Shown one piece after another: positions 1-64,000 of a DNA stretch of 64,000 nt; the stretch's first letter is position 1, and each line of letters begins with the position of its first letter. The notes beneath the pieces were generated by a model. The model searched no databases and was not told where the DNA came from. It saw nothing but the letters and a program-made list of their open reading frames with translations. Position numbers and translations under genes: made by a program. This stretch comes from an uncultured Litoreibacter sp. (GTDB lineage Bacteria > Pseudomonadota > Alphaproteobacteria > Rhodobacterales > Rhodobacteraceae), in assembly GCA_947501685.1 (NCBI GenBank), contig CANMWQ010000005.1, forward strand, positions 124,001 to 188,000. The letters are read 5' to 3'.

Positions 1-1
1 G

Positions 2-157
2 CCGCCCGAAAACCCGATGTCCGCTGACCGGGTGCGTTGGGAGCATATTCAGCGTGTCTATGAGCTGTGCGACCGCAACGTGTCTGAAACGGCGCGCCGG
101 TTGAACATGCACCGCCGCACCTTGCAGCGCATCCTTGCCAAACGCAGCCCGCGCTAG
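2..157 (+). CDS. C-terminal fragment of ActR/RegA/PrrA-type response regulator
   Basis: The window opens inside a gene; only the last 51 codons plus TAG are present. The visible part is a Fis-type helix-turn-helix: after a Pro-rich linker comes a helix containing WEHIQRVYEL, then NVSETARRLNMHRRTLQRIL, and the tail KRSPR. This agrees closely with my knowledge of the C-terminus of the RegA/PrrA/ActR family, the response regulators of the redox-responsive RegB/RegA two-component systems of alphaproteobacteria. The receiver domain lies outside the window, so the call rests on the DNA-binding domain alone. Confidence 0.82.
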   Translation, partial: PPENPMSADRVRWEHIQRVYELCDRNVSETARRLNMHRRTLQRILAKRSPR

Positions 158-158
158 C

Positions 159-506
159 ATGGCGCGCGCGGTGGCTCTGCTGGTGGCGATGATCGCGCTT
201 GGGGCCTGTGCGCCAGCCGGGGTCGCGCCGCCTGCCGTCAAAACCCAGCCCATTGCGTTTGTGCCCGATGCGGGCGGCATTCAGGTCACAGGCCAGCCGG
301 GGCGCATTGATTTTGGCCGCACCGATCATTCTGCCATTCCGGCGATGACGCGGCTGGTGGGCAGCGGGCCGGTCTCTCAGGAGGCCTGTGGCGCGCTGAC
401 TTCAGTGACATGGCCGGACCAGACCACGCTTTATTTTACCGCGGGCGATTTCCGGGGCTGGTCCAGCCCGACCGGCAGCGCCGGGCTGACCTGCGGCGGG
501 GCCTGA
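159..506 (+). CDS. small putative lipoprotein
   Basis: 115-residue protein beginning MARAVALLVAMIALGACAP: a short charged N-terminus, hydrophobic stretch and a lipobox (LGAC, Cys about residue 16), so probably an outer- or inner-membrane lipoprotein. I start it at the ATG directly after the regulator stop at 157, because an in-frame ATG at 135 would put a non-signal extension in front of the signal peptide. The mature part carries two further Cys (in EACGAL and LTCGG) that could pair. No family recognised. It follows the response regulator by one base and may be cotranscribed with it. Confidence 0.6.
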   Translation: MARAVALLVAMIALGACAPAGVAPPAVKTQPIAFVPDAGGIQVTGQPGRIDFGRTDHSAIPAMTRLVGSGPVSQEACGALTSVTWPDQTTLYFTAGDFRGWSSPTGSAGLTCGGA

Positions 507-523
507 GACCCCTCCGTCGTTGC

Positions 524-637
524 TCACCACAGGGTCTTGATCAAAGGCACATATGTGTCACCGTCACGCCGTTTGGTGCGGGTGCCCTGAACTGGTGGCT
601 TTGGCTTGAGGCTTAATCTTGCGAAAATGCTGAGCAT
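524..637 (-). CDS. 37-residue basic micro-protein
   Basis: Short ORF starting MLSIFARLSLKPKPP and ending PLIKTLW. The ATG is preceded by a good Shine-Dalgarno (AAAGGAGA, about 5 bases upstream). It lies 16 bases downstream of another micro-ORF (654-815) that also begins MLSI, so the two look like a bicistronic unit read divergently from the LysR regulator at 916. Strongly basic with no membrane segment. Function unknown; supported only by the ribosome-binding site and operon geometry. Confidence 0.42.
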   Translation of the reverse strand: MLSIFARLSLKPKPPVQGTRTKRRDGDTYVPLIKTLW

Positions 638-653
638 CAGAGTCTCCTTTGGA

Positions 654-815
654 TCACTGGAAGTAGGAATAGGGGTTGTGACGCCGCGCACGGGCCGCGT
701 CGCGCCGGGCGGGGTCAGACACGAAACGGTCCGCATATTGGTCCTTTGGGTCGCGCCAGCGGACATTGTCCTGACGGGTGGCGGTCATCATCATATCTGC
801 GATAATTGAAAGCAT
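654..815 (-). CDS. 53-residue micro-protein divergent from LysR regulator
   Basis: ORF starting MLSIIADMMMTATRQDNVRW, with Shine-Dalgarno CGGAG 9 bases before the ATG. The C-terminal half is rich in Arg, Asp and aromatic residues (ending RRHNPYSYFQ), which suggests a small soluble protein. It is separated by 100 bp from the LysR gene on the other strand; LysR regulators commonly control the divergent unit, so this and the 524-637 ORF are candidate targets. No family recognised. Shorter than usual gene-caller cut-offs, so easily missed. Confidence 0.45.
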   Translation of the reverse strand: MLSIIADMMMTATRQDNVRWRDPKDQYADRFVSDPARRDAARARRHNPYSYFQ

Positions 816-915
816 GGCTTGGTTCTCCGTTGTGAGGTCTTATCCTCTTATGGCAGTATGGTTGGGAATAACCGAGTCACTATGATTTCTCATATGTAAG
901 TGGAGCTTTCATATA

Positions 916-1794
916 ATGAATTGGCGCGATGTCCCTTCGCTGTCGGCCTTGCGCGCGTTCGAGGCCATGTCGCGGCTTGGCGGTTTCTCCGCCGCCGCGC
1001 GGGAGCTGAACGTGACCCATGCCGCGATTGCCCAGCATGTGCGCGGCCTTGAGGCGGAGCTGCATCAGGTGCTGGTGACCCGCGAGGGGCGCGGCATGGC
1101 GCTGACCGAGGCGGGGCGCATACTGGCCGCCGCGCTTTCGGACGGGTTTGCCGAGATCGCCGCAGGCGTGGCTCAGACCCGCAGCTTTGGCGCGGAACAG
1201 CCTTTGAAAATCGCCATGACCCCCAGCTTTGCCGAAAACTGGCTGATGCCGCGCATCGGCGCGTTCTGGACGGAGCATCCCAAGATCAAGCTGGCGATGG
1301 TGCCGGGTTATGAGATGGTCAATCTGAAACGCGACGGGTTCGACATGGCCATCCGCTACGGGCGCGGCGGTTGGGACGGGGTCGAAGCCGAATATCTGGT
1401 CAGCGCGGGCAACGTCGTGGTGGCGACGCCGGAACTGGCGTCAAACGTGCCTTATGGCGACGTCGAAGCGCTGGGCAAACAGCAATGGCTGCACGAGGTG
1501 GGCCGCGCGGAGCCGCGCGCGTGGCTGGCCGAACAGGGGCTGGAATTTCCCCCCGATCAAAAGACGGAGTTCACGATGAACACCATGGTGCTGGCGGCCA
1601 CGCGCGCGGGTTACGGGTTCTCCCTGCAAGGCCGCGCGCTGGTGGAGGCTGATCTGGCCGCAGGCCGTCTGGTCAGCGTGTTCGAGGCGCAGAAATCCAA
1701 CCTTGCCTATTACATCCTGACCCGGCCCGGCGTAATGTCTGCCGATCTGAAGATCTTTCGCGATTGGTTGCGCGCCAGCGCGTCAGATGGCTAG
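916..1794 (+). CDS. LysR-family transcriptional regulator, GcvA type
   Basis: 292 residues. N-terminal winged HTH (about residues 7-65) with the LysR pattern FSAAARELNVTHAAIAQHV, then a periplasmic-binding-like effector domain (about 90-288) containing PLKIAMTPSFAENWLMPRI. The opening DVPSLSALRAFEAMSRLGGFS is typical of the GcvA branch, which often controls amino-acid or stress genes. The effector cannot be inferred. Divergent from two micro-ORFs at 524-815, the obvious candidate targets. The start is the first ATG after the AT-rich intergenic region and gives the normal family N-terminus. Confidence 0.88.
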   Translation: MNWRDVPSLSALRAFEAMSRLGGFSAAARELNVTHAAIAQHVRGLEAELHQVLVTREGRGMALTEAGRILAAALSDGFAEIAAGVAQTRSFGAEQPLKIAMTPSFAENWLMPRIGAFWTEHPKIKLAMVPGYEMVNLKRDGFDMAIRYGRGGWDGVEAEYLVSAGNVVVATPELASNVPYGDVEALGKQQWLHEVGRAEPRAWLAEQGLEFPPDQKTEFTMNTMVLAATRAGYGFSLQGRALVEADLAAGRLVSVFEAQKSNLAYYILTRPGVMSADLKIFRDWLRASASDG

Positions 1795-1879
1795 CGGCAC
1801 GCGTTTGGCTTGTGTTGGATTTGCATATTTTTAGCAGAAAGAAGCTGGGTGTCTGTCCTTTGAACAGGGCGCGTTAACC

Positions 1880-2371
1880 TTAATGAGACGTGTTGATTTT
1901 TAAGCGTTTATGGATGCGGTCCACTTTCGTGCCATCCTCCAGCGGTTGCGCCTTGCTGACGGAATGGTCCTGAAACCCCATTTTGGAATAGTAAGCCAGC
2001 CCGCCGGTATTGTCCGCGCGGATGGTGGCATCGAGCTGATCATAACCTGCCGCACTGCTGGCTGCCAATGTCGCCTGAAACAAGGCAGAGCCAATGCCTT
2101 TCTGCGCTGTGCCGGGCCGCGTGAAGGTGGCGATGCTGCCCATATCGTCCGGCTCCATGACCCGCACCCATTGCATACCCAGCAACTTAGCCTCGGCTTC
2201 CGCGACATGCAGGAAGGTTTTTTGCGTGTCGCTGTCGATCAGCGGATCAAAAAAGCTGGATGTGACAGGGCTGAGATAGGCCGTGGTGCCACCAATGGCG
2301 ATCACGGCGTTGAGGATCTCGGTCAGTTGCGTCCTATCTGACATTAAACCGCGACGAATGATCATGGGCAA
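1880..2371 (-). CDS. GNAT-family N-acetyltransferase
   Basis: 163 residues with the GNAT fold signatures: acetyl-CoA-binding motif A around residues 85-97 (RPGTAQKGIGSAL, the Q/RxxGxG/A loop) and the C-terminal motif NTGGLAYYSKMGF at 121-133. Substrate unknown; the layout resembles PhnO/RimI-type single-domain enzymes. The first codons overlap the 3' end of the upstream HD hydrolase gene by about 10 bases, so the two are probably translated from one mRNA. A second in-frame ATG two codons in (2365) is equally possible. Confidence 0.82.
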   Translation of the reverse strand: MPMIIRRGLMSDRTQLTEILNAVIAIGGTTAYLSPVTSSFFDPLIDSDTQKTFLHVAEAEAKLLGMQWVRVMEPDDMGSIATFTRPGTAQKGIGSALFQATLAASSAAGYDQLDATIRADNTGGLAYYSKMGFQDHSVSKAQPLEDGTKVDRIHKRLKINTSH

Positions 2372-2949
2372 AGCTCCTCAAACCGGGCGATGAAGTCGGC
2401 TTTGACCTGCATTGGCGGGCGCGGTGTCAGCGTGGTGGGTAGCGGGATTTGCGATTTGGGCGCGCCGAAGAAGCGATTGCTTTCCTCCACCGAGAACCCT
2501 GCGATCTGCGTGGCTTCCAGCCAGGCCGACAGCTTGTCGGCGGCTTTGATCTGCTTTTTCACCGCCACCGGGATCGTGGCGGGCAGCCCGAAACGCAAAT
2601 GAATGGCGGCGGTCAGCCGATCGTCAAGTTCGCCGTAGCCCGGCCCCACTGCGGCTTTGACGGGGCTGATCATGTCGCCGATCACATATTCGGGCGCGTC
2701 GTGCAGCAAGGCGGCCAGCTGCCATTTCATCGGTGCCGCGGGGTTGGCGGCGGTGAAAAGCCGCTCCACCAGCACCGAATGCTCGGCCACGGAATACGGG
2801 TAGTCGCCATGGGTCTGGCCGTTCCAGCGCGCCACGAAAGCCAGCCCATGAGCAATGTCCTCGATCTCGATATCTACCGGGGTGGGGTCCAGCAGGTCCA
2901 GCCTGCGGCCCGACAACATGCGCTGCCATGCACGGGGTTGTTTTGCCAT
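2362..2949 (-). CDS. HD-domain phosphohydrolase (YfbR-like)
   Basis: 195 residues. Metal-binding HD residues visible: His57 in SVAEHS, the His83-Asp84 pair in LLHDAPEY, and a later Asp in LDDRL. The sequence resembles the YfbR/YGK1 branch (5'-deoxynucleotidases and relatives), which hydrolyses nucleoside monophosphates; the precise substrate is not evident. It is first of a two-gene minus-strand unit with the GNAT gene and lies divergent from ahcY. Confidence 0.78.
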   Translation of the reverse strand: MAKQPRAWQRMLSGRRLDLLDPTPVDIEIEDIAHGLAFVARWNGQTHGDYPYSVAEHSVLVERLFTAANPAAPMKWQLAALLHDAPEYVIGDMISPVKAAVGPGYGELDDRLTAAIHLRFGLPATIPVAVKKQIKAADKLSAWLEATQIAGFSVEESNRFFGAPKSQIPLPTTLTPRPPMQVKADFIARFEELCP

Positions 2950-3094
2950 CGCGATGCCCCTTCAAAACGATCTTTCATCCAGTACTTACCCGCCCCACAT
3001 GGCCCGAGGGAACCGGTTTTTGCCCGCTTTGCCGCATTGAGCTACAGGCCGAATGCTGTTACCGCAGGCGCAAATTGACATGAGGACGCAGAAC

Positions 3095-4483
3095 ATGGCG
3101 CATGATTATATCGTAAAAGACATTGAGCTGGCTGCTTACGGCCGCAAAGAGCTTGATATTGCCGAGACAGAGATGCCGGGCCTGATGGCGCTGCGTGATG
3201 AGTATGGCGAGAGCAAACCGCTCAAAGGCGCGCGCATTGTGGGCTCCCTGCATATGACCATCCAGACAGCCGTGCTGATCGAGACTCTTGTCGAGTTGGG
3301 CGCTGATGTGCGCTGGGCGTCGTGCAACATCTTCTCCACGCAGGACCACGCGGCGGCGGCGATTGCGGCGGGCGGCACGCCGGTCTTTGCGATCAAGGGC
3401 CAATCTCTGGAAGAGCATTGGGACTATTTGGACAAATCCTTCATGTTCCCCGACGGCCCCACCCTGATTTTGGACGATGGTGGCGATGCGACGCTCTATA
3501 TCTTGCTGGGCGCGCGCGCCGAGGCGGGGGAAGAAGTGCTGGCCGTGCCGACTTCGGAAGAAGAAGAGGTCATCAAACAGCAGATCGCCAAGCGGATGGC
3601 CGCCAGCCCCGGCTGGTTCACCAAGATGCGCGACCAGATCAAGGGCGTGTCGGAAGAGACGACCACCGGCGTCCACCGCCTCTATGATCTGGTGAAGCAA
3701 GGCCAGCTGCCTTTCCCGGCGATCAACGTGAACGACTCAGTGACCAAGTCGAAATTCGACAACAAATACGGCTGCAAAGAGAGCCTTGTTGACGGCATCC
3801 GCCGCGCCACCGACACGATGATGGCAGGCAAGGTCGCCGTCGTGATGGGCTACGGCGATGTGGGCAAAGGCTCCGCTGCCAGCTTACGCGGTGCGGGCGC
3901 ACGCGTGAAAGTCACCGAGGTGGACCCGATCTGCGCGCTGCAAGCTGCGATGGACGGGTTCGAGGTGGTGCTTTTGGAGGATGTGCTGGCGACAGCCGAC
4001 ATTTTCATCACCACAACCGGCAATAAGGACGTGATCCGCATCGAGCATATGCGCGAGATGAAGGACATGGCGATCGTCGGCAATATCGGGCACTTTGATA
4101 ACGAAATTCAGGTGGCCGCGCTGAAGAACCACAAATGGACCAACATCAAAGAGCAGGTGGATATGATCGAGATGCCGTCGGGCAATCGTCTGATCCTGCT
4201 CTCCGAGGGCCGTTTGCTGAACTTGGGCAATGCCACGGGCCATCCGTCTTTCGTGATGTCGGCGTCGTTTACCAATCAGGTGCTGGCGCAGATCGAGCTG
4301 TGGACCAACACCGACGCCTATGGCAACGAGGTCTATATCCTGCCCAAGCATCTGGACGAGAAAGTGGCCCGCCTGCATCTCGACCGCATCGGGGTGAAGC
4401 TGACCAAGCTGGATCCAGAGCAGGCCTCCTATATCGGCGTGTCGCCGGACGGCCCGTTCAAGCCGGAGCATTACCGCTACTAA
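3095..4483 (+). CDS. ahcY: adenosylhomocysteinase (SAH hydrolase)
   Basis: 462 residues. Reversibly splits S-adenosylhomocysteine to adenosine and homocysteine, clearing the product inhibitor of methyltransferases; cytosolic tetramer with bound NAD. Seen: N-terminal catalytic segment with [16 protein letters not shown], the middle Rossmann segment [20 protein letters not shown], and the conserved C-terminus ending KPEHYRY. The start is the ATG at 3095 ([10 protein letters not shown]), which has GAGGAC 7 bases upstream and matches the family N-terminus; ATG codons at 3053 and 3080 would add a non-conserved leader. An extensin-like gene begins at the base after the stop codon. Confidence 0.96.
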
Positions 4484-5182
4484 ATGCGCGCTCTTTCGGG
4501 ACTTTTCAGCGCCACCTTGCTTGTCTGCGGGGTGGCGCTTTGCCTTTGGCAACTGGCGGTGCATCCGGACACGCCTTTGCCGCGCGAATGGAACCCCACC
4601 AAGCGGCTCTCTCTGGAGGACCCGGTGACGCTGCTGACGCCCTACAAGCTGGACGCGGCGGCAAATGATCCGCAGCTCTGCCGGGAGGTGGTGCAAGCCT
4701 CGGACATAAACGCCCAGCCCATGGACCCGCTGGAGGTCAGCCCACAATGCGGCATTGCCAACCGGATGCGGCTCTCCGGGGCGGGTCAGGCCAGCCTCGC
4801 CCCTCTTGAGACCACCTGCGCCGTCGCCTTGCGTCTGGCCATGTGGGAACGCCAAGGCCTGCAACCCGCCGCCCAACGCCATTTCGGGGAAGGCATTGCG
4901 CGGATCAACCATTTCTCCAGCTATAATTGCCGCGCCATTCGTGGCGCCACCACCCGGATGAGCCTGCATGCCACGGCGGAGGCGATTGACGTCTCCGGCT
5001 TTGTGCTCGACAGCGGCAAATCGCTGAGCCTCAAGGCAGATTGGGAGCGCGAGCGCGCCTTTTTCGAAGAGGTCCGCGACAGCGCCTGCCAATGGTTCGA
5101 GACCACTTTGGGCCCTGAATACAACGCGCTACATGCCGACCACTTCCATTTGCAGTCGCGCGGGTGGGGGACGTGCCGTTGA
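4484..5182 (+). CDS. extensin-like C-terminal domain protein (putative M15-like metallo-fold)
   Basis: 232 residues, with an N-terminal membrane anchor (about 5-26) and a C-terminal extensin_C-type domain. Conserved metal-site-like residues are His162 and Asp169 (in LHATAEAID) and the HADHFH cluster at 217-222, a pattern resembling LAS/M15 peptidoglycan peptidases (HxxxxxxD and HxH). Several Cys (C20, C66, C89, C112, C149, C202, C231) fit an exported, possibly disulfide-bonded protein. The ATG begins at the first base after the ahcY stop, so translation is probably coupled. A cell-wall role is inference. Confidence 0.78.
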   Translation: MRALSGLFSATLLVCGVALCLWQLAVHPDTPLPREWNPTKRLSLEDPVTLLTPYKLDAAANDPQLCREVVQASDINAQPMDPLEVSPQCGIANRMRLSGAGQASLAPLETTCAVALRLAMWERQGLQPAAQRHFGEGIARINHFSSYNCRAIRGATTRMSLHATAEAIDVSGFVLDSGKSLSLKADWERERAFFEEVRDSACQWFETTLGPEYNALHADHFHLQSRGWGTCR

Positions 5183-5317
5183 CCTAAAGGCGACGTAATC
5201 TTGCCTACGGGGAAAAGTGGGCGAGAAATTCCTTTGTTTCGGCTCGGTTAGCCTTTAGATTGCGCCCGTAAGGCCGGGTTGAACGGCCGGACACTTTTTA
5301 TTGGTGGGAGAGCTCAA

Positions 5318-5659
5318 ATGGGCAAGAGAGAAGACCTGATCGCGCTTTATGCGGATGATCTGAAGAACAAATGCGGCATGACACCTGACATGGATCTGCT
5401 GACCAAAGTCACCATCGGCTGCGGCCCTGCGATCTACAACGCGGATGCCTCCACCGTGGCTGGCAGCCAGCCCGCTGAGCTGGAAACCGTGAAGAACAAC
5501 TTCCTGATCAAGAAGTTGGGTCTCTCTGACAGCCCGGCTTTGATGGACGCCATCAACAGCTGCATCGAGACGTATGGCAAATCCGAGCGCAACAAATACC
5601 GCGCCGTGATCTATTACATGCTGACCAAGCACTTCAACAAAGAGTCCGTCTACGGCTAA
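5318..5659 (+). CDS. DUF2853 family protein
   Basis: 113-residue soluble protein beginning MGKREDLIALYADDLKN and ending HFNKESVYG. This agrees closely with the DUF2853 family common in Roseobacter genomes; function unknown. The start at 5318 is chosen because GGGAG lies 7 bases upstream; a possible start at 5279 would add a leader read through the 5'UTR hairpin (GGCCG/CGGCC, 5272-5288). It stands alone and is followed by a strong terminator, so it is probably a monocistronic, well-expressed gene. Confidence 0.8.
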   Translation: MGKREDLIALYADDLKNKCGMTPDMDLLTKVTIGCGPAIYNADASTVAGSQPAELETVKNNFLIKKLGLSDSPALMDAINSCIETYGKSERNKYRAVIYYMLTKHFNKESVYG

Positions 5660-5681
5660 GCTCTTTCGCGATCCGAATTGG

Positions 5682-5717
5682 AAAAAGCGTCTGCCTTCCG
5701 GGGTGGGCGCTTTTTTT
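5682..5717 (+). terminator. rho-independent terminator after DUF2853 gene
   Basis: AAAAAGCG pairs with CGCTTTTT, and the inner six bases (TCTGCC/GGTGGG) also pair through three G-T wobbles, leaving a 6-base TTCCGG loop. The 3' arm runs into seven T. A textbook intrinsic terminator 22 bases beyond the stop. Confidence 0.88.
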
Positions 5718-5893
5718 ATGAGAATTTGAGATGGTTTTGGAACAAATGCACCGGGTAATTCATTTGCTTCTACACCGCCGACAATCGTATGAGTTTAGCC
5801 AGTTTCTAATACGTGCGGTGCGATACCCATGTGTGGGGTAGAAGGGGATGTTGACGAAAGTTGGCGTCCCCTTTCCTGTCTCGCTTGCGGCCA

Positions 5894-6307
5894 CTACAGC
5901 CCGCCCATTTTGCACACCAGCTTCCATTCCTGCGCGGTCACAGGCTGCACCGACAGCCTTGAGTTCTTGACCAGTACCATCTCGGCCAGACGCTCCTCCG
6001 CCTTGATATCGTCCAGGTGCACGGGCGTTTTCAGCGGCTTGACCGCCTTGATATCTACGCAGTCCCAACGCTCATCCTCAGTCGTGCTGTCGGGATGGGC
6101 CTCCGCGATCACCTCGACCAACCCCACGATCTCTCGATCTTTTTGTGAATGGTAGAAAAACCCCTGATCGCCGATTTTCATTTCCCGCATGAAGTTGCGC
6201 GCCTGATAATTGCGCACGCCGTCCCATTCCTCACCCGCGTCGCCTTTGGCCACTTGCTGGTCCCAGGACCAGGTCGAGGTTTCCGATTTGAAAAGCCAAT
6301 AGGCCAT
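5894..6307 (-). CDS. EVE domain-containing protein
   Basis: 137 residues making up one EVE (PUA-like) domain: MAYWLFKSE at the start, the WDGVRNYQARNFM core and GDQGFFYHS, then KLVCKMGGL at the end. EVE proteins bind modified bases in DNA or RNA; the bacterial function is not settled. It is the last gene of tsaD-gpsA-EVE on the minus strand, 12 bases after gpsA. The tsaD link (tRNA t6A modification) is suggestive but not proof of an RNA-related role. Confidence 0.88.
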   Translation of the reverse strand: MAYWLFKSETSTWSWDQQVAKGDAGEEWDGVRNYQARNFMREMKIGDQGFFYHSQKDREIVGLVEVIAEAHPDSTTEDERWDCVDIKAVKPLKTPVHLDDIKAEERLAEMVLVKNSRLSVQPVTAQEWKLVCKMGGL

Positions 6308-6319
6308 GATCTTTCTCCC

Positions 6320-7255
6320 TTATTCTGTCGTCAGTGGGCGGCTCAGCAACGCGTCCAACGCTTGGGCCAGCGTGAGTTTTCCGCCGACAATGCCCGCCAC
6401 AACCTGCGTAATCGGCATGTCCAGCCCATGCGCGCGCGCCAGGTCAAGCGTCGCCAGCGCCGTGGCGCGGCCCTCGACGGTTTTGCCCTCCGCTGGCGTC
6501 TCGCCTGCGCCCAGCGCGAAGCCAAACGCGTAGTTGCGAGACTGCGCCGATGTGCAGGTCAGCGCCAAATCCCCAAAGCCCGCCAGCCCGTAAAGCGTCT
6601 CGGGCTTTGCGCCCAGTTTCAAGGCCAGCCGGTGCGTCTCCGCCATGCCGCGCGTCATCAGCGCGGCCCGTGCGCTTTCGCCTAACCTCGCGCCCATGCA
6701 AATGCCGCATGCGATGGCGACCACGTTTTTCAAAGCGCCGCCCAGCTCCGCGCCCACGGGGTCGTCCGACAGATACGGCCGCAACGTGTCGGAGGAGAGC
6801 AGCGCCTGCAATTCGCCCCCCAAGGCAAGGTCTTCGCAAGCCAGCGTCAGCGCGGTGGGTTTGCCTTGCGAGATGTCGGACGCAAAGCTCGGGCCCGTCA
6901 ACACCGCCGAGGCGCAACCCAGCCGGTCCCTGATGACCGCCGAGGGCCCGCGTGTGGTTTTCAACTCAATGCCCTTGCAGCACGCAATCGCGGCGTGTGG
7001 GACGGCACCCAAACCTGCCAAATAGCTGTCCATGCCCTGCATCGGGATGGCGACCAGCAGAATATCCTCCGGCCCCACGTCCGGCGTGGCGGTCAGGGTC
7101 ATCCGCTCGGGCAGCAGCACGTCAGGCAGCCTCGGGCTGCGCCGCGTGGCGATGATCTCGTCCATATTGCGCCCGGTCAAGGTGACGGGGCGTTCCAATG
7201 CCAGCGCCAAAGCCGTGCCAAACGCGCCCGCACCTGCAACGATGATCTTGCTCAT
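6320..7255 (-). CDS. gpsA: glycerol-3-phosphate dehydrogenase [NAD(P)+]
   Basis: 311 residues. Reduces dihydroxyacetone phosphate to sn-glycerol 3-phosphate for phospholipid synthesis; cytosolic. Seen: dinucleotide-binding loop [14 protein letters not shown] near the N-terminus, the Lys of ACCKGIE, and the catalytic segment [14 protein letters not shown]. Slightly shorter than the 330-residue E. coli enzyme. Start codon and tsaD stop codon overlap by four bases, so translation is probably coupled. The plsY gene that uses glycerol 3-phosphate lies elsewhere in this window (45.9 kb). Confidence 0.93.
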
Positions 7256-8358
7256 GCCTTGGCCCCTTTCTTGCCCGATCCCAACATAGCGGGTGCGGTG
7301 CTGTCCAGTGGCCAGCGTGGCCGGGCCGCCAGCGTCATGTCATCCACCAAGCCCAGCCGCAGCCGTTCGATCCCGACCCAAGCGATCATCGCGGCATTGT
7401 CCGTGCACAGCGCCAAAGGCGGGGCAAGAAACCGGGTCTCCGTCTCCGCGGCGACGGCCTCAAGCCCTGCGCGGATCACCTTATTGGCCGCGACCCCGCC
7501 TGCCACGGCGATGGCCGGGGCGCCGCTCAGCCGCAGCGCGCGGCGGGTTTTCTCGGCCAGCACTTCGCTGACGGCGGCCTGAAAGCTGGCGGCAAGGTCG
7601 TGCTGGTCCTGCACATAAAGCCCGCCCTGTTTGGCCACCAGCGCGTCCCGCGCCCGCAGCACGGCGGTTTTCAGGCCAGAGAAGGACATGTCGCACCCCT
7701 CCCGGTCCAGCAAAGGACGCGGCAGCGGGAAGCGGGTGGCATCGCCGCTCAACGCGGCCTGCTCGATCATCGGGCCGCCCGGTTGCAGCAGGCCGATCAG
7801 CTTGGCGGTCTTGTCAAACGCCTCGCCGGGCGCGTCGTCAATGGTGCCGCCCAGCCGGGTGAATTCGGTGGCAGAGCGGACGACAAGAAACTGGCAATGC
7901 CCGCCGGAGACCAGCAGCATCAGATAGGGAAACTCCAGCCCATCCGTCAGCCGCGGCGTCAGCGCGTGGCCCGCCAGATGGTTCACGCCGATCAAAGGTT
8001 TGCCAGACCCCAGCGCCAGCCCTTTGGCGCACATCACGCCGGACATGACCCCGCCGATGAGCCCCGGCCCGGCGGTCACGGCGATGGCGTCCATTTCGCT
8101 CAGATCCATCCCGGCCTCGGCCAAAGCGGCCTCCACCATCAGGTCCAGCTTTTCGGCATGGGCGCGGGCGGCAATCTCAGGCACGACGCCGCCAAAGCGC
8201 GCGTGCAGCTCCGTCTGCCCGGCCACCTTGGCGCTGAGTATCTCCGCCCTCTGCCCCGGCACGGCACGGACCACGGCGGCGGCGGTGTCGTCGCAGCTGC
8301 TTTCCAGCCCCAGAAGGGTCAGCGTCCGGGCAGGCTCGGTCAGGTGTGTTGCGTGCAT
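7252..8358 (-). CDS. tsaD: tRNA N6-threonylcarbamoyladenosine transferase subunit TsaD
   Basis: 368 residues. Transfers the threonylcarbamoyl group to A37 of ANN-decoding tRNAs with TsaB/TsaE, using the adenylate made by TsaC/Sua5 (a Sua5-type gene is at 56.7 kb). Seen: ASKHA-type N-terminus [15 protein letters not shown], the metal pair His127/His131 in [16 protein letters not shown], and the C-terminal [11 protein letters not shown]. The start is the ATG at 8358 (MHATHLTE), giving the family length; upstream in-frame ATGs run into the divergent hemD. First gene of tsaD-gpsA-EVE. Confidence 0.95.
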
Positions 8359-8409
8359 GATGGCCACGGGGTAACACCGCACCATGCGCCTTACAATGCT
8401 GCCGCCACG

Positions 8410-9090
8410 ATGATCCCGATCCTGCTCACCCGCCCAGCCGCGCAGGCGCAGGAGTTCGCGGCGCAGGTCACGGCGCGTTTCGGCCCTGACACATGCTGCG
8501 TCATCTCGCCTGTGCTTGAGATGGTGGCACTGTCGCCCGAGATTGACTTCAGCGCCTATGCGGGTCTGGTCTTCACCTCCCAAAACGGTGTCGCGGCGTA
8601 TCGCCAGATCGGCGGCCCAAGCGGATTGCCCGCCTATTGCGTCGGCGACAAGACCACGCGCGCGGCACAGGACGCCGGGTTGCAGGCGCGCTCTGCGGGC
8701 GGCGATATCACCGCGCTCAACTCCCTTCTGGCGCAGATGCCGGACCTTGGCCCTTTGCTGCATCCCAGCGGGGTGCATGTGGCCGGGCAGGTCACGGGCG
8801 AGGTGACGCGGGTGGCCGTCTATGACCAGCGCCCGCTTGATCTAAACCCGCAGGCCCGCGACATTTTGCGCCAGCCCGGCGCGGTCTTGGCGCCGCTTTT
8901 CTCGCCGCGCTCGGCGCATGTGCTGCAAGAAGCGCTTCCGGCCGACAGACGGGCAATAATCCATGCAATTTGCCTCAGCCAAGCGGTGCGAGACGCTCTT
9001 GACGCGGACCGGTTTGGCCATATTTCCATCGCCAAAGTGCCCACGGCGGAGGCAATGCTGGACAAAATGGCGGAATTCTTCCCCTCTTGA
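8410..9090 (+). CDS. hemD: uroporphyrinogen-III synthase
   Basis: 226 residues. Cyclises hydroxymethylbilane with inversion of ring D in tetrapyrrole synthesis. The HemD family is poorly conserved, but [39 protein letters not shown] and the C-terminal SxAVRDAL / [11 protein letters not shown] blocks fit. Synteny supports it: the next genes are the Mic60-like and HemY-like proteins that follow hemD in many alphaproteobacteria. The start at 8410 begins 51 bases from the divergent tsaD start; the frame is open far upstream only because it is antisense to tsaD. Confidence 0.85.
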
Positions 9091-9172
9091 TCAGCTTGAG
9101 GGTCTGGAAGGTTCCGCGCTATGCTCGCCCTTGGACGTTAGAGGGCGACTCGTTGCCCGGTGTTTCAGAGGA

Positions 9173-10495
9173 ATGGCTAAATTGGCAAAATCATCGAAAC
9201 GATCATCATCCAAAACACCAGCTGCGAAATCAGGCAAGGCCAAGTCCGACGCCTCCACGCGAGATGATGTAATCGACGCGGAGGTGGTGTCCGAGACGTC
9301 TTCAATGGCCGATGATGCAAATGCGATTGATGCAAAGGCCAATGAGGCGCTCTCTGAAAAGCCTGCCAGCGATGACGTTGTCAGCAAGGCAAGCAGTTTC
9401 CCCGAGATTGAGCCGATAAAAGGCGACGCCGAACCAGAGTCGACCTCAGAGCTGGAACAGACCCAAGAGCCAGAGCTCACAGAAGAGCCAAAAGAAAACC
9501 CCGAGGCGGCCCCGGCCCCTGTGGATGCGCCTCCGCCCGCCAAAAGTGGCCTGTTTGGCTCCGTTCTGGGTGGCATTATTGCGGCCGCTATCGGGTTCGG
9601 CGCGGCCATGATGTTCTTCCCGCAAGGTTGGAAGCCGCAGGACAACAGCGCTCTGACCGAGTTGCAAAACACGGTTGCCGCGCAAGGCACCGCGATGGAG
9701 GCCGCCACTGCCGAGACCCAAGCCAGCATCGCTGCGACCCAAGAGGCGCTGGAGGGCGAGATTGCGGCGCTTTCTGAGACCGATACTGCGCTCACAGCCG
9801 GGATTGACGGGCTCAACACCCGCCTTGATGAGCTGACCCAGGGCGATGGCAGCACCAAGCTGCCAGATGACGTGCAAATCCTGCTGAATGCGCAGAAGGA
9901 GGAGATCTCCCAGCTGCAAGCCACCGTTGCGGGCATGGCCGATGACGCCAAAGCGCAGATGGAGGCCGCCGCCGCGCAACAAGAAACCGCCGAACAGGCG
10001 GAGGCCCGCGTGAAAGCGCGTGGTGCGGCGCAGGAAATCCGGCTGGCGCTGCTCAGCGGTGAGCCTTTTGCCGAAGCCCTTGACGTGGTGGCTCCCGCCG
10101 TCGAGGTGCCCGCCGCTTTGGCCGCTGTCGCTGCCGATGGCGCGCCCACCTCTGCAGAGGTCAGCGGCGCGTTTCCTGCCGCAGCCCGCGCCGCGCTGTC
10201 ACAAGCCGTGCGCGAGGAGGCCGGCGACGACACGCAAAGCCGTCTCAAGCTGTTCTTTCAGGATCAGCTGAACGCCCGGTCGCTCTCCCCGCAGGAAGGC
10301 GATAGCGCGGATGCGGTCTTGTCGCGTGCCGAGGCGGCCGTGAAAGCGGAAGATTATCAAACAGCTCTGAACGAGATCGACGCGCTGCCCGAAACGGCGC
10401 AGGCCGCGCTTGCCGACTGGCGGGCGCAAGCGGAGGCGCGTTTGGGCGCCGTTGACGCATTCACAGCCGTCACCGACGCGCTGAACAGCAATTAG
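9173..10495 (+). CDS. Mic60/mitofilin-like inner-membrane protein
   Basis: 440 residues: an N-terminal cytoplasmic region (1-125) rich in Ser, Lys and acidic residues, one transmembrane helix (about 127-149), then a long Ala/Glu/Gln-rich region (about 157-300) predicted to be coiled coil in the periplasm, and a compact C-terminal part (about 320-440). That order is the one known for alphaproteobacterial Mic60 homologues, whose genes lie between hemD and a hemY-like gene as here. The mitochondrial homologue shapes crista junctions. The start at 9173 has AGAGGA almost abutting the ATG, so it could be off by a few codons. Confidence 0.76.
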   Translation: MAKLAKSSKRSSSKTPAAKSGKAKSDASTRDDVIDAEVVSETSSMADDANAIDAKANEALSEKPASDDVVSKASSFPEIEPIKGDAEPESTSELEQTQEPELTEEPKENPEAAPAPVDAPPPAKSGLFGSVLGGIIAAAIGFGAAMMFFPQGWKPQDNSALTELQNTVAAQGTAMEAATAETQASIAATQEALEGEIAALSETDTALTAGIDGLNTRLDELTQGDGSTKLPDDVQILLNAQKEEISQLQATVAGMADDAKAQMEAAAAQQETAEQAEARVKARGAAQEIRLALLSGEPFAEALDVVAPAVEVPAALAAVAADGAPTSAEVSGAFPAAARAALSQAVREEAGDDTQSRLKLFFQDQLNARSLSPQEGDSADAVLSRAEAAVKAEDYQTALNEIDALPETAQAALADWRAQAEARLGAVDAFTAVTDALNSN

Positions 10496-10516
10496 GACGG
10501 GAATTGGGGTAAGTAT

Positions 10517-12013
10517 ATGATTTGGTCATTGGTCAAGATTCTGATTTTCGTTGGGATTATCGTGCTGGCCACGATGGGCGTGTCGCAGCTGCTGGAAACC
10601 AGCGGTGAGGTCAGCATTTCCGTGGCCAACACGGAGTTCACACTGACCCCAATGGTTGCCCTTCTGGGCCTTGTGGTGCTGCTCTTTGCGTTCTGGGTAT
10701 TGCTGAAAATTCTGAACCTTCTGGTCGCTGTGTTCCGTTTCCTCAACGGCGATGAAACCGCCATTTCGCGCTATTTTGACCGCAACCGGGAACGCAAAGG
10801 GTTCGAGGCGCTGGCCGATGGGTTGATGGCCTTGGCCTCCGGCGAGGGGCGCACCGCGATGGCGAAGGCCGCCAAAGCCGAGAAATACCTCAAACGGCCC
10901 GAGCTGACCAACCTGATCACCGCCCAAGCCGCCGAGCAATCCGGCGACACGCGCAAGGCGCAAGAGGTTTATAAACGCTTGCTGACCGACGAGCGGACCC
11001 GGTTTGTCGGTGTGCGCGGTATCATGAAACAAAAGCTGACCGAAGGCGACACAGACACCGCGCTGAAGCTGGCTGAAAAGGCCTTTGCGCTGAAGCCGAA
11101 ACACGAAGAAACGCAGGACCTGCTGTTGCAATTGCAAGCAGGCTCCGAGGATTGGACCGGCGCGCGCAAGACGCTGGATGCCAAGCTGAAATACGGCTCC
11201 TTGCCGCGCGATGTGCATAAGCGCCGCGACGCGGTTCTGGCGCTGTCGGAGGCCAAGGACGTGGTCGCCGAAAGCAACACGATCGAGGCCCGCGAGGCCG
11301 CGATTGAGGCCAATAGGTTGTCGCCTGACCTGATCCCCGCCGCGATCATGGCCGCTGGCACCTATGTGGAGCAGGGCAAAAAACGCTACGCCACCCGCGT
11401 GCTGAAAAAGGCCTGGGACGCGCAGCCGCATCCCGAGCTGGCCGCCGCCTTCGCCACCATCGAGCCAGAGGAAACGCCACAGGCCCGCATCAAGCGGTTC
11501 AAGGCGCTGATCAAGTCGCGGCCGGACCATCCCGAGGCGAAAATGCTGATGGCTGAGCTCAACATCGCCGCTGAGGATTTCCCCGAGGCCAAGCGCACTT
11601 TGGGTGATCTGGTGACCTCCGAGCCAACGGCGCGCTCGCTGACCATCATGGCCGCGATCTCGCGCGGTGAGGGGGATGAGGATGCCGTGGTGCGCGGCTG
11701 GCTGGCCAAGGCGCTCGCCGCCCCGCGCGGCCCGCAATGGGTCTGTGACAATTGCCAGCAGGTGCATGGCGGCTGGGAGCCCGTGTGCAACAATTGCCAA
11801 AGCTTCGACACGCTCAGCTGGCGCTCGCCGCCTGAATCCGAGGTCAGCGCCAATCCTGGCGTTGAAATGCTGCCCCTGATCGTCGGCGCCATCGAGGACA
11901 AGACTAACGCGCCTGACGAGGACAGTGTCGAGCCCGATCACGAGGTGATTGTGGTCGAGCCGTCCGAGGTGGACACCCCTGCTGACACGCCCGAAAAAGA
12001 GGAGAAGGTCTAG
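10517..12013 (+). CDS. HemY-like membrane TPR protein with C-terminal zinc ribbon
   Basis: 498 residues: two N-terminal transmembrane helices (about 5-25 and 42-70) of the HemY_N type, then a long alpha-helical TPR-like repeat region (about 75-390), then a CDNC...CNNC ribbon near residues 409-428, and an acidic tail. The E. coli hemY product is a TPR membrane protein beside hemD whose role is unclear; this is not the Bacillus HemY oxidase. It starts 21 bases after the Mic60-like gene, so hemD-mic60-hemY form a likely operon. The ribbon could hold a metal; that is inference from the Cys spacing. Confidence 0.82.
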   Translation: MIWSLVKILIFVGIIVLATMGVSQLLETSGEVSISVANTEFTLTPMVALLGLVVLLFAFWVLLKILNLLVAVFRFLNGDETAISRYFDRNRERKGFEALADGLMALASGEGRTAMAKAAKAEKYLKRPELTNLITAQAAEQSGDTRKAQEVYKRLLTDERTRFVGVRGIMKQKLTEGDTDTALKLAEKAFALKPKHEETQDLLLQLQAGSEDWTGARKTLDAKLKYGSLPRDVHKRRDAVLALSEAKDVVAESNTIEAREAAIEANRLSPDLIPAAIMAAGTYVEQGKKRYATRVLKKAWDAQPHPELAAAFATIEPEETPQARIKRFKALIKSRPDHPEAKMLMAELNIAAEDFPEAKRTLGDLVTSEPTARSLTIMAAISRGEGDEDAVVRGWLAKALAAPRGPQWVCDNCQQVHGGWEPVCNNCQSFDTLSWRSPPESEVSANPGVEMLPLIVGAIEDKTNAPDEDSVEPDHEVIVVEPSEVDTPADTPEKEEKV

Positions 12014-12118
12014 GTCTGGCCCCGACAGATTTGGTCTTCACTCCCCACGTCACCGGTGCTAATCAACGCCGCGTCGCGGGGGTAAACGTCGCCAAAACAG
12101 GCCGTTCACGCCCAGACC

Positions 12119-12194
12119 GCCTCAATAGCTCAGCTGGTAGAGCAGGTCCTTCGTAAGGACAAGGTCGGGGGTTCGAGTCCCTCTTGAGGCACCA
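12119..12194 (+). tRNA. tRNA-Thr (anticodon CGT)
   Basis: 76 bases including an encoded CCA. The acceptor arms GCCTCAA/TTGAGGC pair perfectly, the D stem is GCTC/GAGC, the anticodon loop is TTCGTAA giving CGT (decodes ACG), and the T arm is GGGGG-TTCGAGT-CCCTC. The top pair of the anticodon stem (27-43) is a G-A mismatch. Threonine tRNAs are substrates of the TsaD/Sua5 t6A pathway also encoded in the window. Confidence 0.95.
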
Positions 12195-12222
12195 TTCCCC
12201 ACACAGGACGAAAAACCGCCCG

Positions 12223-12477
12223 CTATCTGGCCCCCGTCTCCGTGCAGATTGTGCTGATCACCGTGCCGTCCTGCGCGCAGGTCAGCCGCACGCGTTTTCC
12301 CGCATAGTAAAACGTCAGCCGAAACCGCCCGGCATCCTCGTCCTGGCCCAGCTCATATTTGCTGGTGATCTCGCCCTGCCGCATCTTCGCTTGAACAACC
12401 GCAGGCTCAAGCCCCAGCAGCGGACCAAGGTCATGCGCGTCAATCACGGGCTGGTCGTCGATGATCTCAATTTTCAT
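12223..12477 (-). CDS. DUF6522-like small protein
   Basis: 84-residue soluble protein starting MKIEIIDDQPVIDAHDLGPLLGL and ending TVISTICTETGAR. The pattern (short N-terminal strand, a Gly-Leu-rich helix, then FYYAGKRVRLTC) resembles the DUF6522 proteins of Rhodobacterales as I remember them, but I cannot confirm this by search. No catalytic motif evident. It sits between tRNA-Thr and idnD, in the same orientation as idnD but 39 bases beyond its end. Confidence 0.62.
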   Translation of the reverse strand: MKIEIIDDQPVIDAHDLGPLLGLEPAVVQAKMRQGEITSKYELGQDEDAGRFRLTFYYAGKRVRLTCAQDGTVISTICTETGAR

Positions 12478-12516
12478 GCGGTCTTTTGCTCTGTCATGGC
12501 CCCTGCCAGTTTGCGC

Positions 12517-13548
12517 TCAGCCAAACGCGATCTGCACTTTGATCGCCGCGTTGCGGTCGGAGGCCAGCTCGAACGCCTCGCCAAACTCCGAAAGCGCCTT
12601 GGAATGGGTCACCAAGGGCGTCACATCAATCTGCCCGCCGCGCATCAGGGCCACCGCGCTGGCGAATTCCGCGTGGAAGCGGAAGGAGCCTTTCAGCACC
12701 AGCTCTTTCGCCGTCATTGCTTGGACCGGCAGCACCATGTCGCCGCCCAATCCCAGTTGCACCATCGTCGCGCGCGGCCTGAGCGCAGGCACCGCAGAAC
12801 CCACCACCGCCGCCACCCCGGTGCATTCAAACAGCACGTCGAAATGTCCTTTGTCGGCTGTATAAGCCGCTAAAGCCTCCGGCACCTTGCCCACATTATG
12901 CGCTGCATCCGCGCCGACTTTGCGGGCCATGTCAGTGGTGAATTCCGTGATATCCGTGGCCACGATCTCGACCGCCCCTGCGGCCTTGGCGACGATCACC
13001 GCCAGCAAGCCAATCGGCCCGCAGCCCGTCACCAGAACCCGCTTGCCCATCAAATCGCCCGCCTGTTTCGCCGCGTGCAGCACCACGGCCAAGGGCTCCG
13101 CCATCGCGGCCTCAGCGGCGGTCAGCCCGTCGGCCACAACGCATTGCGCGGCGTCTGCCACCAGCATCTCGCGGAACGCGCCTTGGATATGTGGAAAGGG
13201 CATCGCGGAGCCGTAGAACCGCATGTTCAGGCAATGGTTCTGCGCGCCCTCCCGGCAATAGTCGCAGTCCCCGCAGGGCCGCGAGGGGGAGACAGCCACC
13301 AGCTGGCCTGTCTTCAACCCCGCAACGCCCTCGCCCAACGCCTCGATCACGCCGGAGACCTCATGCCCCAAAATCATCGGCTCGCGCAGCCGCACCGTGC
13401 CAAAGCCGCCATGCGCGTAATAATGCAGGTCCGACCCGCAAATGCCCCCCGCCGCCAGACGGATCAAAACCTCGCCCGCGCCGGGCTTGGGCGGGTCACG
13501 CTCCTCCAGCCGAAGGTCTTTGGCGGCATGGGCAACGATGGCTTTCAT
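12517..13548 (-). CDS. idnD: L-idonate 5-dehydrogenase (zinc MDR family)
   Basis: 343 residues. Oxidises L-idonate to 5-ketogluconate. Seen: catalytic-zinc ligands in GGICGSDLHYY and GHEVSG, the four-Cys structural zinc lobe CGDCDYCREGAQNHC, and the Rossmann loop VTGCGPIGLLAV. The subfamily call depends on context: the divergent neighbours are a gluconate 5-dehydrogenase-like SDR and gluconokinase, the next steps of the idonate route. On sequence alone it could be another polyol dehydrogenase such as sorbitol dehydrogenase. Confidence 0.85.
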   Translation of the reverse strand: MKAIVAHAAKDLRLEERDPPKPGAGEVLIRLAAGGICGSDLHYYAHGGFGTVRLREPMILGHEVSGVIEALGEGVAGLKTGQLVAVSPSRPCGDCDYCREGAQNHCLNMRFYGSAMPFPHIQGAFREMLVADAAQCVVADGLTAAEAAMAEPLAVVLHAAKQAGDLMGKRVLVTGCGPIGLLAVIVAKAAGAVEIVATDITEFTTDMARKVGADAAHNVGKVPEALAAYTADKGHFDVLFECTGVAAVVGSAVPALRPRATMVQLGLGGDMVLPVQAMTAKELVLKGSFRFHAEFASAVALMRGGQIDVTPLVTHSKALSEFGEAFELASDRNAAIKVQIAFG

Positions 13549-13591
13549 GGGTTCTCTTCCAAACAGGCGGGCGGTTCGCGCTTGACTTACC

Positions 13592-13607
13592 CTGTCATCG
13601 GTAACAG
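13592..13607. promoter_or_regulatory. GntR/IdnR-like palindromic operator
   Basis: CTGTCATCGGTAACAG lies midway in the 100-bp space between divergent idnD and idnO. Six of eight half-site positions are symmetric, the centre is CG, and it closely resembles the TGTTACC/GGTAACA palindrome I know as the site of the enterobacterial LacI-family regulators GntR and IdnR. A TTGACT (13582-13587) just before it could be a -35 box. No such regulator is encoded next to it. Confidence 0.55.
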
Positions 13608-13648
13608 TTTTTCGCGCTCAATCCAGCACACAAAGGACGCGCCGCGCC

Positions 13649-14404
13649 ATGTCAAACCTGTTTTCTCTCAACGGCCGCCGCGCTCTTATTACGGGCTCTT
13701 CGCAAGGCATCGGCTTTGCGCTGGCCAAGGGCATGGTCGAGGCAGGCGCGCAGGTGATCCTCAACGGGCGTGACACCGCTAAGCTGGAGGCCGCGCGCGC
13801 CCAGATCGGCGGTGACGCGCAGATGCTGGCCTTTGATGCCACGGACCACGATACGGTCCGCGCCGCCATTGACGGGTTTGAGGCAGAGCACGGTGCCATC
13901 GACATTCTGGTCAATAACGCGGGCATGCAGCACCGCACGGAGCTGGAGAATTTCCCGGCCGATGCGTTCGAGAAGCTACTGCAAACCAATGTCGCCTCCG
14001 TCTTTCATGTGGGTCAGGCCGTGGCGCGTCACATGATCGCGCGCAAGGCGGGCAAGATCATCAACATCGCCTCCGTGCAAACCGCGCTGGCGCGCCCCGG
14101 CATCGCGCCCTACACCGCGACCAAGGGGGCGGTGGCCAATCTGACCAAGGGCATGGCCACCGACTGGGCGCGGCACGGGCTGCAATGCAACGCCATCGCG
14201 CCGGGCTATTTCGACACGCCGCTCAACGCCGCGCTGGTGGCTGATTCTGAATTCACCACATGGCTTGAAAAACGCACCCCCGCCGGGCGCTGGGGCAATG
14301 TGGACGAGCTGGTCGGGGCCTGCGTCTTCCTCGCCTCCGGGGCGTCGAGTTTTGTGAACGGCCACACGCTCTATGTGGATGGCGGGATCACGGCCTCGCT
14401 GTGA
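13649..14404 (+). CDS. idnO: gluconate 5-dehydrogenase (SDR family)
   Basis: 251 residues, classical SDR. Cofactor loop ITGSSQGIGFALA, NNAGM motif, Ser of INIASVQTA, and the active-site Tyr-Lys in YTATKGAVANLTKGMA; C-terminal YVDGGITASL. Interconverts 5-ketogluconate and D-gluconate, preferring NADP(H) in characterised members. First gene of idnO-gntK, divergent from idnD; its TGA overlaps the GTG start of gntK. Confidence 0.88.
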   Translation: MSNLFSLNGRRALITGSSQGIGFALAKGMVEAGAQVILNGRDTAKLEAARAQIGGDAQMLAFDATDHDTVRAAIDGFEAEHGAIDILVNNAGMQHRTELENFPADAFEKLLQTNVASVFHVGQAVARHMIARKAGKIINIASVQTALARPGIAPYTATKGAVANLTKGMATDWARHGLQCNAIAPGYFDTPLNAALVADSEFTTWLEKRTPAGRWGNVDELVGACVFLASGASSFVNGHTLYVDGGITASL

Positions 14405-14898
14405 GCAGGCTCTTTGTGCTGATGGGCGTCTCTGGCTGCGGCAAAACCTCCGTGGGGCAGGCGCTGGCGGAGAGTGGCGAGATCGCCTTCCTTGATGGCG
14501 ACGACCTGCACCCGGCTGAAAACATCGCCAAGATGTCGCGCGGGGAGCCGCTCAATGACGTGGACCGCGCGCCATGGCTGGCCGAGGTTGGCCGCACACT
14601 CGCGGCCCAAACAGGCCCCGCGATCATCGGCTGCTCTGCGCTCAAACGCAGCTACCGCGACATCATCCGCCGTCATGCAGGCGCGCCCGTCACCTTCCTG
14701 CACCTCGCCGCGCCAAAGCCGGTGCTGGCCAAACGCGTCGCCAACAGGCCGGGCCATTTCATGCCGGCAGCACTTCTGGACAGCCAGTTCGCGGCGCTGG
14801 AAGAGTTGCAAGCGGATGAGGCCGGGGCGGTGATCAGCATAGACCAGCCGCTGGCCGGGGTGGTCGCCGAGGCGCGCCGCCACCTCACGCAAGGGTGA
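14401..14898 (+). CDS. gntK: gluconokinase
   Basis: 165 residues. Phosphorylates D-gluconate to 6-phosphogluconate, feeding the Entner-Doudoroff pathway. P-loop GVSGCGKTSVGQALA near the N-terminus, then the family blocks FLDGDDLHPAENIAKM, PLNDVDRAPWL, CSALKRSYRD and RPGHFMP. The GTG start overlaps the idnO stop codon (GTGA), so translational coupling is likely. A complete short-chain gluconokinase with no truncation seen. Confidence 0.93.
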   Translation: MSRLFVLMGVSGCGKTSVGQALAESGEIAFLDGDDLHPAENIAKMSRGEPLNDVDRAPWLAEVGRTLAAQTGPAIIGCSALKRSYRDIIRRHAGAPVTFLHLAAPKPVLAKRVANRPGHFMPAALLDSQFAALEELQADEAGAVISIDQPLAGVVAEARRHLTQG

Positions 14899-15017
14899 GC
14901 CGGATCGCCCGCCTATTCGCGGGTCAAGCCGATAAACTGGTGGACCTGCGGAGAATTTTTCTTAAGCTTTCGGGATAAACCCCATCTGCCAGCCCTTCAT
15001 AAGGAATTCGCCAGCAC

Positions 15018-15527
15018 ATGAACCTGTCTGACAGCCGCACCATCAAGGCCGATATCGACACCGTTTGGGCTGCTTTGCTCAGCGCCGATGTTCTCAAGGA
15101 ATGCGTGCCGGGCTGTCAGGAGATGACCGGCTCCCCCGAGGACGGGTTTCAGGCTGTTGTGGTCCAGAAGGTCGGCCCGGTGAAGGCCACGTTCAAAGGC
15201 GAGGTCGAGCTGCGAGAGATGCAGCCGCCCCATAGCGTCAAGATCGTGGGTGCCGGCAAGGGTGGGGCTGCGGGCTTTGCCAAGGGCGGGGCCGATGTGC
15301 GGCTCGACGCTGACGGCGACAGCACGGTTTTGCAGTACGACGTCGAGGCCAAGGTCGGCGGCAAGCTGGCCCAGCTGGGCAGCCGCATCATTGACGGGTT
15401 TGCCAAAAAGATGGCGGACGAGTTTTTCACCCGGTTCCAAAACGCGTTGGAGGAGCCGGACGAAGACGAAACAGAGGCCGAGGAGGAAACAGCCAGGAAA
15501 GGGTGGTTCAAACGTCTGGTCTCGTAA
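15018..15527 (+). CDS. coxG: CoxG-type SRPBCC protein
   Basis: 169 residues. SRPBCC/CoxG fold through about residue 145: MNLSDSRTIKADIDTVWAAL, CVPGCQEM, GPVKATFKGEVEL, GKLAQLGSRII. The acidic stretch 145-160 and basic end GWFKRLVS form the C-terminal tail known for CoxG, which in Oligotropha anchors CO dehydrogenase to the membrane; recent work also links CoxG to quinone delivery. It lies 22 bases before coxS and opens the cluster. Confidence 0.85.
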   Translation: MNLSDSRTIKADIDTVWAALLSADVLKECVPGCQEMTGSPEDGFQAVVVQKVGPVKATFKGEVELREMQPPHSVKIVGAGKGGAAGFAKGGADVRLDADGDSTVLQYDVEAKVGGKLAQLGSRIIDGFAKKMADEFFTRFQNALEEPDEDETEAEEETARKGWFKRLVS

Positions 15528-15549
15528 TTGATTTTCTAGGGAGGAAAAT

Positions 15550-16035
15550 ATGACGAAAGTAACTTTGACGGTGAATGGGAAAACCGTCTCTAGGTCGGTG
15601 GAAGGCCGGACATTGCTGTCGAGCCTGTTGCGCGACGATTTGCACATGACGGGCACCCATATCGGCTGCGACACCTCGCAATGCGGCGCCTGCGTCGTGC
15701 ATGTGAATGGCGAGGCGGTGAAATCCTGCACCATGTTTGCCGCTGAGGCCGACGGCGCGGAGGTCAAAACCATCGAAGGCATGGCCAATGCGGATGGCTC
15801 GCTCTCGGTGATCCAGGCCGCGTTCAAAGAGCATCACGGGTTGCAATGCGGCTTTTGCACGCCGGGCATGGTGATGTCGGCGGCGGCTTTGCTCAAAGAC
15901 AACCCCAAGCCCTCCGAGGCTGAGATACGCGCCTATCTTGAGGGCAATCTGTGCCGCTGCACGGGCTACCACAACATTGTCAAAGCGATCATGGCGGCCT
16001 CGGGACAAGACGTCCCCGCCGTAGCGGCGGAATAG
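15550..16035 (+). CDS. coxS: molybdenum hydroxylase small (2Fe-2S) subunit
   Basis: 161 residues. Plant-type ferredoxin domain with [16 protein letters not shown] followed by SCTMF, and a second [2Fe-2S] domain with [12 protein letters not shown] and LCRCTGYHN. This is the electron-transfer subunit of the xanthine dehydrogenase/CO dehydrogenase family. Preceded by a good ribosome-binding site (AGGGAGGAAA). Belongs with coxL (16399) and coxM (18784). 'Cox' denotes family, not proven CO oxidation. Confidence 0.93.
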
Positions 16036-16038
16036 CGG

Positions 16039-16353
16039 GTGCGGTTCGTACTCGCCACGGTCGTGGCTCTTTCCGCGCCATTCTCGGCGCAAGCCAGCTT
16101 GGAAGACAGCTATGTTAACGCGGTGCAAATGTGCCGTTGGCTGGATTCCTTGGAATTGCTGGCAGCCAAATGCGCGGTCAGCGTGAAGGCGACCTCTGTT
16201 GATGTGAAAATTGCGACATCGGCAGGCGAGGCCAAACAAATCTGTAAGACAATTTCGGACACCATGCGCGGCGATGGCGTGAAGTTTGACCGTGGCTGGA
16301 AGTTGCGGATTGCCGACGCTGGCAACAAACGCATCGCACAATGTGGACTTTAG
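16039..16353 (+). CDS. small secreted four-cysteine protein inside the cox operon
   Basis: 104 residues from a GTG codon 3 bases after the coxS stop. The N-terminus (MRFVLATVVALSAPFSAQA, likely cleaved after residue 19) is a Sec signal peptide. The mature part of about 85 residues holds four Cys (32, 45, 69, 102), compatible with two disulfides in the periplasm. No family recognised. Its place between the small and large subunit genes of a cytoplasmic molybdoenzyme is odd. An alternative is a chance ORF, but signal peptide, tight spacing and length argue for a real gene. Confidence 0.62.
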   Translation: MRFVLATVVALSAPFSAQASLEDSYVNAVQMCRWLDSLELLAAKCAVSVKATSVDVKIATSAGEAKQICKTISDTMRGDGVKFDRGWKLRIADAGNKRIAQCGL

Positions 16354-16361
16354 TGACGTAA

Positions 16362-16380
16362 GGCGGGCTTTGAGCCCACC
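16362..16380. repeat. GGTGGG-type hairpin repeat, copy 1 (diverged)
   Basis: GGCGGGCTTTGAGCCCACC, a stem with one C-A mismatch and a 3-base loop, 8 bases after the small secreted protein gene and 18 before coxL. It matches in form the better copies at 19573 and 21177. Could act as an mRNA stabiliser or weak attenuator between the two genes. Confidence 0.55.
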
Positions 16381-16398
16381 ATATAGGGAGGAATAATT

Positions 16399-18765
<2,367 letters not shown>

Positions 18766-18783
18766 AGCTCGGAAGGATAGATT

Positions 18784-19572
18784 ATGTACGACTTTGACAT
18801 CGAGAAACCGGGCAGTATCGCGGATGCGGTCAAAGCCCTTGGCGGGGAAGAGGCGCAGGCGCTGGGGGGCGGGCAGACGCTCATCCCCACGCTCAAGCAA
18901 CGCCTCGCCAGCCCCACCATGTTGGTCAGCCTCGCTGGCCTGTCCGAGATGGTGGGCATCTGCAAGGATGACGCAGGCCGGCTCTGCATCGGTGGGGCCA
19001 CACCTCACGTTGCGGTTGCAGCAGATGGCAGCTATCCGGGCCTCTCCGGGTTGGCATCTCATATTGGCGACCCTGCCGTGCGCAACCGGGGCACCATCGG
19101 TGGCTCTCTGGCCAATAACGACCCTTCCGCGTGCTACCCTGCTGCGGCGCTTGGGTCGGGTGCGACGATCGTCACCAACGCTCGGGAGATCGCGGCAGAT
19201 GACTACTTCCAAGGCATGTTCGAGACGGCTCTGAACGAGGGGGAGATCATCACGGAGGTCAAATTCCCGATCCCCGAGGCGTCGAACTACCAGAAATTCG
19301 TCCAACCCGCGTCGCGCTTTGCATTGGTGGGGGTCTTTGTCGCGAAATACGCCGACGGCGTCCGCGTGGCAGTGACCGGGGCCTCAGAAGGGGGTGTCTT
19401 CCGCTGGACCGCCGCCGAAGAGGCGTTGAGCGCGAATTTCTCTGCCGACGCTGTTGCGGGGCTTGATGCGCCCAGCGGCGACGGCATGATCAACGACCTG
19501 CACGGTTCGGGCGATTACCGCGCCCACCTCGTGAAAGTCATGACAGGTCGGGCCGTTTCTGCCGCCACGTAG
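18784..19572 (+). CDS. coxM: molybdenum hydroxylase FAD (medium) subunit
   Basis: 262 residues. FAD-binding PCMH-type subunit with [17 protein letters not shown] and [16 protein letters not shown], plus the CODH flavoprotein C-terminal region after about residue 170. Accepts electrons from CoxS and passes them to the final acceptor. Last structural gene of coxG-S-orf-L-M. The gene order differs from the M-S-L order of classical form I clusters. The TAG stop forms the first bases of a hairpin repeat, and a terminator follows. Confidence 0.92.
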
Positions 19573-19591
19573 GGTGGGTTTCCAACCCACC
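19573..19591. repeat. GGTGGG-type hairpin repeat, copy 2
   Basis: GGTGGGTTTCCAACCCACC: 8-bp perfect stem with a 3-base loop, starting at the base after the coxM stop. The core GTAGGGTGGGTTTC also occurs at 21172-21186. Confidence 0.72.
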
Positions 19592-19605
19592 AGCCCAAAC
19601 ATCTC

Positions 19606-19640
19606 AAAGGCCCCCTGCACCCGCACGGGGCCTTTCTCAT
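19606..19640 (+). terminator. intrinsic terminator of the cox operon
   Basis: AAAGGCCCC pairs with GGGGCCTTT around a 12-base loop, followed by the T-rich CTCATTT. With the hairpin at 19573 it closes the cox transcription unit before the sugar transporter promoter. Confidence 0.75.
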
Positions 19641-19692
19641 TTGAAAAATTTTCCATCAAAATCAAATCACTAAGCCTGTGAGACTCTATAAA

Positions 19693-19708
19693 TGAGGTAC
19701 GCACCTCA
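19693..19708. promoter_or_regulatory. LacI-like operator O1 upstream of sugar ABC cluster
   Basis: TGAGGTACGCACCTCA, a 16-base palindrome with one asymmetric pair and a central CpG as in LacI-family sites. The sequence TATAAA just before it (19687-19692) could be a -10 box. It is the exact reverse complement of O2 at 19723. Confidence 0.68.
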
Positions 19709-19722
19709 AAAAGGGCTAGACC

Positions 19723-19738
19723 TGAGGTGCGTACCTCA
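19723..19738. promoter_or_regulatory. LacI-like operator O2 upstream of sugar ABC cluster
   Basis: TGAGGTGCGTACCTCA, reverse complement of O1, 30 bp centre to centre from it, i.e. about three helical turns, so two dimers could sit on the same face. It lies 67 bases before the binding-protein ATG. The LacI regulator encoded at 27234 in the same cluster is the obvious candidate to bind. Confidence 0.68.
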
Positions 19739-19805
19739 AATAGCGTGATCCCATGTTGAAAGATTCGGCCAAGGGTAAGAGCCGGGCACACTGGGAGGAC
19801 TACCA

Positions 19806-21125
19806 ATGAGATCACTACATCTGGCATCCGTCAGCGCATTAACCATGGCTGCTGCATCACTGGGTTCCGCAGCGCAGGCCGAAGACCTGACGCTGTGCTG
19901 GGCCGCTTGGGACCCGGCCAACGCGCTGGTCGAGCTGTCCAAAGAGTTCGAGGCCCAATCCGGCCACACCATGGGCTTTGAATTCATCCCGTGGCCCAAT
20001 TTCGCCGACCGGATGCTCAACGAGCTGAACTCCGGCGGCAAGCTCTGCGACCTGCTGATCGGCGACAGCCAATGGATCGGCGGGGGCGCTGAGAACGGCC
20101 ATTACGTCAAGCTGAACGATTTCTTCGACGCCGAAGGCATCAGCATGGACGACTTCGCAGAAGCCACTGTCTACGCCTATTCGACATGGCCCAAAGGCAC
20201 GCCGAACTACTATGCGCTGCCTGCGATGGGTGACGCCAACGGCTGGTTCTACCGCAAGGACTGGTTCGAGCGCGACGATATCAAAGCCGCCTTCAAAGAG
20301 GCCAAGGGCCGCGATCTGGCTGAGCCCAAGACCCAGAAAGAGCTGCTGGAAATCGCGCAGTTCTTCCAGGGCCGTGAGATTGACGGCAACACCGTCTACG
20401 GCGCGTCCATCTTCACCGAGCGTGGCTCGGAAGGTATTACAATGGGCGTGACATCGGCGCTCTATCCATGGGGTTTCAAATACGAAAACACCCCCGGTTC
20501 CTACGATATGGAAGGCGCTGTGAACTCGCCCGAAGCCGTCGAGGCGCTGGAATTCTACAAGGAGTTCTACGAGACTGCGACACCTCCGGGTTATACCAAC
20601 AGCTATATGGGCGAGAGCCTCGACGCATTTAAATCCGGTCAGGTCGCGATGGCGATGAACTGGTTTGCGTTCTTCCCGGGCCTCTTTGCTGACCCGGATG
20701 TGGGTGGCGACAAGATCGACTTCTTCGTCAACCCGCCGCAGAACCAAGAAGGCTCGACGCTGGGCGGTCAGGGTATCTCTGTGGTGGCCTATTCCGACAA
20801 GCAGGACGCGGCTCTTGAATATATCAAGTGGTTCGCCAACCCCGATGTTCAGGCGAAATGGTGGGAGCTGGGCGGTTATTCGGCGCATAACTCTGTGCTG
20901 AATGATCCGGGCTTCAAAGACAGCGCGCCATTTGCGGGTGACTTCCTTCAAGCGATGGGGTCGGTGCAGGATTTCTGGCAAGAGCCAGCCTATGCCGAGC
21001 TGCTGATCGCGATGCAGAAACGTCTGCATGACTACATCGTTGCCGATCAAGGCACCGCGAAAGAAGCGCTGGATGCGCTGGTCGAGGACTGGACCGAAGT
21101 CTTCGAGGACGAAGGCAAACTCTAG
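19806..21125 (+). CDS. sugar/polyol ABC transporter substrate-binding protein
   Basis: 439 residues. Family 1 (MalE-like) extracellular solute-binding protein. The N-terminus MRSLHLASVSALTMAAASLG with cleavage near AQA-ED is a Sec signal peptide. Body features LTLCWAAWDPANALVELSKEFE, FEFIPWPNFADRML, and a late AMAMNWFAFFPG typical of these lobes. Ribosome-binding site GGGAGGA 8 bases upstream. First gene of the cluster; followed by two hairpins (21136-21195) that may keep its mRNA more abundant than the permease message. Substrate not deducible from sequence. Confidence 0.9.
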   Translation: MRSLHLASVSALTMAAASLGSAAQAEDLTLCWAAWDPANALVELSKEFEAQSGHTMGFEFIPWPNFADRMLNELNSGGKLCDLLIGDSQWIGGGAENGHYVKLNDFFDAEGISMDDFAEATVYAYSTWPKGTPNYYALPAMGDANGWFYRKDWFERDDIKAAFKEAKGRDLAEPKTQKELLEIAQFFQGREIDGNTVYGASIFTERGSEGITMGVTSALYPWGFKYENTPGSYDMEGAVNSPEAVEALEFYKEFYETATPPGYTNSYMGESLDAFKSGQVAMAMNWFAFFPGLFADPDVGGDKIDFFVNPPQNQEGSTLGGQGISVVAYSDKQDAALEYIKWFANPDVQAKWWELGGYSAHNSVLNDPGFKDSAPFAGDFLQAMGSVQDFWQEPAYAELLIAMQKRLHDYIVADQGTAKEALDALVEDWTEVFEDEGKL

Positions 21126-21135
21126 GAAAACGTGC

Positions 21136-21154
21136 GGCGGGGGGCTCCCCCGCC
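21136..21154 (+). repeat. GC-rich hairpin after binding-protein gene
   Basis: GGCGGGGG/CCCCCGCC, 8-bp stem with a 3-base loop, 10 bases after the stop codon. No T tract, so an RNA 3'-end stabiliser or processing stop is more likely than a terminator, as in other binding-protein operons. Confidence 0.65.
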
Positions 21155-21176
21155 CTGCATCTTAAACAGCAGGTAG

Positions 21177-21195
21177 GGTGGGTTTCGAACCCACC
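21177..21195. repeat. GGTGGG-type hairpin repeat, copy 3
   Basis: GGTGGGTTTCGAACCCACC: 8-bp perfect stem with TCG loop, 24 bases before the first permease gene. Differs from copy 2 at one loop base only. Confidence 0.72.
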
Positions 21196-21218
21196 CCGCC
21201 CCGGGAAAGATATGTCCA

Positions 21219-22166
21219 ATGCCTGACACCCCCGCCACACGCGCCGCCCAAGCAACGCCACCCAGCGTCGCGCGCAAGATCAAAGGCCTGAGCGACCGCG
21301 CCATTGCGTGGATCTTCGTCGGCCCCACGATCTTTTTGCTGCTGGCGATCAATATCTTTCCGCTGATCTGGACGATCCGGCTCAGCTTTACCGATTTCAA
21401 GGCCAACCGCGCAGGGCGCGAGATCAAGAATGTCGGTTTGCGCAATTACGAGCGCATCCTGACCGATAGCGACATCTGGCTGAACATGCAGGCGACTGCG
21501 CATTTCCTGTTCTGGACCATCTTCTTTCAGGTGCTCATCGGGTTTACGCTGGCTTATCTGATTAACAAGAAATTCAAGGGCAACGATCTGTGGACCACGA
21601 TCATTGTGCTACCCATGATGCTCAGCCCGGCCGTGGTCGGCAACTTCTGGAAATTCCTCTACCAGCCGCAAATCGGGCTCTTTAACTACGTCATCGCCTT
21701 TTTCACCGGCAAAGACCCCTCCAGCTTTGAGATGCTTGGCTCTGTGCAATTGGCGCCGTGGTCCATCGTCATCGTGGACACGTGGATGTGGACGCCCTTT
21801 GTCATGCTGATCTGCCTCGCGGGGCTCAGGTCCATTCCCGATTACATATATGAGGCGGCCGAGGTCGACCGCGCCTCCAAGCTGCGGCAGTTCTTCACGA
21901 TCACCATTCCGATGGTGCTGCCCTTCCTGATGCTGGCCGTGCTCTTCCGGGGCATCGAGAATTTCAAGATGTTCGATCTGGTCGTGCAGCTTACCGGCGG
22001 CGGGCCGGGGTCCACGACAGAGCTGACGTCTATCAACCTCAAGCGCGAGGCCTTCGAGAAATGGCGCACGGGCTACGCGTCGGCCTACGCCATCATCCTC
22101 TTTGTCACCGTGTTCGGGCTCGCCTCGATCTACGTCAAAGCTTTGAACAAGGTAAAAGAACGATGA
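21219..22166 (+). CDS. sugar ABC transporter permease, MalF-like
   Basis: 315 residues, with a cytoplasmic N-terminus of about 30 residues and six predicted membrane helices (the first around AWIFVGPTIFLLLAINIFPL). The EAA loop that docks on the ATPase is EAAEVDRASKLRQFFTITIP in the second half. Forms the channel with the 22375-23313 permease; one permease contacts each of the two ATPases. Start at 21219 (MPDTPATR). A 208-bp gap holding an inverted-repeat element follows before the second permease. Confidence 0.9.
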   Translation: MPDTPATRAAQATPPSVARKIKGLSDRAIAWIFVGPTIFLLLAINIFPLIWTIRLSFTDFKANRAGREIKNVGLRNYERILTDSDIWLNMQATAHFLFWTIFFQVLIGFTLAYLINKKFKGNDLWTTIIVLPMMLSPAVVGNFWKFLYQPQIGLFNYVIAFFTGKDPSSFEMLGSVQLAPWSIVIVDTWMWTPFVMLICLAGLRSIPDYIYEAAEVDRASKLRQFFTITIPMVLPFLMLAVLFRGIENFKMFDLVVQLTGGGPGSTTELTSINLKREAFEKWRTGYASAYAIILFVTVFGLASIYVKALNKVKER

Positions 22167-22208
22167 AGATGGGTCTAGATCGAACGCTGCAACTCGCTCG
22201 GAACTGGC

Positions 22209-22350
22209 CCGCATGGGCCAAGCCCGACCTCCCCCCCGGGAGGGCTTACGGCGATGTCGCGCATATCATGCCCCACATTGATGCTTTGAAGCGCGTCGCA
22301 CCAATCACAGGTCCCGCACGCCCCCCCGAGGTCGGGCTTGGCCCATGCGG
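22209..22350. repeat. 142-bp element bounded by 23-bp perfect inverted repeats
   Basis: Arms 22209-22231 and 22328-22350 are exact reverse complements (core GGCCAAGCCCGACCTC). The 96 bases between have no good coding signal and contain C7 runs beside each arm. It occupies most of the gap between two cotranscribed permease genes. It looks like a MITE- or REP-class insertion, or a very stable RNA hairpin in the polycistronic mRNA. No clear target-site duplication seen. Confidence 0.75.
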
Positions 22351-22374
22351 CCCTTCACAGGCGGAGACAATCCA

Positions 22375-23313
22375 ATGAGCAGTTTCTCCGTCACCGAGCC
22401 GTCGAAACGCTCCAAATGGTTCGCGGGAACGATGGTCGTCATCTACGCGCTGGTCACGATGGTGCCCTTGGCGTGGATCATGCTCACCGGGTTCAAGTCG
22501 CCCGCCGACGCGATCAGCTACCCGCCCAAAGTGGTGTTCGAGCCGACGCTTGAAGGCTACGTCAACCTGTTCACCACGCGCACGCGTCAAACGCCCGAAT
22601 TTCTCGAGGCCAACCCGCCCCAGACCTGGTACGAAGAGATCGTGCGCGAATATGACATGGTCATCGCGGGCCCGTCGAAATTTGGTGAGCGGTTCCTGAA
22701 CTCCGTCATCATCGGGTTCGGCTCGACCTTCCTCAGTATCTTCTTGGGCACGCTGGCGGCCTATGCGTTTTCGAGGTTCAAGATACCCTTTGCCGACGAC
22801 CTGCTGTTCTTCATTCTCAGTACGAGGATGATGCCCCCCATCGCCGTCGCGATCCCGATCTTTCTGATGTACCGCCAGCTGGGCCTGTCTGACACGCATC
22901 TGGGGATGATCCTGCTCTATACCGGGGTGAATATCTCCCTCGCCGTTTGGCTCCTCAAAGGGTTTATCGACGAGATTCCGCTGGAATATGAGGAGGCCGC
23001 GCTGATCGACGGCTACACGCGCTTTCAGGCCTTCTACAAAGTGGTGCTGCCGCAAGCCGCCACCGGCATCGCCTCCACCGCGATCTTCTGCCTGATCTTT
23101 GCGTGGAACGAATACGCCTTCGCGGTGCTGCTGACCTCCGGCACGGCGCAAACCGCACCGCCTTTCATCCCGACCATCATCGGTGTCGGCGGTCTTGATT
23201 GGCCAGCGGTTGCGGCAGGGGCCACCATCTTCCTGCTGCCGGTCATGATCTTCACCATTTTGCTGCGCAAACACCTGCTACGCGGCATCACATTCGGGGC
23301 GGTGCGCAAATGA
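22375..23313 (+). CDS. sugar ABC transporter permease, MalG-like
   Basis: 312 residues with six predicted membrane helices, the first around MVVIYALVTMVPLAWIMLTG. The EAA loop is YEEAALIDGYTRFQAFYKVV. Long periplasmic loop between helices 1 and 2 (about residues 45-110), as in MalG/UgpE relatives. The start at 22375 has GGAGA 8 bases upstream; an upstream in-frame ATG at 22345 lies inside the inverted-repeat arm and is unlikely. The stop overlaps the next micro-gene (ATGA). Confidence 0.9.
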   Translation: MSSFSVTEPSKRSKWFAGTMVVIYALVTMVPLAWIMLTGFKSPADAISYPPKVVFEPTLEGYVNLFTTRTRQTPEFLEANPPQTWYEEIVREYDMVIAGPSKFGERFLNSVIIGFGSTFLSIFLGTLAAYAFSRFKIPFADDLLFFILSTRMMPPIAVAIPIFLMYRQLGLSDTHLGMILLYTGVNISLAVWLLKGFIDEIPLEYEEAALIDGYTRFQAFYKVVLPQAATGIASTAIFCLIFAWNEYAFAVLLTSGTAQTAPPFIPTIIGVGGLDWPAVAAGATIFLLPVMIFTILLRKHLLRGITFGAVRK

Positions 23314-23498
23314 GCAACTTCTTCAACGGCATCCTCCGCCTCAAGCGCGGCCCGTGGGAAATGCTGGCGACCATCCTCATCGGGCTTGGGGTCTTCATGC
23401 TGATGCAGCCCTTCGCGCTGTGGCTCTACACCTATTCCTTCATCGTCACATTGGTCGGCACGGTGATGTTCATCATCGTCTCGCATTTCAAGGACTAG
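23310..23498 (+). CDS. 62-residue membrane micro-protein of the ABC operon
   Basis: Starts MSNFFNGILRLKRGPWEML, then two hydrophobic stretches (about residues 19-36 and 39-57) forming a likely helical hairpin in the inner membrane. ATG overlaps the permease stop by four bases, and the ATPase GTG begins 4 bases after its own stop, so it is translated as part of the transporter message. Position recalls the small membrane proteins found in some two-ATPase importers such as the rhizobial glycerol system; the sequence is not one I recognise. Confidence 0.72.
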   Translation: MSNFFNGILRLKRGPWEMLATILIGLGVFMLMQPFALWLYTYSFIVTLVGTVMFIIVSHFKD

Positions 23499-23502
23499 CG
23501 CC

Positions 23503-24600
23503 GTGGCCCAGATACAGATCAAAAACATCCGCAAGGATTTCGGCGACTTCAACGCCGTGAAGGAAAGCTCTTTCACCATCGAAGACGGCGAGTTCTTCAT
23601 GCTGCTTGGCCCGTCAGGCTGCGGCAAGACCACGACGCTGCGGATGATCGCGGGGCTGGAGCTGCCCACCTCAGGCGAGATTTACCTCGACGGCGAAGAG
23701 ATCAGCCAGCTGCCGCCCTCCCAACGCGACATTGCGTTCGTGTTCCAAATGTTCGCGCTCTACCCGCATATGAATGTCGGCAAGAACCTGTCCTACCCGT
23801 TGATCAGCCAGGGCATGCCGCGGGCGCAGGTCAAGGCGAAGGTGGATGAGGTCGCCACGATCCTTGGCATCCAAGACATTCTCAAACGCCCCGTAGGCGG
23901 GCTTTCTGGCGGGGACCGTCAACGGGTCGCGCTTGGCCGCGCCATTGTGCGGGATCCCAAGGCCTTCATGATGGACGAGCCGCTCGGTGCACTTGACGCC
24001 GAGTTCCGCGAGCACATGTCCGAGGAGCTCCGCGCCCTGCATGACCGGATGAACGCCACCACGGTCTATGTGACCCATGACCAGCTTGAGGCCATGCAGA
24101 TGGGCGACAAGATCGTCGTCATGAACAATGCGGTGGTCGAGCAGTTCGGCACACCCAAGCAAATCTACGATACGCCCGCCACGATGTTTGTGGCGGATTT
24201 CATCGGATCGCCCTCCATGAATTTCCTCCCATTCGATGGGTCGGTCGGCGAGGGGGCCAGCGAGGTGCAACTCGCTGGTCACAATCACGGCGTTCCGCGC
24301 CAGATCGAAGGCGCGTCGGGGGCGCTGGTCTTCGGGGTCCGGCCTGAGCATGTCACGCTGTCCGACAGCGGCGCCTATCGCGGCGAGGTGCTGGCCTCGG
24401 AATATCTCGGCACCACCCAGATCATCACGCTGGACACGCCCAATGGCGAGCTGAAGGCCCGCATCGGCAGCGAGCAGGTGGCCAAGGTTGGTGAAAAGGT
24501 CGGCTTGGGGTTCAACCCCGGCACCGTCACGCTGTTTGACTCGGGCACCGGCCGGGCGCTGCGCTCTGATCTGAACAATGAGGTGCTCACCCATGGCTGA
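23503..24600 (+). CDS. sugar ABC transporter ATP-binding protein 1
   Basis: 365 residues. Complete ATPase domain: Walker A GPSGCGKTTTL, Q-loop FVFQMFALYPH, a signature variant GLSGGDRQRVALGRA, Walker B AFMMDEPLGALD, H-loop YVTHDQLEAM. C-terminal TOBE-like domain from about residue 240, as in MalK/UgpC. Start is GTG. Its end overlaps the second ATPase gene by 8 bases. Two non-identical ATPases in one operon suggest a heterodimeric motor. Confidence 0.92.
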   Translation: MAQIQIKNIRKDFGDFNAVKESSFTIEDGEFFMLLGPSGCGKTTTLRMIAGLELPTSGEIYLDGEEISQLPPSQRDIAFVFQMFALYPHMNVGKNLSYPLISQGMPRAQVKAKVDEVATILGIQDILKRPVGGLSGGDRQRVALGRAIVRDPKAFMMDEPLGALDAEFREHMSEELRALHDRMNATTVYVTHDQLEAMQMGDKIVVMNNAVVEQFGTPKQIYDTPATMFVADFIGSPSMNFLPFDGSVGEGASEVQLAGHNHGVPRQIEGASGALVFGVRPEHVTLSDSGAYRGEVLASEYLGTTQIITLDTPNGELKARIGSEQVAKVGEKVGLGFNPGTVTLFDSGTGRALRSDLNNEVLTHG

Positions 24601-25588
24601 GGTCATCCTGAAAAACCTGTCGAAGAGTTTCGGCAAGGATGTGGGCATCGAAGATGTCACCATGACCATTCCCGACGGCGCGTTTGTGGTGCTGCTGGGC
24701 CCCACCGGGGCGGGCAAGACGACCACGCTGCGCCTGATCTCAGGGTTGGAGAAGCCCGATCAGGGCGAGATCTGGATCGGCGGTCGCAATGTCGGCACCG
24801 AGACGCCTGCCCAGCGCGACGTGGCGATGGTGTTCCAGCAATATTCGCTCTACCCGCATCTCACCGTGCGCGACAATCTGGCCTTCCCGCTGAAATCGCC
24901 CATCCTGAACACGCCCCCCGACGAGATCACCCGCAAGGTGAACGAGGTCGCCGAGGTGCTGCAGATCAGCCACAAGCTCGACAACAAGGCCACGGCGCTG
25001 TCAGGTGGTGAGATGCAGCGCGTCTCCATCGGGCGCGCCCTGGTCCGTGAGCCGTCGATCTACCTGATGGACGAGCCGCTCAGCTCTCTTGATGCCAAGC
25101 TGCGCACCGATCTCCGGGTGGAGCTGAAACGCATCCAGGCCAACCTCGGTGCGACACTGCTTTATGTGACCCATGACCAGATCGAGGCGATGACGATGGC
25201 CACGCATGTGGGCGTGTTGGATCACGGAAAGCTGGTGCAATTCGGCACCCCGCGCGAAATCTACGAGAACCCGAACTCGCTTTATGTGGCCAGCCGTCTG
25301 GGCTTGCCGCGCATCAATATCGTGCCGGCGGACCTGTTTGGCGGGGCGCCTGCGGGGGCCAGGCAAATCGGCATGCGGCCCGAACATATCACCCAAGGGG
25401 AGGGGCTGGAGGCAGAGGTTCAGCGCGTCGAACATCTGGGCGACCAGAACCGTTTGCACCTGAATTTGCAGGGCCATGCCATTACGACGATTGCCGATCC
25501 CGCCACCGACTACCAACCCGGTGCCGCGCTCAAAATCAAGCCAAAGGACCCGCTTTGCTTTGACGCCCAGGGCCAGCGGATTCGTTAA
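24593..25588 (+). CDS. sugar ABC transporter ATP-binding protein 2
   Basis: 331 residues. Walker A GPTGAGKTTTLRLI, Q-loop MVFQQYSLYPHL, signature ALSGGEMQRVSIGRA, Walker B YLMDEPLSSLD, H-loop YVTHDQIEAM, then a shortened TOBE region. The start at 24593 (MAEVILKNL) lies inside the last codons of the first ATPase gene. Only moderately similar to the partner, so an old duplication or separately recruited subunit rather than a recent tandem copy. Confidence 0.92.
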   Translation: MAEVILKNLSKSFGKDVGIEDVTMTIPDGAFVVLLGPTGAGKTTTLRLISGLEKPDQGEIWIGGRNVGTETPAQRDVAMVFQQYSLYPHLTVRDNLAFPLKSPILNTPPDEITRKVNEVAEVLQISHKLDNKATALSGGEMQRVSIGRALVREPSIYLMDEPLSSLDAKLRTDLRVELKRIQANLGATLLYVTHDQIEAMTMATHVGVLDHGKLVQFGTPREIYENPNSLYVASRLGLPRINIVPADLFGGAPAGARQIGMRPEHITQGEGLEAEVQRVEHLGDQNRLHLNLQGHAITTIADPATDYQPGAALKIKPKDPLCFDAQGQRIR

Positions 25589-25600
25589 GGAGATCTCGAG

Positions 25601-27220
25601 ATGAGCCAGTTTATCAATGCCAAGGAGACCCTCGTCACAGACGCCATTGATGGGCTGTTGGAAACCAGCGGCGGGGCGCTGACCCGGCTCGATGGCTATC
25701 CGCATATAAAGGTCGTCTGCCGCGCTGATTGGGACAAATCGCGGGTCGCGCTGATCTCGGGTGGCGGGTCCGGCCACGAGCCCGCACATGCCGGTTTCGT
25801 CGGCGCAGGTCTGTTGACGGCGGCGGTTTGCGGCGAGGTCTTTGCCTCTCCCTCTGTTGATGCGGTGCTGGCGGGCATTCTGGCGGTGACAGGCAAAGCA
25901 GGCTGCTTGCTGATCGTGAAAAACTACACCGGGGACCGTCTGAATTTCGGCCTCGCCGCCGAACGGGCCCGCGCCTTTGGGCTGAAAGTGTCGATGGTGG
26001 TGGTCGATGACGATATTGCGCTGCCCGACCTGCCGCAAGCGCGCGGCGTCGCGGGAACGCTCTTCGTTCACAAGATCGCAGGCGCATTGGCAGAGCAGGG
26101 CGCAGATCTCGACCGGGTCACGGAAGCGGCGCAAAGCGCCATCGCCAACATGGCCTCCATCGGCACCTCGCTCGACACATGCACCGTGCCGGGCTCTGCC
26201 AAAGAGGACCGCATCCCCGCAGGCAAGGCCGAGCTGGGGCTGGGGATCCACGGCGAAGCCGGGGTCGAGCAGATCACCTTCGAGAACGCGGCGGCCGCGA
26301 TGGATCAGGTGCTGGAGAAGCTGGGAAAGCATCTCGAAACCGGTTCGCATGTGGCGATCCTGAACAATCTCGGCGGCACCACGCCCCTCGAGATGAGCAT
26401 CCTCGCTCACGCTCTGGCCACCTCGTCCCGCGCCAAGAACATTCACCACATCATCGGCCCCGCGCCACTGATGACCTCGCTTGATATGCACGGGTTCTCG
26501 ATCTCGGTCCTGCCTGTCACGGATGACAACAAAGCCTTGCTCACAGCCGAGGTCGGTCCCGCCGCGTGGCCCGCGATGCAGGCCATTGGCGGCTCGACCA
26601 AACGCCCGCTGCCCGATGGTTTGACCCCGATCAAACCCAACCCGTCGGCGAACGCCAAAACCCGTGCGGTGCTGTCAGATTGCTGCGATTTGCTGATCGC
26701 CGCCGAGACCGATCTGAACACGCTCGACGCCAAATCCGGCGACGGCGACACCGGCTCCACCCTGGCCACCGCCTCGCGTGCGCTCAAGGCCCGGCTTGAC
26801 GATCTGCCGCTGGCCGACGCCACGCAGCTGTTCCGGGCCATCGGCATTGAACTGAGCCAAACCATGGGCGGTTCGTCGGGCGTGATCCTCGCCATTTTCT
26901 TTGAAGCCTCCGGCGATGCCTGTGCGGGCGGCTTGCCGGTGCATAAGGCGCTGCTGGCCGGGCTGAACCGCATCAGTCAGGTGGGGGGCGCTCAAACAGG
27001 TGACCGTACCATGATCGACGCGCTGGAACCCGCGCTTAAGGCATTGCCGGGCGGTCTGGACAAAGCCGCCGCCGCTGCGCGGGCCGGGGCCGATGCCACC
27101 GCCGGCATGACCCGCGCCAATGCGGGCCGCGCCGCTTACGTCCCAGAGGAAAATCTTGTAGGTCACAACGACCCCGGCGCCGAGGCTGTCGCCCGATTAT
27201 TTGAGCAACTGTCGGGGTGA
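25601..27220 (+). CDS. fused dihydroxyacetone kinase (DhaK-DhaL)
   Basis: 539 residues. DhaK part (1 to about 325): substrate loop GGGSGHEPAHAGFVG, NYTGDRLNFG, and the GLGIHGEAG motif whose His binds the ketose carbonyl covalently. DhaL part (about 350-539): nucleotide/Mg loop SGDGDTGSTLATA, GGSSGVI, and GDRTMIDAL. The fusion makes it an ATP-dependent enzyme rather than a PTS type. Family members phosphorylate dihydroxyacetone or tetruloses such as erythrulose. Linked to the importer by a 12-base gap, so it probably acts on a breakdown product of the imported compound. Confidence 0.9.
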   Translation: MSQFINAKETLVTDAIDGLLETSGGALTRLDGYPHIKVVCRADWDKSRVALISGGGSGHEPAHAGFVGAGLLTAAVCGEVFASPSVDAVLAGILAVTGKAGCLLIVKNYTGDRLNFGLAAERARAFGLKVSMVVVDDDIALPDLPQARGVAGTLFVHKIAGALAEQGADLDRVTEAAQSAIANMASIGTSLDTCTVPGSAKEDRIPAGKAELGLGIHGEAGVEQITFENAAAAMDQVLEKLGKHLETGSHVAILNNLGGTTPLEMSILAHALATSSRAKNIHHIIGPAPLMTSLDMHGFSISVLPVTDDNKALLTAEVGPAAWPAMQAIGGSTKRPLPDGLTPIKPNPSANAKTRAVLSDCCDLLIAAETDLNTLDAKSGDGDTGSTLATASRALKARLDDLPLADATQLFRAIGIELSQTMGGSSGVILAIFFEASGDACAGGLPVHKALLAGLNRISQVGGAQTGDRTMIDALEPALKALPGGLDKAAAAARAGADATAGMTRANAGRAAYVPEENLVGHNDPGAEAVARLFEQLSG

Positions 27221-27233
27221 AAGAAGGATCATC

Positions 27234-28295
27234 ATGAACGCCAATCACTCCTCCAAGCCGAAGCCCACGGCTCATGACGTTGCCCGCGAGGCCCGCGTCA
27301 GCTTGGCAACGGTGGACAGGGTGCTCAACAAACGCGACGGGGTGCGCGAGGCCACGGTCAAACGCGTCAACGGCGCGATCGAGAAGCTGGGATATGTGCG
27401 CGACCTGTCAGCCGCCAATCTGGCCCGCCAACGCACTTACCGCTTCGTCTTCGTGCTGCCCGACGGCAAAGGGCAGTTCCTCACCGGGCTGCGCCGCTCC
27501 ATTGCCGAGGCGGTAGAGAACGCGCTCTATGATCGCATATCCGCGCGCACCATTCTGACCTCCAGCCGCAACCAGACCGAGCTGGCTCAGGAGTTGATCG
27601 CGCTCGACCCCGATCAAATCGACGGGCTCGCCATCATGGCGCATGAAACCCCCATCGTGCGCGACACCATCGCCCGGCTGAAGAAACGCGGCGTCGCCGT
27701 GGTCTCATTGGTTGCCGACCAGCCCAATTCCGAACGGGATCACTTCGTGGGCTTTGACAATGTCTCCGCCGGGCGCACCGCAGCCACGCTTCTGGGCCGC
27801 TTCGTCGGCGGGCGGCGCGGCAAGGTGGCGGTGGTCGTGACCTCCATGCATGCCCGCGACATGATCGAGCGCCGCAACGGGTTCGACGCCGTGATGACGG
27901 AGCATTTCCCCAACCTTACGCCGCTGCCCAGCATCGAGGCATATGATGACCCCGAAACCGCCCGCACCCTGACCCATCGCTGCCTGTTGGAAAACGCTGA
28001 CGTGGTGGCTGTCTATTCCGTCGGCGCGTCAGTGCGCGGCATCGCTGACGCGCTGATCTCCCATGACGCGCAGGAGCGGCTGGTCTGTATCGACCACGAG
28101 CTGACCGACAATTCCCGCGAGCTGCTTGAGGCGGGTGTCCTCGACGCGGTGATCAACCAGAACACCGGCCATCTGGCCCGCAGCGCCTTGCGGGTGATGC
28201 GCGCCAAATGCGACGCGGCCCCCGTGCTGGCGTCCCAGGAACATATTCGCATCGAGGTGCTGATCCGCGAGAACCTGCCCCTCAAACCCACTTGA
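27234..28295 (+). CDS. LacI-family transcriptional regulator
   Basis: 353 residues. N-terminal LacI HTH: TAHDVAREARVSLATVDRVLN with hinge helix after KLGYVRDLSA, then a periplasmic-binding-like ligand domain (about 70-340). Start at 27234 has AAGGA 7 bases upstream. The DNA-reading helix SLATVDRVLN resembles the subgroup (TVDRV rather than TVSRV) often found with inositol/pentose-type loci. Likely binds the two operators at 19693-19738 that precede the cluster; that link is inference. Confidence 0.9.
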   Translation: MNANHSSKPKPTAHDVAREARVSLATVDRVLNKRDGVREATVKRVNGAIEKLGYVRDLSAANLARQRTYRFVFVLPDGKGQFLTGLRRSIAEAVENALYDRISARTILTSSRNQTELAQELIALDPDQIDGLAIMAHETPIVRDTIARLKKRGVAVVSLVADQPNSERDHFVGFDNVSAGRTAATLLGRFVGGRRGKVAVVVTSMHARDMIERRNGFDAVMTEHFPNLTPLPSIEAYDDPETARTLTHRCLLENADVVAVYSVGASVRGIADALISHDAQERLVCIDHELTDNSRELLEAGVLDAVINQNTGHLARSALRVMRAKCDAAPVLASQEHIRIEVLIRENLPLKPT

Positions 28296-28318
28296 CCCAT
28301 AATTTGGAGGATTCACCC

Positions 28319-29377
28319 ATGAAAAATATCAAAGGCCCCGCGCTGTTTCTGGCGCAATTCGCAGGCGATGATGCGCCGTTCAATTCATGGGACGCAATCA
28401 CCAAATGGGCGGCTGAGTGTGGATATAAAGGCGTGCAGGTCCCCAGCTGGGACGCGCGGCTATTCGACCTCGCTAAGGCGGCGGAAAGCAAAACCTATTG
28501 CGACGAGTTCAAAGGTCAGGCCGCGGAAAACGGCATCGAGGTGACAGAGCTCTCCACCCATTTGCAAGGGCAACTGGTCGCTGTGCACCCGGCCTATGAT
28601 GCGGGCTTTGACGGCTTCGCAGATCCGTCCGTGCATGGCGATCCAAAGGCCCGTCAGGCATGGGCGGTCGATCAGGTGATGAAGGCAATCAGCGCCTCCC
28701 ACAATCTGGGTATCAAGAACCACGTGTCGTTCTCGGGCGCGCTGGCCTGGCCCTATATCTACCCCTGGCCGCAGCGCCCTGCCGGGCTGATCGAGACCGC
28801 GTTTGACGAGCTGGCAAAACGCTGGCGGCCTATTCTGGACCATGCCGAGGAGAATGACGTCAACATCTGCTACGAAATCCACCCCGGCGAGGATCTGCAT
28901 GATGGCGTCACCTTCGAGATGTTTCTGGAACGTGTCGACAACCACGCCCGCTGCAACATGCTCTACGACCCCAGCCATTACGTGCTGCAATGCCTCGACT
29001 ATCTCGACAATATCGACATCTACAAAGACCGGATCAAAATGTTCCACGTCAAGGATGCGGAGTTCAATCCAACAGGCCGCCAAGGCGTCTATTCGGGCTA
29101 CCAGCCATGGGTGGACCGCGCGGGCCGCTTCCGCTCGCTCGGTGACGGGCAGGTCGATTTCGGGGCGATTTTCTCGAAAATGGCCGCCAATGACTTTGAC
29201 GGCTGGGCTGTGGTCGAATGGGAATGTTGTCTCAAACATCCCGAAGATGGGGCCCGCGAAGGCGCGCAATTCGTCAAGGATCACATCATCCGCGTCACCG
29301 AGCGCGCCTTTGACGACTTTGCCGATGGCGGCACGGATGAGGCGGCAAACCGCAAGATGCTGGGGATCGAGAAATGA
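28319..29377 (+). CDS. TIM-barrel sugar isomerase/epimerase (xylose isomerase-like)
   Basis: 352 residues. AP-endonuclease-2/xylose-isomerase-like barrel: WAAECGYKGVQVPSWD, the metal-site strand YEIHPGEDLHDG, LYDPSHYVLQ, and MFHVKDAEF with a late VEWECC. Glu, Asp, His and Glu at these strand ends form the usual divalent-metal site. Longer than the 280-residue DTE-type enzymes. Substrate unknown; similar proteins include glycoside C-epimerases. Preceded by TTGGAGGA; its end overlaps the next isomerase gene. Confidence 0.82.
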   Translation: MKNIKGPALFLAQFAGDDAPFNSWDAITKWAAECGYKGVQVPSWDARLFDLAKAAESKTYCDEFKGQAAENGIEVTELSTHLQGQLVAVHPAYDAGFDGFADPSVHGDPKARQAWAVDQVMKAISASHNLGIKNHVSFSGALAWPYIYPWPQRPAGLIETAFDELAKRWRPILDHAEENDVNICYEIHPGEDLHDGVTFEMFLERVDNHARCNMLYDPSHYVLQCLDYLDNIDIYKDRIKMFHVKDAEFNPTGRQGVYSGYQPWVDRAGRFRSLGDGQVDFGAIFSKMAANDFDGWAVVEWECCLKHPEDGAREGAQFVKDHIIRVTERAFDDFADGGTDEAANRKMLGIEK

Positions 29378-30225
29378 AAGCTGGATTCAATCTGCTTTTA
29401 TGGTGCACCGGCATTGGCTCAGCTGAGCTGAAGCGTTGTGAGGCGCTTGCCCAGATGGGTTGGGACGGGGTTGAGGTTCCCATTTTTGAGGGCACGACGG
29501 CGCAGCACGCAACGCTGGCACAGCAGTTGGGCGATATGGGGTTGGCACGCACATCGGTGGGGATTGTCTCCGCCGAAGGGGCCGATCCGCTCTCTGAGGA
29601 TGCTCAAGCGCGTCAGCGCGGCCTGGATCATCTGAAATATCTGGTGGACTGCTCCGTTGCGCTTGGGGCGGAGGTGCTTTGTGGCCCACTCACGCAACCT
29701 TTGGCCCAGTTCTCCGGCTCGGGCCCGACGAAGGCTGAATGGGAGCGTCTGGTGGAGGCTTCCATCGCTTTGGCTGATCATGCTGCTGGGACCGGGCTGA
29801 AAATCTCGGTCGAGCCGCTGAACCGGTTTGAATGCTACGCGCTCAACACCGCCGATCAGGCGGCGGCTCTGGTGAAGGCTGTGGATCAGCCGCATTACGG
29901 TTATCTCTTCGACAGCTTCCACGCCAATATTGAAGAAAAGTCGCCATGGAAGGCGTTGAAAGAGACCGCTGCACAGATCAACCATATCCATGTCAGCGAG
30001 AATGATCGCGGCACGCCGGGGGCAGGGCATATCGACTTCGCTGCGATGTTCAGCACTTTGCATGAGGTTGGGTATGACGGCTGGCTGACAGTTGAAGCCT
30101 TTGGGCAGGCGTTGCCCGATATTGCGGCGGCGACACGGGTCTGGCGCCCGCTTTTTGAAGATGACGAAGCACTTACCCGCGACGCGCTGACGCTGCTGCG
30201 CGATACATGGAAGGAAACTGCATGA
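29374..30225 (+). CDS. TIM-barrel sugar epimerase (hydroxypyruvate isomerase/D-tagatose 3-epimerase-like)
   Basis: 283 residues. Barrel enzyme starting MKAGFNLLLWCTG, with WDGVEVPIFEG, VEPLNRFECY, YLFDSFHANIEE, HVSENDRGTPGAGH and a final LTVEAFG: the metal ligands expected for ketose 3-epimerases (Glu, Asp, His, Glu). I favour a 3-epimerase over hydroxypyruvate isomerase because of the NRFECY and ENDRGTPG blocks. ATGA overlap with the preceding isomerase gene, and with the following dehydrogenase. Confidence 0.82.
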   Translation: MKAGFNLLLWCTGIGSAELKRCEALAQMGWDGVEVPIFEGTTAQHATLAQQLGDMGLARTSVGIVSAEGADPLSEDAQARQRGLDHLKYLVDCSVALGAEVLCGPLTQPLAQFSGSGPTKAEWERLVEASIALADHAAGTGLKISVEPLNRFECYALNTADQAAALVKAVDQPHYGYLFDSFHANIEEKSPWKALKETAAQINHIHVSENDRGTPGAGHIDFAAMFSTLHEVGYDGWLTVEAFGQALPDIAAATRVWRPLFEDDEALTRDALTLLRDTWKETA

Positions 30226-31349
30226 ACACTCGGATCAGACTTGGTATGGTTGGCGGCGGCAATGACGCCTTTATCGGCGGCGTTCACCGTATCGCCAGCC
30301 GCATTGATGACCGGTTCGAACTGGTCGCGGGCGCGCTATCGTCCACGCCAGAGAAATCCCGCGCCAGCGGAGAGGCGCTGGGTCTCCCCCGCATCTATGA
30401 TGATTTCAAACAAATGGCGATCCGCGAGGCGCGGTTGAAAAACGGCATTCAGGCGGTCTCGATCGTGACGCCGAACCACATGCATTACCTCGCCGCCCGC
30501 GAGTTTCTGAAACGCGGTATCCATGTGATCTGCGACAAGCCGCTGACCTCGACGCTGGCGGATGCGAAGAAGCTTGCCAAAGCCGCCGAAAGTTCTGACG
30601 CATTGTTCATTCTGACCCATAACTACACCGGCTATCCGATGGTCCGCCAAGCCCGCGAGATGGTGGCCAAGGGCGAGATTGGCAAAATCCGCGTCGTTCA
30701 GGTCGAGTACCCGCAGGATTGGCTGACCCAGCACGAGGATTTCAAACAGGCCGAATGGCGCACCGATCCCGCGCGGTCCGGCGCCGGTGGCTCCACGGGT
30801 GATATCGGCACCCATGCCCATAACCTTGCGCGGTTCATCACTGGGCTGGAGGTCGAAAGCCTCGCCGCGGATCTCGACGCCTTTGTGCCGGGTCGGCAGG
30901 TAGACGATAATGGCCATGTCATGCTGCGTTTTGAGGGCGGGGCCAAAGGCATGCTCTGGTGCTCTCAGGTTGCTCCGGGCAACGAGAACGCATTGCGCAT
31001 CCGGGTCTACGGCGACAAAGGTGGCCTCGAATGGGCGCAGGAGGATCCAAACTATCTGTGGCACACGCCCTTTGGGGAGCCCAAACGTCTGATCACCCGC
31101 AACGGTGCCGGGGCTGGCGACGCCGCCGCGCGCGTCAGCCGGGTGCCGCCCGGTCACCCCGAGGGCTATCTCGAAGGCTTCGCCAATATTTATTCCGAGG
31201 CCGCAGAGGCGATCACCGCTCATGCTGCCGGTCAGCCGATGCCGGACGCAGTGATGTATCCGACCATTGATGACGGTCTGCGCGGGGTCGAATTTATCGA
31301 CGCTTGCGTGCGGTCTTCGGCACGAAATGCGGCTTGGGTAAAACTCTGA
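30222..31349 (+). CDS. Gfo/Idh/MocA-family oxidoreductase
   Basis: 375 residues. N-terminal Rossmann domain with a modified loop GMVGGGNDAFIGGVHR and the family Lys in CDKPLTSTLADA (usually EKP), then the substrate domain with PQDWLT and GTHAHNLARF carrying the conserved His. NAD(P)-dependent oxidation of a sugar or polyol hydroxyl; exact substrate unknown. Start at 30222 (MNTRIRLGMVGGG) overlaps the upstream stop, and an ATG at 30207 is less likely. Last gene of the sugar cluster, followed by a strong inverted-repeat terminator. Confidence 0.86.
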   Translation: MNTRIRLGMVGGGNDAFIGGVHRIASRIDDRFELVAGALSSTPEKSRASGEALGLPRIYDDFKQMAIREARLKNGIQAVSIVTPNHMHYLAAREFLKRGIHVICDKPLTSTLADAKKLAKAAESSDALFILTHNYTGYPMVRQAREMVAKGEIGKIRVVQVEYPQDWLTQHEDFKQAEWRTDPARSGAGGSTGDIGTHAHNLARFITGLEVESLAADLDAFVPGRQVDDNGHVMLRFEGGAKGMLWCSQVAPGNENALRIRVYGDKGGLEWAQEDPNYLWHTPFGEPKRLITRNGAGAGDAAARVSRVPPGHPEGYLEGFANIYSEAAEAITAHAAGQPMPDAVMYPTIDDGLRGVEFIDACVRSSARNAAWVKL

Positions 31350-31389
31350 CCTTCAGGCGCGGTTTTTAGGAAATTTTAACCACGAAAAG

Positions 31390-31442
31390 TTTGGGACATT
31401 TTGGGGAATGGCATGAAAAATTATGCCCCAAAATGTCCCAAA
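31390..31442. terminator. 17-bp perfect inverted repeat between convergent genes
   Basis: TTTGGGACATTTTGGGG (31390-31406) and its exact complement at 31426-31442, with a 19-base loop. It lies between the convergent Gfo/Idh gene and the aminotransferase gene, so a bidirectional transcription stop is the simplest reading. T-rich sequence flanks only partly. Confidence 0.65.
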
Positions 31443-31463
31443 ACTCCGAAATTTAACCCGTTG

Positions 31464-32825
31464 TTAAGCGTTCGCCGCCGCCTGCACGCCGACGTCCAAG
31501 GCGCTCAAAAGCGTGTCGATTTCCGCCTCTTCGATGATCAACGGAGGCGACATCAGCAGGTTATTTCCGCCAATCCGCACCATCGCCCCCGCCTCATAGG
31601 TGGCCTCGAACGCCGCCTTCAACATGGCAGGTGAGGCGGGTGTTTTGGCGGCACTGTCAGAGACGAATTCCAGCCCGCACATCAGCCCATGTCCACCACG
31701 CACATCGCCGATGACGTCGAATTTGTCCTTTAATTTCAATAGCCCAGCAAAAAGCTGATCGCCTCGCGCCGCAGCGGTTTCGTTGATCTTTAACCGCTGA
31801 CTTTCGCGAATACATGCCAGCGCCGCAGCCGCTCCGACCGGGTGGGCCGAGTAGGTATAGCCATGAAAAATGCTCGCCGCATCTGGATCACCCTTTTCGA
31901 ACACCTCCGCAAAGGCCTCCGAGACCATGCAGGCCCCGAACGGGAAGTAGCCAGAGGTGATCCCCTTGGCCATCGTCATCATATCCGGCTTCACCCCCCA
32001 ATGCCGCGACCCCGACCAATCGCCAGTACGCCCAAATCCGGTGATCACCTCGTCCGCGATCAGCAATATGCCATATTTTTCAGTGATTTGGCGCATTTCG
32101 GGCATGTAGTGTTCGGGCGGCACAATGACCCCTCCGGCGCCTTGAATGGGCTCCATTATGAAGGCTGCAATTGTGTTTGGCCCCTGGAATTCGATCTCAT
32201 CAATCGCGGCTTTCACACACAGATCGCCCAGCTTTTTGGGGTCGGTTTCATCAAATGGGTTGCGATAGGCATAAGGCGTCGGCAGGTGGAAACAGCCGGG
32301 CATCAGAGGCTCATAATTGATGCGGAACCTGTTGTTTCCATTGACAGAAGCGCCGCCGAAATGGGTGCCGTGATAGCCTTTCTTGAGGGAAAGGAACTTG
32401 GTGCGCGTCGGCTCTCCCTTGATCTTGTGGTACTGCCGCGCCAAGCGCAAAGCGGTCTCCACCGCGTCCGAGCCGCCGGAGGTGAAGAACGCACGGGCCA
32501 TTCCGTCAGGTGCGAACATCTCGCGCAGCTCATAGGACAGCTCGATTGCAGGCTCGTTGGTGGTGCCGCCAAAGGCAGAATAGTAAGGAAGAACAGTGAC
32601 TTGCTTTGCAATGGCTTCTTGAATGGGAGTGCAGGAATAGCCGATATTGACGCACCACAAACCGCCGACGCCATCGACCACGGTGTTGCCGTCACTATCC
32701 GTGATCGAGGAGCCCTGCGCCGTGCGAATGATGCGCGGCGGGTGCTCCTGCATCGCGCCGGGATGGGCCATCGGGTGCCAGAGGTGGCGGGCATTGTTTT
32801 CGTTCAGAAAATTGTCGTCTTTCAT
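31464..32825 (-). CDS. class III aminotransferase
   Basis: 453 residues, PLP-dependent. Seen: GGLWCVNIGY, TSGGSDAVETALRLARQY, the PLP-ring Asp in LIADEVITGFGRTG, and the Schiff-base Lys in MTMAKGITSGYFP. Belongs to the omega-amino acid/pyruvate group (beta-alanine, taurine, polyamine or similar donors); the donor cannot be read from sequence. I start it at 32825 (MKDDNFLNE), which has AGAGG upstream; an ATG at 32852 is possible. Confidence 0.9.
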   Translation of the reverse strand: MKDDNFLNENNARHLWHPMAHPGAMQEHPPRIIRTAQGSSITDSDGNTVVDGVGGLWCVNIGYSCTPIQEAIAKQVTVLPYYSAFGGTTNEPAIELSYELREMFAPDGMARAFFTSGGSDAVETALRLARQYHKIKGEPTRTKFLSLKKGYHGTHFGGASVNGNNRFRINYEPLMPGCFHLPTPYAYRNPFDETDPKKLGDLCVKAAIDEIEFQGPNTIAAFIMEPIQGAGGVIVPPEHYMPEMRQITEKYGILLIADEVITGFGRTGDWSGSRHWGVKPDMMTMAKGITSGYFPFGACMVSEAFAEVFEKGDPDAASIFHGYTYSAHPVGAAAALACIRESQRLKINETAAARGDQLFAGLLKLKDKFDVIGDVRGGHGLMCGLEFVSDSAAKTPASPAMLKAAFEATYEAGAMVRIGGNNLLMSPPLIIEEAEIDTLLSALDVGVQAAANA

Positions 32826-32960
32826 GGCGCACCTCTTGGTCTCATTTTCCATCTCAGCGTGGGATAAGTCGGTCCCTGCCGCAAGCCCGTTTCCGACATT
32901 GTGCCGCGCCCTCGTTTCGCGCCCCTTGTCTCACAGGCAGCGCCCCTCTACATCACACCC

Positions 32961-33761
32961 ATGAAACGCTTCATTCCATTCGTGAAATCCGGGCCCATGG
33001 TCGCCGTTCTGCGCCTCAACGGCGTAATCGCGTCGGGCGGGCGCGGCCAGACTTTGAACGATGCAACTCTTGCGCCACTGATGGAGAAGGCGTTCCGCAA
33101 GGGCAAACCTGACGCGGTGGCCTTGGTGATCAATTCGCCTGGCGGCAGCCCGGTTCAATCGTCGCTTATTGGCGCGCGTATCCAGCGGTTGGCCAAAGAA
33201 AATGACGTAAAAACATATGCTTTCGTGGAGGATGTCGCCGCATCCGGTGGTTATTGGCTGGCGGCCAGCGCGGATGAGATTTGGGTGGATGACAGCTCGA
33301 TTGTGGGCTCAATTGGCGTGATCTCCGCAAGCTTCGGGTTCCACCAATTGCTGGAGCGCTACGGCGTGGAGCGCCGGGTTCACACGGCGGGCAAGGACAA
33401 ATCCATGCTCGATCCGTTCCGCCCCGAAAAGGAAGATGACGTGCGGCGGCTGAAGGAGCTGCAACAGCAAATCCATGATCATTTTATCGCACATGTCACG
33501 GCCAATCGGGGCGACCGTCTGAGCGATCATGAGGACCTCTTTACGGGCGAGATCTGGGTCGGCGACAAGGCCCGTGAGGTGGGATTGGTCGATGGCGTGG
33601 CGCATGTGGTCCCGAAAATGAAAGAGCTGTTTGGCGATAAGGTGCGTTTTCAGGCCTATGGCCAGAAACGGTCGATCCTATCGCGCTTTGGCGGGCAGGT
33701 GATCAGCGATGCCGCTTCCAGCATGGATGACCGGGCACTCTGGTCGCGGTTCGGGCTTTGA
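32961..33761 (+). CDS. S49-family serine peptidase (SppA/SohB-like)
   Basis: 266 residues. S49 peptidase with VINSPGGSPVQSSLIGARI and the nucleophile region VEDVAASGGYWLAASADEIW; SIVGSIGVI follows. Short form without the duplicated SppA N-domain. The N-terminus MKRFIPFVKSGPMVAVLRLNG lacks a clear membrane anchor, so cytosolic or peripheral. Degrades signal peptides or membrane proteins in characterised relatives. Followed with one base between by a micro-gene. Confidence 0.88.
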   Translation: MKRFIPFVKSGPMVAVLRLNGVIASGGRGQTLNDATLAPLMEKAFRKGKPDAVALVINSPGGSPVQSSLIGARIQRLAKENDVKTYAFVEDVAASGGYWLAASADEIWVDDSSIVGSIGVISASFGFHQLLERYGVERRVHTAGKDKSMLDPFRPEKEDDVRRLKELQQQIHDHFIAHVTANRGDRLSDHEDLFTGEIWVGDKAREVGLVDGVAHVVPKMKELFGDKVRFQAYGQKRSILSRFGGQVISDAASSMDDRALWSRFGL

Positions 33762-33762
33762 T

Positions 33763-33930
33763 ATGATATTGAAAATCGTCAGCTTTTTCCTGATCGGCAT
33801 GGTTGTGCTTGGCATGTTTGGCAAGCTGCGGCTGCCCAAGGTCAAGGCGCTGGGCACGCGCCGTTGCGCGAAATGCGGGTCATTCAAAATTGGCAAATCT
33901 CCCTGCGTTTGTGAAAAGTCGAACAGCTGA
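33763..33930 (+). CDS. 55-residue membrane zinc-ribbon micro-protein
   Basis: Starts MILKIVSFFLIGMVVLGMFGK (one transmembrane helix, about 3-19), followed by a short basic linker and CAKCGSF...CVC, a Cys cluster that could hold zinc. The ATG begins one base after the peptidase stop and its stop overlaps the start of the antiporter gene. I recall similar short proteins in other Rhodobacteraceae but no assigned role. Confidence 0.72.
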   Translation: MILKIVSFFLIGMVVLGMFGKLRLPKVKALGTRRCAKCGSFKIGKSPCVCEKSNS

Positions 33931-34889
33931 TGCATCTGATAATCAACGAATTCACGCTGGCAGCTGTTGGCCTGATCCTGCTTTTGTTCGCGGGCGACGC
34001 GCTGGTGAAGGGGGCGGTGAATCTGTCGCTGAGGCTCGGTGTGCCGGCGTTGATCGTCAGCCTGACCATCGTTGCGTTCGGGACGTCTGCGCCTGAATTG
34101 CTGATCTCGGTCCAGTCCATTCTGGACGGCCAGCCGGGGCTCGCGATTGGTAATGTGGTGGGCTCGAACACGGCTAACGTGTTGATGGTGCTCGGTATTC
34201 CGGCGCTTCTGGCCGGGCTTAGCGCATCGCAGGCGGATACCAACAAGAGCTACATCACCATGATCGCCGCCACGCTGCTGTTCATTGTTCTGGCGTGGTT
34301 TGGCCCGATTACGTGGCGGCATGGCCTGATTTTGCTGACCGCGTTGGCGATTTCGTTGTTCGACAGTTTCCGCGAGGCGCGGGGCCATATGAAGAAGGAC
34401 GACCTTGAAGAGGTGGAGGGCGCCGACCCCGCCATCAAAGGCTGGAAGATCGCCGCATTCCTGATTGCCGGGCTGATCGGCCTGCCGCTTGGGGCGAAGC
34501 TTTTGGTGGATAATGCGGTGATCATCGCGACTGATTTCGGCGTTTCGCCCACGGTCATTGGGTTGACGTTGGTGGCCATCGGAACCTCTTTGCCGGAGCT
34601 GGCCACGACGGTCATGGCGGCTTACCGGGGCAAGGCAGATGTGGCGCTTGGCAACGTCATCGGGTCGAACATGTTCAACCTGTTGGCCATCGTCGGCATC
34701 GCGTCGCTGGTGGGCCCGATGCCAGTTTCGGACACGCTGTTGCGCTTGGACCTTTGGGTGATGCTGGGAGCCTCAATCCTGATCGCGCCAGTGGTTTTTG
34801 GCCGCAAGCGAATGGGGTATCGTTGGGGCATCGGCTTGACCCTCGCCTATATTGCCTATCTCTATCTGGTGTTGACCAACGGAGCGTGA
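33930..34889 (+). CDS. CaCA-family sodium/calcium antiporter (YrbG-like)
   Basis: 319 residues with about ten hydrophobic helices in two inverted repeats. The alpha-repeat motifs are plain: GTSAPELLISV with GNVVGSN in the first half, and GTSLPELATTV with GNVIGSN in the second. Glu in each PEL binds the cation. The central hydrophilic loop (about 145-170) is short. Exchanges a cation such as Ca2+ for Na+ or H+ in the inner membrane. It overlaps the preceding micro-gene by one base. Confidence 0.92.
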   Translation: MHLIINEFTLAAVGLILLLFAGDALVKGAVNLSLRLGVPALIVSLTIVAFGTSAPELLISVQSILDGQPGLAIGNVVGSNTANVLMVLGIPALLAGLSASQADTNKSYITMIAATLLFIVLAWFGPITWRHGLILLTALAISLFDSFREARGHMKKDDLEEVEGADPAIKGWKIAAFLIAGLIGLPLGAKLLVDNAVIIATDFGVSPTVIGLTLVAIGTSLPELATTVMAAYRGKADVALGNVIGSNMFNLLAIVGIASLVGPMPVSDTLLRLDLWVMLGASILIAPVVFGRKRMGYRWGIGLTLAYIAYLYLVLTNGA

Positions 34890-34892
34890 CCC

Positions 34893-35675
34893 ATGACCAA
34901 AGCTGCCCTTGTGACCGGAGCCGGAGACCGTTTGGGACGCGCGATGGCGGTCCGACTGGGGCAATTGGGCTATGCCGTCGCTGTGCATTACGCTCGCTCC
35001 GACGCCGGGGCGTCCGAGACCGTTGCAGCCATCGAGGCCGCCGGAGGCAAGGCTGTGGCGCTACAGGCTGACCTTTTAGACATGGACCAGGCCGAGGCGC
35101 TTGTCGGGCGCGCTGTGGACGCGCTGGGGCTGCCTCTGACCTGTTTGATCAACAACGCGTCGATCTTTGAGCATGACACGATCGAGACCGCGACGCGGGA
35201 CAGCTGGGAGCGCCATATGGGCTCGAATTTGCAGGCACCGTTTATCCTGACGCAAGAATTCTCCAAACAGGTGCCGCTGGCCGTTGAGGATGACCGGGGC
35301 GAGCCGATGGCGCAGGGCTGCGTGATCAACATGGTCGACCAGCGCGTGCGCAAGCTGACGCCGGAGTTCATGACCTACACCATCGCCAAGATGGGGCTTT
35401 GGGCCTTCACCCAGACCGCCGCACGGGCGCTGACGCCGCATATTCGGGTCAATGGCATTGGGCCGGGACCGACGCTGAAAGGCGGTCGTCAAAGCGCCGA
35501 GCATTTCGATGAGCAGCGCAAGGCGACGATTTCGGGGCGTGGGTCCAACCCGGAGGATATCGTGGGCGCGATGGAATACATCCTGAACGCGCCTGCGTTG
35601 ACGGGGCAGCTTTTGTGTATTGATGGGGGTCAACATCTGGGTTGGATGACCCCGGATGTGCTGGGCGTTGAATAG
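34893..35675 (+). CDS. pteridine reductase-like SDR (FolM/PTR1 type)
   Basis: 260 residues. The cofactor loop is TGAGDRLG (8-15), i.e. the TGxxxRxG form of pteridine reductases rather than the usual TGxxxGxG. Catalytic residues are Asp149, Tyr162 and Lys166 (VDQ ... YTIAK), where classical SDRs have Ser-Tyr-Lys; PTR1 of Leishmania has the same Asp-Tyr-Lys set with the same spacing. Expected to reduce dihydropterins with NADPH. Start 3 bases after the antiporter stop. Confidence 0.8.
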   Translation: MTKAALVTGAGDRLGRAMAVRLGQLGYAVAVHYARSDAGASETVAAIEAAGGKAVALQADLLDMDQAEALVGRAVDALGLPLTCLINNASIFEHDTIETATRDSWERHMGSNLQAPFILTQEFSKQVPLAVEDDRGEPMAQGCVINMVDQRVRKLTPEFMTYTIAKMGLWAFTQTAARALTPHIRVNGIGPGPTLKGGRQSAEHFDEQRKATISGRGSNPEDIVGAMEYILNAPALTGQLLCIDGGQHLGWMTPDVLGVE

Positions 35676-35813
35676 GCGGTTTGAGGGGTTTCCGCCTTGA
35701 CTTGTCCCCGCGGCTCCTTCGCGCGCCGAATCTGTTAAGAAATAGGTAGTGTATTCAATGACTTGCCGTATCACGAAAAAGTATTGTTTTAAATCAATGG
35801 CTTGGAGCCTGCC

Positions 35814-35828
35814 TAAAAATTAGGCAAA
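35814..35828. repeat. palindrome GCCTAAAAATTAGGC
   Basis: Arms GCCTAA and TTAGGC with three bases between, in the uvrC upstream region. Either a short operator or a weak terminator for the SDR gene; the sequence does not decide. Confidence 0.4.
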
Positions 35829-35887
35829 TCGGCCGAGCCATGGAAAAGTAACAGAAAATCGCGTGTATCACTTCTTTTCCCACAAGC

Positions 35888-35896
35888 TTATCCACA
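35888..35896 (+). promoter_or_regulatory. single consensus DnaA box
   Basis: TTATCCACA matches the strict DnaA-box consensus. Only one copy is seen, so an origin is not indicated; DnaA control of uvrC or chance are both possible. Confidence 0.4.
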
Positions 35897-35970
35897 GAAT
35901 ACGGGGATAGGTTTCCTCTTGAACGAGACCCGCGCACAGTGCAGCAATCGAAAGAATCGTGACCAAGAAA

Positions 35971-37857
35971 ATGTCTGACGAGCCGCAGCACAGCGAAGAC
36001 CGATCCGAGCCCGCCTTGCGGGGGCATGCTTGCGTGCAGTCCTATCTCAAAACACTCGACAACAGTCCCGGCGTGTACCGGATGCTCGATGAGCAGCAAC
36101 GGGTGCTTTACGTGGGCAAGGCGCGCAATCTGAAAAAGCGCGTGTCGAACTATGCCAAGCCAAGCGGCCACACGGCGCGGATCGCCACGATGATTTCGCG
36201 CACCACGTCGATGATGTTTCTGACCACCAAGACGGAAACCGAGGCGCTGCTTTTGGAGCAGAACCTGATCAAGCAGCTCAAACCCAAATACAACGTGCTG
36301 CTGCGTGACGACAAAAGCTTTCCAAATATTCTCGTGGCCAAGAACCACGATTTCCCGCAGATCAAGAAGCATCGCGGGGCCAAAAAGGAAAAGGGGGATT
36401 ATTACGGACCCTTCGCCTCTGCGGGGGCGGTCAACCGGACGCTGAACCAATTGCAGCGGGCTTTCCTTTTGCGCGACTGCACTGATGCCAATTTCGAAAG
36501 CCGCACGCGGCCTTGTTTGCAATATCAGATCAAGCGCTGCTCTGCTCCTTGCGTCGGCTATATCGAGCCGGAGGCCTATGGCGCCTTGGTCAAGGATGCG
36601 GAGCGGTTCCTGACTGGGCGCTCGACCCGTATTCAGGAGCAATTGGCGTCAGAGATGCAGGCCGCTTCCGAAGGGATGGAGTTCGAGCGCGCCGCCGCCC
36701 TGCGTGACCGTATCCGGGCGCTGACGCAGGTGCAGACGGCGCAAGGGATCAATCCCAAAGGCGTGGCGGAGGCCGACATCATCGCGCTGCATCTGGAACA
36801 CGGGCAGGCCTGCGTGCAGGTGTTTTTCATTCGGGCCAACCAGAACTGGGGCAACAAGGATTACTACCCCAAGCTGCCCAATGACGCCTCGGAGGCGGAG
36901 GTGATGGAAGCGTTCATGGGTCAGTTTTACGGCGACAAGGAGCCTCCACGGCAGGTGATCCTGAGCCACGAAATCGAAGACGGCGACCTGATGGCTGAGC
37001 TTTTGTCCAACAAGGCGAAGCGGAAGGTTGAAATTCTGGTGCCGCAACGCGGTGAGAAGATGGAGCTGATCGCCGGTGCCACCCGTAACGCGCGCGAAAG
37101 CCTCGCGCGCAAGATGAGCGAAACCGCGACGCAGACGAAACTGCTGAAAGGCCTGGCTGAGGCTTTCGAGCTGGACGCCCCGCCCAAGCGGATCGAGGTC
37201 TATGACAACTCCCATATCCAAGGCACCAACGCGGTGGGCGGGATGATTGTCGCGGGGCCCGACGGGTTCATGCGCAACCAGTACCGCAAGTTCAACATTC
37301 GCGGCGAGGAGCTCGTGCCGGGCGACGACTTTGGGATGATGAAAGAGGTGCTGGAGCGCCGTTTCAAGCGGTTGCTGAAAGAGGACCCGGATCGCCAGAA
37401 AGAGATGTGGCCGGATCTGCTGCTGATTGATGGCGGGGCGGGGCAGGTCTCTGCGGTGCGGGAGATCATGCGCGAGATGGGGGTTGAGGATATCGCCATG
37501 GTTGGCGTCGCCAAGGGCGTGGACCGCGACGCGGGCAAGGAGGAATTCCACCGCACCGGCAAGCGGCCTTTTGCGTTGCGCCACAATGACCCGGTGCTCT
37601 ATTTCGTCCAACGCCTGCGCGATGAGGCGCACCGGTTTGCTATTGGCACCCACCGCGCCAAACGCGCCAAGAGCCAGATCAAAAGCCCGCTGGATGATAT
37701 CGAAGGCGTCGGCCCCAAACGCAAAAAGGCGCTGTTGCAGCATTTCGGCTCTGCCAAGGCGGTTGCACGGGCCAATCTGGCCGATATGCGCGCGGTGGAG
37801 GGTGTCTCCGAGGCGATGGCGCAGGCGATTTACGACTATTTCCATGAAAAGGGATGA
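35971..37857 (+). CDS. uvrC: UvrABC system protein C
   Basis: 628 residues. Makes the two incisions in nucleotide-excision repair. GIY-YIG domain at the start ([21 protein letters not shown]), Cys-rich [11 protein letters not shown] segment, UvrB-binding UVR motif ([15 protein letters not shown]), RNase H-like endonuclease with [10 protein letters not shown] and [10 protein letters not shown], and a C-terminal HhH pair ([18 protein letters not shown]). Start taken at ATG 35971; a GTG four codons upstream (35959) is equally possible, and neither has a strong ribosome-binding site. Confidence 0.96.
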
Positions 37858-37915
37858 CGTTTGGGTCGCTTGAACACGGCTTCCCCCCGCGGCTTTGGCA
37901 AGCTACATAGCTGAT

Positions 37916-38587
37916 ATGAACTGGAACATACCTAACATTCTGACGCTTCTGCGCCTGCTCGCCGCTCCGGGCGTCGCCGTGATGTTTTTATACTTCTCGC
38001 GCCCCTATGCCGATTGGTTCGCGCTGATCCTTTTCGTGGTGGCCGCGCTGACGGATTACGTGGACGGCTATCTGGCGCGGGCCTGGAAGCAGGAAAGCAA
38101 GTTCGGCGCGATGCTGGACCCAATTGCCGACAAGGCGATGGTGATCATCGCGCTTTTGGTGATTACCGGGTTTTCGGGCATGAACCCGTGGATCCTGTTG
38201 CCCGCCACCGTGATCATTTTCCGCGAAACCTTCGTGTCGGGCCTGCGCGAGTTTTTGGGCGATACGGCGGGGCTGCTCAAGGTGACGAACCTCGCCAAGT
38301 GGAAAACCACCGCGCAGATGGTGGCCATTGCGGTGCTGTTTGCGACGGGGCTGTTTGAGCATGAGTTTCTGGACCGCACGACGGGAATGGACAGTGCCAC
38401 GCTGGACGCGATCATGGCGGGGCAAACGGATGATCCGCTAGGGCTCACGTGGTACTCGCAGGCGGCCAACGCAACCTTCCTTTTGGGCACGATCCTGCTG
38501 GCCGTCGCCGCCGTGCTGACCTTGGTCACCGGGTTTGATTACCTGCGCAAGGCAATGCCGTTCTTGCGGGAGGATGGCCATGGTTGA
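37916..38587 (+). CDS. pgsA: CDP-diacylglycerol-glycerol-3-phosphate 3-phosphatidyltransferase
   Basis: 223 residues. Committed step to phosphatidylglycerol in the inner membrane. CDP-alcohol phosphotransferase motif DYVDGYLARAWKQESKFGAM continuing to LDPIADK, in the loop after helix 2; several transmembrane helices. Start at 37916 (MNWNIPNILTLLR) matches the family. Between uvrC and moaD, an order common in alphaproteobacteria. Its end overlaps the moaD start by 8 bases. Confidence 0.95.
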   Translation: MNWNIPNILTLLRLLAAPGVAVMFLYFSRPYADWFALILFVVAALTDYVDGYLARAWKQESKFGAMLDPIADKAMVIIALLVITGFSGMNPWILLPATVIIFRETFVSGLREFLGDTAGLLKVTNLAKWKTTAQMVAIAVLFATGLFEHEFLDRTTGMDSATLDAIMAGQTDDPLGLTWYSQAANATFLLGTILLAVAAVLTLVTGFDYLRKAMPFLREDGHG

Positions 38588-38828
38588 TGTGCTGTATTTC
38601 GCATGGGTGCGGGAGCGCATCGGGCTGCCGAAGGAGCAAGTCGAGACCTCCGCCGCCACGGTGATGGAGCTGGTTGCAGAGCTGAAAGCCCGCGAAGAGC
38701 GTTATGCGGTGGCCTTCTCGGACATCTCGGCCTTGCGTGTTGCGGTGGATCAAGAGCTGACTGAGTTTGACGCGCCAATTGGTGAAGCTCGCGAGATCGC
38801 GTTCTTTCCGCCTATGACCGGAGGCTGA
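38580..38828 (+). CDS. moaD: molybdopterin synthase sulfur carrier subunit
   Basis: 82 residues, ubiquitin-like fold with the C-terminal Gly-Gly (FFPPMTGG) that is thiocarboxylated. Partner of MoaE in converting precursor Z to molybdopterin, the cofactor needed by the cox-type enzyme at 15.5-19.6 kb. Start inside the last codons of pgsA. Confidence 0.94.
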   Translation: MVDVLYFAWVRERIGLPKEQVETSAATVMELVAELKAREERYAVAFSDISALRVAVDQELTEFDAPIGEAREIAFFPPMTGG

Positions 38829-38838
38829 GGCTTTGGGT

Positions 38839-39279
38839 GTGAAGGTGCAGAGCGCTCCGTTTGATCCGGGGGCAGAGCTGAACGCGTTTTCCAGCTCTGG
38901 TCAGAATGTCGGGGCGGTTGTCAGCTTCACGGGGCTTGTGCGAGACGTAGATGACAGCCTGAAAGAGATGATCATCGAGCATTACCCGGCCATGACGGAA
39001 CGCGCGATTGCCGCGATTGTCGAGGAGGCGTGGGAGCGCTGGTCTTTGTCGGATGCACTTGTCATTCACCGCCACGGCGTGCTGCGTGCAGGCGATACGA
39101 TCATGATGGTCGCCACGTCCTCCAAACATCGGGCGGATGCGTTTGCGGCGGCAGATTTTTTGATGGATTACCTCAAATCCCGCGCGCCCTTCTGGAAGAA
39201 GGAAGTCACGGCCAAAGGTGAAGACTGGGTCGAGAGCAAGACCGCAGACGAAGACGCGCTGAGCCGCTGGGACCGCTAG
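38839..39279 (+). CDS. moaE: molybdopterin synthase catalytic subunit
   Basis: 146 residues. MoaE blocks: GAVVSFTGLVRD, EHYPAMTERAI, HRHGVLRAGDTIMMV, and the catalytic-Lys region APFWKKE. The GTG at 38839 is taken as start because GAGG (38827-38830) is 8 bases before it; a TTG at 38833 is too close to that site. Follows moaD by 10 bases. Confidence 0.94.
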   Translation: MKVQSAPFDPGAELNAFSSSGQNVGAVVSFTGLVRDVDDSLKEMIIEHYPAMTERAIAAIVEEAWERWSLSDALVIHRHGVLRAGDTIMMVATSSKHRADAFAAADFLMDYLKSRAPFWKKEVTAKGEDWVESKTADEDALSRWDR

Positions 39280-39280
39280 G

Positions 39281-39607
39281 TCAGCCCAATTTTGAGCGGT
39301 CGATATAGCTGCGCAGCTCTTCGCTTTCCTGGCGTGCGTCACGCAGCCCATCCATGGTCGCGCGCAGCTCGGCCTCCGTTTGCGACAGTTGGTTGGTCAG
39401 CTCGGCTTCGCGTTGCTGCAAATAGGTGATCGCCTGATCGCGTGTTTCTTCTGCGTCATGCAGGGACTTTGCCATTTGATCCAGCTCCGCCACATCCGCC
39501 GTTGAGACACGGCTGAAGCGCTGCACAAGCCAACAGGCGAAATAGCCAACGCTGAACGCGACAAGCAGAATGATGGCGGTCGCAATGACAAACTCGGTTC
39601 TATTCAC
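39281..39607 (-). CDS. small membrane-anchored coiled-coil protein
   Basis: 108 residues. One N-terminal transmembrane helix (about 5-28, IATAIILLVAFSVGYFACWLV) followed by a Gln/Glu/Arg-rich helix (about 40-100) with heptad-like character, QQREAELTNQLSQTEAELR. The GTG start lies within the last codons of the OmpA/BON gene (8-base overlap), so the pair are translated together. Perhaps a partner of the envelope protein; function unknown. Convergent with moaE, one base between the stops. Confidence 0.72.
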   Translation of the reverse strand: MNRTEFVIATAIILLVAFSVGYFACWLVQRFSRVSTADVAELDQMAKSLHDAEETRDQAITYLQQREAELTNQLSQTEAELRATMDGLRDARQESEELRSYIDRSKLG

Positions 39608-41486
39608 TTTCGCCCTCGGCTTGTGTCGTGTCTTCGGTGGTTTCGCTGTCAGAGGCCTCGTCTGTGGCCACAGCCCGCGCATCTGTCAACAGTTTGAATT
39701 CGATCCGGCGGTTGGCCTCACGGCCCGCTTCAGAGCCGTTATCTGCAATCGGCTCAGCCTCGCCATAGCCTTTGGCGGAAAAGTTTCGGGTGCGCACGCG
39801 GCGCTGTTGCAGGGCCAGCAGAACTGCATCTGCGCGTTGTTGGCTCAGTTCCTCATTCATGATCTCGCGGCCTTGGCTGTCGGTATGGCCGCCGATCTCC
39901 ATTTGAACACGGTCGCATTGCTGCGCGATATTCGCGATGGCCTCAATCGTGGCCTCTGCACTGGCGCTGATCTCTGCGGAGGAGGGCTCAAACGCGATCT
40001 TCCCGGCTGCAAGGATCGCGTTGATCCGGTCCACACATTCCTGCGGCGTCGGGATATTTAGCGTCTTGTCGAGCAGTTCGTCATATCGGACGTTGACCTC
40101 AAACTGATCAGTGTCACTGAGCTTATTTGCCAGCAGTTGCGACAGCTCGTCATAGGCTGATTTGTTGCCGCTGGTGCCGCGCAACTCGATCATTTCTTCG
40201 TAGACCGCGAGGGAGCCATGGTCGAGCATGGCCAGCGCTTCAAGCCCTGCCAGAACCCGCACGGACCAATCGGCGGGCAAAGATTCGTCATCGCGTGTGG
40301 CCAGATAGACCTGCCCGCTGCCAAACTTCGCCCGTGCAAAAGAGCCGACGATGGTCTCGGCCCCGTCATCAGGCAAGCGGCCGCGCATCTGCAACAAGCC
40401 TTCGGGGCTGCGGGTGGCGGTAAACTCGCGGACCTCTTGTTCGGCGTCAGCGACTTCGGCCTTTTCGGTCAAGATCGCATTGAGCGAGAACACCTCCGGC
40501 AATGTCGCGTCCAGATCGCCCACGACTCTGTCGAACACCGCTTGCGAGGTAGTGTCAGGGGCGACCAGGGTGATGTCGGCATCCGAAAAAGTCAGCGCCC
40601 CGCCGCCCATGGCTTTGACGCCTTCGAGAGCAATGCCCACCGCTTTTGACCAGTTTGGCGATGGCACGCCGAGGCCGATCAGGCAGGTTGGGCGCTCGGG
40701 CAGTGTCCCGACAGCCGCCGCAGCAGAGAGGATCGCGTCTCGGGTTTGCTCCGTATCGGCGGAGCAGGCATCAAATGATCCAGCTCCATTGGCCAGCTCG
40801 TAGCGCAGGGTGAAGGGGCTGATCACCGGGCGGGGTGCCGTGATATTGAGCACCAGCCGGACCGAAGAAGGCGCGTTGCGGGCCAGCTCGGACTCGATGC
40901 GACGTTTGTCTTGCGGGCTGTCGCTGATCGCGGTGATCTCGACCCTGTCCGCGGAGACGGAAATCTTCGATTTTGGCAGGTCGTTCAGGGATTGGGTGGC
41001 AAAGCGGATGGCGGCGTCCCAGCCGCGCGGGGTTGGAAAGGAGGCCGTCTCCAGCATGTCGGTGACTTCGCTGTCATCCGTCATCAAGCCTTCGATGGTG
41101 GAGGTGAACGCCTCGCGCCCGGCCTCTGCGGGGACTAGGCCGATCAGGGAGATGCCCGCGTCATTGCGCAGCATTTCCACGGTAAAGCGCGGCGGCTCGA
41201 TCTGGGCGCGGGCCTGCACGCCCATGTCATCCACGATCCGGTCAGGATCAACTGTCCGCCCCACCGCGCTGACGACGCGATACCGGGTGGCCTCGTCGGG
41301 AGCCATGCCGCTGAGGAGCACTTGCAACCCGTCCGTATCGACATCGACCCAATCGTGTCCGCCATCGATCAAGGTGGAGCGCACAACCTGCGCCGAGCGT
41401 GTCTCGATCCACCCGGCAGACAGCCAAGCGCCGCCGACCGATGCCCCGGCGGCCAAAAGAAACGCAACGATTGTCTTTGGTTTCAT
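39600..41486 (-). CDS. OmpA-family protein with BON domain
   Basis: 628 residues. N-terminal signal or signal-anchor (about 5-25), BON-like domain (about 40-95: VDVDTDGLQVLLSGMAPDE), a long central region that seems to repeat the BON idea (SADRVEITAISDS), and a C-terminal OmpA/MotB peptidoglycan-binding domain (about 475-605) with GGHTDSQGR, LSQQRADAVL, and GREANRRIEFKL. Probably a periplasmic or outer-membrane-linked protein that ties to the wall. Start at 41486 preceded by a short unstructured leader. Ends in an acidic Thr/Glu tail. Confidence 0.85.
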   Translation of the reverse strand: MKPKTIVAFLLAAGASVGGAWLSAGWIETRSAQVVRSTLIDGGHDWVDVDTDGLQVLLSGMAPDEATRYRVVSAVGRTVDPDRIVDDMGVQARAQIEPPRFTVEMLRNDAGISLIGLVPAEAGREAFTSTIEGLMTDDSEVTDMLETASFPTPRGWDAAIRFATQSLNDLPKSKISVSADRVEITAISDSPQDKRRIESELARNAPSSVRLVLNITAPRPVISPFTLRYELANGAGSFDACSADTEQTRDAILSAAAAVGTLPERPTCLIGLGVPSPNWSKAVGIALEGVKAMGGGALTFSDADITLVAPDTTSQAVFDRVVGDLDATLPEVFSLNAILTEKAEVADAEQEVREFTATRSPEGLLQMRGRLPDDGAETIVGSFARAKFGSGQVYLATRDDESLPADWSVRVLAGLEALAMLDHGSLAVYEEMIELRGTSGNKSAYDELSQLLANKLSDTDQFEVNVRYDELLDKTLNIPTPQECVDRINAILAAGKIAFEPSSAEISASAEATIEAIANIAQQCDRVQMEIGGHTDSQGREIMNEELSQQRADAVLLALQQRRVRTRNFSAKGYGEAEPIADNGSEAGREANRRIEFKLLTDARAVATDEASDSETTEDTTQAEGESE

Positions 41487-41549
41487 GACGTTATCATCTT
41501 GGATCGTGTCCCTTACCCATGTCGTAGCGGTTGGCTGGCCCGGTTTCAA

Positions 41550-42530
41550 TCAAAGCAATGCGGCTAGAGCAATAAATAGCGCAGGGATCAGGCCCGCATC
41601 CCGGTTTGAGCGAAACAGACGCAGGCAATTCTCCCAATCCTCTGTGTCGAGCTGCCGCATTTGCCACAGCATGTGCCAACCAAACCCCCAAGCGCCCGCC
41701 AGCGCGATCACCAAAGCCAACACGTTGCGATCTGTCGCGGGGACAATTGCGGCAATGATAGCCATGCCCAACAAAAGCACGGAGGAAATCAGAAAGCCCC
41801 GCAGCCAAGGCCCGGTGTTTTCGCCAAAGAGGCGGGCCGTGGATTTGACCCCGATCAGCGCGTCATCTTCCTTGTCCTGATGGGCGTAGATCGTGTCGTA
41901 AAACAAGGTCCATGCAATACCTGCAAGATACAGGAGCACCGCCGGCCAGCCCAGCGATCCGGTATGCGCGGTCCATGCCAGTAGCGCGCCCCAGTTGAAG
42001 GCAAGGCCCAAAAACACCTGCGGCCACCATGTGAAGCGCTTGGCAAAGGGGTAGATGGCGACGGGCAGCAGCGCCAGAATGCCAAGGCCGATTGCGGCCC
42101 AGTTGAAGGTGAACAAGATGCAGGCGGCCAGCGCGGTTTGCGCGATCAGCCAGCCCAGCGCCTGTTTCACCGTGACTTGTCCTGACGGGATGGGCCGGGA
42201 TTTGGTGCGCGCGACCTGTGCGTCAAACTCGCGGTCGGTGATGTCGTTCCAGGTGCAGCCCGCGCCGCGCATCAAAAAGGCACCAAGGGCGCAGCCGATG
42301 ACGATCCAGAGGTCAAACAGCCGAAACGAGCTGGAGGCGGCAGCCAAAAAGACGCCCCACCAGCAGGGCAAAAGCAGCAACCATGTGCCAATAGGGCGGT
42401 CCGCGCGGCTGAGCCTTAAATAGGGGCGCGACCAGGCGGGGGCCAGCGTGTCCACCCAGTTTTGTGGAACGGCGTCGATGACTTGCCCCTCAGGAGCCGG
42501 GCCCTCTGGTGCTGCGGCGTTCTCGGACAT
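41550..42530 (-). CDS. ubiA: 4-hydroxybenzoate polyprenyltransferase
   Basis: 326 residues. Prenylates 4-hydroxybenzoate, the membrane-entry step of ubiquinone synthesis. Both aspartate motifs present: NDITDREFDAQVARTKSRP and YDTIYAHQDKEDD; about eight membrane helices. The first 35 residues are hydrophilic and Pro/Ala-rich. Start codons of ubiA and rsmE are only 11 bases apart on opposite strands, so at least one promoter must lie inside the neighbour's coding region. Confidence 0.94.
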   Translation of the reverse strand: MSENAAAPEGPAPEGQVIDAVPQNWVDTLAPAWSRPYLRLSRADRPIGTWLLLLPCWWGVFLAAASSSFRLFDLWIVIGCALGAFLMRGAGCTWNDITDREFDAQVARTKSRPIPSGQVTVKQALGWLIAQTALAACILFTFNWAAIGLGILALLPVAIYPFAKRFTWWPQVFLGLAFNWGALLAWTAHTGSLGWPAVLLYLAGIAWTLFYDTIYAHQDKEDDALIGVKSTARLFGENTGPWLRGFLISSVLLLGMAIIAAIVPATDRNVLALVIALAGAWGFGWHMLWQMRQLDTEDWENCLRLFRSNRDAGLIPALFIALAALL

Positions 42531-42541
42531 AGGTTGGCCTC

Positions 42542-43267
42542 ATGGCGGATGCGAAGATCAGATTATGTGTAGAGCACGACCTTGCGGCGGGCAATTCGGT
42601 TCCTCTTGACCGTGATCAGGCGAACTACCTGTTTAACGTGATGCGGTTGGGGGTTGGGGCCCATATTTTGCTGTTCAACTCGCGGGATGGAGAGTTTCTG
42701 GCCGAGGTTGCAGATGCGGGGAAACGTCGCGGTTTGCTGGCGGTTCTGCATCAGACCAAACCTTTGCAGATGCCGCCCGACCTTTGGCTTCTCTTTGCCC
42801 CCATCAAGAAGGCGCGCACCGACTTTATCGTGGAGAAAGCGGCAGAGATGGGGGCCGCCCGCATTTGCCCGGTACAGACCGAATACACCAATTCGGACCG
42901 TATCCGGCAGGACAAGCTGCAAGCCCATGCGATGGAAGCGGCGGAGCAATGCGGCGGCACTTACGTGCCTGAGGTGGCTGGTATCGCGAAGCTCAGGTCG
43001 GTTCTTGAAACGTGGCCCGAGGATCGCCGCCTGATGTTTTGTGATGAAGCTTTGGCGGGCCGAGCCCCTGGTTTGGCGCAGGCGAAGCGCGGAAAATGGG
43101 CCATTCTGATCGGGCCGGAGGGCGGTTTCTCGGACGCGGAACGCGCGGCTTTGTCAAAGATACCGCAAAGCCTTCCCGTCAGCTTAGGCCCCCGTATTTT
43201 GCGTGCTGACACCGCCGCGGTTGCCGCGCTGACGCTTTGGCAGTCAAAGTTGGGAGACTGGGCATGA
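42542..43267 (+). CDS. rsmE: 16S rRNA (uracil1498-N3)-methyltransferase
   Basis: 241 residues. SPOUT methyltransferase with N-terminal PUA-like part (RDQANYLFNVMRL), KKARTDFIVEKAAEMG, and the knot residues IGPEGGFSDAE and LGPRILRADTAAVAAL. Methylates U1498 in the decoding region of 16S rRNA using SAM. Its stop overlaps the start of the next small membrane gene (ATGA). Confidence 0.94.
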   Translation: MADAKIRLCVEHDLAAGNSVPLDRDQANYLFNVMRLGVGAHILLFNSRDGEFLAEVADAGKRRGLLAVLHQTKPLQMPPDLWLLFAPIKKARTDFIVEKAAEMGAARICPVQTEYTNSDRIRQDKLQAHAMEAAEQCGGTYVPEVAGIAKLRSVLETWPEDRRLMFCDEALAGRAPGLAQAKRGKWAILIGPEGGFSDAERAALSKIPQSLPVSLGPRILRADTAAVAALTLWQSKLGDWA

Positions 43268-43785
43268 TCCGGCCTGAAGTGATCTCCCTGTTCCGCCGTT
43301 ATGCGGAAGTTATTGCAGGGCTGTTGATCGCCGTTCTTGGCTTTTGGCTGCTCACCCGTCCCAACGTGCTGGCCAAAATAGTCGGCGCTCTTGTTATTGG
43401 GGCTGGCCTTGTGATGTTCACCACCTCCCTGCGCCGCATCGCTTTTAAAACCGACCAGATCGGCCCCGGCGTGGTCGAGGTCGACGAGAGACAAATCAGC
43501 TATTTTTCGGCCTATGAGGGCGGGGTTGTTTCCATCGACGGGCTGACCAGAATAACGGTGATCAGCAGCGACCAAGGCCCGTGGGTCGACGACATGCACT
43601 GGGTGCTCGAGGAAGACGGCGGCACGATGCTGACCATCCCCAATTCTGCGTCTGGCACCGAAAAGTTGTTTGACGCCTTCTCAGCGCTGGACGGGGTGGA
43701 TTACTCTATGGCCACCAAGGCGATGGGGTCCACCGAGAATGACAGCTATGTGATTTGGGCCAAACCCCGCACGGCTCTGCATTGA
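43264..43785 (+). CDS. membrane protein of unknown function
   Basis: 173 residues. Two N-terminal transmembrane helices (about 15-35 and 38-56: IAGLLIAVLGFWLL, IVGALVIGAGLVMF), then a soluble C-terminal domain of about 110 residues with PH-like strand content (VEVDERQISYFSAYEGGVVSIDGL). No family name I can attach. ATG overlaps the rsmE stop. Conserved context with rsmE and gshA suggests a core gene. Confidence 0.72.
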   Translation: MIRPEVISLFRRYAEVIAGLLIAVLGFWLLTRPNVLAKIVGALVIGAGLVMFTTSLRRIAFKTDQIGPGVVEVDERQISYFSAYEGGVVSIDGLTRITVISSDQGPWVDDMHWVLEEDGGTMLTIPNSASGTEKLFDAFSALDGVDYSMATKAMGSTENDSYVIWAKPRTALH

Positions 43786-43842
43786 CTTCGCCCTTCGGGT
43801 CTTTCATCCCTACGCCCTCAATCAGCAGATCGGAGCCCCAAT

Positions 43843-45213
43843 ATGTCTATCCCACAGTCCGGCGGCGGGCCGATCACCGATCATGCTCAGCTTGCGGGTT
43901 ATCTGGCCGATGGATGCAAGCCCAAGGCGGATTGGCGCATCGGCACGGAGCATGAAAAGTTCGGGTTTTGCGAGGATACGCTGCGGCCACTGCCCTATGA
44001 CGGGCCGCGCTCGATCAAGGCGATCCTTGAAGGATTGCGTGACGAATTTGGCTGGGCGGCGGTCAATGAGGGCGACAATATCGTGGGGCTAGAGAAGGAC
44101 GGCGCCAACGTGTCGCTGGAGCCCGGCGGCCAGCTGGAGCTGTCCGGCGCTCCGCTGGAAACCATTCACGAGACATGTGACGAGGTGAATGAACATCTCA
44201 AACAGGTCCAGACCGTGGCGGACCGTTTAGGGGCCAAGTTCATCGGTTTGGGGGCTGCTCCTGAATGGACGCATGAGCAAATGCCGTTGATGCCGAAAGG
44301 GCGCTACAAGCTGATGGACGCCTATATGGGCACCGTTGGCACGCATGGCACGCAGATGATGCGCCGCACCTGCACGGTGCAGGTGAACCTCGATTTCAGT
44401 TCCGAGGCTGACATGGTCCAAAAGATGCGCGTGGCCGTGGCGTTGCAGCCCGTGGCAACTGCGCTTTTTGCCAATTCGCCGTTCTTTGAGGGCAAGGTGA
44501 ACGGCCATAAAAGCTGGCGGTCCCGCGTTTGGCGCGGGTTGGACGATGCGCGCACGGGCATGATCCCGTTCATTTTCGACGAGGGGTTCGGCTTTGAGGC
44601 CTGGGCGGAATGGGTGCTCGATGTGCCGATGTATTTCGTCTACCGCGACGGGGAATATATCGACGCGTTGGGCCAGTCCTTTCGCGACTTTTTGAAAGGT
44701 GAGCTGCCCGCATTGCCGGGTGAGACGCCGACATTGTCAGACTGGGCCGACCATCTGACGACGGTGTTTCCCGAGGCTCGGGTCAAGAAATTCATCGAGA
44801 TGCGCGGCGCGGATGGCGGCCCGTGGCGCAGGCTATGTGCGTTGCCCGCGTTCTGGGTCGGTTTGACCTATGACCAGAGCGCGCTGGATGCAGCATGGGA
44901 TCTGGCCAAAGGCTGGGATGCGGAAACCCGCCAGGCGCTTCTTGTGGCCTCCTCCGAGCAAGGGCTTCATGCGGAGGTTGGCGGGCTCAAGATGATTGAT
45001 CTGGCGCGTGAGGTTGTTGATATCGCCGAAGCCGGATTGAAGGCACGTGCCATGCCGGGTGCGGGCGGGTTGGTTCCGGACGAGACGCATTTCCTGAACG
45101 CCCTCAAAGACAGCATCGCCTCCGGCGAGGCCCCGGCCGATGAGTTGCTGCGCCATTATCATGGCGACTGGAACGGGGATATTTCGCGGATCTATGACGC
45201 CTATAAATACTGA
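43843..45213 (+). CDS. gshA: glutamate-cysteine ligase (plant/alphaproteobacterial type)
   Basis: 456 residues. First step of glutathione synthesis. GCS2-type enzyme: WRIGTEHEKFGFC, VSLEPGGQLELSG, MRRTCTVQVNLDFSSE, and WRSRVWRGLDDARTGM. This differs from the E. coli GshA class and is the kind shared with plants. Ends IYDAYKY. Convergent with a DUF805 gene 12 bases further on. Confidence 0.94.
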   Translation: MSIPQSGGGPITDHAQLAGYLADGCKPKADWRIGTEHEKFGFCEDTLRPLPYDGPRSIKAILEGLRDEFGWAAVNEGDNIVGLEKDGANVSLEPGGQLELSGAPLETIHETCDEVNEHLKQVQTVADRLGAKFIGLGAAPEWTHEQMPLMPKGRYKLMDAYMGTVGTHGTQMMRRTCTVQVNLDFSSEADMVQKMRVAVALQPVATALFANSPFFEGKVNGHKSWRSRVWRGLDDARTGMIPFIFDEGFGFEAWAEWVLDVPMYFVYRDGEYIDALGQSFRDFLKGELPALPGETPTLSDWADHLTTVFPEARVKKFIEMRGADGGPWRRLCALPAFWVGLTYDQSALDAAWDLAKGWDAETRQALLVASSEQGLHAEVGGLKMIDLAREVVDIAEAGLKARAMPGAGGLVPDETHFLNALKDSIASGEAPADELLRHYHGDWNGDISRIYDAYKY

Positions 45214-45225
45214 CGCCGTCCTGAT

Positions 45226-45600
45226 TTAGGCGACCTGTTTGCATGGGTTTTGATCCTGCTGGCAGTCGCTTTGATCGGATAAGGGCGGCGTTGGCTGGAT
45301 CGAACTGCTTTGCCACAAAAACACCGCTGCAACAGGTGGTGCCAGCAGCCAGAAGGGCGAGCGCCTTGCGTCTCGCAGCCGGCGCACCGAAACGGACAGC
45401 ATCCCAAAGACAAACGCGCTAAGCCCCAAGGCGATAAGCGGCCATGTGGCGATCTCTGGCAAGAGAATGGTCAGTTGGACCGAGAGAATGAGCAGCCCGG
45501 TACTTGCCGCAAACATCCACCAGAATTCTTGGCGGCTGGCTGTGCCGGAAAATATGAAAAGTTTGGAATACCCTTGGGCAAGATAGCGGATTGGCGACAC
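45226..45600 (-). CDS. DUF805-like membrane protein
   Basis: 124 residues. The pattern KLFIFSGTASRQEFWWMF near the N-terminus and SVRRLRDARRSPFWLL later are those of DUF805; about three membrane helices. I start it at a GTG (45600) because GGAGA lies 8 bases before it and the remaining 60 codons upstream to an ATG at 45780 have no DUF805 character. Ends in a hydrophilic Cys-containing tail. Function unknown. Confidence 0.75.
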   Translation of the reverse strand: MSPIRYLAQGYSKLFIFSGTASRQEFWWMFAASTGLLILSVQLTILLPEIATWPLIALGLSAFVFGMLSVSVRRLRDARRSPFWLLAPPVAAVFLWQSSSIQPTPPLSDQSDCQQDQNPCKQVA

Positions 45601-45877
45601 TGTCGTTTCTCCAATTGTTAGGCTTAATTCAGTTTTTTGAGATAGTTTGGTTGTTCGACAATCGTTAACGACCGGGTCTGAAAATAAGGTTGATGGTTGT
45701 GCAGGAAACAGTCTGAAAAATAGACGGCTTTGGAAATAAATCGCTCCAATAAATCGGTTTCGACGCAAGGTGAGCGCCAATCAGGGCAGAAATTTGCGTC
45801 AAATCTGTCAAATTTCAGAAACTGGGCAATCGTGATTTTTTGCAGATAAATTGGAAATTATGCCAAGGCGGTAAATC

Positions 45878-46486
45878 CTAGGATTTCGACCCAATGCGCG
45901 CCTCTGTGCCGTTGGCAATGCGTTTGATATTGGCGGTGTGGCGCAGCCAGATCAGGGCTCCCATTGCGATGCAGGCGACCATCAAATCCATGCGCCCGAC
46001 CACGATCAGCCAGATTGGAATGGAGGCGGAGGCGACCAAGGCGGACAGGGAGGAAATGCGAAAAATTGCGGCGGTCACGGCCCATGTCAGGCAGGCTGCT
46101 CCGCCAATGGGGAAAGACAGCGCAAGAAGAGTTCCCAGATAAGTCGCCACGCCCTTGCCGCCTTTGAAGCCAAGCCAAACTGGGAAGAGATGGCCCAAAA
46201 ACGCCATGACCCCGGCAAGTTGGGCAGCGTCTTCTCCTACGAGGATTCGCGCCAAAACCACGGCAATCGCGCCTTTGCCCGAATCGAGCAGCAATGTCGC
46301 AAGGGCTGCTGGTTTTGAGCCGGTGCGCAGCACGTTTGTGGCTCCGATATTGCCCGAGCCGATGCTGCGTAGGTCCCCAAGGCCGAAGAGTTTGGTGATC
46401 ACCAAACCGAACGGAATTGAGCCGAGCAGATAGGCCAAGGCGGCGGTTGCCAGCAGGAGCGGCAGGGATGTGACAATCTCAGGCAT
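45878..46486 (-). CDS. plsY: glycerol-3-phosphate acyltransferase
   Basis: 202 residues. Acylates glycerol 3-phosphate from acyl-phosphate, the first committed phospholipid step. Membrane protein with the three PlsY motifs: GSIPFGLVITK, the GSGNIGATNVLRTG loop, and GFKGGKGVAT. Start at 46486 (MPEIVTSL) overlaps the pyrC-like stop by 8 bases, making it the last gene of the pyrB operon. Confidence 0.94.
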   Translation of the reverse strand: MPEIVTSLPLLLATAALAYLLGSIPFGLVITKLFGLGDLRSIGSGNIGATNVLRTGSKPAALATLLLDSGKGAIAVVLARILVGEDAAQLAGVMAFLGHLFPVWLGFKGGKGVATYLGTLLALSFPIGGAACLTWAVTAAIFRISSLSALVASASIPIWLIVVGRMDLMVACIAMGALIWLRHTANIKRIANGTEARIGSKS

Positions 46487-47774
46487 TTGGCGGGAAAACC
46501 TGAGTTCCAGCCACAAAACTGCGCAGCACTTGGCCTTGCATGCGCTGGCCGTCAAAAGGCGTGTTCTTGGATTTCGAGCGCAGGGTCTCGCGGTTTAGAA
46601 TGAAGGGCGCATGTGGGTCAAAAAGCACCAGATCGGCAGGCGCACCTTTGCTCATGCGGCCCCCATCTAACCGCAGGCGTTTGGCCGGGTTCAGCGACAT
46701 AGCGCGGAAAAGAGTTGGCAGGTCAAGCTGGCCGGAATGGAACAGGCGCAAGGCTGCGGGCAGAATGGTTTCCAACCCAACCGCGCCCGAGGCCGCCTGT
46801 TCGAACGGCAGCCGTTTGCTCTCTTCGTCTTGGGGTGTGTGCATGGAGCAGATGATGTCGATCAGCCCGGAGGCTACCGCCGCGACCATAGCCTGGCGGT
46901 CATCTTCCGAGCGCAGCGGCGGTTTTACCTTGAAGAAGGTGCGGTAGTCGCCGACGTCAAGCTCGTTGAGCGTGAGGTGATGGATGGAGACCCCTGCCGT
47001 GACGTCCAGCCCGTCGGCTTTGGCGCGCTCCAATGCAGGCAGAGCGGCGGCTGAAGAAATCTGGTCTGCATGGTATCGGACTTTCGTGGCCTCGACCAAG
47101 GCTAAGTCGCGCTCCAGCCCCATGCGTTCGGCAAGGGGGGAGACCGCAGGCAGGCCGCGCAAAGACGCGAATTTGCCTGAGGTGACGGCGGCCCCGTCGC
47201 TGAGGATCGGCTCCTGCGGGTGGCCCATGACCAATGCCCCGAGGGATCGGGCGTAGGTCATGGCGCGGCTCAGCACCTTTGTGTCCGTCACGACATTGTC
47301 GCCATCTGAAAATGCCACGGCCCCTGCGTCTTGCAAGAAGCCCATCTCGACCATCTCGCGACCCGCGCGGTCTTTGGTCAGCGCGGCCATCGGTGCGATG
47401 CGGATATCTGTCATCTCACCACCACGGCGCTTGGCGAATTCCAGCGTTTCGGGCGTGTCCACAGTTGGCAATGTATCGGGACGCGTCACCATGGTGGTCA
47501 CGCCACCGGCGGCAGCGGCTAGCCCTGCGGTGCGGAAGCTTTCCTTGTGACGCTCGCCCGGCTCGCACACCTTTACGCCGATATCAATGATGCCGGGCGC
47601 CAGATGTTTGCCGCCGCAGTCGATCCGCGTGTGTTTGGCGTATTTGGCGGCGGTCAGGTCGGCGGTTTCAGACAACACGGCCTCGATCTTGCCAGCGCTG
47701 ATAGCAACCGCACCAGCGGTTTCAGTTCCGGCCTCGGGGTCGATCAGGATCGCGTTGGTGAGAAGAACTTTCAT
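46479..47774 (-). CDS. pyrC: dihydroorotase-like protein with lost metal-site residues (pseudo-DHOase)
   Basis: 431 residues, the full length and fold blocks of type I dihydroorotase. But the zinc HxH motif (normally IDxHVHxREPG) reads IDIGVKVCEPG: Gly66 and Lys68 replace both His and Cys70 replaces the substrate Arg. The catalytic Asp block (normally TDHAPH) is SMHTPQ with Met311 at the Asp site. Two other His survive (H185, and HH265-266). Most likely a non-catalytic partner for aspartate transcarbamoylase, as described for the Pseudomonas ATCase/pDHO complex. Translation is coupled to the micro-ORF before it and to plsY after it. Confidence 0.88.
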   Translation of the reverse strand: MKVLLTNAILIDPEAGTETAGAVAISAGKIEAVLSETADLTAAKYAKHTRIDCGGKHLAPGIIDIGVKVCEPGERHKESFRTAGLAAAAGGVTTMVTRPDTLPTVDTPETLEFAKRRGGEMTDIRIAPMAALTKDRAGREMVEMGFLQDAGAVAFSDGDNVVTDTKVLSRAMTYARSLGALVMGHPQEPILSDGAAVTSGKFASLRGLPAVSPLAERMGLERDLALVEATKVRYHADQISSAAALPALERAKADGLDVTAGVSIHHLTLNELDVGDYRTFFKVKPPLRSEDDRQAMVAAVASGLIDIICSMHTPQDEESKRLPFEQAASGAVGLETILPAALRLFHSGQLDLPTLFRAMSLNPAKRLRLDGGRMSKGAPADLVLFDPHAPFILNRETLRSKSKNTPFDGQRMQGQVLRSFVAGTQVFPPNA

Positions 47775-47875
47775 GAGCTGAACCAGACCAGAAAGCCGGT
47801 AAAGCCGAACAGGCCCAGCAGCGCGTATGTTGCGATCTTGCCTGACATGCGCGGGTCTTTTGGGTCTTCGCTCAT
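47771..47875 (-). CDS. 34-residue membrane micro-protein between pyrB and pyrC
   Basis: Starts [17 protein letters not shown], then one hydrophobic helix (about residues 18-32, [15 protein letters not shown]) and ends FSS. The ATG shares four bases (ATGA) with the pyrB stop, and its own TGA shares four with the pyrC start, so it is stitched into the operon by double overlap. Too short for ordinary gene callers. The hydrophilic N-terminus and single helix suggest a bitopic inner-membrane peptide. Function unknown. Confidence 0.66.
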
Positions 47876-48822
47876 ACCATGACTCCTTCCGGTTTGGAGG
47901 CCCGGGCACGGACCAAAAGCTCCATGCAGGCCATGCGCACAGCCACGCCCATTTCCACCTGCTCCTGAATGACCGAGCGGTTGATGTCGTCTGCCAAGGT
48001 GCCGTCGATCTCCACGCCGCGGTTCATCGGGCCGGGATGCATGACAATCGCTTCGTCCTTGGCGTGGCTCAGCTTGTCCGCGTCCAAACCGTAGCGGTGG
48101 TAATATTCGCGCTCGGAGGGGATGAAACCGCCATCCATCCGCTCCTTTTGAAGCCGCAGCATCATTACCACGTCCACGTTTTGCAGGCCCTCGCGCATGT
48201 CCTCGAACACCTCGACGCCGAAGTGATCAATCTCGGAAGGCATAAGGGTCGGTGGGCCGACAAGCCGCACGCGGTTCTCCATTTTGCCGAGCAGCAGAAT
48301 GTTGGACCGCGCCACCCGCGAATGCGCAATATCGCCGCAAATGGCGATGCTCAGGCGGTGCAGACGACCCTTGGCGCGGCGGATGGTGAGGGCATCCAGC
48401 AGCGCTTGCGTTGGGTGTTCGTGCTTGCCATCGCCTGCGTTCAGCACGGCGCAGTTTACCTTTTCGGCCAGCAGGTTCACCGCGCCGGAATGCGGGTGCC
48501 GCACGACCAGCAGGTCGGGATGCATGGCGTTCAGCGTCAGGGCGGTGTCGATCAGGGTCTCGCCCTTTTTGATGGAAGACGCCTGCATCGCCATGTTCAT
48601 CACATCCGCGCCAAGGCGCTTGCCCGCGATCTCAAAGCTGGCTTGGGTGCGGGTGGAGTTCTCGAAGAACATATTGATCTGGGTCAGCCCGGCCAGAGTG
48701 TCGCCATGTTTCCGCTCGGAGCGGTTCAGCGCCACATATTGGTCCGCCAAATCCAGAATCGCGGTGATATCGGTGGGAGAGAGATGTTCGATCCCAAGCA
48801 AATGCTCCGCGCGGAATGTCAT
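47872..48822 (-). CDS. pyrB: aspartate carbamoyltransferase catalytic subunit
   Basis: 316 residues. Joins carbamoyl phosphate to aspartate in pyrimidine synthesis. Carbamoyl-phosphate motif [37 protein letters not shown], and [24 protein letters not shown]. Start at 48822 ([15 protein letters not shown]) has AAAGGG 7 bases upstream and gives the family length; longer ORF starts are not conserved. First gene of pyrB - micro-ORF - pyrC-like - plsY. No pyrI regulatory subunit seen. Confidence 0.95.
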
Positions 48823-48931
48823 GTCAGCCCTTTCGCCATTCGAGCGGGTTATATGTGGCCTATCGCGCACGGGCAAGTGGGGCGCATAGGTGCCATTTAC
48901 CATAGGGGGCTGGCACTCTAGTTTCGGGGTC

Positions 48932-49702
48932 ATGGAATCGGCTCTCGACCCTCATACCGCGCTTGCGATGCTGGAATGGCAGATTGACCTTGGCGCGACC
49001 GAGGCGATCGGTGAGGTGCCGGTGAACCGCTATGACGCGCCTGCCAAAGCGCCCAAGCCGAAAGCCCCCGCGCCGGAGACGCCGGTTCCCATGCAGCCGT
49101 TGCAGGTGGATTTTGCGGAAGTGGCGCGCGCCACCGCCGGGGCGTGCGAGGATTTGGAGGCGTTGCAGGCGGCGATTGCCGGGTTTGAGCATTGCGAGTT
49201 GAAGAAAGGCGCACGGAATTTGGTGTTTGCCGACGGCAAGCCGGAGGCACGCGTGATGATCATAGGCGAGGCCCCCGGCGTGGAGGAAGACCGTCAGGGC
49301 AAGCCTTTTGTAGGCGCCGCAGGTCAGCTGTTGGATGCGATGTTTGCGGCGATTGACCATGGGCGTGCGCATGATCAGAACCCGGTCTACATCACCAATA
49401 TTCTGCCATGGCGTCCGCCGCAGAACCGCGACCCCAAGCCGGATGAGATCTCGATGATGCTGCCCTTTGTCGAGCGGCATATCGAGCTGGTGAACCCCGA
49501 CGTGCTGGTGCTGATGGGCAATGTCTCCTGCTCCGCCATTCTGGGCCAGAAAGGCATCACCAAGCTGCGCGGCAACTGGATGGAGGCTTTGGGCAAACCC
49601 GTGTTGCCGATGTTTCACCCTGCCTATCTGTTGCGGATGCCTGCGGCGAAACGCGAGGCCTGGGCTGATTTATTGTCGCTGCAAGCGAGGTTGAGGACAT
49701 GA
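48932..49702 (+). CDS. family 4-like uracil-DNA glycosylase, Fe-S ligands not conserved
   Basis: 256 residues, with a Pro/Ala-rich N-terminal extension (about 30-60). Motif 1 is [17 protein letters not shown] (112 onward), motif 2 is HPAYLL (229-234). Family 4 enzymes carry four Cys for a [4Fe-4S] cluster; here only three Cys exist (72, 88, 200). The usual KCRPP segment reads PWRPP with Trp160, and the later Cys position is in MLPFV. So a cluster-free variant is likely. Start at 48932 (MESALDP), and its stop overlaps moaB. Confidence 0.85.
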
Positions 49703-50229
49703 ACGAACGTGAATTCATCCCGGTGCGTATCGCGGTGCTGACGGTCTCCGACACGCGCAAGCTTGAGGATGACAAATCCGGCAACACGCTGGTTGCGCGG
49801 CTGGAGGAGGCGGGGCATATCCTCGCCGCGCGCAAGATCCTGCCCGATGAGCGCGCTCAGATCGCGGATCAATTGCGGGCGTGGTGTGCTGATCCTGGTG
49901 TCGACGTTGTGCTCTCCACCGGGGGCACCGGGCTGACGGGGCGCGATGTCAGCGTTGAGGCGCATCGCGACGTGTACGAGAAAGAGATCGACGCGTTTGG
50001 GACGGTGTTCACGCATGTCTCCATGGCCAAGATCGGGACCTCTGCGGTCCAAAGCCGTGCCACGGGCGGTGTGGCGCAGGGGACATATCTCTTCGCGCTG
50101 CCCGGAAGTCCGGGGGCGTGTAAGGACGCTTGGGACGAAATTCTGGTCAAACAGCTCGATTATCGGCACAAGCCCTGCAATTTTGTGGAGATTATGCCGC
50201 GCCTGGACGAGCATCAGCGACGGAAATAG
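49699..50229 (+). CDS. moaB: molybdopterin adenylyltransferase-like protein MoaB
   Basis: 176 residues, MoaB/Mog fold: VLTVSDTRKLEDDKSGNTL, LSTGGTGLTGRDVS, and ALPGSPGACKDAWD. Acts in molybdenum-cofactor assembly, linking to moaD/moaE at 38.6 kb and the molybdoenzyme at 15.5 kb. Start ATGA overlaps the glycosylase stop. Confidence 0.92.
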   Translation: MNEREFIPVRIAVLTVSDTRKLEDDKSGNTLVARLEEAGHILAARKILPDERAQIADQLRAWCADPGVDVVLSTGGTGLTGRDVSVEAHRDVYEKEIDAFGTVFTHVSMAKIGTSAVQSRATGGVAQGTYLFALPGSPGACKDAWDEILVKQLDYRHKPCNFVEIMPRLDEHQRRK

Positions 50230-50319
50230 CAATTTCGTGCGTTTAGCGTGTAATGTTGGACGTGCGCTGGTCCGCGCCCTACTTCTTGGATACCGTCCCA
50301 CCTTGGAGCCTTGTCGCCC

Positions 50320-51774
50320 ATGCGTTTTTTTCGTCGAAGCCTGATTGGGCTTTTCTTGCTGGCCGTCACGGCGGGGTTGCTCGCTTTGGGGGGCAACACC
50401 GTCTACTCCGCGCTTGAGGCGCGTTGGGCCGATGAACCCTCGCAACGCCCCGCGCGCGAACGGGTGTTCTCCGTGCGGGTTACGACGATTGAACCGGGCG
50501 AGATCACCCCGGAGCTGACCAGTTTTGGCGAGGTGCGCAGCCGCAGGACGCTTGATCTGCGGGCGCCTATGGGCGGGACGGTTTTGGAACTGGCCGACAA
50601 TTTCCAAGAAGGTGGCAGTGTCCAGAAAGGCCAGCTTCTGGCGCGGATCGACCCGGTGGACATGCAGGCGGCCATGGATGTGGCCCAAACGGATCTGCTC
50701 GAGGCCGAAGCCGACCTGTCGGAGGCGCAACGCGGCATTGCGCTGGCAAAAGACGAATTGGCGGCGGCGCGCACTCAAGCGGAGCTGCGCACTCGCGCCT
50801 TGGAGAGACAGCTTGATCTCTTGCAGCGCAATGTCGGCACCGCCGCCGCCGTGGAACAGGCAGAGCTTGCGGTGTCCAGCGCCGAACAAGCTGTCTTGTC
50901 GCGCAGGCAGGCGGTGCAGCAAGCGGAGGCCCGGCTGGCGCAAACGGAGACGCTGATCACCCGGCGCAAGATCAACATGCAAGACGCGCAGCGGCGGCTG
51001 GCCAATACAGAGATTTTCGCGCGGTTTGATGGGCGTTTGTCGGATGTGGCTGTCTCCGCGGGGCGGCTCGTGGCCAATAATGAGCGGCTGGCCCAACTGG
51101 TCGACCCGCTGGCGCTGGAGGTCGCGTTTCGCGTCTCTACCAGCCAGTATATGCGGCTCATTGATGAAAACGGGGCCTTGATCAGCGCGCCTGTCGAGAT
51201 CCGGATGGATGTGCTGGGCACCGATTTGGTTGCCGAAGGGCGCTTGACCCGCGAAAGCGCAGCCGTGGCGGAAGGCACCACGGGGCGGCTGCTCTTTGCC
51301 GAGGTTTCCGAGCCGAAAGGCCTGCGGCCGGGCGACTTTGTGACCGTGGTGTCGAAAGAGCCCGCCTTGTCGCGGGTGGTTTTGCTGCCCTCAGCGGCGG
51401 TGGGCCCGGACCAATCTGTTTTGCTGATTGGCGGGGAAGACCGGCTTGAGCTGGCCCGCGTCGAGGTGCTCCGACGTCAGGGCGATGACGTAATTCTAAG
51501 GGCTCCGGGGTTGCAGGGCCGCGAGGTCGTGATGGAGCGCAGCCAGGTTTTGGGTGCTGGCATCAAGGTCAATCCGATCCGCGAAGGCGCCGCCGCGCCG
51601 CAGGAACCCGACTTGGTCGAGCTGGATGACGAGCGGCGTGCTCGGATCATTGCGTTTGTCGAGGCGAATACGCGTATTCCCGACGAGGTTAAAACGCGGA
51701 TGCTGGGCCAGTTGCAGGAGGCCAAAGTGCCCGCACAGATGGTGGCCCGTATCGAATCCCGGATGGGGAGCTAG
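50320..51774 (+). CDS. RND efflux periplasmic adaptor (HlyD/AcrA family)
   Basis: 484 residues. N-terminal membrane anchor (about 7-29), lipoyl half-motifs around GEVRSRRTLDLRAPMGGTV and NTEIFARFDGRLSDVAVSAGR, a helical hairpin between them (about 115-230, Ala/Glu/Gln-rich), beta-barrel, and an unusual C-terminal helical extension (about 425-484). Links the inner-membrane pump to an outer channel. Start taken at ATG 50320; a TTG three codons earlier is possible. Followed by the pump gene after 3 bases. No outer-membrane channel gene in the window. Confidence 0.9.
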   Translation: MRFFRRSLIGLFLLAVTAGLLALGGNTVYSALEARWADEPSQRPARERVFSVRVTTIEPGEITPELTSFGEVRSRRTLDLRAPMGGTVLELADNFQEGGSVQKGQLLARIDPVDMQAAMDVAQTDLLEAEADLSEAQRGIALAKDELAAARTQAELRTRALERQLDLLQRNVGTAAAVEQAELAVSSAEQAVLSRRQAVQQAEARLAQTETLITRRKINMQDAQRRLANTEIFARFDGRLSDVAVSAGRLVANNERLAQLVDPLALEVAFRVSTSQYMRLIDENGALISAPVEIRMDVLGTDLVAEGRLTRESAAVAEGTTGRLLFAEVSEPKGLRPGDFVTVVSKEPALSRVVLLPSAAVGPDQSVLLIGGEDRLELARVEVLRRQGDDVILRAPGLQGREVVMERSQVLGAGIKVNPIREGAAAPQEPDLVELDDERRARIIAFVEANTRIPDEVKTRMLGQLQEAKVPAQMVARIESRMGS

Positions 51775-51777
51775 ACG

Positions 51778-54700
51778 ATGCGGGATACGCTGCGATCAAC
51801 CACGGGCGGGGTGATGTCCTATTTCACCCGCCACCGGACCGCGGCAAACCTGCTGTTGATTGTCCTTCTGGCCATCGGCATCGCCTCCCTGCCGCGCATG
51901 CGCACGCAGTTTTTCCCGGATGTCATCATTGATTCTGTCTCCGTGAATGTCGCGTGGCGCGGGGCGGGGGCTGAGGATGTAGATCGCGCAATCGTGCAAT
52001 TGCTGGAGCCTGCACTGCTATCGGTTGAGGGCGTGGAAAGTTCTGTGTCGTCGTCGCGCGAGGGCAGCGCCTCCATCAATCTGGAGTTCGAGCCGGGCTG
52101 GGACATGTCGCGCGCCGCCGACGAGGTGCAGGCGGCCGTGGATGCTGTGAGTGACTTGCCCGAAGATGCCGAGGACCCGGTGGTGCGGCGTGGCGCTTGG
52201 CGGGACAGGGTCACGGATGTGGTAATCACCGGCCCGGTCGGCGTGGAGCAATTGGGGAGGTTTGCCGACGAATTTGTCACGCGCCTGTTTGCGGCAGGCG
52301 TCACACGAACCACTATACGCGGGGTCGCGGCTCCGGAAACCATCGTCGAGGTGCCGTCTCAGTCCTTGATCCGGCATGACGTGACCATGGCTGAGATCGC
52401 TGAGGCCATTCGCGGGGAGGCCTCTGCCGACCCGGCGGGCGATGTCTCGGGCGGCAATGCACGGGTGCGCACCGGGGTCGCAAAACGGGACCCGGCGCAG
52501 ATTGCGGCGATTGTTCTTCGCTCCAACCCGGACGGGTCCAAGCTGACCATCGGTGATGTGGCGACTATTTTGGTCGAAGGCACCGACAGGGAGCGCGCTT
52601 ATTTCCGGGGAGACAACCCGGCGATCTCCGTGCGGGTGGACCGCTCCAACCGGGGCGACGCAATTGGCATTCAGGAGCAGGTCGCGCAGGTCGCGGAAGA
52701 CCTTGCGCTGACGCTGCCAACGGGCACCAGCATTGACCTGATCCGCACCCGCTCCGAGGCGATCACCGGGCGTTTGGATATTCTGGTCGATAACGGGGCT
52801 GTGGGGCTCGGGCTGGTGGTTTTGCTGCTGTTTTTGTTCCTCAATGCACGCACCGCGTTCTGGGTGGCGGCGGGGATACCGGTGGCGATGCTCGGTGCGA
52901 TTGCCCTGATGTATATCGCGGGGCTGACCATCAACATGGTGTCGCTCTTCGCGCTGATCATCACGCTCGGCATCGTGGTTGATGATGCCATTGTTGTGGG
53001 CGAACACGCGGATTTCCGACATCGTACCTTGGGTGAAGACCCCGTTACGGCTTCCGAGAACGCGGCGCGGCGCATGTCGGCCCCGGTGTTTTCCGCCACG
53101 CTGACCACCGTGATTGCCTTTTTCGGACTGGTGGCCGTTGGCGGGCGGTTTGGTGATCTCATCGCCGATATCCCGTTTACCGTCATCGTCGTCCTGATCG
53201 CATCGCTTGTGGAGTGCTTCTTGATCCTGCCGCATCATATGAGCCATGCGCTGGCGTCCTCCGCCAAAGAACATTGGTATGATTGGCCGTCGCGCACTGT
53301 CACGAAAGGGTTCAACTGGTTCCGCCAGACGGTGTTTCGCCCCTTCATGGCCGGGGTCATCTGGGCGCGTTACCCGGTATTGGCGCTAACATTGTTGCTA
53401 CTCGCCAGCCAGGCGGCCTTGTTCATCAAGGGCGACGTCACATGGCGGTTCTTCAACGCACCCGAACGCGGCTCGATCTCGGGCAATTTTTCGATGCTGC
53501 CGGGGGCCACGCGTGAAGACACGCTTGAGATGATGCGCGAGATGCAGCGCGCGACAAACGACTTGGCCGCCGAATATGAAGAACGCCATGGCGTGAACCC
53601 GCTGGACTATGTTCTGGCGGAGGTCGGCGGTACCACGGGTCGCGGTTTGTCGGGGCAGGAAACCAAGGATGCCGATCAGCTGGGCTCCATCGCGATTGAG
53701 CTGATCGACGCGGATCAGCGCAGCTATTCATCATTCCAATTTGTGGGCGAGTTGCAGGACGCCGTGCGCCGTCACCCGATGGTGGAGCAGATCAGCTTTA
53801 GAGGTTGGCGTTCTGGGCCGGGTGGCGACTCGCTGGCGGTGCAGCTTTACGGCGCTGAGGCGCAAACGCTCAAAGACGCCGCTGAGGCGCTCAAGGCCGC
53901 ACTGCTGCAATTCCCTGAGGTCTCCGCCGTCGAAGACAGCCTTGCCTATGACAAGGAGGAGCTGATCCTTGATCTGACAGCCCAAGGGCAGGCATTGGGG
54001 TTCACGATTGATGGGCTGGGGCAGGTGCTGCGTAACAGGCTGAACGGGATTGAGGCCGCGACCTATCCTGACGGGCCGCGCTCCGCGACGATCCGGGTTG
54101 AGCTGGCCTCCGGCGAGCTGACCGCCGACTTCCTAGAGCGGACCTTTATGCGGGCGCCGGGCGGGGCCTATGTGCCGTTGGCCGACATTGTGACCGTCAC
54201 GTCACGCACCGGGTTTTCGACCGTGCGGCGCGAGAACGGGCTTCGGCTGATCTCCGTCACTGGCGATATATCTGAGGACGACCCCGCCCGCGCGGCTGAG
54301 ATCAACACGTTGCTCACCACGGAGCTTTTGCCCCGGATCGAACAGGATTTCGGTATCGCGTCGCGTCAAGCGGGTTTGGCCGAGCAAGAGCGCGAGTTCC
54401 GCAATGACGCCACTGTTGGCTTTATTCTCTGCCTGATCGGGATCTATCTGGCGCTGGCCTGGGTCTTTGCCAGCTTTACGCGGCCCTTGGTGATCATGGC
54501 GATCATTCCTTTCGGGCTGATTGGCACGATTTACGGACACAACGCATGGGGTGTGCCTTTGTCGATGTTTACGGTTGTGGGGCTGATCGGGATGACGGGG
54601 ATTATTATCAATGACAGTATTGTGCTGGTCTCCACCGTCGATGAATACGCGAAAGAACGCGGGCTGATTCCGGCTATTATTGACGGTGCTGCCGACCGGC

Positions 54701-55170
54701 TGCGCCCGGTTTTGTTGACGACACTGACCACAGTTCTTGGGCTGGCACCGCTTTTATTCGAGACGTCCCGCCATGCGCAATTCCTCAAGCCGACGGTGAT
54801 CACGCTGTGCTACGGGCTGGGCTTTGGGCTGCTGCTGGTGCTGTTGGTGGTGCCGTCCCTGATGGCGATGCAGGCGGACGTGGCGCGGCAGACGCGTGCT
54901 TTGAAGCGCGCGGTTCGGGCCGGTGGGGCCGCTGGCGTGTTGCGCGCGGTGACTTTGGCAAATATTGCGCTGATCGCTGCGATTTTTGCGGGCACGCTAG
55001 GCCTAACCTTGTGGCAAGGCAGCCTGCCCGCCGCGCTGCCTGCGCTTGGTGCCTTGCCGCCCTTGGGCGCAGCCTTTGTGTTGTTCCTGATGGGGGTTGT
55101 GGCGCTTCTGTTGATCAATTGGGCTTGCGCGGTGTTGCTTCACATGGCGCGGGCGGCCAAAGGCGCCTAG
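51778..55170 (+). CDS. RND-family efflux pump permease
   Basis: 1130 residues. Two duplicated halves each with a first helix, a large periplasmic domain and five further helices: FTRHRTAANLLLIVLL at the start, and the second half from about residue 530. The conserved proton-relay helix 4 region reads VSLFALIITLGIVVDDAIVVGEHA (two Asp). Substrate unknown; the adaptor gene is immediately upstream. About 90 residues longer than AcrB, extra length being in the C-terminal membrane region. Ends convergent with, and overlapping by four bases, the DsbD-N-like gene. Confidence 0.92.
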   Translation: MRDTLRSTTGGVMSYFTRHRTAANLLLIVLLAIGIASLPRMRTQFFPDVIIDSVSVNVAWRGAGAEDVDRAIVQLLEPALLSVEGVESSVSSSREGSASINLEFEPGWDMSRAADEVQAAVDAVSDLPEDAEDPVVRRGAWRDRVTDVVITGPVGVEQLGRFADEFVTRLFAAGVTRTTIRGVAAPETIVEVPSQSLIRHDVTMAEIAEAIRGEASADPAGDVSGGNARVRTGVAKRDPAQIAAIVLRSNPDGSKLTIGDVATILVEGTDRERAYFRGDNPAISVRVDRSNRGDAIGIQEQVAQVAEDLALTLPTGTSIDLIRTRSEAITGRLDILVDNGAVGLGLVVLLLFLFLNARTAFWVAAGIPVAMLGAIALMYIAGLTINMVSLFALIITLGIVVDDAIVVGEHADFRHRTLGEDPVTASENAARRMSAPVFSATLTTVIAFFGLVAVGGRFGDLIADIPFTVIVVLIASLVECFLILPHHMSHALASSAKEHWYDWPSRTVTKGFNWFRQTVFRPFMAGVIWARYPVLALTLLLLASQAALFIKGDVTWRFFNAPERGSISGNFSMLPGATREDTLEMMREMQRATNDLAAEYEERHGVNPLDYVLAEVGGTTGRGLSGQETKDADQLGSIAIELIDADQRSYSSFQFVGELQDAVRRHPMVEQISFRGWRSGPGGDSLAVQLYGAEAQTLKDAAEALKAALLQFPEVSAVEDSLAYDKEELILDLTAQGQALGFTIDGLGQVLRNRLNGIEAATYPDGPRSATIRVELASGELTADFLERTFMRAPGGAYVPLADIVTVTSRTGFSTVRRENGLRLISVTGDISEDDPARAAEINTLLTTELLPRIEQDFGIASRQAGLAEQEREFRNDATVGFILCLIGIYLALAWVFASFTRPLVIMAIIPFGLIGTIYGHNAWGVPLSMFTVVGLIGMTGIIINDSIVLVSTVDEYAKERGLIPAIIDGAADRLRPVLLTTLTTVLGLAPLLFETSRHAQFLKPTVITLCYGLGFGLLLVLLVVPSLMAMQADVARQTRALKRAVRAGGAAGVLRAVTLANIALIAAIFAGTLGLTLWQGSLPAALPALGALPPLGAAFVLFLMGVVALLLINWACAVLLHMARAAKGA

Positions 55171-55970
55171 TTGCAGCCTGTCAGCTCGACGGCGGAGGTG
55201 GTCGTGAGCACCGTCATGCGGAGCGCGTCCAGATCAATCTGGTCGCTTTCCGAGAAATTGATCATGCGCACCGTCGAAATGATCCAATCCTCATCACGAT
55301 CAAAAACCGGCTCGCTGATCCAGACGTCTTGGCCAGGCAGCTCGACCACGGAGGTTTCCCCGCGCCCGTCCAGCTCTGGCAGCATTGCCGAGACGGCGAG
55401 CTTGTAGCCCTCTTCGGTGGTCTGGATGGCGCAGGACAAAGACGCGTCGGCCTTTTCTGGGAGCGCTTCCAATGCGCCGTTGATCATTGCAATATTGGCG
55501 GCGCCTTTGCTTGGCAGGGTTTGGTCCAAGGTCACTCTGACAGGGATGCAGATGTCTTTGCACACGCCCAGCGTCAGGGTCAGCTGCGCGTTGATATCTC
55601 CGCTGGTTTCAGGGGCAACGTGGACGGGCAGTACGACGCTTTCGTCATAGCCCACCGACCGCATGCCTGAGCTTCTGAAGACGCCGGGGCGGGGCCAGTG
55701 GATCTGCGCGTCTTTGAGATTGTTTGACCCTTCCCATGACACACGTGTCGGGATGCCGCCGTCGCCGGGCGCGCGCCAGTAGGTCCTCCAGCCGGGGGCC
55801 AGATTGATCTGGATGCCTGCGTAATGCGAGCCATCAGGCTCACGCCAGCCTTCGAGCAATTCCACTTGCACGATGCTCTCCGTGGTCGCGTATTCCTGCG
55901 CGGCGGCAGGGACAAGCGGCAAGAGCGACGCCATGAGAGGCGCGGCAAGGAGGGCGACTGTTCTTTTCAT
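55167..55970 (-). CDS. DsbD N-terminal domain-like secreted protein
   Basis: 267 residues. Signal peptide (MKRTVALLAAPLMASLLPLVPAAA, cleavage near residue 24), then a DsbD-alpha-like immunoglobulin domain (about 30-160): GWRTYWRAPGDGGIPTRVSWEG, GYDESVVLPVHV, and the redox Cys pair in TLGVCKDICIPV. Receives reductant in the periplasm in DsbD; here the membrane and thioredoxin domains are absent from the gene, so it is a stand-alone N-domain. Start at 55970 (an ATG four codons upstream at 55982 is possible). Confidence 0.82.
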   Translation of the reverse strand: MKRTVALLAAPLMASLLPLVPAAAQEYATTESIVQVELLEGWREPDGSHYAGIQINLAPGWRTYWRAPGDGGIPTRVSWEGSNNLKDAQIHWPRPGVFRSSGMRSVGYDESVVLPVHVAPETSGDINAQLTLTLGVCKDICIPVRVTLDQTLPSKGAANIAMINGALEALPEKADASLSCAIQTTEEGYKLAVSAMLPELDGRGETSVVELPGQDVWISEPVFDRDEDWIISTVRMINFSESDQIDLDALRMTVLTTTSAVELTGCN

Positions 55971-56105
55971 CTCACCCACCATAAGGGGGCGGCGCTCACA
56001 CGGGAAATCACGTCTAAGCGAGAGTTTGCTACAGTTGCGCCTGTGTTATGACCCATTTCGCGCCATCTGGTTGAACCTGCCGGGCCCAAGGGTCAGGCTT
56101 GTTTT

Positions 56106-56681
56106 ATGAGCACTGATGATGATTCCATCGACCTGAACGGGCGGCTTTTGATTGCGATGCCGTCAATGGGCGACAGCCGTTTCGAAAAGTCCGTGATTTT
56201 TATCTGCTCGCATTCCGACAAGGGCGCGATGGGTCTGATCATCAACAAACCGACGGATGACCTGAAGTTTCGGGATTTGTTGAAACAGCTTGAGATCGAG
56301 GCACCGCCCTCTGTGCGCTCCATTCAGGTGCATGTCGGCGGCCCGGTGGAGTTCGGGCGTGGGTTTGTGCTGCATTCTGCCGATTACGACCAGTCAGAGG
56401 CCACGATGAAGATCGGTGACGGGTTCGGCATGACCGCTACGCTGGATATTCTGGAAGACATCGCTCTGGGCGACGGGCCGGATCAGGCCATCCTCGCGAT
56501 GGGCTATGCAGGCTGGGGCCCCGGCCAGTTGGAAGATGAGATCACCCGCCATGGCTGGCTGATCGGGGAGGCCACCAATGCGCTGGTGTTCAGCGGTGCA
56601 GATGGTGACAAATGGCAGGCGGCGCTTGAGCTGATGGGGATTAACCCGCTCTTACTCTCTGCTGAAGGCGGCCGGGCTTAG
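56106..56681 (+). CDS. YqgE/AlgH family protein (DUF179)
   Basis: 191 residues: LIAMPSMGDSRFEKSVIFICSH, GAMGLIINKP, VHVGGPVEFGRGFVLH, and LAMGYAGWGPGQLEDEI are all family blocks. Small soluble protein of unsettled function, one of the most conserved uncharacterised proteobacterial families. Stands alone between convergent and divergent neighbours. Confidence 0.93.
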   Translation: MSTDDDSIDLNGRLLIAMPSMGDSRFEKSVIFICSHSDKGAMGLIINKPTDDLKFRDLLKQLEIEAPPSVRSIQVHVGGPVEFGRGFVLHSADYDQSEATMKIGDGFGMTATLDILEDIALGDGPDQAILAMGYAGWGPGQLEDEITRHGWLIGEATNALVFSGADGDKWQAALELMGINPLLLSAEGGRA

Positions 56682-56696
56682 ATCACCGGCCTGAGG

Positions 56697-57635
56697 CTAA
56701 GGCCGAGGAGCCGCGGCCCTTTGCAATCTATCACGTATGGCGTGGCCCAGCCCTGAGTCGGGGATGGGGGCGACGGTGAACTTCCTTGTCTCAGCTGCGG
56801 CGGCCAGCGCATCCATGTCGCGTAGCATTGCGAATAGATTTGCGGCGGCCTCCACGAGATCGCCGCGTTCTGACAGGTTGAGATCGGCCTCGCCCGGCCC
56901 GAACCCGAGATGCGGCGCGTCGCCCCGTGTTTGCACATCAAGTGTGATGCTAGCCTCAGGCGCATAATGGGAGGCCAGCTGCCCCGGTGCGGTCGGTAAT
57001 GCGGTGGCTTTCGCTGAGCGGATGCCACGCCCAAGTGCCTTTTCGGCGGCCTCAAGCGGGATGCCTCCGGGCCGCAGAAGCGTGATCGGGTCACCGCCGA
57101 AGATCGTGGATTCGAGGCCAACGGTGCAGGCACCCCCGTCCAGAACGGCGGCAATGCGGTTCTCAAGTCCCGCCCTTACATGCGCGGCCGTGGTTGGGCT
57201 GATCTTGCCGGAAGGGTTCGCGGAAGGGGCCGCGATGGGCCGCCCGGCTTTGCGGAGCAGCTCTTGTGCCAGCGGATGGGCGGGCAGCCTGATGCCGACA
57301 GTGTCCAAGCTGGCGGTCACGAGGTCGCAAAGCGGTGCGCCTTCGCGTTTTGGGAGCACCAGCGTCATCGGGCCGGGCCAGAAGGCTTGGGCGAGATGGC
57401 GGGCCTCGGGCGTGAAAGTCACAAGCGCTTCGGCGGCTTCCATGTCGGCGACATGGACGATGAGCGGGTTGAATGTGGGTCTGTTCTTGGTCGCAAAAAT
57501 TGCGGCGACGGCCTTGTCATTGGTGGCGTCGGCACCCAGCCCGTAGACCGTTTCTGTCGGGAAAGCGACGAGTTCTCCGGCTCTTAGAAGCGCCGCGGCG
57601 TCTTCTACCTGGTGCCTATTTATTGCTCTTGCCAC
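56697..57635 (-). CDS. L-threonylcarbamoyladenylate synthase (Sua5 type)
   Basis: 312 residues. YrdC/TsaC domain (1 to about 205): PTETVYGLGADA, KNRPTFNPLIVHV, FWPGPMTLVL, SANPSGKISPT, then a linker (PGQLASHYAP, which crosses the active site in Sua5) and a C-terminal Sua5 domain (about 235-312). Makes threonylcarbamoyl-AMP from Thr, bicarbonate and ATP for t6A synthesis, working with TsaD (7.3 kb). The two-domain length marks the Sua5 rather than TsaC form. Confidence 0.93.
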   Translation of the reverse strand: MARAINRHQVEDAAALLRAGELVAFPTETVYGLGADATNDKAVAAIFATKNRPTFNPLIVHVADMEAAEALVTFTPEARHLAQAFWPGPMTLVLPKREGAPLCDLVTASLDTVGIRLPAHPLAQELLRKAGRPIAAPSANPSGKISPTTAAHVRAGLENRIAAVLDGGACTVGLESTIFGGDPITLLRPGGIPLEAAEKALGRGIRSAKATALPTAPGQLASHYAPEASITLDVQTRGDAPHLGFGPGEADLNLSERGDLVEAAANLFAMLRDMDALAAAAETRKFTVAPIPDSGLGHAIRDRLQRAAAPRP

Positions 57636-57756
57636 ACCTGACTACCCGTCCTGACGCTGCGTTCCAATTGATGATCAACGGCCCAAGGCTCACTGTTCGT
57701 TGATCAATATCGCCTCCTACCGTATCTATAGCTCAGCTGCAAAGACGGAACCTTAT

Positions 57757-59463
57757 ATGACCTATCGTGCTCCTTCGGACGACTATCAGTTTCTTTTTGA
57801 CCATGTGGTTGGCCTGTCTCAGGTCACGGCCACGGAGAAATTTGCGGAAGCCACGCCGGATTTGACCTCGGCCATTCTGGGCGAAGCGGCAAAACTGGCT
57901 GACGAGGTGCTTGCCCCATTGCAGCGTCCCGGCGACCTGCATCCGGCGGTTTTGGAGAATGGCGTCGTGCGCACCTCGCCCGGCTACGGTGACGGGTACA
58001 AGGCCATCGCGGAGGGCGGTTGGGTCGGTATGGGCGGAGACCCTGAATATGGCGGTATGGCGCTGCCGCAGTCTCTGGTAAACGCCGTCAATGAGATGAT
58101 GGGCGGCGCATGCCTGTCCTTGCAGCTCAACCCGCTGATGACCCAAGGCCAGATCGAGGCGCTGGAGCATCACGCCTCAGACGAGATCAAGGCGATGTAT
58201 CTGCCAAAGTTGATCTCGGGGGCGTGGTCCGGCACGATGAACCTGACAGAGCCGCAGGCCGGGTCCGATGTGGGCGCGCTGCGCACCAAGGCGGAACCCA
58301 ATGGCGACGGGAGCTATGCGGTCACCGGGCAGAAGATTTACATCAGCTGGGGCGACAATGATTTTACTGAAAATGTCTGCCATCTGGTGCTGGCGCGCTT
58401 GCCTGATGCGGGGCCGGGCACCAAGGGCATTTCGCTCTTTATGGTGCCCAAACTGATCCCGGATGAAAACGGCGTGCCGGGCGTGGCCAACAGCCTGAAA
58501 GTGGTCAGTCTGGAGCATAAGCTGGGGCTGCACGGATCGCCCACTGCGGTGATGCAATATGACGGCGCCACGGGTTGGCTGATCGGCGAAGAGCATAACG
58601 GTATGGCCGCCATGTTCACCATGATGAACAACGCGCGGCTTGGTGTCGGCGGGCAAGGGATCGCGGTCGCTGAGGCGGCGTATCAGCATGCGCTGGCCTA
58701 TGCGATGGACCGCAAGCAGGGCAAAACCGTCGAGGGCGAGACCATCATCGGCCATGCCGATGTGCGCCGGATGCTGGCGGAGATGAAAGCAGATGTGTTC
58801 GCCTCCCGCGCCATTGCGGCGGCTTGTGCTGTGGCGATTGATATGGGCAATGCCACTGGCGATGACAGCTGGAAAGCGCGGGCCGCTTTGCTGACGCCGA
58901 TTGCCAAGGCCTTTGGCACGGATGTTGGTATTGATGTGGCCCAGAAGGGCATCCAGGTGCATGGCGGCATGGGATTTGTCGAGGAAACCGGGGCCGCGCA
59001 GTTCCTGCGCGATGTGCGTGTGACGGCGATCTATGAGGGCACCAATGGCATTCAGGCTATGGACCTCGTGGCGCGCAAGATGATGGATGGCGGCGAGGCT
59101 GCGTTTGCGTTGATCGACGAGATCGTGGCGCAAGCAGAGAAATGCAAAAGCGTGAATGCCGAAGCTGGGGCGGCCTTGTTCAACGCGGTTGAGACCCTGC
59201 GCGAAACAACGGAATGGCTGGTGGCCCAAGACATGACCGACAGGTTTGCGGGCTCGGTGCCCTATCTCAAGCTGTTCGCCCGCGTGCTGGGCGCCTATTA
59301 CCACCTCTGCGCGGGCAGTGTGGATGGGCCGGAGAGCCGCCGGGCCAAGCTGGCTCAGGTTTATATCAAGCGGCTTTTGCCGGAGTATCACGGGCTGGCG
59401 GAACATGTGCGTTGCGGGGCGGATGATTTGTATGCGTTGAGCGTCGAAGACTTCGTTGCGTGA
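57757..59463 (+). CDS. acyl-CoA dehydrogenase, long C-terminal-extended (DmdC-like) family
   Basis: 568 residues. FAD-dependent alpha-beta dehydrogenation of an acyl-CoA. MNLTEPQAGSDVGALRT is the flavin/substrate motif; QVHGGMGFVEETGAAQFLRD with YEGTNGIQAMDL holds the catalytic Glu region; the last 120 residues form the extra C-terminal domain of this subfamily, which includes 3-methylthiopropanoyl-CoA dehydrogenase DmdC of marine roseobacters. Other paralogues exist in most genomes, so a DMSP role is not assigned. Start at 57757 (MTYRAPSDDYQF); an ATG at 57700 is not conserved. Stop overlaps the MBL gene GTG. Confidence 0.86.
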   Translation: MTYRAPSDDYQFLFDHVVGLSQVTATEKFAEATPDLTSAILGEAAKLADEVLAPLQRPGDLHPAVLENGVVRTSPGYGDGYKAIAEGGWVGMGGDPEYGGMALPQSLVNAVNEMMGGACLSLQLNPLMTQGQIEALEHHASDEIKAMYLPKLISGAWSGTMNLTEPQAGSDVGALRTKAEPNGDGSYAVTGQKIYISWGDNDFTENVCHLVLARLPDAGPGTKGISLFMVPKLIPDENGVPGVANSLKVVSLEHKLGLHGSPTAVMQYDGATGWLIGEEHNGMAAMFTMMNNARLGVGGQGIAVAEAAYQHALAYAMDRKQGKTVEGETIIGHADVRRMLAEMKADVFASRAIAAACAVAIDMGNATGDDSWKARAALLTPIAKAFGTDVGIDVAQKGIQVHGGMGFVEETGAAQFLRDVRVTAIYEGTNGIQAMDLVARKMMDGGEAAFALIDEIVAQAEKCKSVNAEAGAALFNAVETLRETTEWLVAQDMTDRFAGSVPYLKLFARVLGAYYHLCAGSVDGPESRRAKLAQVYIKRLLPEYHGLAEHVRCGADDLYALSVEDFVA

Positions 59464-60491
59464 GCGAAACCATTCACTACCCGTTTGAGACCATCCCCGC
59501 AGAGGGCGAGGCGATCGAGGTTACTCCGGGCATTCTTTGGATGCGTCTGCCGCTGCCCATGAAGCTGGATCACGTCAACATCTATGCGCTCGACAATGGC
59601 GCTGGGTGGACGGTGGTGGACACTGGTTTTTACTCCAAACGTGGCATCGCGATTTGGGAGACACTCATGGCCGGGCCTTTGCAAGGCAGGCCTGTGACGC
59701 AAGTGGTGGTGACGCATCATCACCCCGATCACATTGGCATGGCGGGCTGGTTTCAAACAGAATATGGTGCAGAGCTGCTGACGACCCGCACCGCGTGGCT
59801 GATGGCGCGGATGTTGCGGCTGGACGAGCAAAAGGTGCCCTCGCCCGAGGCGATTGCCTTTTACATGCAAGGCGGCATGGACCCAGATATTCTGGAGCAA
59901 CGGCGCAATGAGCGGCCGTTCAACTTTGGCGATTGCGTCGCCCCGATGCCGCAAGGCTATACCCGTATCCAAGAAGGCGACCGGGTGCAGATTGGGGCTC
60001 GAACTTGGCATGTGCGGATCGGCAATGGCCATGCGCCGGAGCATGCCACGTTGTGGTCCGATGACGGCGTGGTGCTGGGGGGCGATCAGCTGATCGCGTC
60101 AATCTCTCCGAACCTTGGCCTCTACCCCACAGAGCCCGGTGCGGACCCGGTGTCGGACTGGTTGGAGGCTTGCGAGCGGCTAAAGGACCATGCGACCCCG
60201 GAGCAATTGGTGCTGCCCGGCCACAAGCTGCCTTTCACCGGGTTGCCGGTGCGGTTGCGGCAGTTGATCGACAATCATCACGGCGCTTTGGCGCGACTGA
60301 AAGAGTTTCTGGCTGAGCCTCATAGCGCGGGCGAATGCTTCGTGACCCTGTTCAAACGTGAGATCAGTGGCGGGGAATATGGGCTGGCGCTGGTCGAGGC
60401 GATGGCCCATTGCCAACATCTGTTTTTAGCGGGACATGTAGAGCGTAGGCTGCGCGAGGACGGGGCCTATATTTACCAAATGAAGGGCTAG
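59460..60491 (+). CDS. MBL-fold metallohydrolase
   Basis: 343 residues. Metallo-beta-lactamase fold with the VTHHHPDHIGMAGW (HxHxDH) motif at about 84-92, GNGHAPEHATL (His), GGDQLI (Asp) and LPGHKLPF (His), giving a full two-metal site, plus a C-terminal helical region. GTG start overlaps the dehydrogenase stop (GTGA), so probably a thioesterase- or lactonase-like partner of it; that is inference. Confidence 0.86.
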   Translation: MSETIHYPFETIPAEGEAIEVTPGILWMRLPLPMKLDHVNIYALDNGAGWTVVDTGFYSKRGIAIWETLMAGPLQGRPVTQVVVTHHHPDHIGMAGWFQTEYGAELLTTRTAWLMARMLRLDEQKVPSPEAIAFYMQGGMDPDILEQRRNERPFNFGDCVAPMPQGYTRIQEGDRVQIGARTWHVRIGNGHAPEHATLWSDDGVVLGGDQLIASISPNLGLYPTEPGADPVSDWLEACERLKDHATPEQLVLPGHKLPFTGLPVRLRQLIDNHHGALARLKEFLAEPHSAGECFVTLFKREISGGEYGLALVEAMAHCQHLFLAGHVERRLREDGAYIYQMKG

Positions 60492-60493
60492 GT

Positions 60494-60952
60494 ATGGGCG
60501 AGGATATCAAGACGACGGCAGAGGCGGCGGAAAGTGCGGCCCTCCCGAAAGCGCATGTGGTGCATACCAAGGATCGCAAGCCTTCGGCGGAGCAGGAGCC
60601 CTTGCCCAAAGGGGTGGCCAAGACGCCGGTGGAGCGCAAGTCTCCGGCTGAATGGGCCTATGAACGGCTGGTCTTGTACATCAAGAATTTCGAGGAACAG
60701 CTCGACAATGACCAAGAGGTTGCGATGGGCTTTACGGGCGGCGACGCCGGGGTCATGCGGATCGAGGGGATGGGGTATTATGCCCCTGATATCCTGACCT
60801 TTTACGGCTCTGACCCGACCGGCACCAAGACCCAGCAGGTGCAGCATGTCAGCCAGCTGAACGTGATGCTGCGCGCTCTGCCCAAGGAGGTTGATCAGCC
60901 GGAACCAAACCGCATCGGGTTTCGTTTGGCACGTGACCTCGAAGAGGGGTAA
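60494..60952 (+). CDS. DUF6173-like protein
   Basis: 152 residues. N-terminal 45 residues are hydrophilic and probably unstructured; the rest has AEWAYERLVLYIKNFEEQL, GFTGGDAGVMRIEGMGYYAPD, and HVSQLNVMLRALPKE, which I recall as DUF6173 in Rhodobacteraceae. No membrane segment or catalytic motif. Starts 2 bases after the MBL gene stop, likely cotranscribed with it. Confidence 0.68.
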   Translation: MGEDIKTTAEAAESAALPKAHVVHTKDRKPSAEQEPLPKGVAKTPVERKSPAEWAYERLVLYIKNFEEQLDNDQEVAMGFTGGDAGVMRIEGMGYYAPDILTFYGSDPTGTKTQQVQHVSQLNVMLRALPKEVDQPEPNRIGFRLARDLEEG

Positions 60953-61029
60953 ACAAACGCCGCGTCGCATCGTGACAGGGGCAGAATTATCCGCTATTGC
61001 AGGCGAAACAGATTTTGACGGAGGCCGAC

Positions 61030-61164
61030 ATGGCTGAACATGAGCACGGGTCCATGGACATCAAAGACCAAGAGAAAACCTTTGACGGTTTCATGAAATT
61101 CACCACCTACACGGTGGTCGGCATCTTGGTATTTCTAGTGCTTCTGGCGGTGATCAACGGCTAG
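61030..61164 (+). CDS. aa3-type cytochrome c oxidase subunit IV
   Basis: 44 residues: a charged N-terminal part (MAEHEHGSMDIKDQEKTFDGF) and a single transmembrane helix (KFTTYTVVGILVFLVLLAVI). The KTFDGFMKFTTY... pattern is the bacterial aa3 oxidase subunit IV (COX4_pro_2) known from Paracoccus and Rhodobacter. GGAGG lies 5 bases before the ATG. Too short for standard cut-offs. Not near other oxidase genes. TAG followed directly by the next ORF region. Confidence 0.87.
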   Translation: MAEHEHGSMDIKDQEKTFDGFMKFTTYTVVGILVFLVLLAVING

Positions 61165-61179
61165 TTGCGGCTGACCGCA

Positions 61180-61773
61180 ATGCTGCGTCGGGCCCTTCTT
61201 TCAATGGCGCTTCTACTGGGCCTCGCGGCCTGCGGGGCGGAGCCTATTTGGTCCGAACAACACGAGATTGACCGGGTGGCGTTTCGCGCCGCTGGCCCCG
61301 CCAAGCTGACGCTGGTCACGGTGATCAACAACCGTTCCGGGGCGGGTGCGCATACCGGGCTTTTGATCAATGGGCCGCAACGGGTCATGTGGGATCCTGC
61401 AGGTACGTGGTGGAACCCGAATGCACCTGAGCGCAATGATCTGCATTACGGCATGACCGACCGGATGGTCGATATCTATGTCGATTATCACACCCGCGAA
61501 ACCTATCACACGGTGCTGCAAGAGATCACGGTCTCCCCTGAGGTGGCGGCGCGGGCCATGCAACTGGCGGCAAAATACGGCGCGGCGGGAAAGACGCAAT
61601 GCTCCTATTCGACGTCACAAATTCTGTCGCAATTGCAAGGGTTTGAGAGCATTCCGGTGGGGTATTTCCCGACCAAAACGATGGCTGCGTTTGGCAAGCT
61701 GCCGGGCGTGAGCACGCGCAAAGTCTTTGACGATGATGCGGATGACAATTCGGGGCTGTTGCCTGCCGGTTAA
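61180..61773 (+). CDS. putative lipoprotein
   Basis: 197 residues. Lipoprotein signal MLRRALLSMALLLGLAACGAE with lipobox LAAC (Cys about 18). The mature part starts GAEPIWSEQHEIDRVAF, and contains GAHTGLLINGPQRVMWDPAGTW and CSYSTSQILSQLQG, recalling NlpC/P60-like papain-fold permutations (Cys, His), but the match is weak. I start at ATG 61180 rather than a TTG at 61165. Conserved-looking but unnamed. Confidence 0.72.
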   Translation: MLRRALLSMALLLGLAACGAEPIWSEQHEIDRVAFRAAGPAKLTLVTVINNRSGAGAHTGLLINGPQRVMWDPAGTWWNPNAPERNDLHYGMTDRMVDIYVDYHTRETYHTVLQEITVSPEVAARAMQLAAKYGAAGKTQCSYSTSQILSQLQGFESIPVGYFPTKTMAAFGKLPGVSTRKVFDDDADDNSGLLPAG

Positions 61774-61806
61774 GTCTCTGAGTTTTCAAACATTTTCCAA
61801 AAACAA

Positions 61807-61832
61807 ACCCCCGAAGCGGGTGCTGCGGGGGT
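61807..61832. terminator. bidirectional terminator hairpin
   Basis: ACCCCCG pairs with CGGGGGT around a 12-base loop, with A-rich sequence on the left and TCGTTTTCTT on the right, so it could stop transcription from both the lipoprotein gene (plus) and rpsU (minus), which converge here. Confidence 0.75.
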
Positions 61833-61861
61833 CGTTTTCTTACTCGCAATGAGGGAAGGAT

Positions 61862-62068
61862 TTACATCCCGCCTTCGCGCTGTGCCTTTTTACGTGCCAG
61901 CTTGCGGGCGCGGCGGATGGCCTCGGCCTTCTCGCGTGCTTTCTTCTCAGACGGTTTTTCGAAATGTTGCTTGAGCTTCATCTCACGAAAAACGCCTTCA
62001 CGCTGAAGTTTCTTCTTCAGAGCGCGGAGAGCCTGATCGACATTGTTGTCGCGAACGCTTACCTGCAT
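61862..62068 (-). CDS. rpsU: 30S ribosomal protein S21
   Basis: 68 residues, highly basic: [40 protein letters not shown], ending REGGM. Matches S21, which sits at the mRNA exit site of the 30S subunit. Monocistronic, with its terminator at 61807. Confidence 0.96.
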
Positions 62069-62183
62069 GTGGTGTCACCACCTTCCTAAGTTAGAGTTTG
62101 CAAGATTGCAGGAAGTGGCCTCATAGCAAAGGCGCGCTAGCTTGTCTACTGGCTATGGGTGAACGCAAAAAAGGAGACTCGCG

Positions 62184-62885
62184 ATGGAAAGTGCTGACAA
62201 AGACCGGCTTCTGGACGCGGCATTGGATCATGTCATTTTCGACGGCTGGTCGGATGCGACCTTTGACGCTGCGGTGGAAGATACTGGCATTGAGCCTGCT
62301 GTTGCGCAGATTATTTTCCCACGTTCCGGACTGGATATGGCGGTGGCGTTTCACAAGCGCGGCGATGCGGAGATGAAGGCGCGTCTGAAGGCGGAAACCT
62401 TGTCGGCGATGCGGTTTCGGGACCGGGTGTCTACGGCCGTGAAATTCCGGATCGAGGCGATCGCGGCCCATAAGGAGGCGGTGCGGCGCGGCTCTGCGTT
62501 GTTCTCTTTGCCGCAGAATGCCGCCCTCGGGGCGCGGTTGATCTGGGGGACCTCGGACGCAATCTGGACCGCACTTGGCGACGCGTCGCAAGACTACAAT
62601 TGGTACACCAAGCGCGCGACCTTGTCGGGTGTTTACGGCGCTACGGTGTTGTTTTGGCTGGGCGATTCAAGCGAGGACAATGCCGCGACCTGGGAGTTTC
62701 TGGACCGTCGCATCGAGAATGTGATGCAGATCGAGAAGGTCAAAGCGCAGGTGCGGGAGAACCCTGTGGCCTCGAAAATGCTTGCGGGACCGGCTTGGCT
62801 TTTGTCGAAGGTGCGGCCTCCAATGGGGGCGGGCATGTCTGATTTGCCGGGGTCCTTTGGACCCGGTGGAGGTTTTGGGAAATGA
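62184..62885 (+). CDS. COQ9 family protein
   Basis: 233 residues. TetR-like fold without DNA reading helix and the COQ9 C-terminal domain: LDAALDHVIFDGWSDATF near the start, DASQDYNWYTKRATLSGVYGATVLFWLGD centrally. Lipid-binding ubiquinone-synthesis accessory protein (with COQ7 in eukaryotes). Start has AAAGGAGA upstream. Ends in a Gly-rich tail. Its end overlaps the next reductase gene start. Functional link to ubiA (41.5 kb) by pathway. Confidence 0.92.
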   Translation: MESADKDRLLDAALDHVIFDGWSDATFDAAVEDTGIEPAVAQIIFPRSGLDMAVAFHKRGDAEMKARLKAETLSAMRFRDRVSTAVKFRIEAIAAHKEAVRRGSALFSLPQNAALGARLIWGTSDAIWTALGDASQDYNWYTKRATLSGVYGATVLFWLGDSSEDNAATWEFLDRRIENVMQIEKVKAQVRENPVASKMLAGPAWLLSKVRPPMGAGMSDLPGSFGPGGGFGK

Positions 62886-63853
62886 CCATGCGCGCCGTTG
62901 AGATATCGCAGCCCGGTGGGCCAGAAGTGCTTGTTCCGACGCAAGTTTCCGTGCCTGAGCCCGGTGCGGGTGAGGTTCGGATCAAGCTGAAATATGCAGG
63001 TGTGAACCGTCCGGATGCGTTGCAACGGGCAGGCGCCTATGACCCGCCGCCGGGTGCCTCGCCTTTGCCGGGGCTTGAGGGTGCGGGCGTTGTCGATGCG
63101 GTTGGGCCGGGCGCGTCTTTGTCGGTGGGAGACGAGGTTTGTGCGCTGCTGCCCGGTGGCGGATATGCGGAGCAGGTGATCACCCCTGCGGCGCATTGTT
63201 TGCCTATTCCTCAAGAGTTTAGCATGGCGCAGGCGGCGGCGTTGCCGGAGACGTTTTTCACCGTCTACTCGAATGTGTTCATGCGTGGCGGGTTGAAAGC
63301 GGGGGAGAAATTCCTCGTTCATGGCGGCTCCAGTGGGATCGGAACGACGGCTATTCAGCTGGCAAAAGCCTTTGGGGCACGGGTGTTCACCACCGCGGGG
63401 TCGGATGAAAAATGCAAGGCTTGCAAAGGCTTAGGAGCAGAGGTCGCGTTGAATTACCGGGACGCTGATTTTGTCGAGGTGATGAAGTCTGAAGGCGGCG
63501 CGGATTTAATCCTTGATATGGTTGGCGGGGCGTATCTGCCGCGCAATATCAGGGCGCTGGCGATGGAGGGGCGGCTGGTGCAAATTGCCTTCCTGCAAGG
63601 GCCCAAGATCGAGCTGAATTTTGCACAAATTATGGTGCGACGTCTGACAGTTACGGGATCCACGCTGCGGCCTCAAAGTGATCTTGCGAAGGCGCGGATT
63701 GCGGACGCGTTGCGGGCGCATGTGTGGCCGTTGCTGGAGGCTGGGACCGTGGCTCCGGTGATGGATTCGGAGTTTGCGTTAGAGGATGCGGCAAAGGCGC
63801 ATGCGTATATGGAAAGCTCAAAGCATATCGGGAAAATCGTGCTGAAAATCTGA
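62882..63853 (+). CDS. NAD(P)H quinone oxidoreductase (PIG3-like MDR family)
   Basis: 323 residues. Zinc-free MDR family: MRAVEISQPGGPEVL, AGVNRPDALQRAG, PGLEGAGVVDAVG, the NADPH loop GGSSGIGTTAIQLAKAFGA, and TGSTLRPQSDLAKA near the end. No structural-zinc Cys cluster. Related to the PIG3/TP53I3 branch of quinone reductases. Its start overlaps COQ9 by four bases (ATGA). Confidence 0.9.
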   Translation: MTMRAVEISQPGGPEVLVPTQVSVPEPGAGEVRIKLKYAGVNRPDALQRAGAYDPPPGASPLPGLEGAGVVDAVGPGASLSVGDEVCALLPGGGYAEQVITPAAHCLPIPQEFSMAQAAALPETFFTVYSNVFMRGGLKAGEKFLVHGGSSGIGTTAIQLAKAFGARVFTTAGSDEKCKACKGLGAEVALNYRDADFVEVMKSEGGADLILDMVGGAYLPRNIRALAMEGRLVQIAFLQGPKIELNFAQIMVRRLTVTGSTLRPQSDLAKARIADALRAHVWPLLEAGTVAPVMDSEFALEDAAKAHAYMESSKHIGKIVLKI

Positions 63854-63861
63854 CGTTAACC

Positions 63862-63878
63862 TTTGGGTTTGACCCAAA
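63862..63878 (+). terminator. short hairpin after quinone reductase gene
   Basis: TTTGGGT/ACCCAAA with a 3-base loop, 8 bases after the stop. It has A rather than T after it, so termination on the plus strand would be weak. Confidence 0.38.
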
Positions 63879-63885
63879 AAGCCGC

Positions 63886-63914
63886 GTACACAGCCCGTAC
63901 ACACCCTGTACACA
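63886..63914. repeat. three GTACACA repeats at exact 11-bp period
   Basis: GTACACA occurs at 63886, 63897 and 63908, each followed by a different 4-base spacer (GCCC, CCCT, TCGC). The region is non-coding as far as can be seen. Period near one helical turn suggests a protein-binding array ahead of whatever follows the window. Confidence 0.6.
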
Positions 63915-64000
63915 TCGCGTCGTGACAGGCCGTGCTGACAGCGCGTTAACGAATTGGATCGAACTGGGCGTTTGACTGGCTGCAATCGCGGATCACGTCG

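Follow-up and report, generated by a model that had tools for sequence, protein, structure and literature searches.

The locus described here raises the question of why a gene for a very short, predicted membrane protein should lie between pyrB, which encodes the catalytic chain of aspartate carbamoyltransferase (ATCase), a textbook soluble enzyme, and a gene for an apparently degenerate dihydroorotase. It comes from an uncultured Litoreibacter sp. (source genome of 3.32 Mb, 98.99 % complete) and was found within a window of 64,000 nt, this term referring throughout to the whole stretch of DNA analysed. pyrB and the dihydroorotase homologue are adjacent, on the same strand, and joined via the micro-ORF by start/stop overlaps, with both borders of the micro-ORF being ATGA overlaps (Table 1). 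The overlaps of 4, 4 and 8 bases reported in the original prediction are confirmed from the sequence, and pyrB, the micro-ORF, pseudo-pyrC and plsY would form one translationally coupled operon, presumably transcribed as a unit. PyrB lies above the curated cut-offs of both NF002032 (410.1 bits, cut-off 263) and TIGR00670 (306.8 bits, cut-off 236.95) and contains the Pfam domains OTCace_N and OTCace, and PlsY scores 166.6 bits with TIGR00023 (cut-off 137.2).

Table 1. Genes of the pyrB locus and the overlaps between them, in positions of the window
Feature	Position	Strand	Description
pyrB	47872-48822	(-)	aspartate carbamoyltransferase catalytic chain, 316 aa; NCBIfam and Pfam matches
micro-ORF	47771-47875	(-)	34 aa, ATG start; predicted single-pass membrane protein
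pseudo-pyrC (pDHO)	46479-47774	(-)	431 aa; type I dihydroorotase homologue without alpha-site zinc ligands
plsY	45878-46486	(-)	glycerol-3-phosphate acyltransferase; TIGR00023
start/stop overlap pyrB/micro-ORF	47872-47875	(-)	4 bases, from sequence
start/stop overlap micro-ORF/pseudo-pyrC	47771-47774	(-)	4 bases, from sequence
overlap pseudo-pyrC/plsY	46479-46486	(-)	8 bases, from sequence

The pseudo-dihydroorotase and a separate PyrC

The PyrC-like protein passes the threshold for type I dihydroorotases (TIGR00857, 296.5 bits against a cut-off of 279.05), and its closest solved structure is the dihydroorotase (DHO) of Aquifex (3d6n; phmmer E-value of 2.6e-71). According to the accessible text of PMC3880350, the zinc ligands of Aquifex aeolicus DHO are His61, His63 and Asp153, with Asp305 close by. 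Gly66, Lys68 and Met311 of the window protein align with His61, His63 and Asp305, respectively, and by this alignment the original prediction was right in placing them at the positions of the HxH motif and the catalytic Asp. Further changes affect Asp153 (to Gly) and His232 (to Gln), with His180 being retained. Amongst 127 aligned proteins (Aquifex numbering), 111 of the 113 from Rhodobacteraceae possess both Gly at position 61 and Lys at position 63, and 101 of the 113 have Met at position 305; His at position 61 occurs in none of the 14 proteins from other alphaproteobacteria. As the family score is passed but the alpha-site zinc ligands are absent, the protein is classed as a homologue rather than as an active enzyme.

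Elsewhere in the genome (G000:C3:470239-471249) a class II PyrC is encoded, which scores 411.8 bits with TIGR00856 (cut-off 292.95) and matches the structure 4lfy with an E-value of 1.7e-127. It carries HLH, K, H, H and D motifs, which we take to be the dihydroorotase motifs of class II PyrC, and its sequence is that of an intact-looking dihydroorotase, the second such gene for which the original prediction had proposed a search. Had no other dihydroorotase been encoded, the pyrC-like gene would have had to be functional and the original prediction would have been refuted; the class II gene removes this argument. The other amidohydrolase near the type I family (L002) falls below its threshold, reaching 190.7 bits against the cut-off of 279.05 and reading like a dihydropyrimidinase/hydantoinase.

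By analogy, the PyrC-like gene looks like a pseudo-dihydroorotase of an ordinary kind, resembling that of the Pseudomonas class A2 ATCase, whose activity depends on an inactive pseudo-DHO chain (accessible text of PMC7053772); the likeness to Pseudomonas drawn in the original prediction fits this account. Class A2 holoenzymes are dodecameric. On the same model, PyrB would pair with the PyrC-like chain, catalytically dead and serving as a scaffold, in a class A2-type ATCase, and dihydroorotase activity would be supplied by the separate class II PyrC.

The microprotein and its distribution

The microprotein begins with a conserved N-terminal motif, (D/E)PKDP(R/K)MSG(K/R)(I/V)A, which is followed by approximately 20 hydrophobic residues; by hydropathy only, the best 19-residue Kyte-Doolittle mean is 1.78, from residue 14. 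With Lys and Arg confined to the N-terminal side, an N-in, C-out topology is predicted as most likely, the charged tail of 11 residues being cytoplasmic and the hydrophobic second half residing in the membrane. Over the 105 pairs of the 15 genus loci that carry the micro-ORF, pN/pS is 0.22 in frame versus 1.45 and 1.77 in the other two frames, and comparison with the nearest relative (L008) reveals 20 synonymous differences over 22.3 sites and four nonsynonymous differences over 67.7 sites. Judged by these substitution patterns, the micro-ORF is a genuine gene, its coding sequence evidently under purifying selection. The original prediction had staked itself beforehand on conservation of the frame in relatives, and such conservation is what these ratios display. 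A length of only 34 codons might in itself suggest a chance ORF, but in-frame conservation across many genera and the low pN/pS refute this, leaving it a negligible prospect.

Neither Pfam, NCBIfam nor PADLOC contains a match to the microprotein, a profile search of solved structures returns only three chance-level matches (best E-value of 0.46), and plasmid records yield none at E ≤ 0.1. The micro profile also hits the window's genome a second time, weakly (E-value of 4.4e-4), at the beginning of a DUF6446 protein.

Within the genus (Litoreibacter as defined by GTDB; L007-L025), the micro-ORF is present at 15 of 19 loci, these being drawn from 21 genomes searched, of which the remaining two gave no more than a partial or a weak match. 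Two of the four loci without it have nothing between pyrB and pseudo-pyrC, and one of the genomes concerned (G004) contains no profile match anywhere. Amongst the first 50 loci the profile matches 16 proteins, 15 of which are 33-34 aa in length and all from the genus, the sixteenth being the C-terminus of a longer protein. At family level, 97 of 394 genomes are matched at E ≤ 0.01, a figure that is decided by the HMM thresholds and includes fusions as well as a few stray hits, and in the class sample matches arise in four of 289 genomes at E ≤ 1e-4, and in three of 289 in another scan, all of them Rhodobacteraceae.

A scan of named genomes identifies 53 microprotein loci, from Litoreibacter, Shimia, Thalassovita, Thalassobius, Cochlodiniinecator, Roseovarius, Roseobacter, Flavimaricola, Planktomarina, Planktotalea and further Rhodobacteraceae, and at every one (53/53) the gene is located in the interval from pyrB to pseudo-pyrC. 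The search for orthologues in other Rhodobacteraceae, as first suggested for this locus, has thereby found the micro-ORF at the same place across many genera. In the best 30 family loci the microprotein is always accompanied by pyrB and/or pseudo-pyrC (30/30), and 17 of 20 further matches for which the position of pseudo-pyrC was listed lie in the gap between these two genes. The three that lie elsewhere comprise one that still adjoins pyrB, one on a short contig and one that is truly apart. Genome G369 encodes a micro-like protein of 41 aa away from pyrB.

A variable slot between pyrB and pseudo-pyrC

Genes between pyrB and pseudo-pyrC were called in the 178 of 190 loci that have pyrB in view, using a custom script (codon bias, nearest starts) which filed two loci wrongly under 'pyrB downstream/other', namely L029, whose slot is empty, and L041, which has a single fused frame. 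Almost every slot protein belongs to one of two clusters: the microproteins group with a tail-anchored family (CTM), and the PH-like proteins form the second cluster. For a family census, 87 loci (L140-L226) were taken, made up of the 27 best-ranked and 60 picked by hand, approximately every second one, from the best rows; 81 of these show pyrB, in a sample that under-represents more distant relatives. Of these 81 slots, 72 are filled and nine are empty, and 65 of the 72 hold only the three membrane-protein families (two small PH-like clusters included). The tenants are PH-like proteins (52), CTMs (43), micro-anchored CTMs (8) and separate microproteins (11), in a gene order that varies widely. 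The pyrB/pseudo-pyrC gap is a variable slot for the CTM, PH-like and microprotein families. Both the window's genome and its nearest relative, L008, have a slot with the microprotein alone, and neither CTM nor PH-like proteins are found in the window's genome at E ≤ 0.001, making the window a minimal version of the slot. The annotation of the Ruegeria sp. TM1040 megaplasmid lists its slot gene, which encodes a CTM, as a hypothetical protein and pseudo-pyrC as a dihydroorotase.

A 4-base overlap is the commonest junction in the slot (141 of 265), in a count that used the start codon nearest to the previous stop, a choice that favours such overlaps; tight junctions of this kind argue for matched synthesis of the products. 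The ATGA overlaps at both ends of the micro-ORF in the window might suggest a mere spacer, whose translation hands ribosomes from pyrB to pseudo-pyrC, yet the amino acids themselves are under selection (the in-frame pN/pS of 0.22), and in L008 the micro-ORF stops 28 bases short of pseudo-pyrC. Moreover, in other genera the microprotein gene sits between the CTM and PH genes, away from both pyrB and pseudo-pyrC, and in the empty slots of L022 and L025 pyrB is coupled directly to pseudo-pyrC. Translational coupling as the sole role, which had been one of the purposes suggested for the gene, is rejected on these grounds, and the spacer reading is very improbable, because the amino-acid sequence is conserved and the gene also resides amongst other slot genes.

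The microprotein and CTM families are connected by fusion. A micro-type C-terminal anchor is present in eight of 51 sampled CTMs (E ≤ 1.4e-5), retaining the motif ahead of the membrane segment (PSDAAMSGR and variants), versus no micro match below an E-value of 1.9 in the other 43. All nine CTMs that adjoin a separate microprotein belong to these 43, and in none of 178 loci, some genomes being counted twice, do the separate and fused forms occur together. This pattern suggests one small module with two uses, as an independent protein in some slots and as the CTM anchor in others. A structural model of CTM (pLDDT of 89.6) consists of a globular domain of approximately 120 residues, a linker and a single long C-terminal helix, and a fold search against the PDB matched no known fold (best E-value of 0.45). 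The AlphaFold model of the PH-like protein (pLDDT of 81.7) comprises a beta domain together with two long helices; in the model this beta domain resembles bacterial PH domains, with a Foldseek probability of 1.00 and an E-value of 0.013 to 3dcx, and nothing at E ≤ 0.001. No Pfam model matches the PH-like protein at its cut-off, and NCBIfam PuhB scores only 22.3 bits against 110.

With regard to the placement of these partners, 13 of 14 CTM matches and 11 of 13 PH matches fall within the slot, as scored where the position of pseudo-pyrC was listed (14 of 27 CTM and 13 of 29 PH matches). The weak PH matches outside this set may be located at other sites. Gains and losses over the 81 genomes amount to at least 15 changes for the microprotein, at least 17 for CTM and at least 24 for PH, counted on a quick tree and given without a shuffled control. 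Genome comparison indicates that the slot genes are dispensable over evolutionary time. Unrelated tenants also occur, with the candidate defence protein PDC-S11 (PADLOC) in three loci and an insert of 9 kb in one.

Such turnover brings forward the main rival explanation, namely that the slot is a hot spot for passengers, where small membrane proteins that cooperate with one another, but not with ATCase, can settle safely and be strongly expressed. Rapid gain, loss and reordering, the nine empty slots of 81, the PDC-S11 genes and the 9-kb insert would all be expected of such a site, and the micro-CTM fusion links two of the families without involving PyrB. A generic landing site does not, however, explain why the families are so nearly confined to this slot (17/20, 13/14 and 11/13), nor why one genome keeps pyrB and the microprotein gene together despite pseudo-pyrC being on another contig; and CTM, the PH-like protein and the microprotein are all without a PADLOC match. 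The passenger reading is a serious competitor, albeit a doubtful one.

Possible roles at the membrane and known counterparts

The confinement of three families to the gap between the genes for the catalytic and the scaffold chains argues for a link to the ATCase complex. The reading preferred here, to which a probability of roughly 0.42 is assigned, is that the slot proteins associate with the ATCase-scaffold complex as its partners in the membrane, and that in the window's genome the microprotein alone provides a minimal anchor. The microprotein would hold or regulate the complex at the membrane, in the vicinity of dihydroorotate dehydrogenase, which is itself membrane-bound; it may touch PyrB or the scaffold physically, and a tethering purpose as such is possible. 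Counting against this reading are the dispensability and fast turnover of the slot genes, the unrelated tenants of some slots, and the absence from the window's genome of CTM and PH, the would-be main partners. On a broader level, it may tentatively be proposed that Rhodobacteraceae possess a hitherto undescribed ATCase membrane module, in which three families share one slot and the microprotein is an interchangeable anchor, either separate or fused to CTM.

A role beyond anchoring, whereby the microprotein or its slot partners tune ATCase to a membrane signal, could draw on the nature of class A2 ATCases, which the accessible text of PMC7053772 describes as regulated holoenzymes dependent on a second chain. 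The PH-like domain predicted in a slot partner points the same way, as does the polar N-terminal tail of the microprotein, which is strongly conserved, but the presence of the microprotein differs amongst close relatives, and a regulatory subunit of this kind is improbable.

If the slot proteins are indeed membrane partners of ATCase, a committed step of pyrimidine synthesis would be placed at the membrane, beside the quinone-linked dihydroorotate dehydrogenase. The slot hints at a link between ATCase and the membrane that was not known before: if the family as a whole builds membrane proteins into this gene pair, ATCase either operates at the membrane in Rhodobacteraceae, or a housekeeping gene pair plays host to a shuffled membrane module. 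Both outcomes would assign functions to protein families that are currently without a Pfam model, and both are testable in cultured roseobacters. The sequence facts and the pseudo-DHOase of the original prediction have stood and its interpretation is supported in part; the three-family slot was missing from its picture. Pseudo-DHOases are an already known kind; the microprotein and the slot appear to be undescribed, with no report of such a protein at pyrB found in the open-access literature, which is no proof of absence.

Comparison with known systems places the components at varying distances from familiar ones. The PH-like slot protein, itself absent from the window, resembles bacterial PH-domain proteins (DUF1696, 3dcx) in its predicted structure and, weakly, PuhB in sequence. 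Bacterial small membrane proteins of fewer than 50 residues are a recognised kind, and the microprotein is like them in being short, in having one hydrophobic segment and in being missed by the family libraries searched. Unlike others of this kind, it is almost wholly restricted to one slot by pyrB and exists in a fused form. The class A1 ATCase-DHO of Aquifex aeolicus (3d6n; accessible text of PMC3880350) has a homologous scaffold chain, although its DHO is active with His61, His63 and Asp153, where the window protein has Gly, Lys and Gly. The closest likeness in arrangement is to the Pseudomonas class A2 ATCase (accessible text of PMC7053772), where pyrB is similarly followed by a ligand-less dihydroorotase homologue and the active dihydroorotase is encoded elsewhere; the word 'membrane' is absent from the main text of that paper, and no comparable intervening gene was found in it. 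Unlike the Pseudomonas arrangement, the locus in the window has one membrane-protein gene between the two genes, and in most of its relatives there are one to three.

Degenerate site of the pseudo-DHOase

Across an alignment of 127 proteins, 113 of them from Rhodobacteraceae, the degenerate positions of the pseudo-dihydroorotase (pseudo-DHOase; Aquifex numbering) are themselves fixed within this family, with Gly61 and Lys63 in 111/113 sequences and Met305 in 101/113; to judge from these sequences, the dead site therefore seems to be under selection.

A single frame of 797 aa spanning PyrB and the pseudo-DHOase occurs in a further member of the family, and can be read as a putative fusion of aspartate carbamoyltransferase to its scaffold, in a source genome that is fragmented and 82 % complete.

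Micro-like sequences away from pyrB

Amongst the micro-like sequences found, the only clear case away from pyrB is a protein of 41 aa (L232). A DUF6446 protein from the window's own genome (L231), which has MSGK and a run of hydrophobic residues at its N-terminus, matches the microprotein profile weakly, and is probably unrelated.

Additional genes between pyrB and pseudo-pyrC

At L230, an insert of ~9 kb separates the CTM-micro fusion (a tail-anchored protein with a micro-type C-terminal anchor) from pseudo-pyrC. It contains ORFs of 553, 773 and 874 aa, for which no Pfam family scored above the cut-off and PADLOC returned no match, as well as a 517-aa ORF on the opposite strand. At L109, L121 and L219 the slot contains a 323–325 aa protein, and that of L109 matches PDC-S11, a PADLOC candidate defence family (E 2.8e-119).

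Coordinates of the features described
Feature	Locus	Genome:contig:positions	Positions in locus
Fused frame	L041	G028:C38		
Insert	L230	G283:C28:421500-434500	2221-10713
DUF6446 protein	L231	G000:C4:267900-270000	542-1072
Micro-like protein	L232	G369:C1:635300-641500
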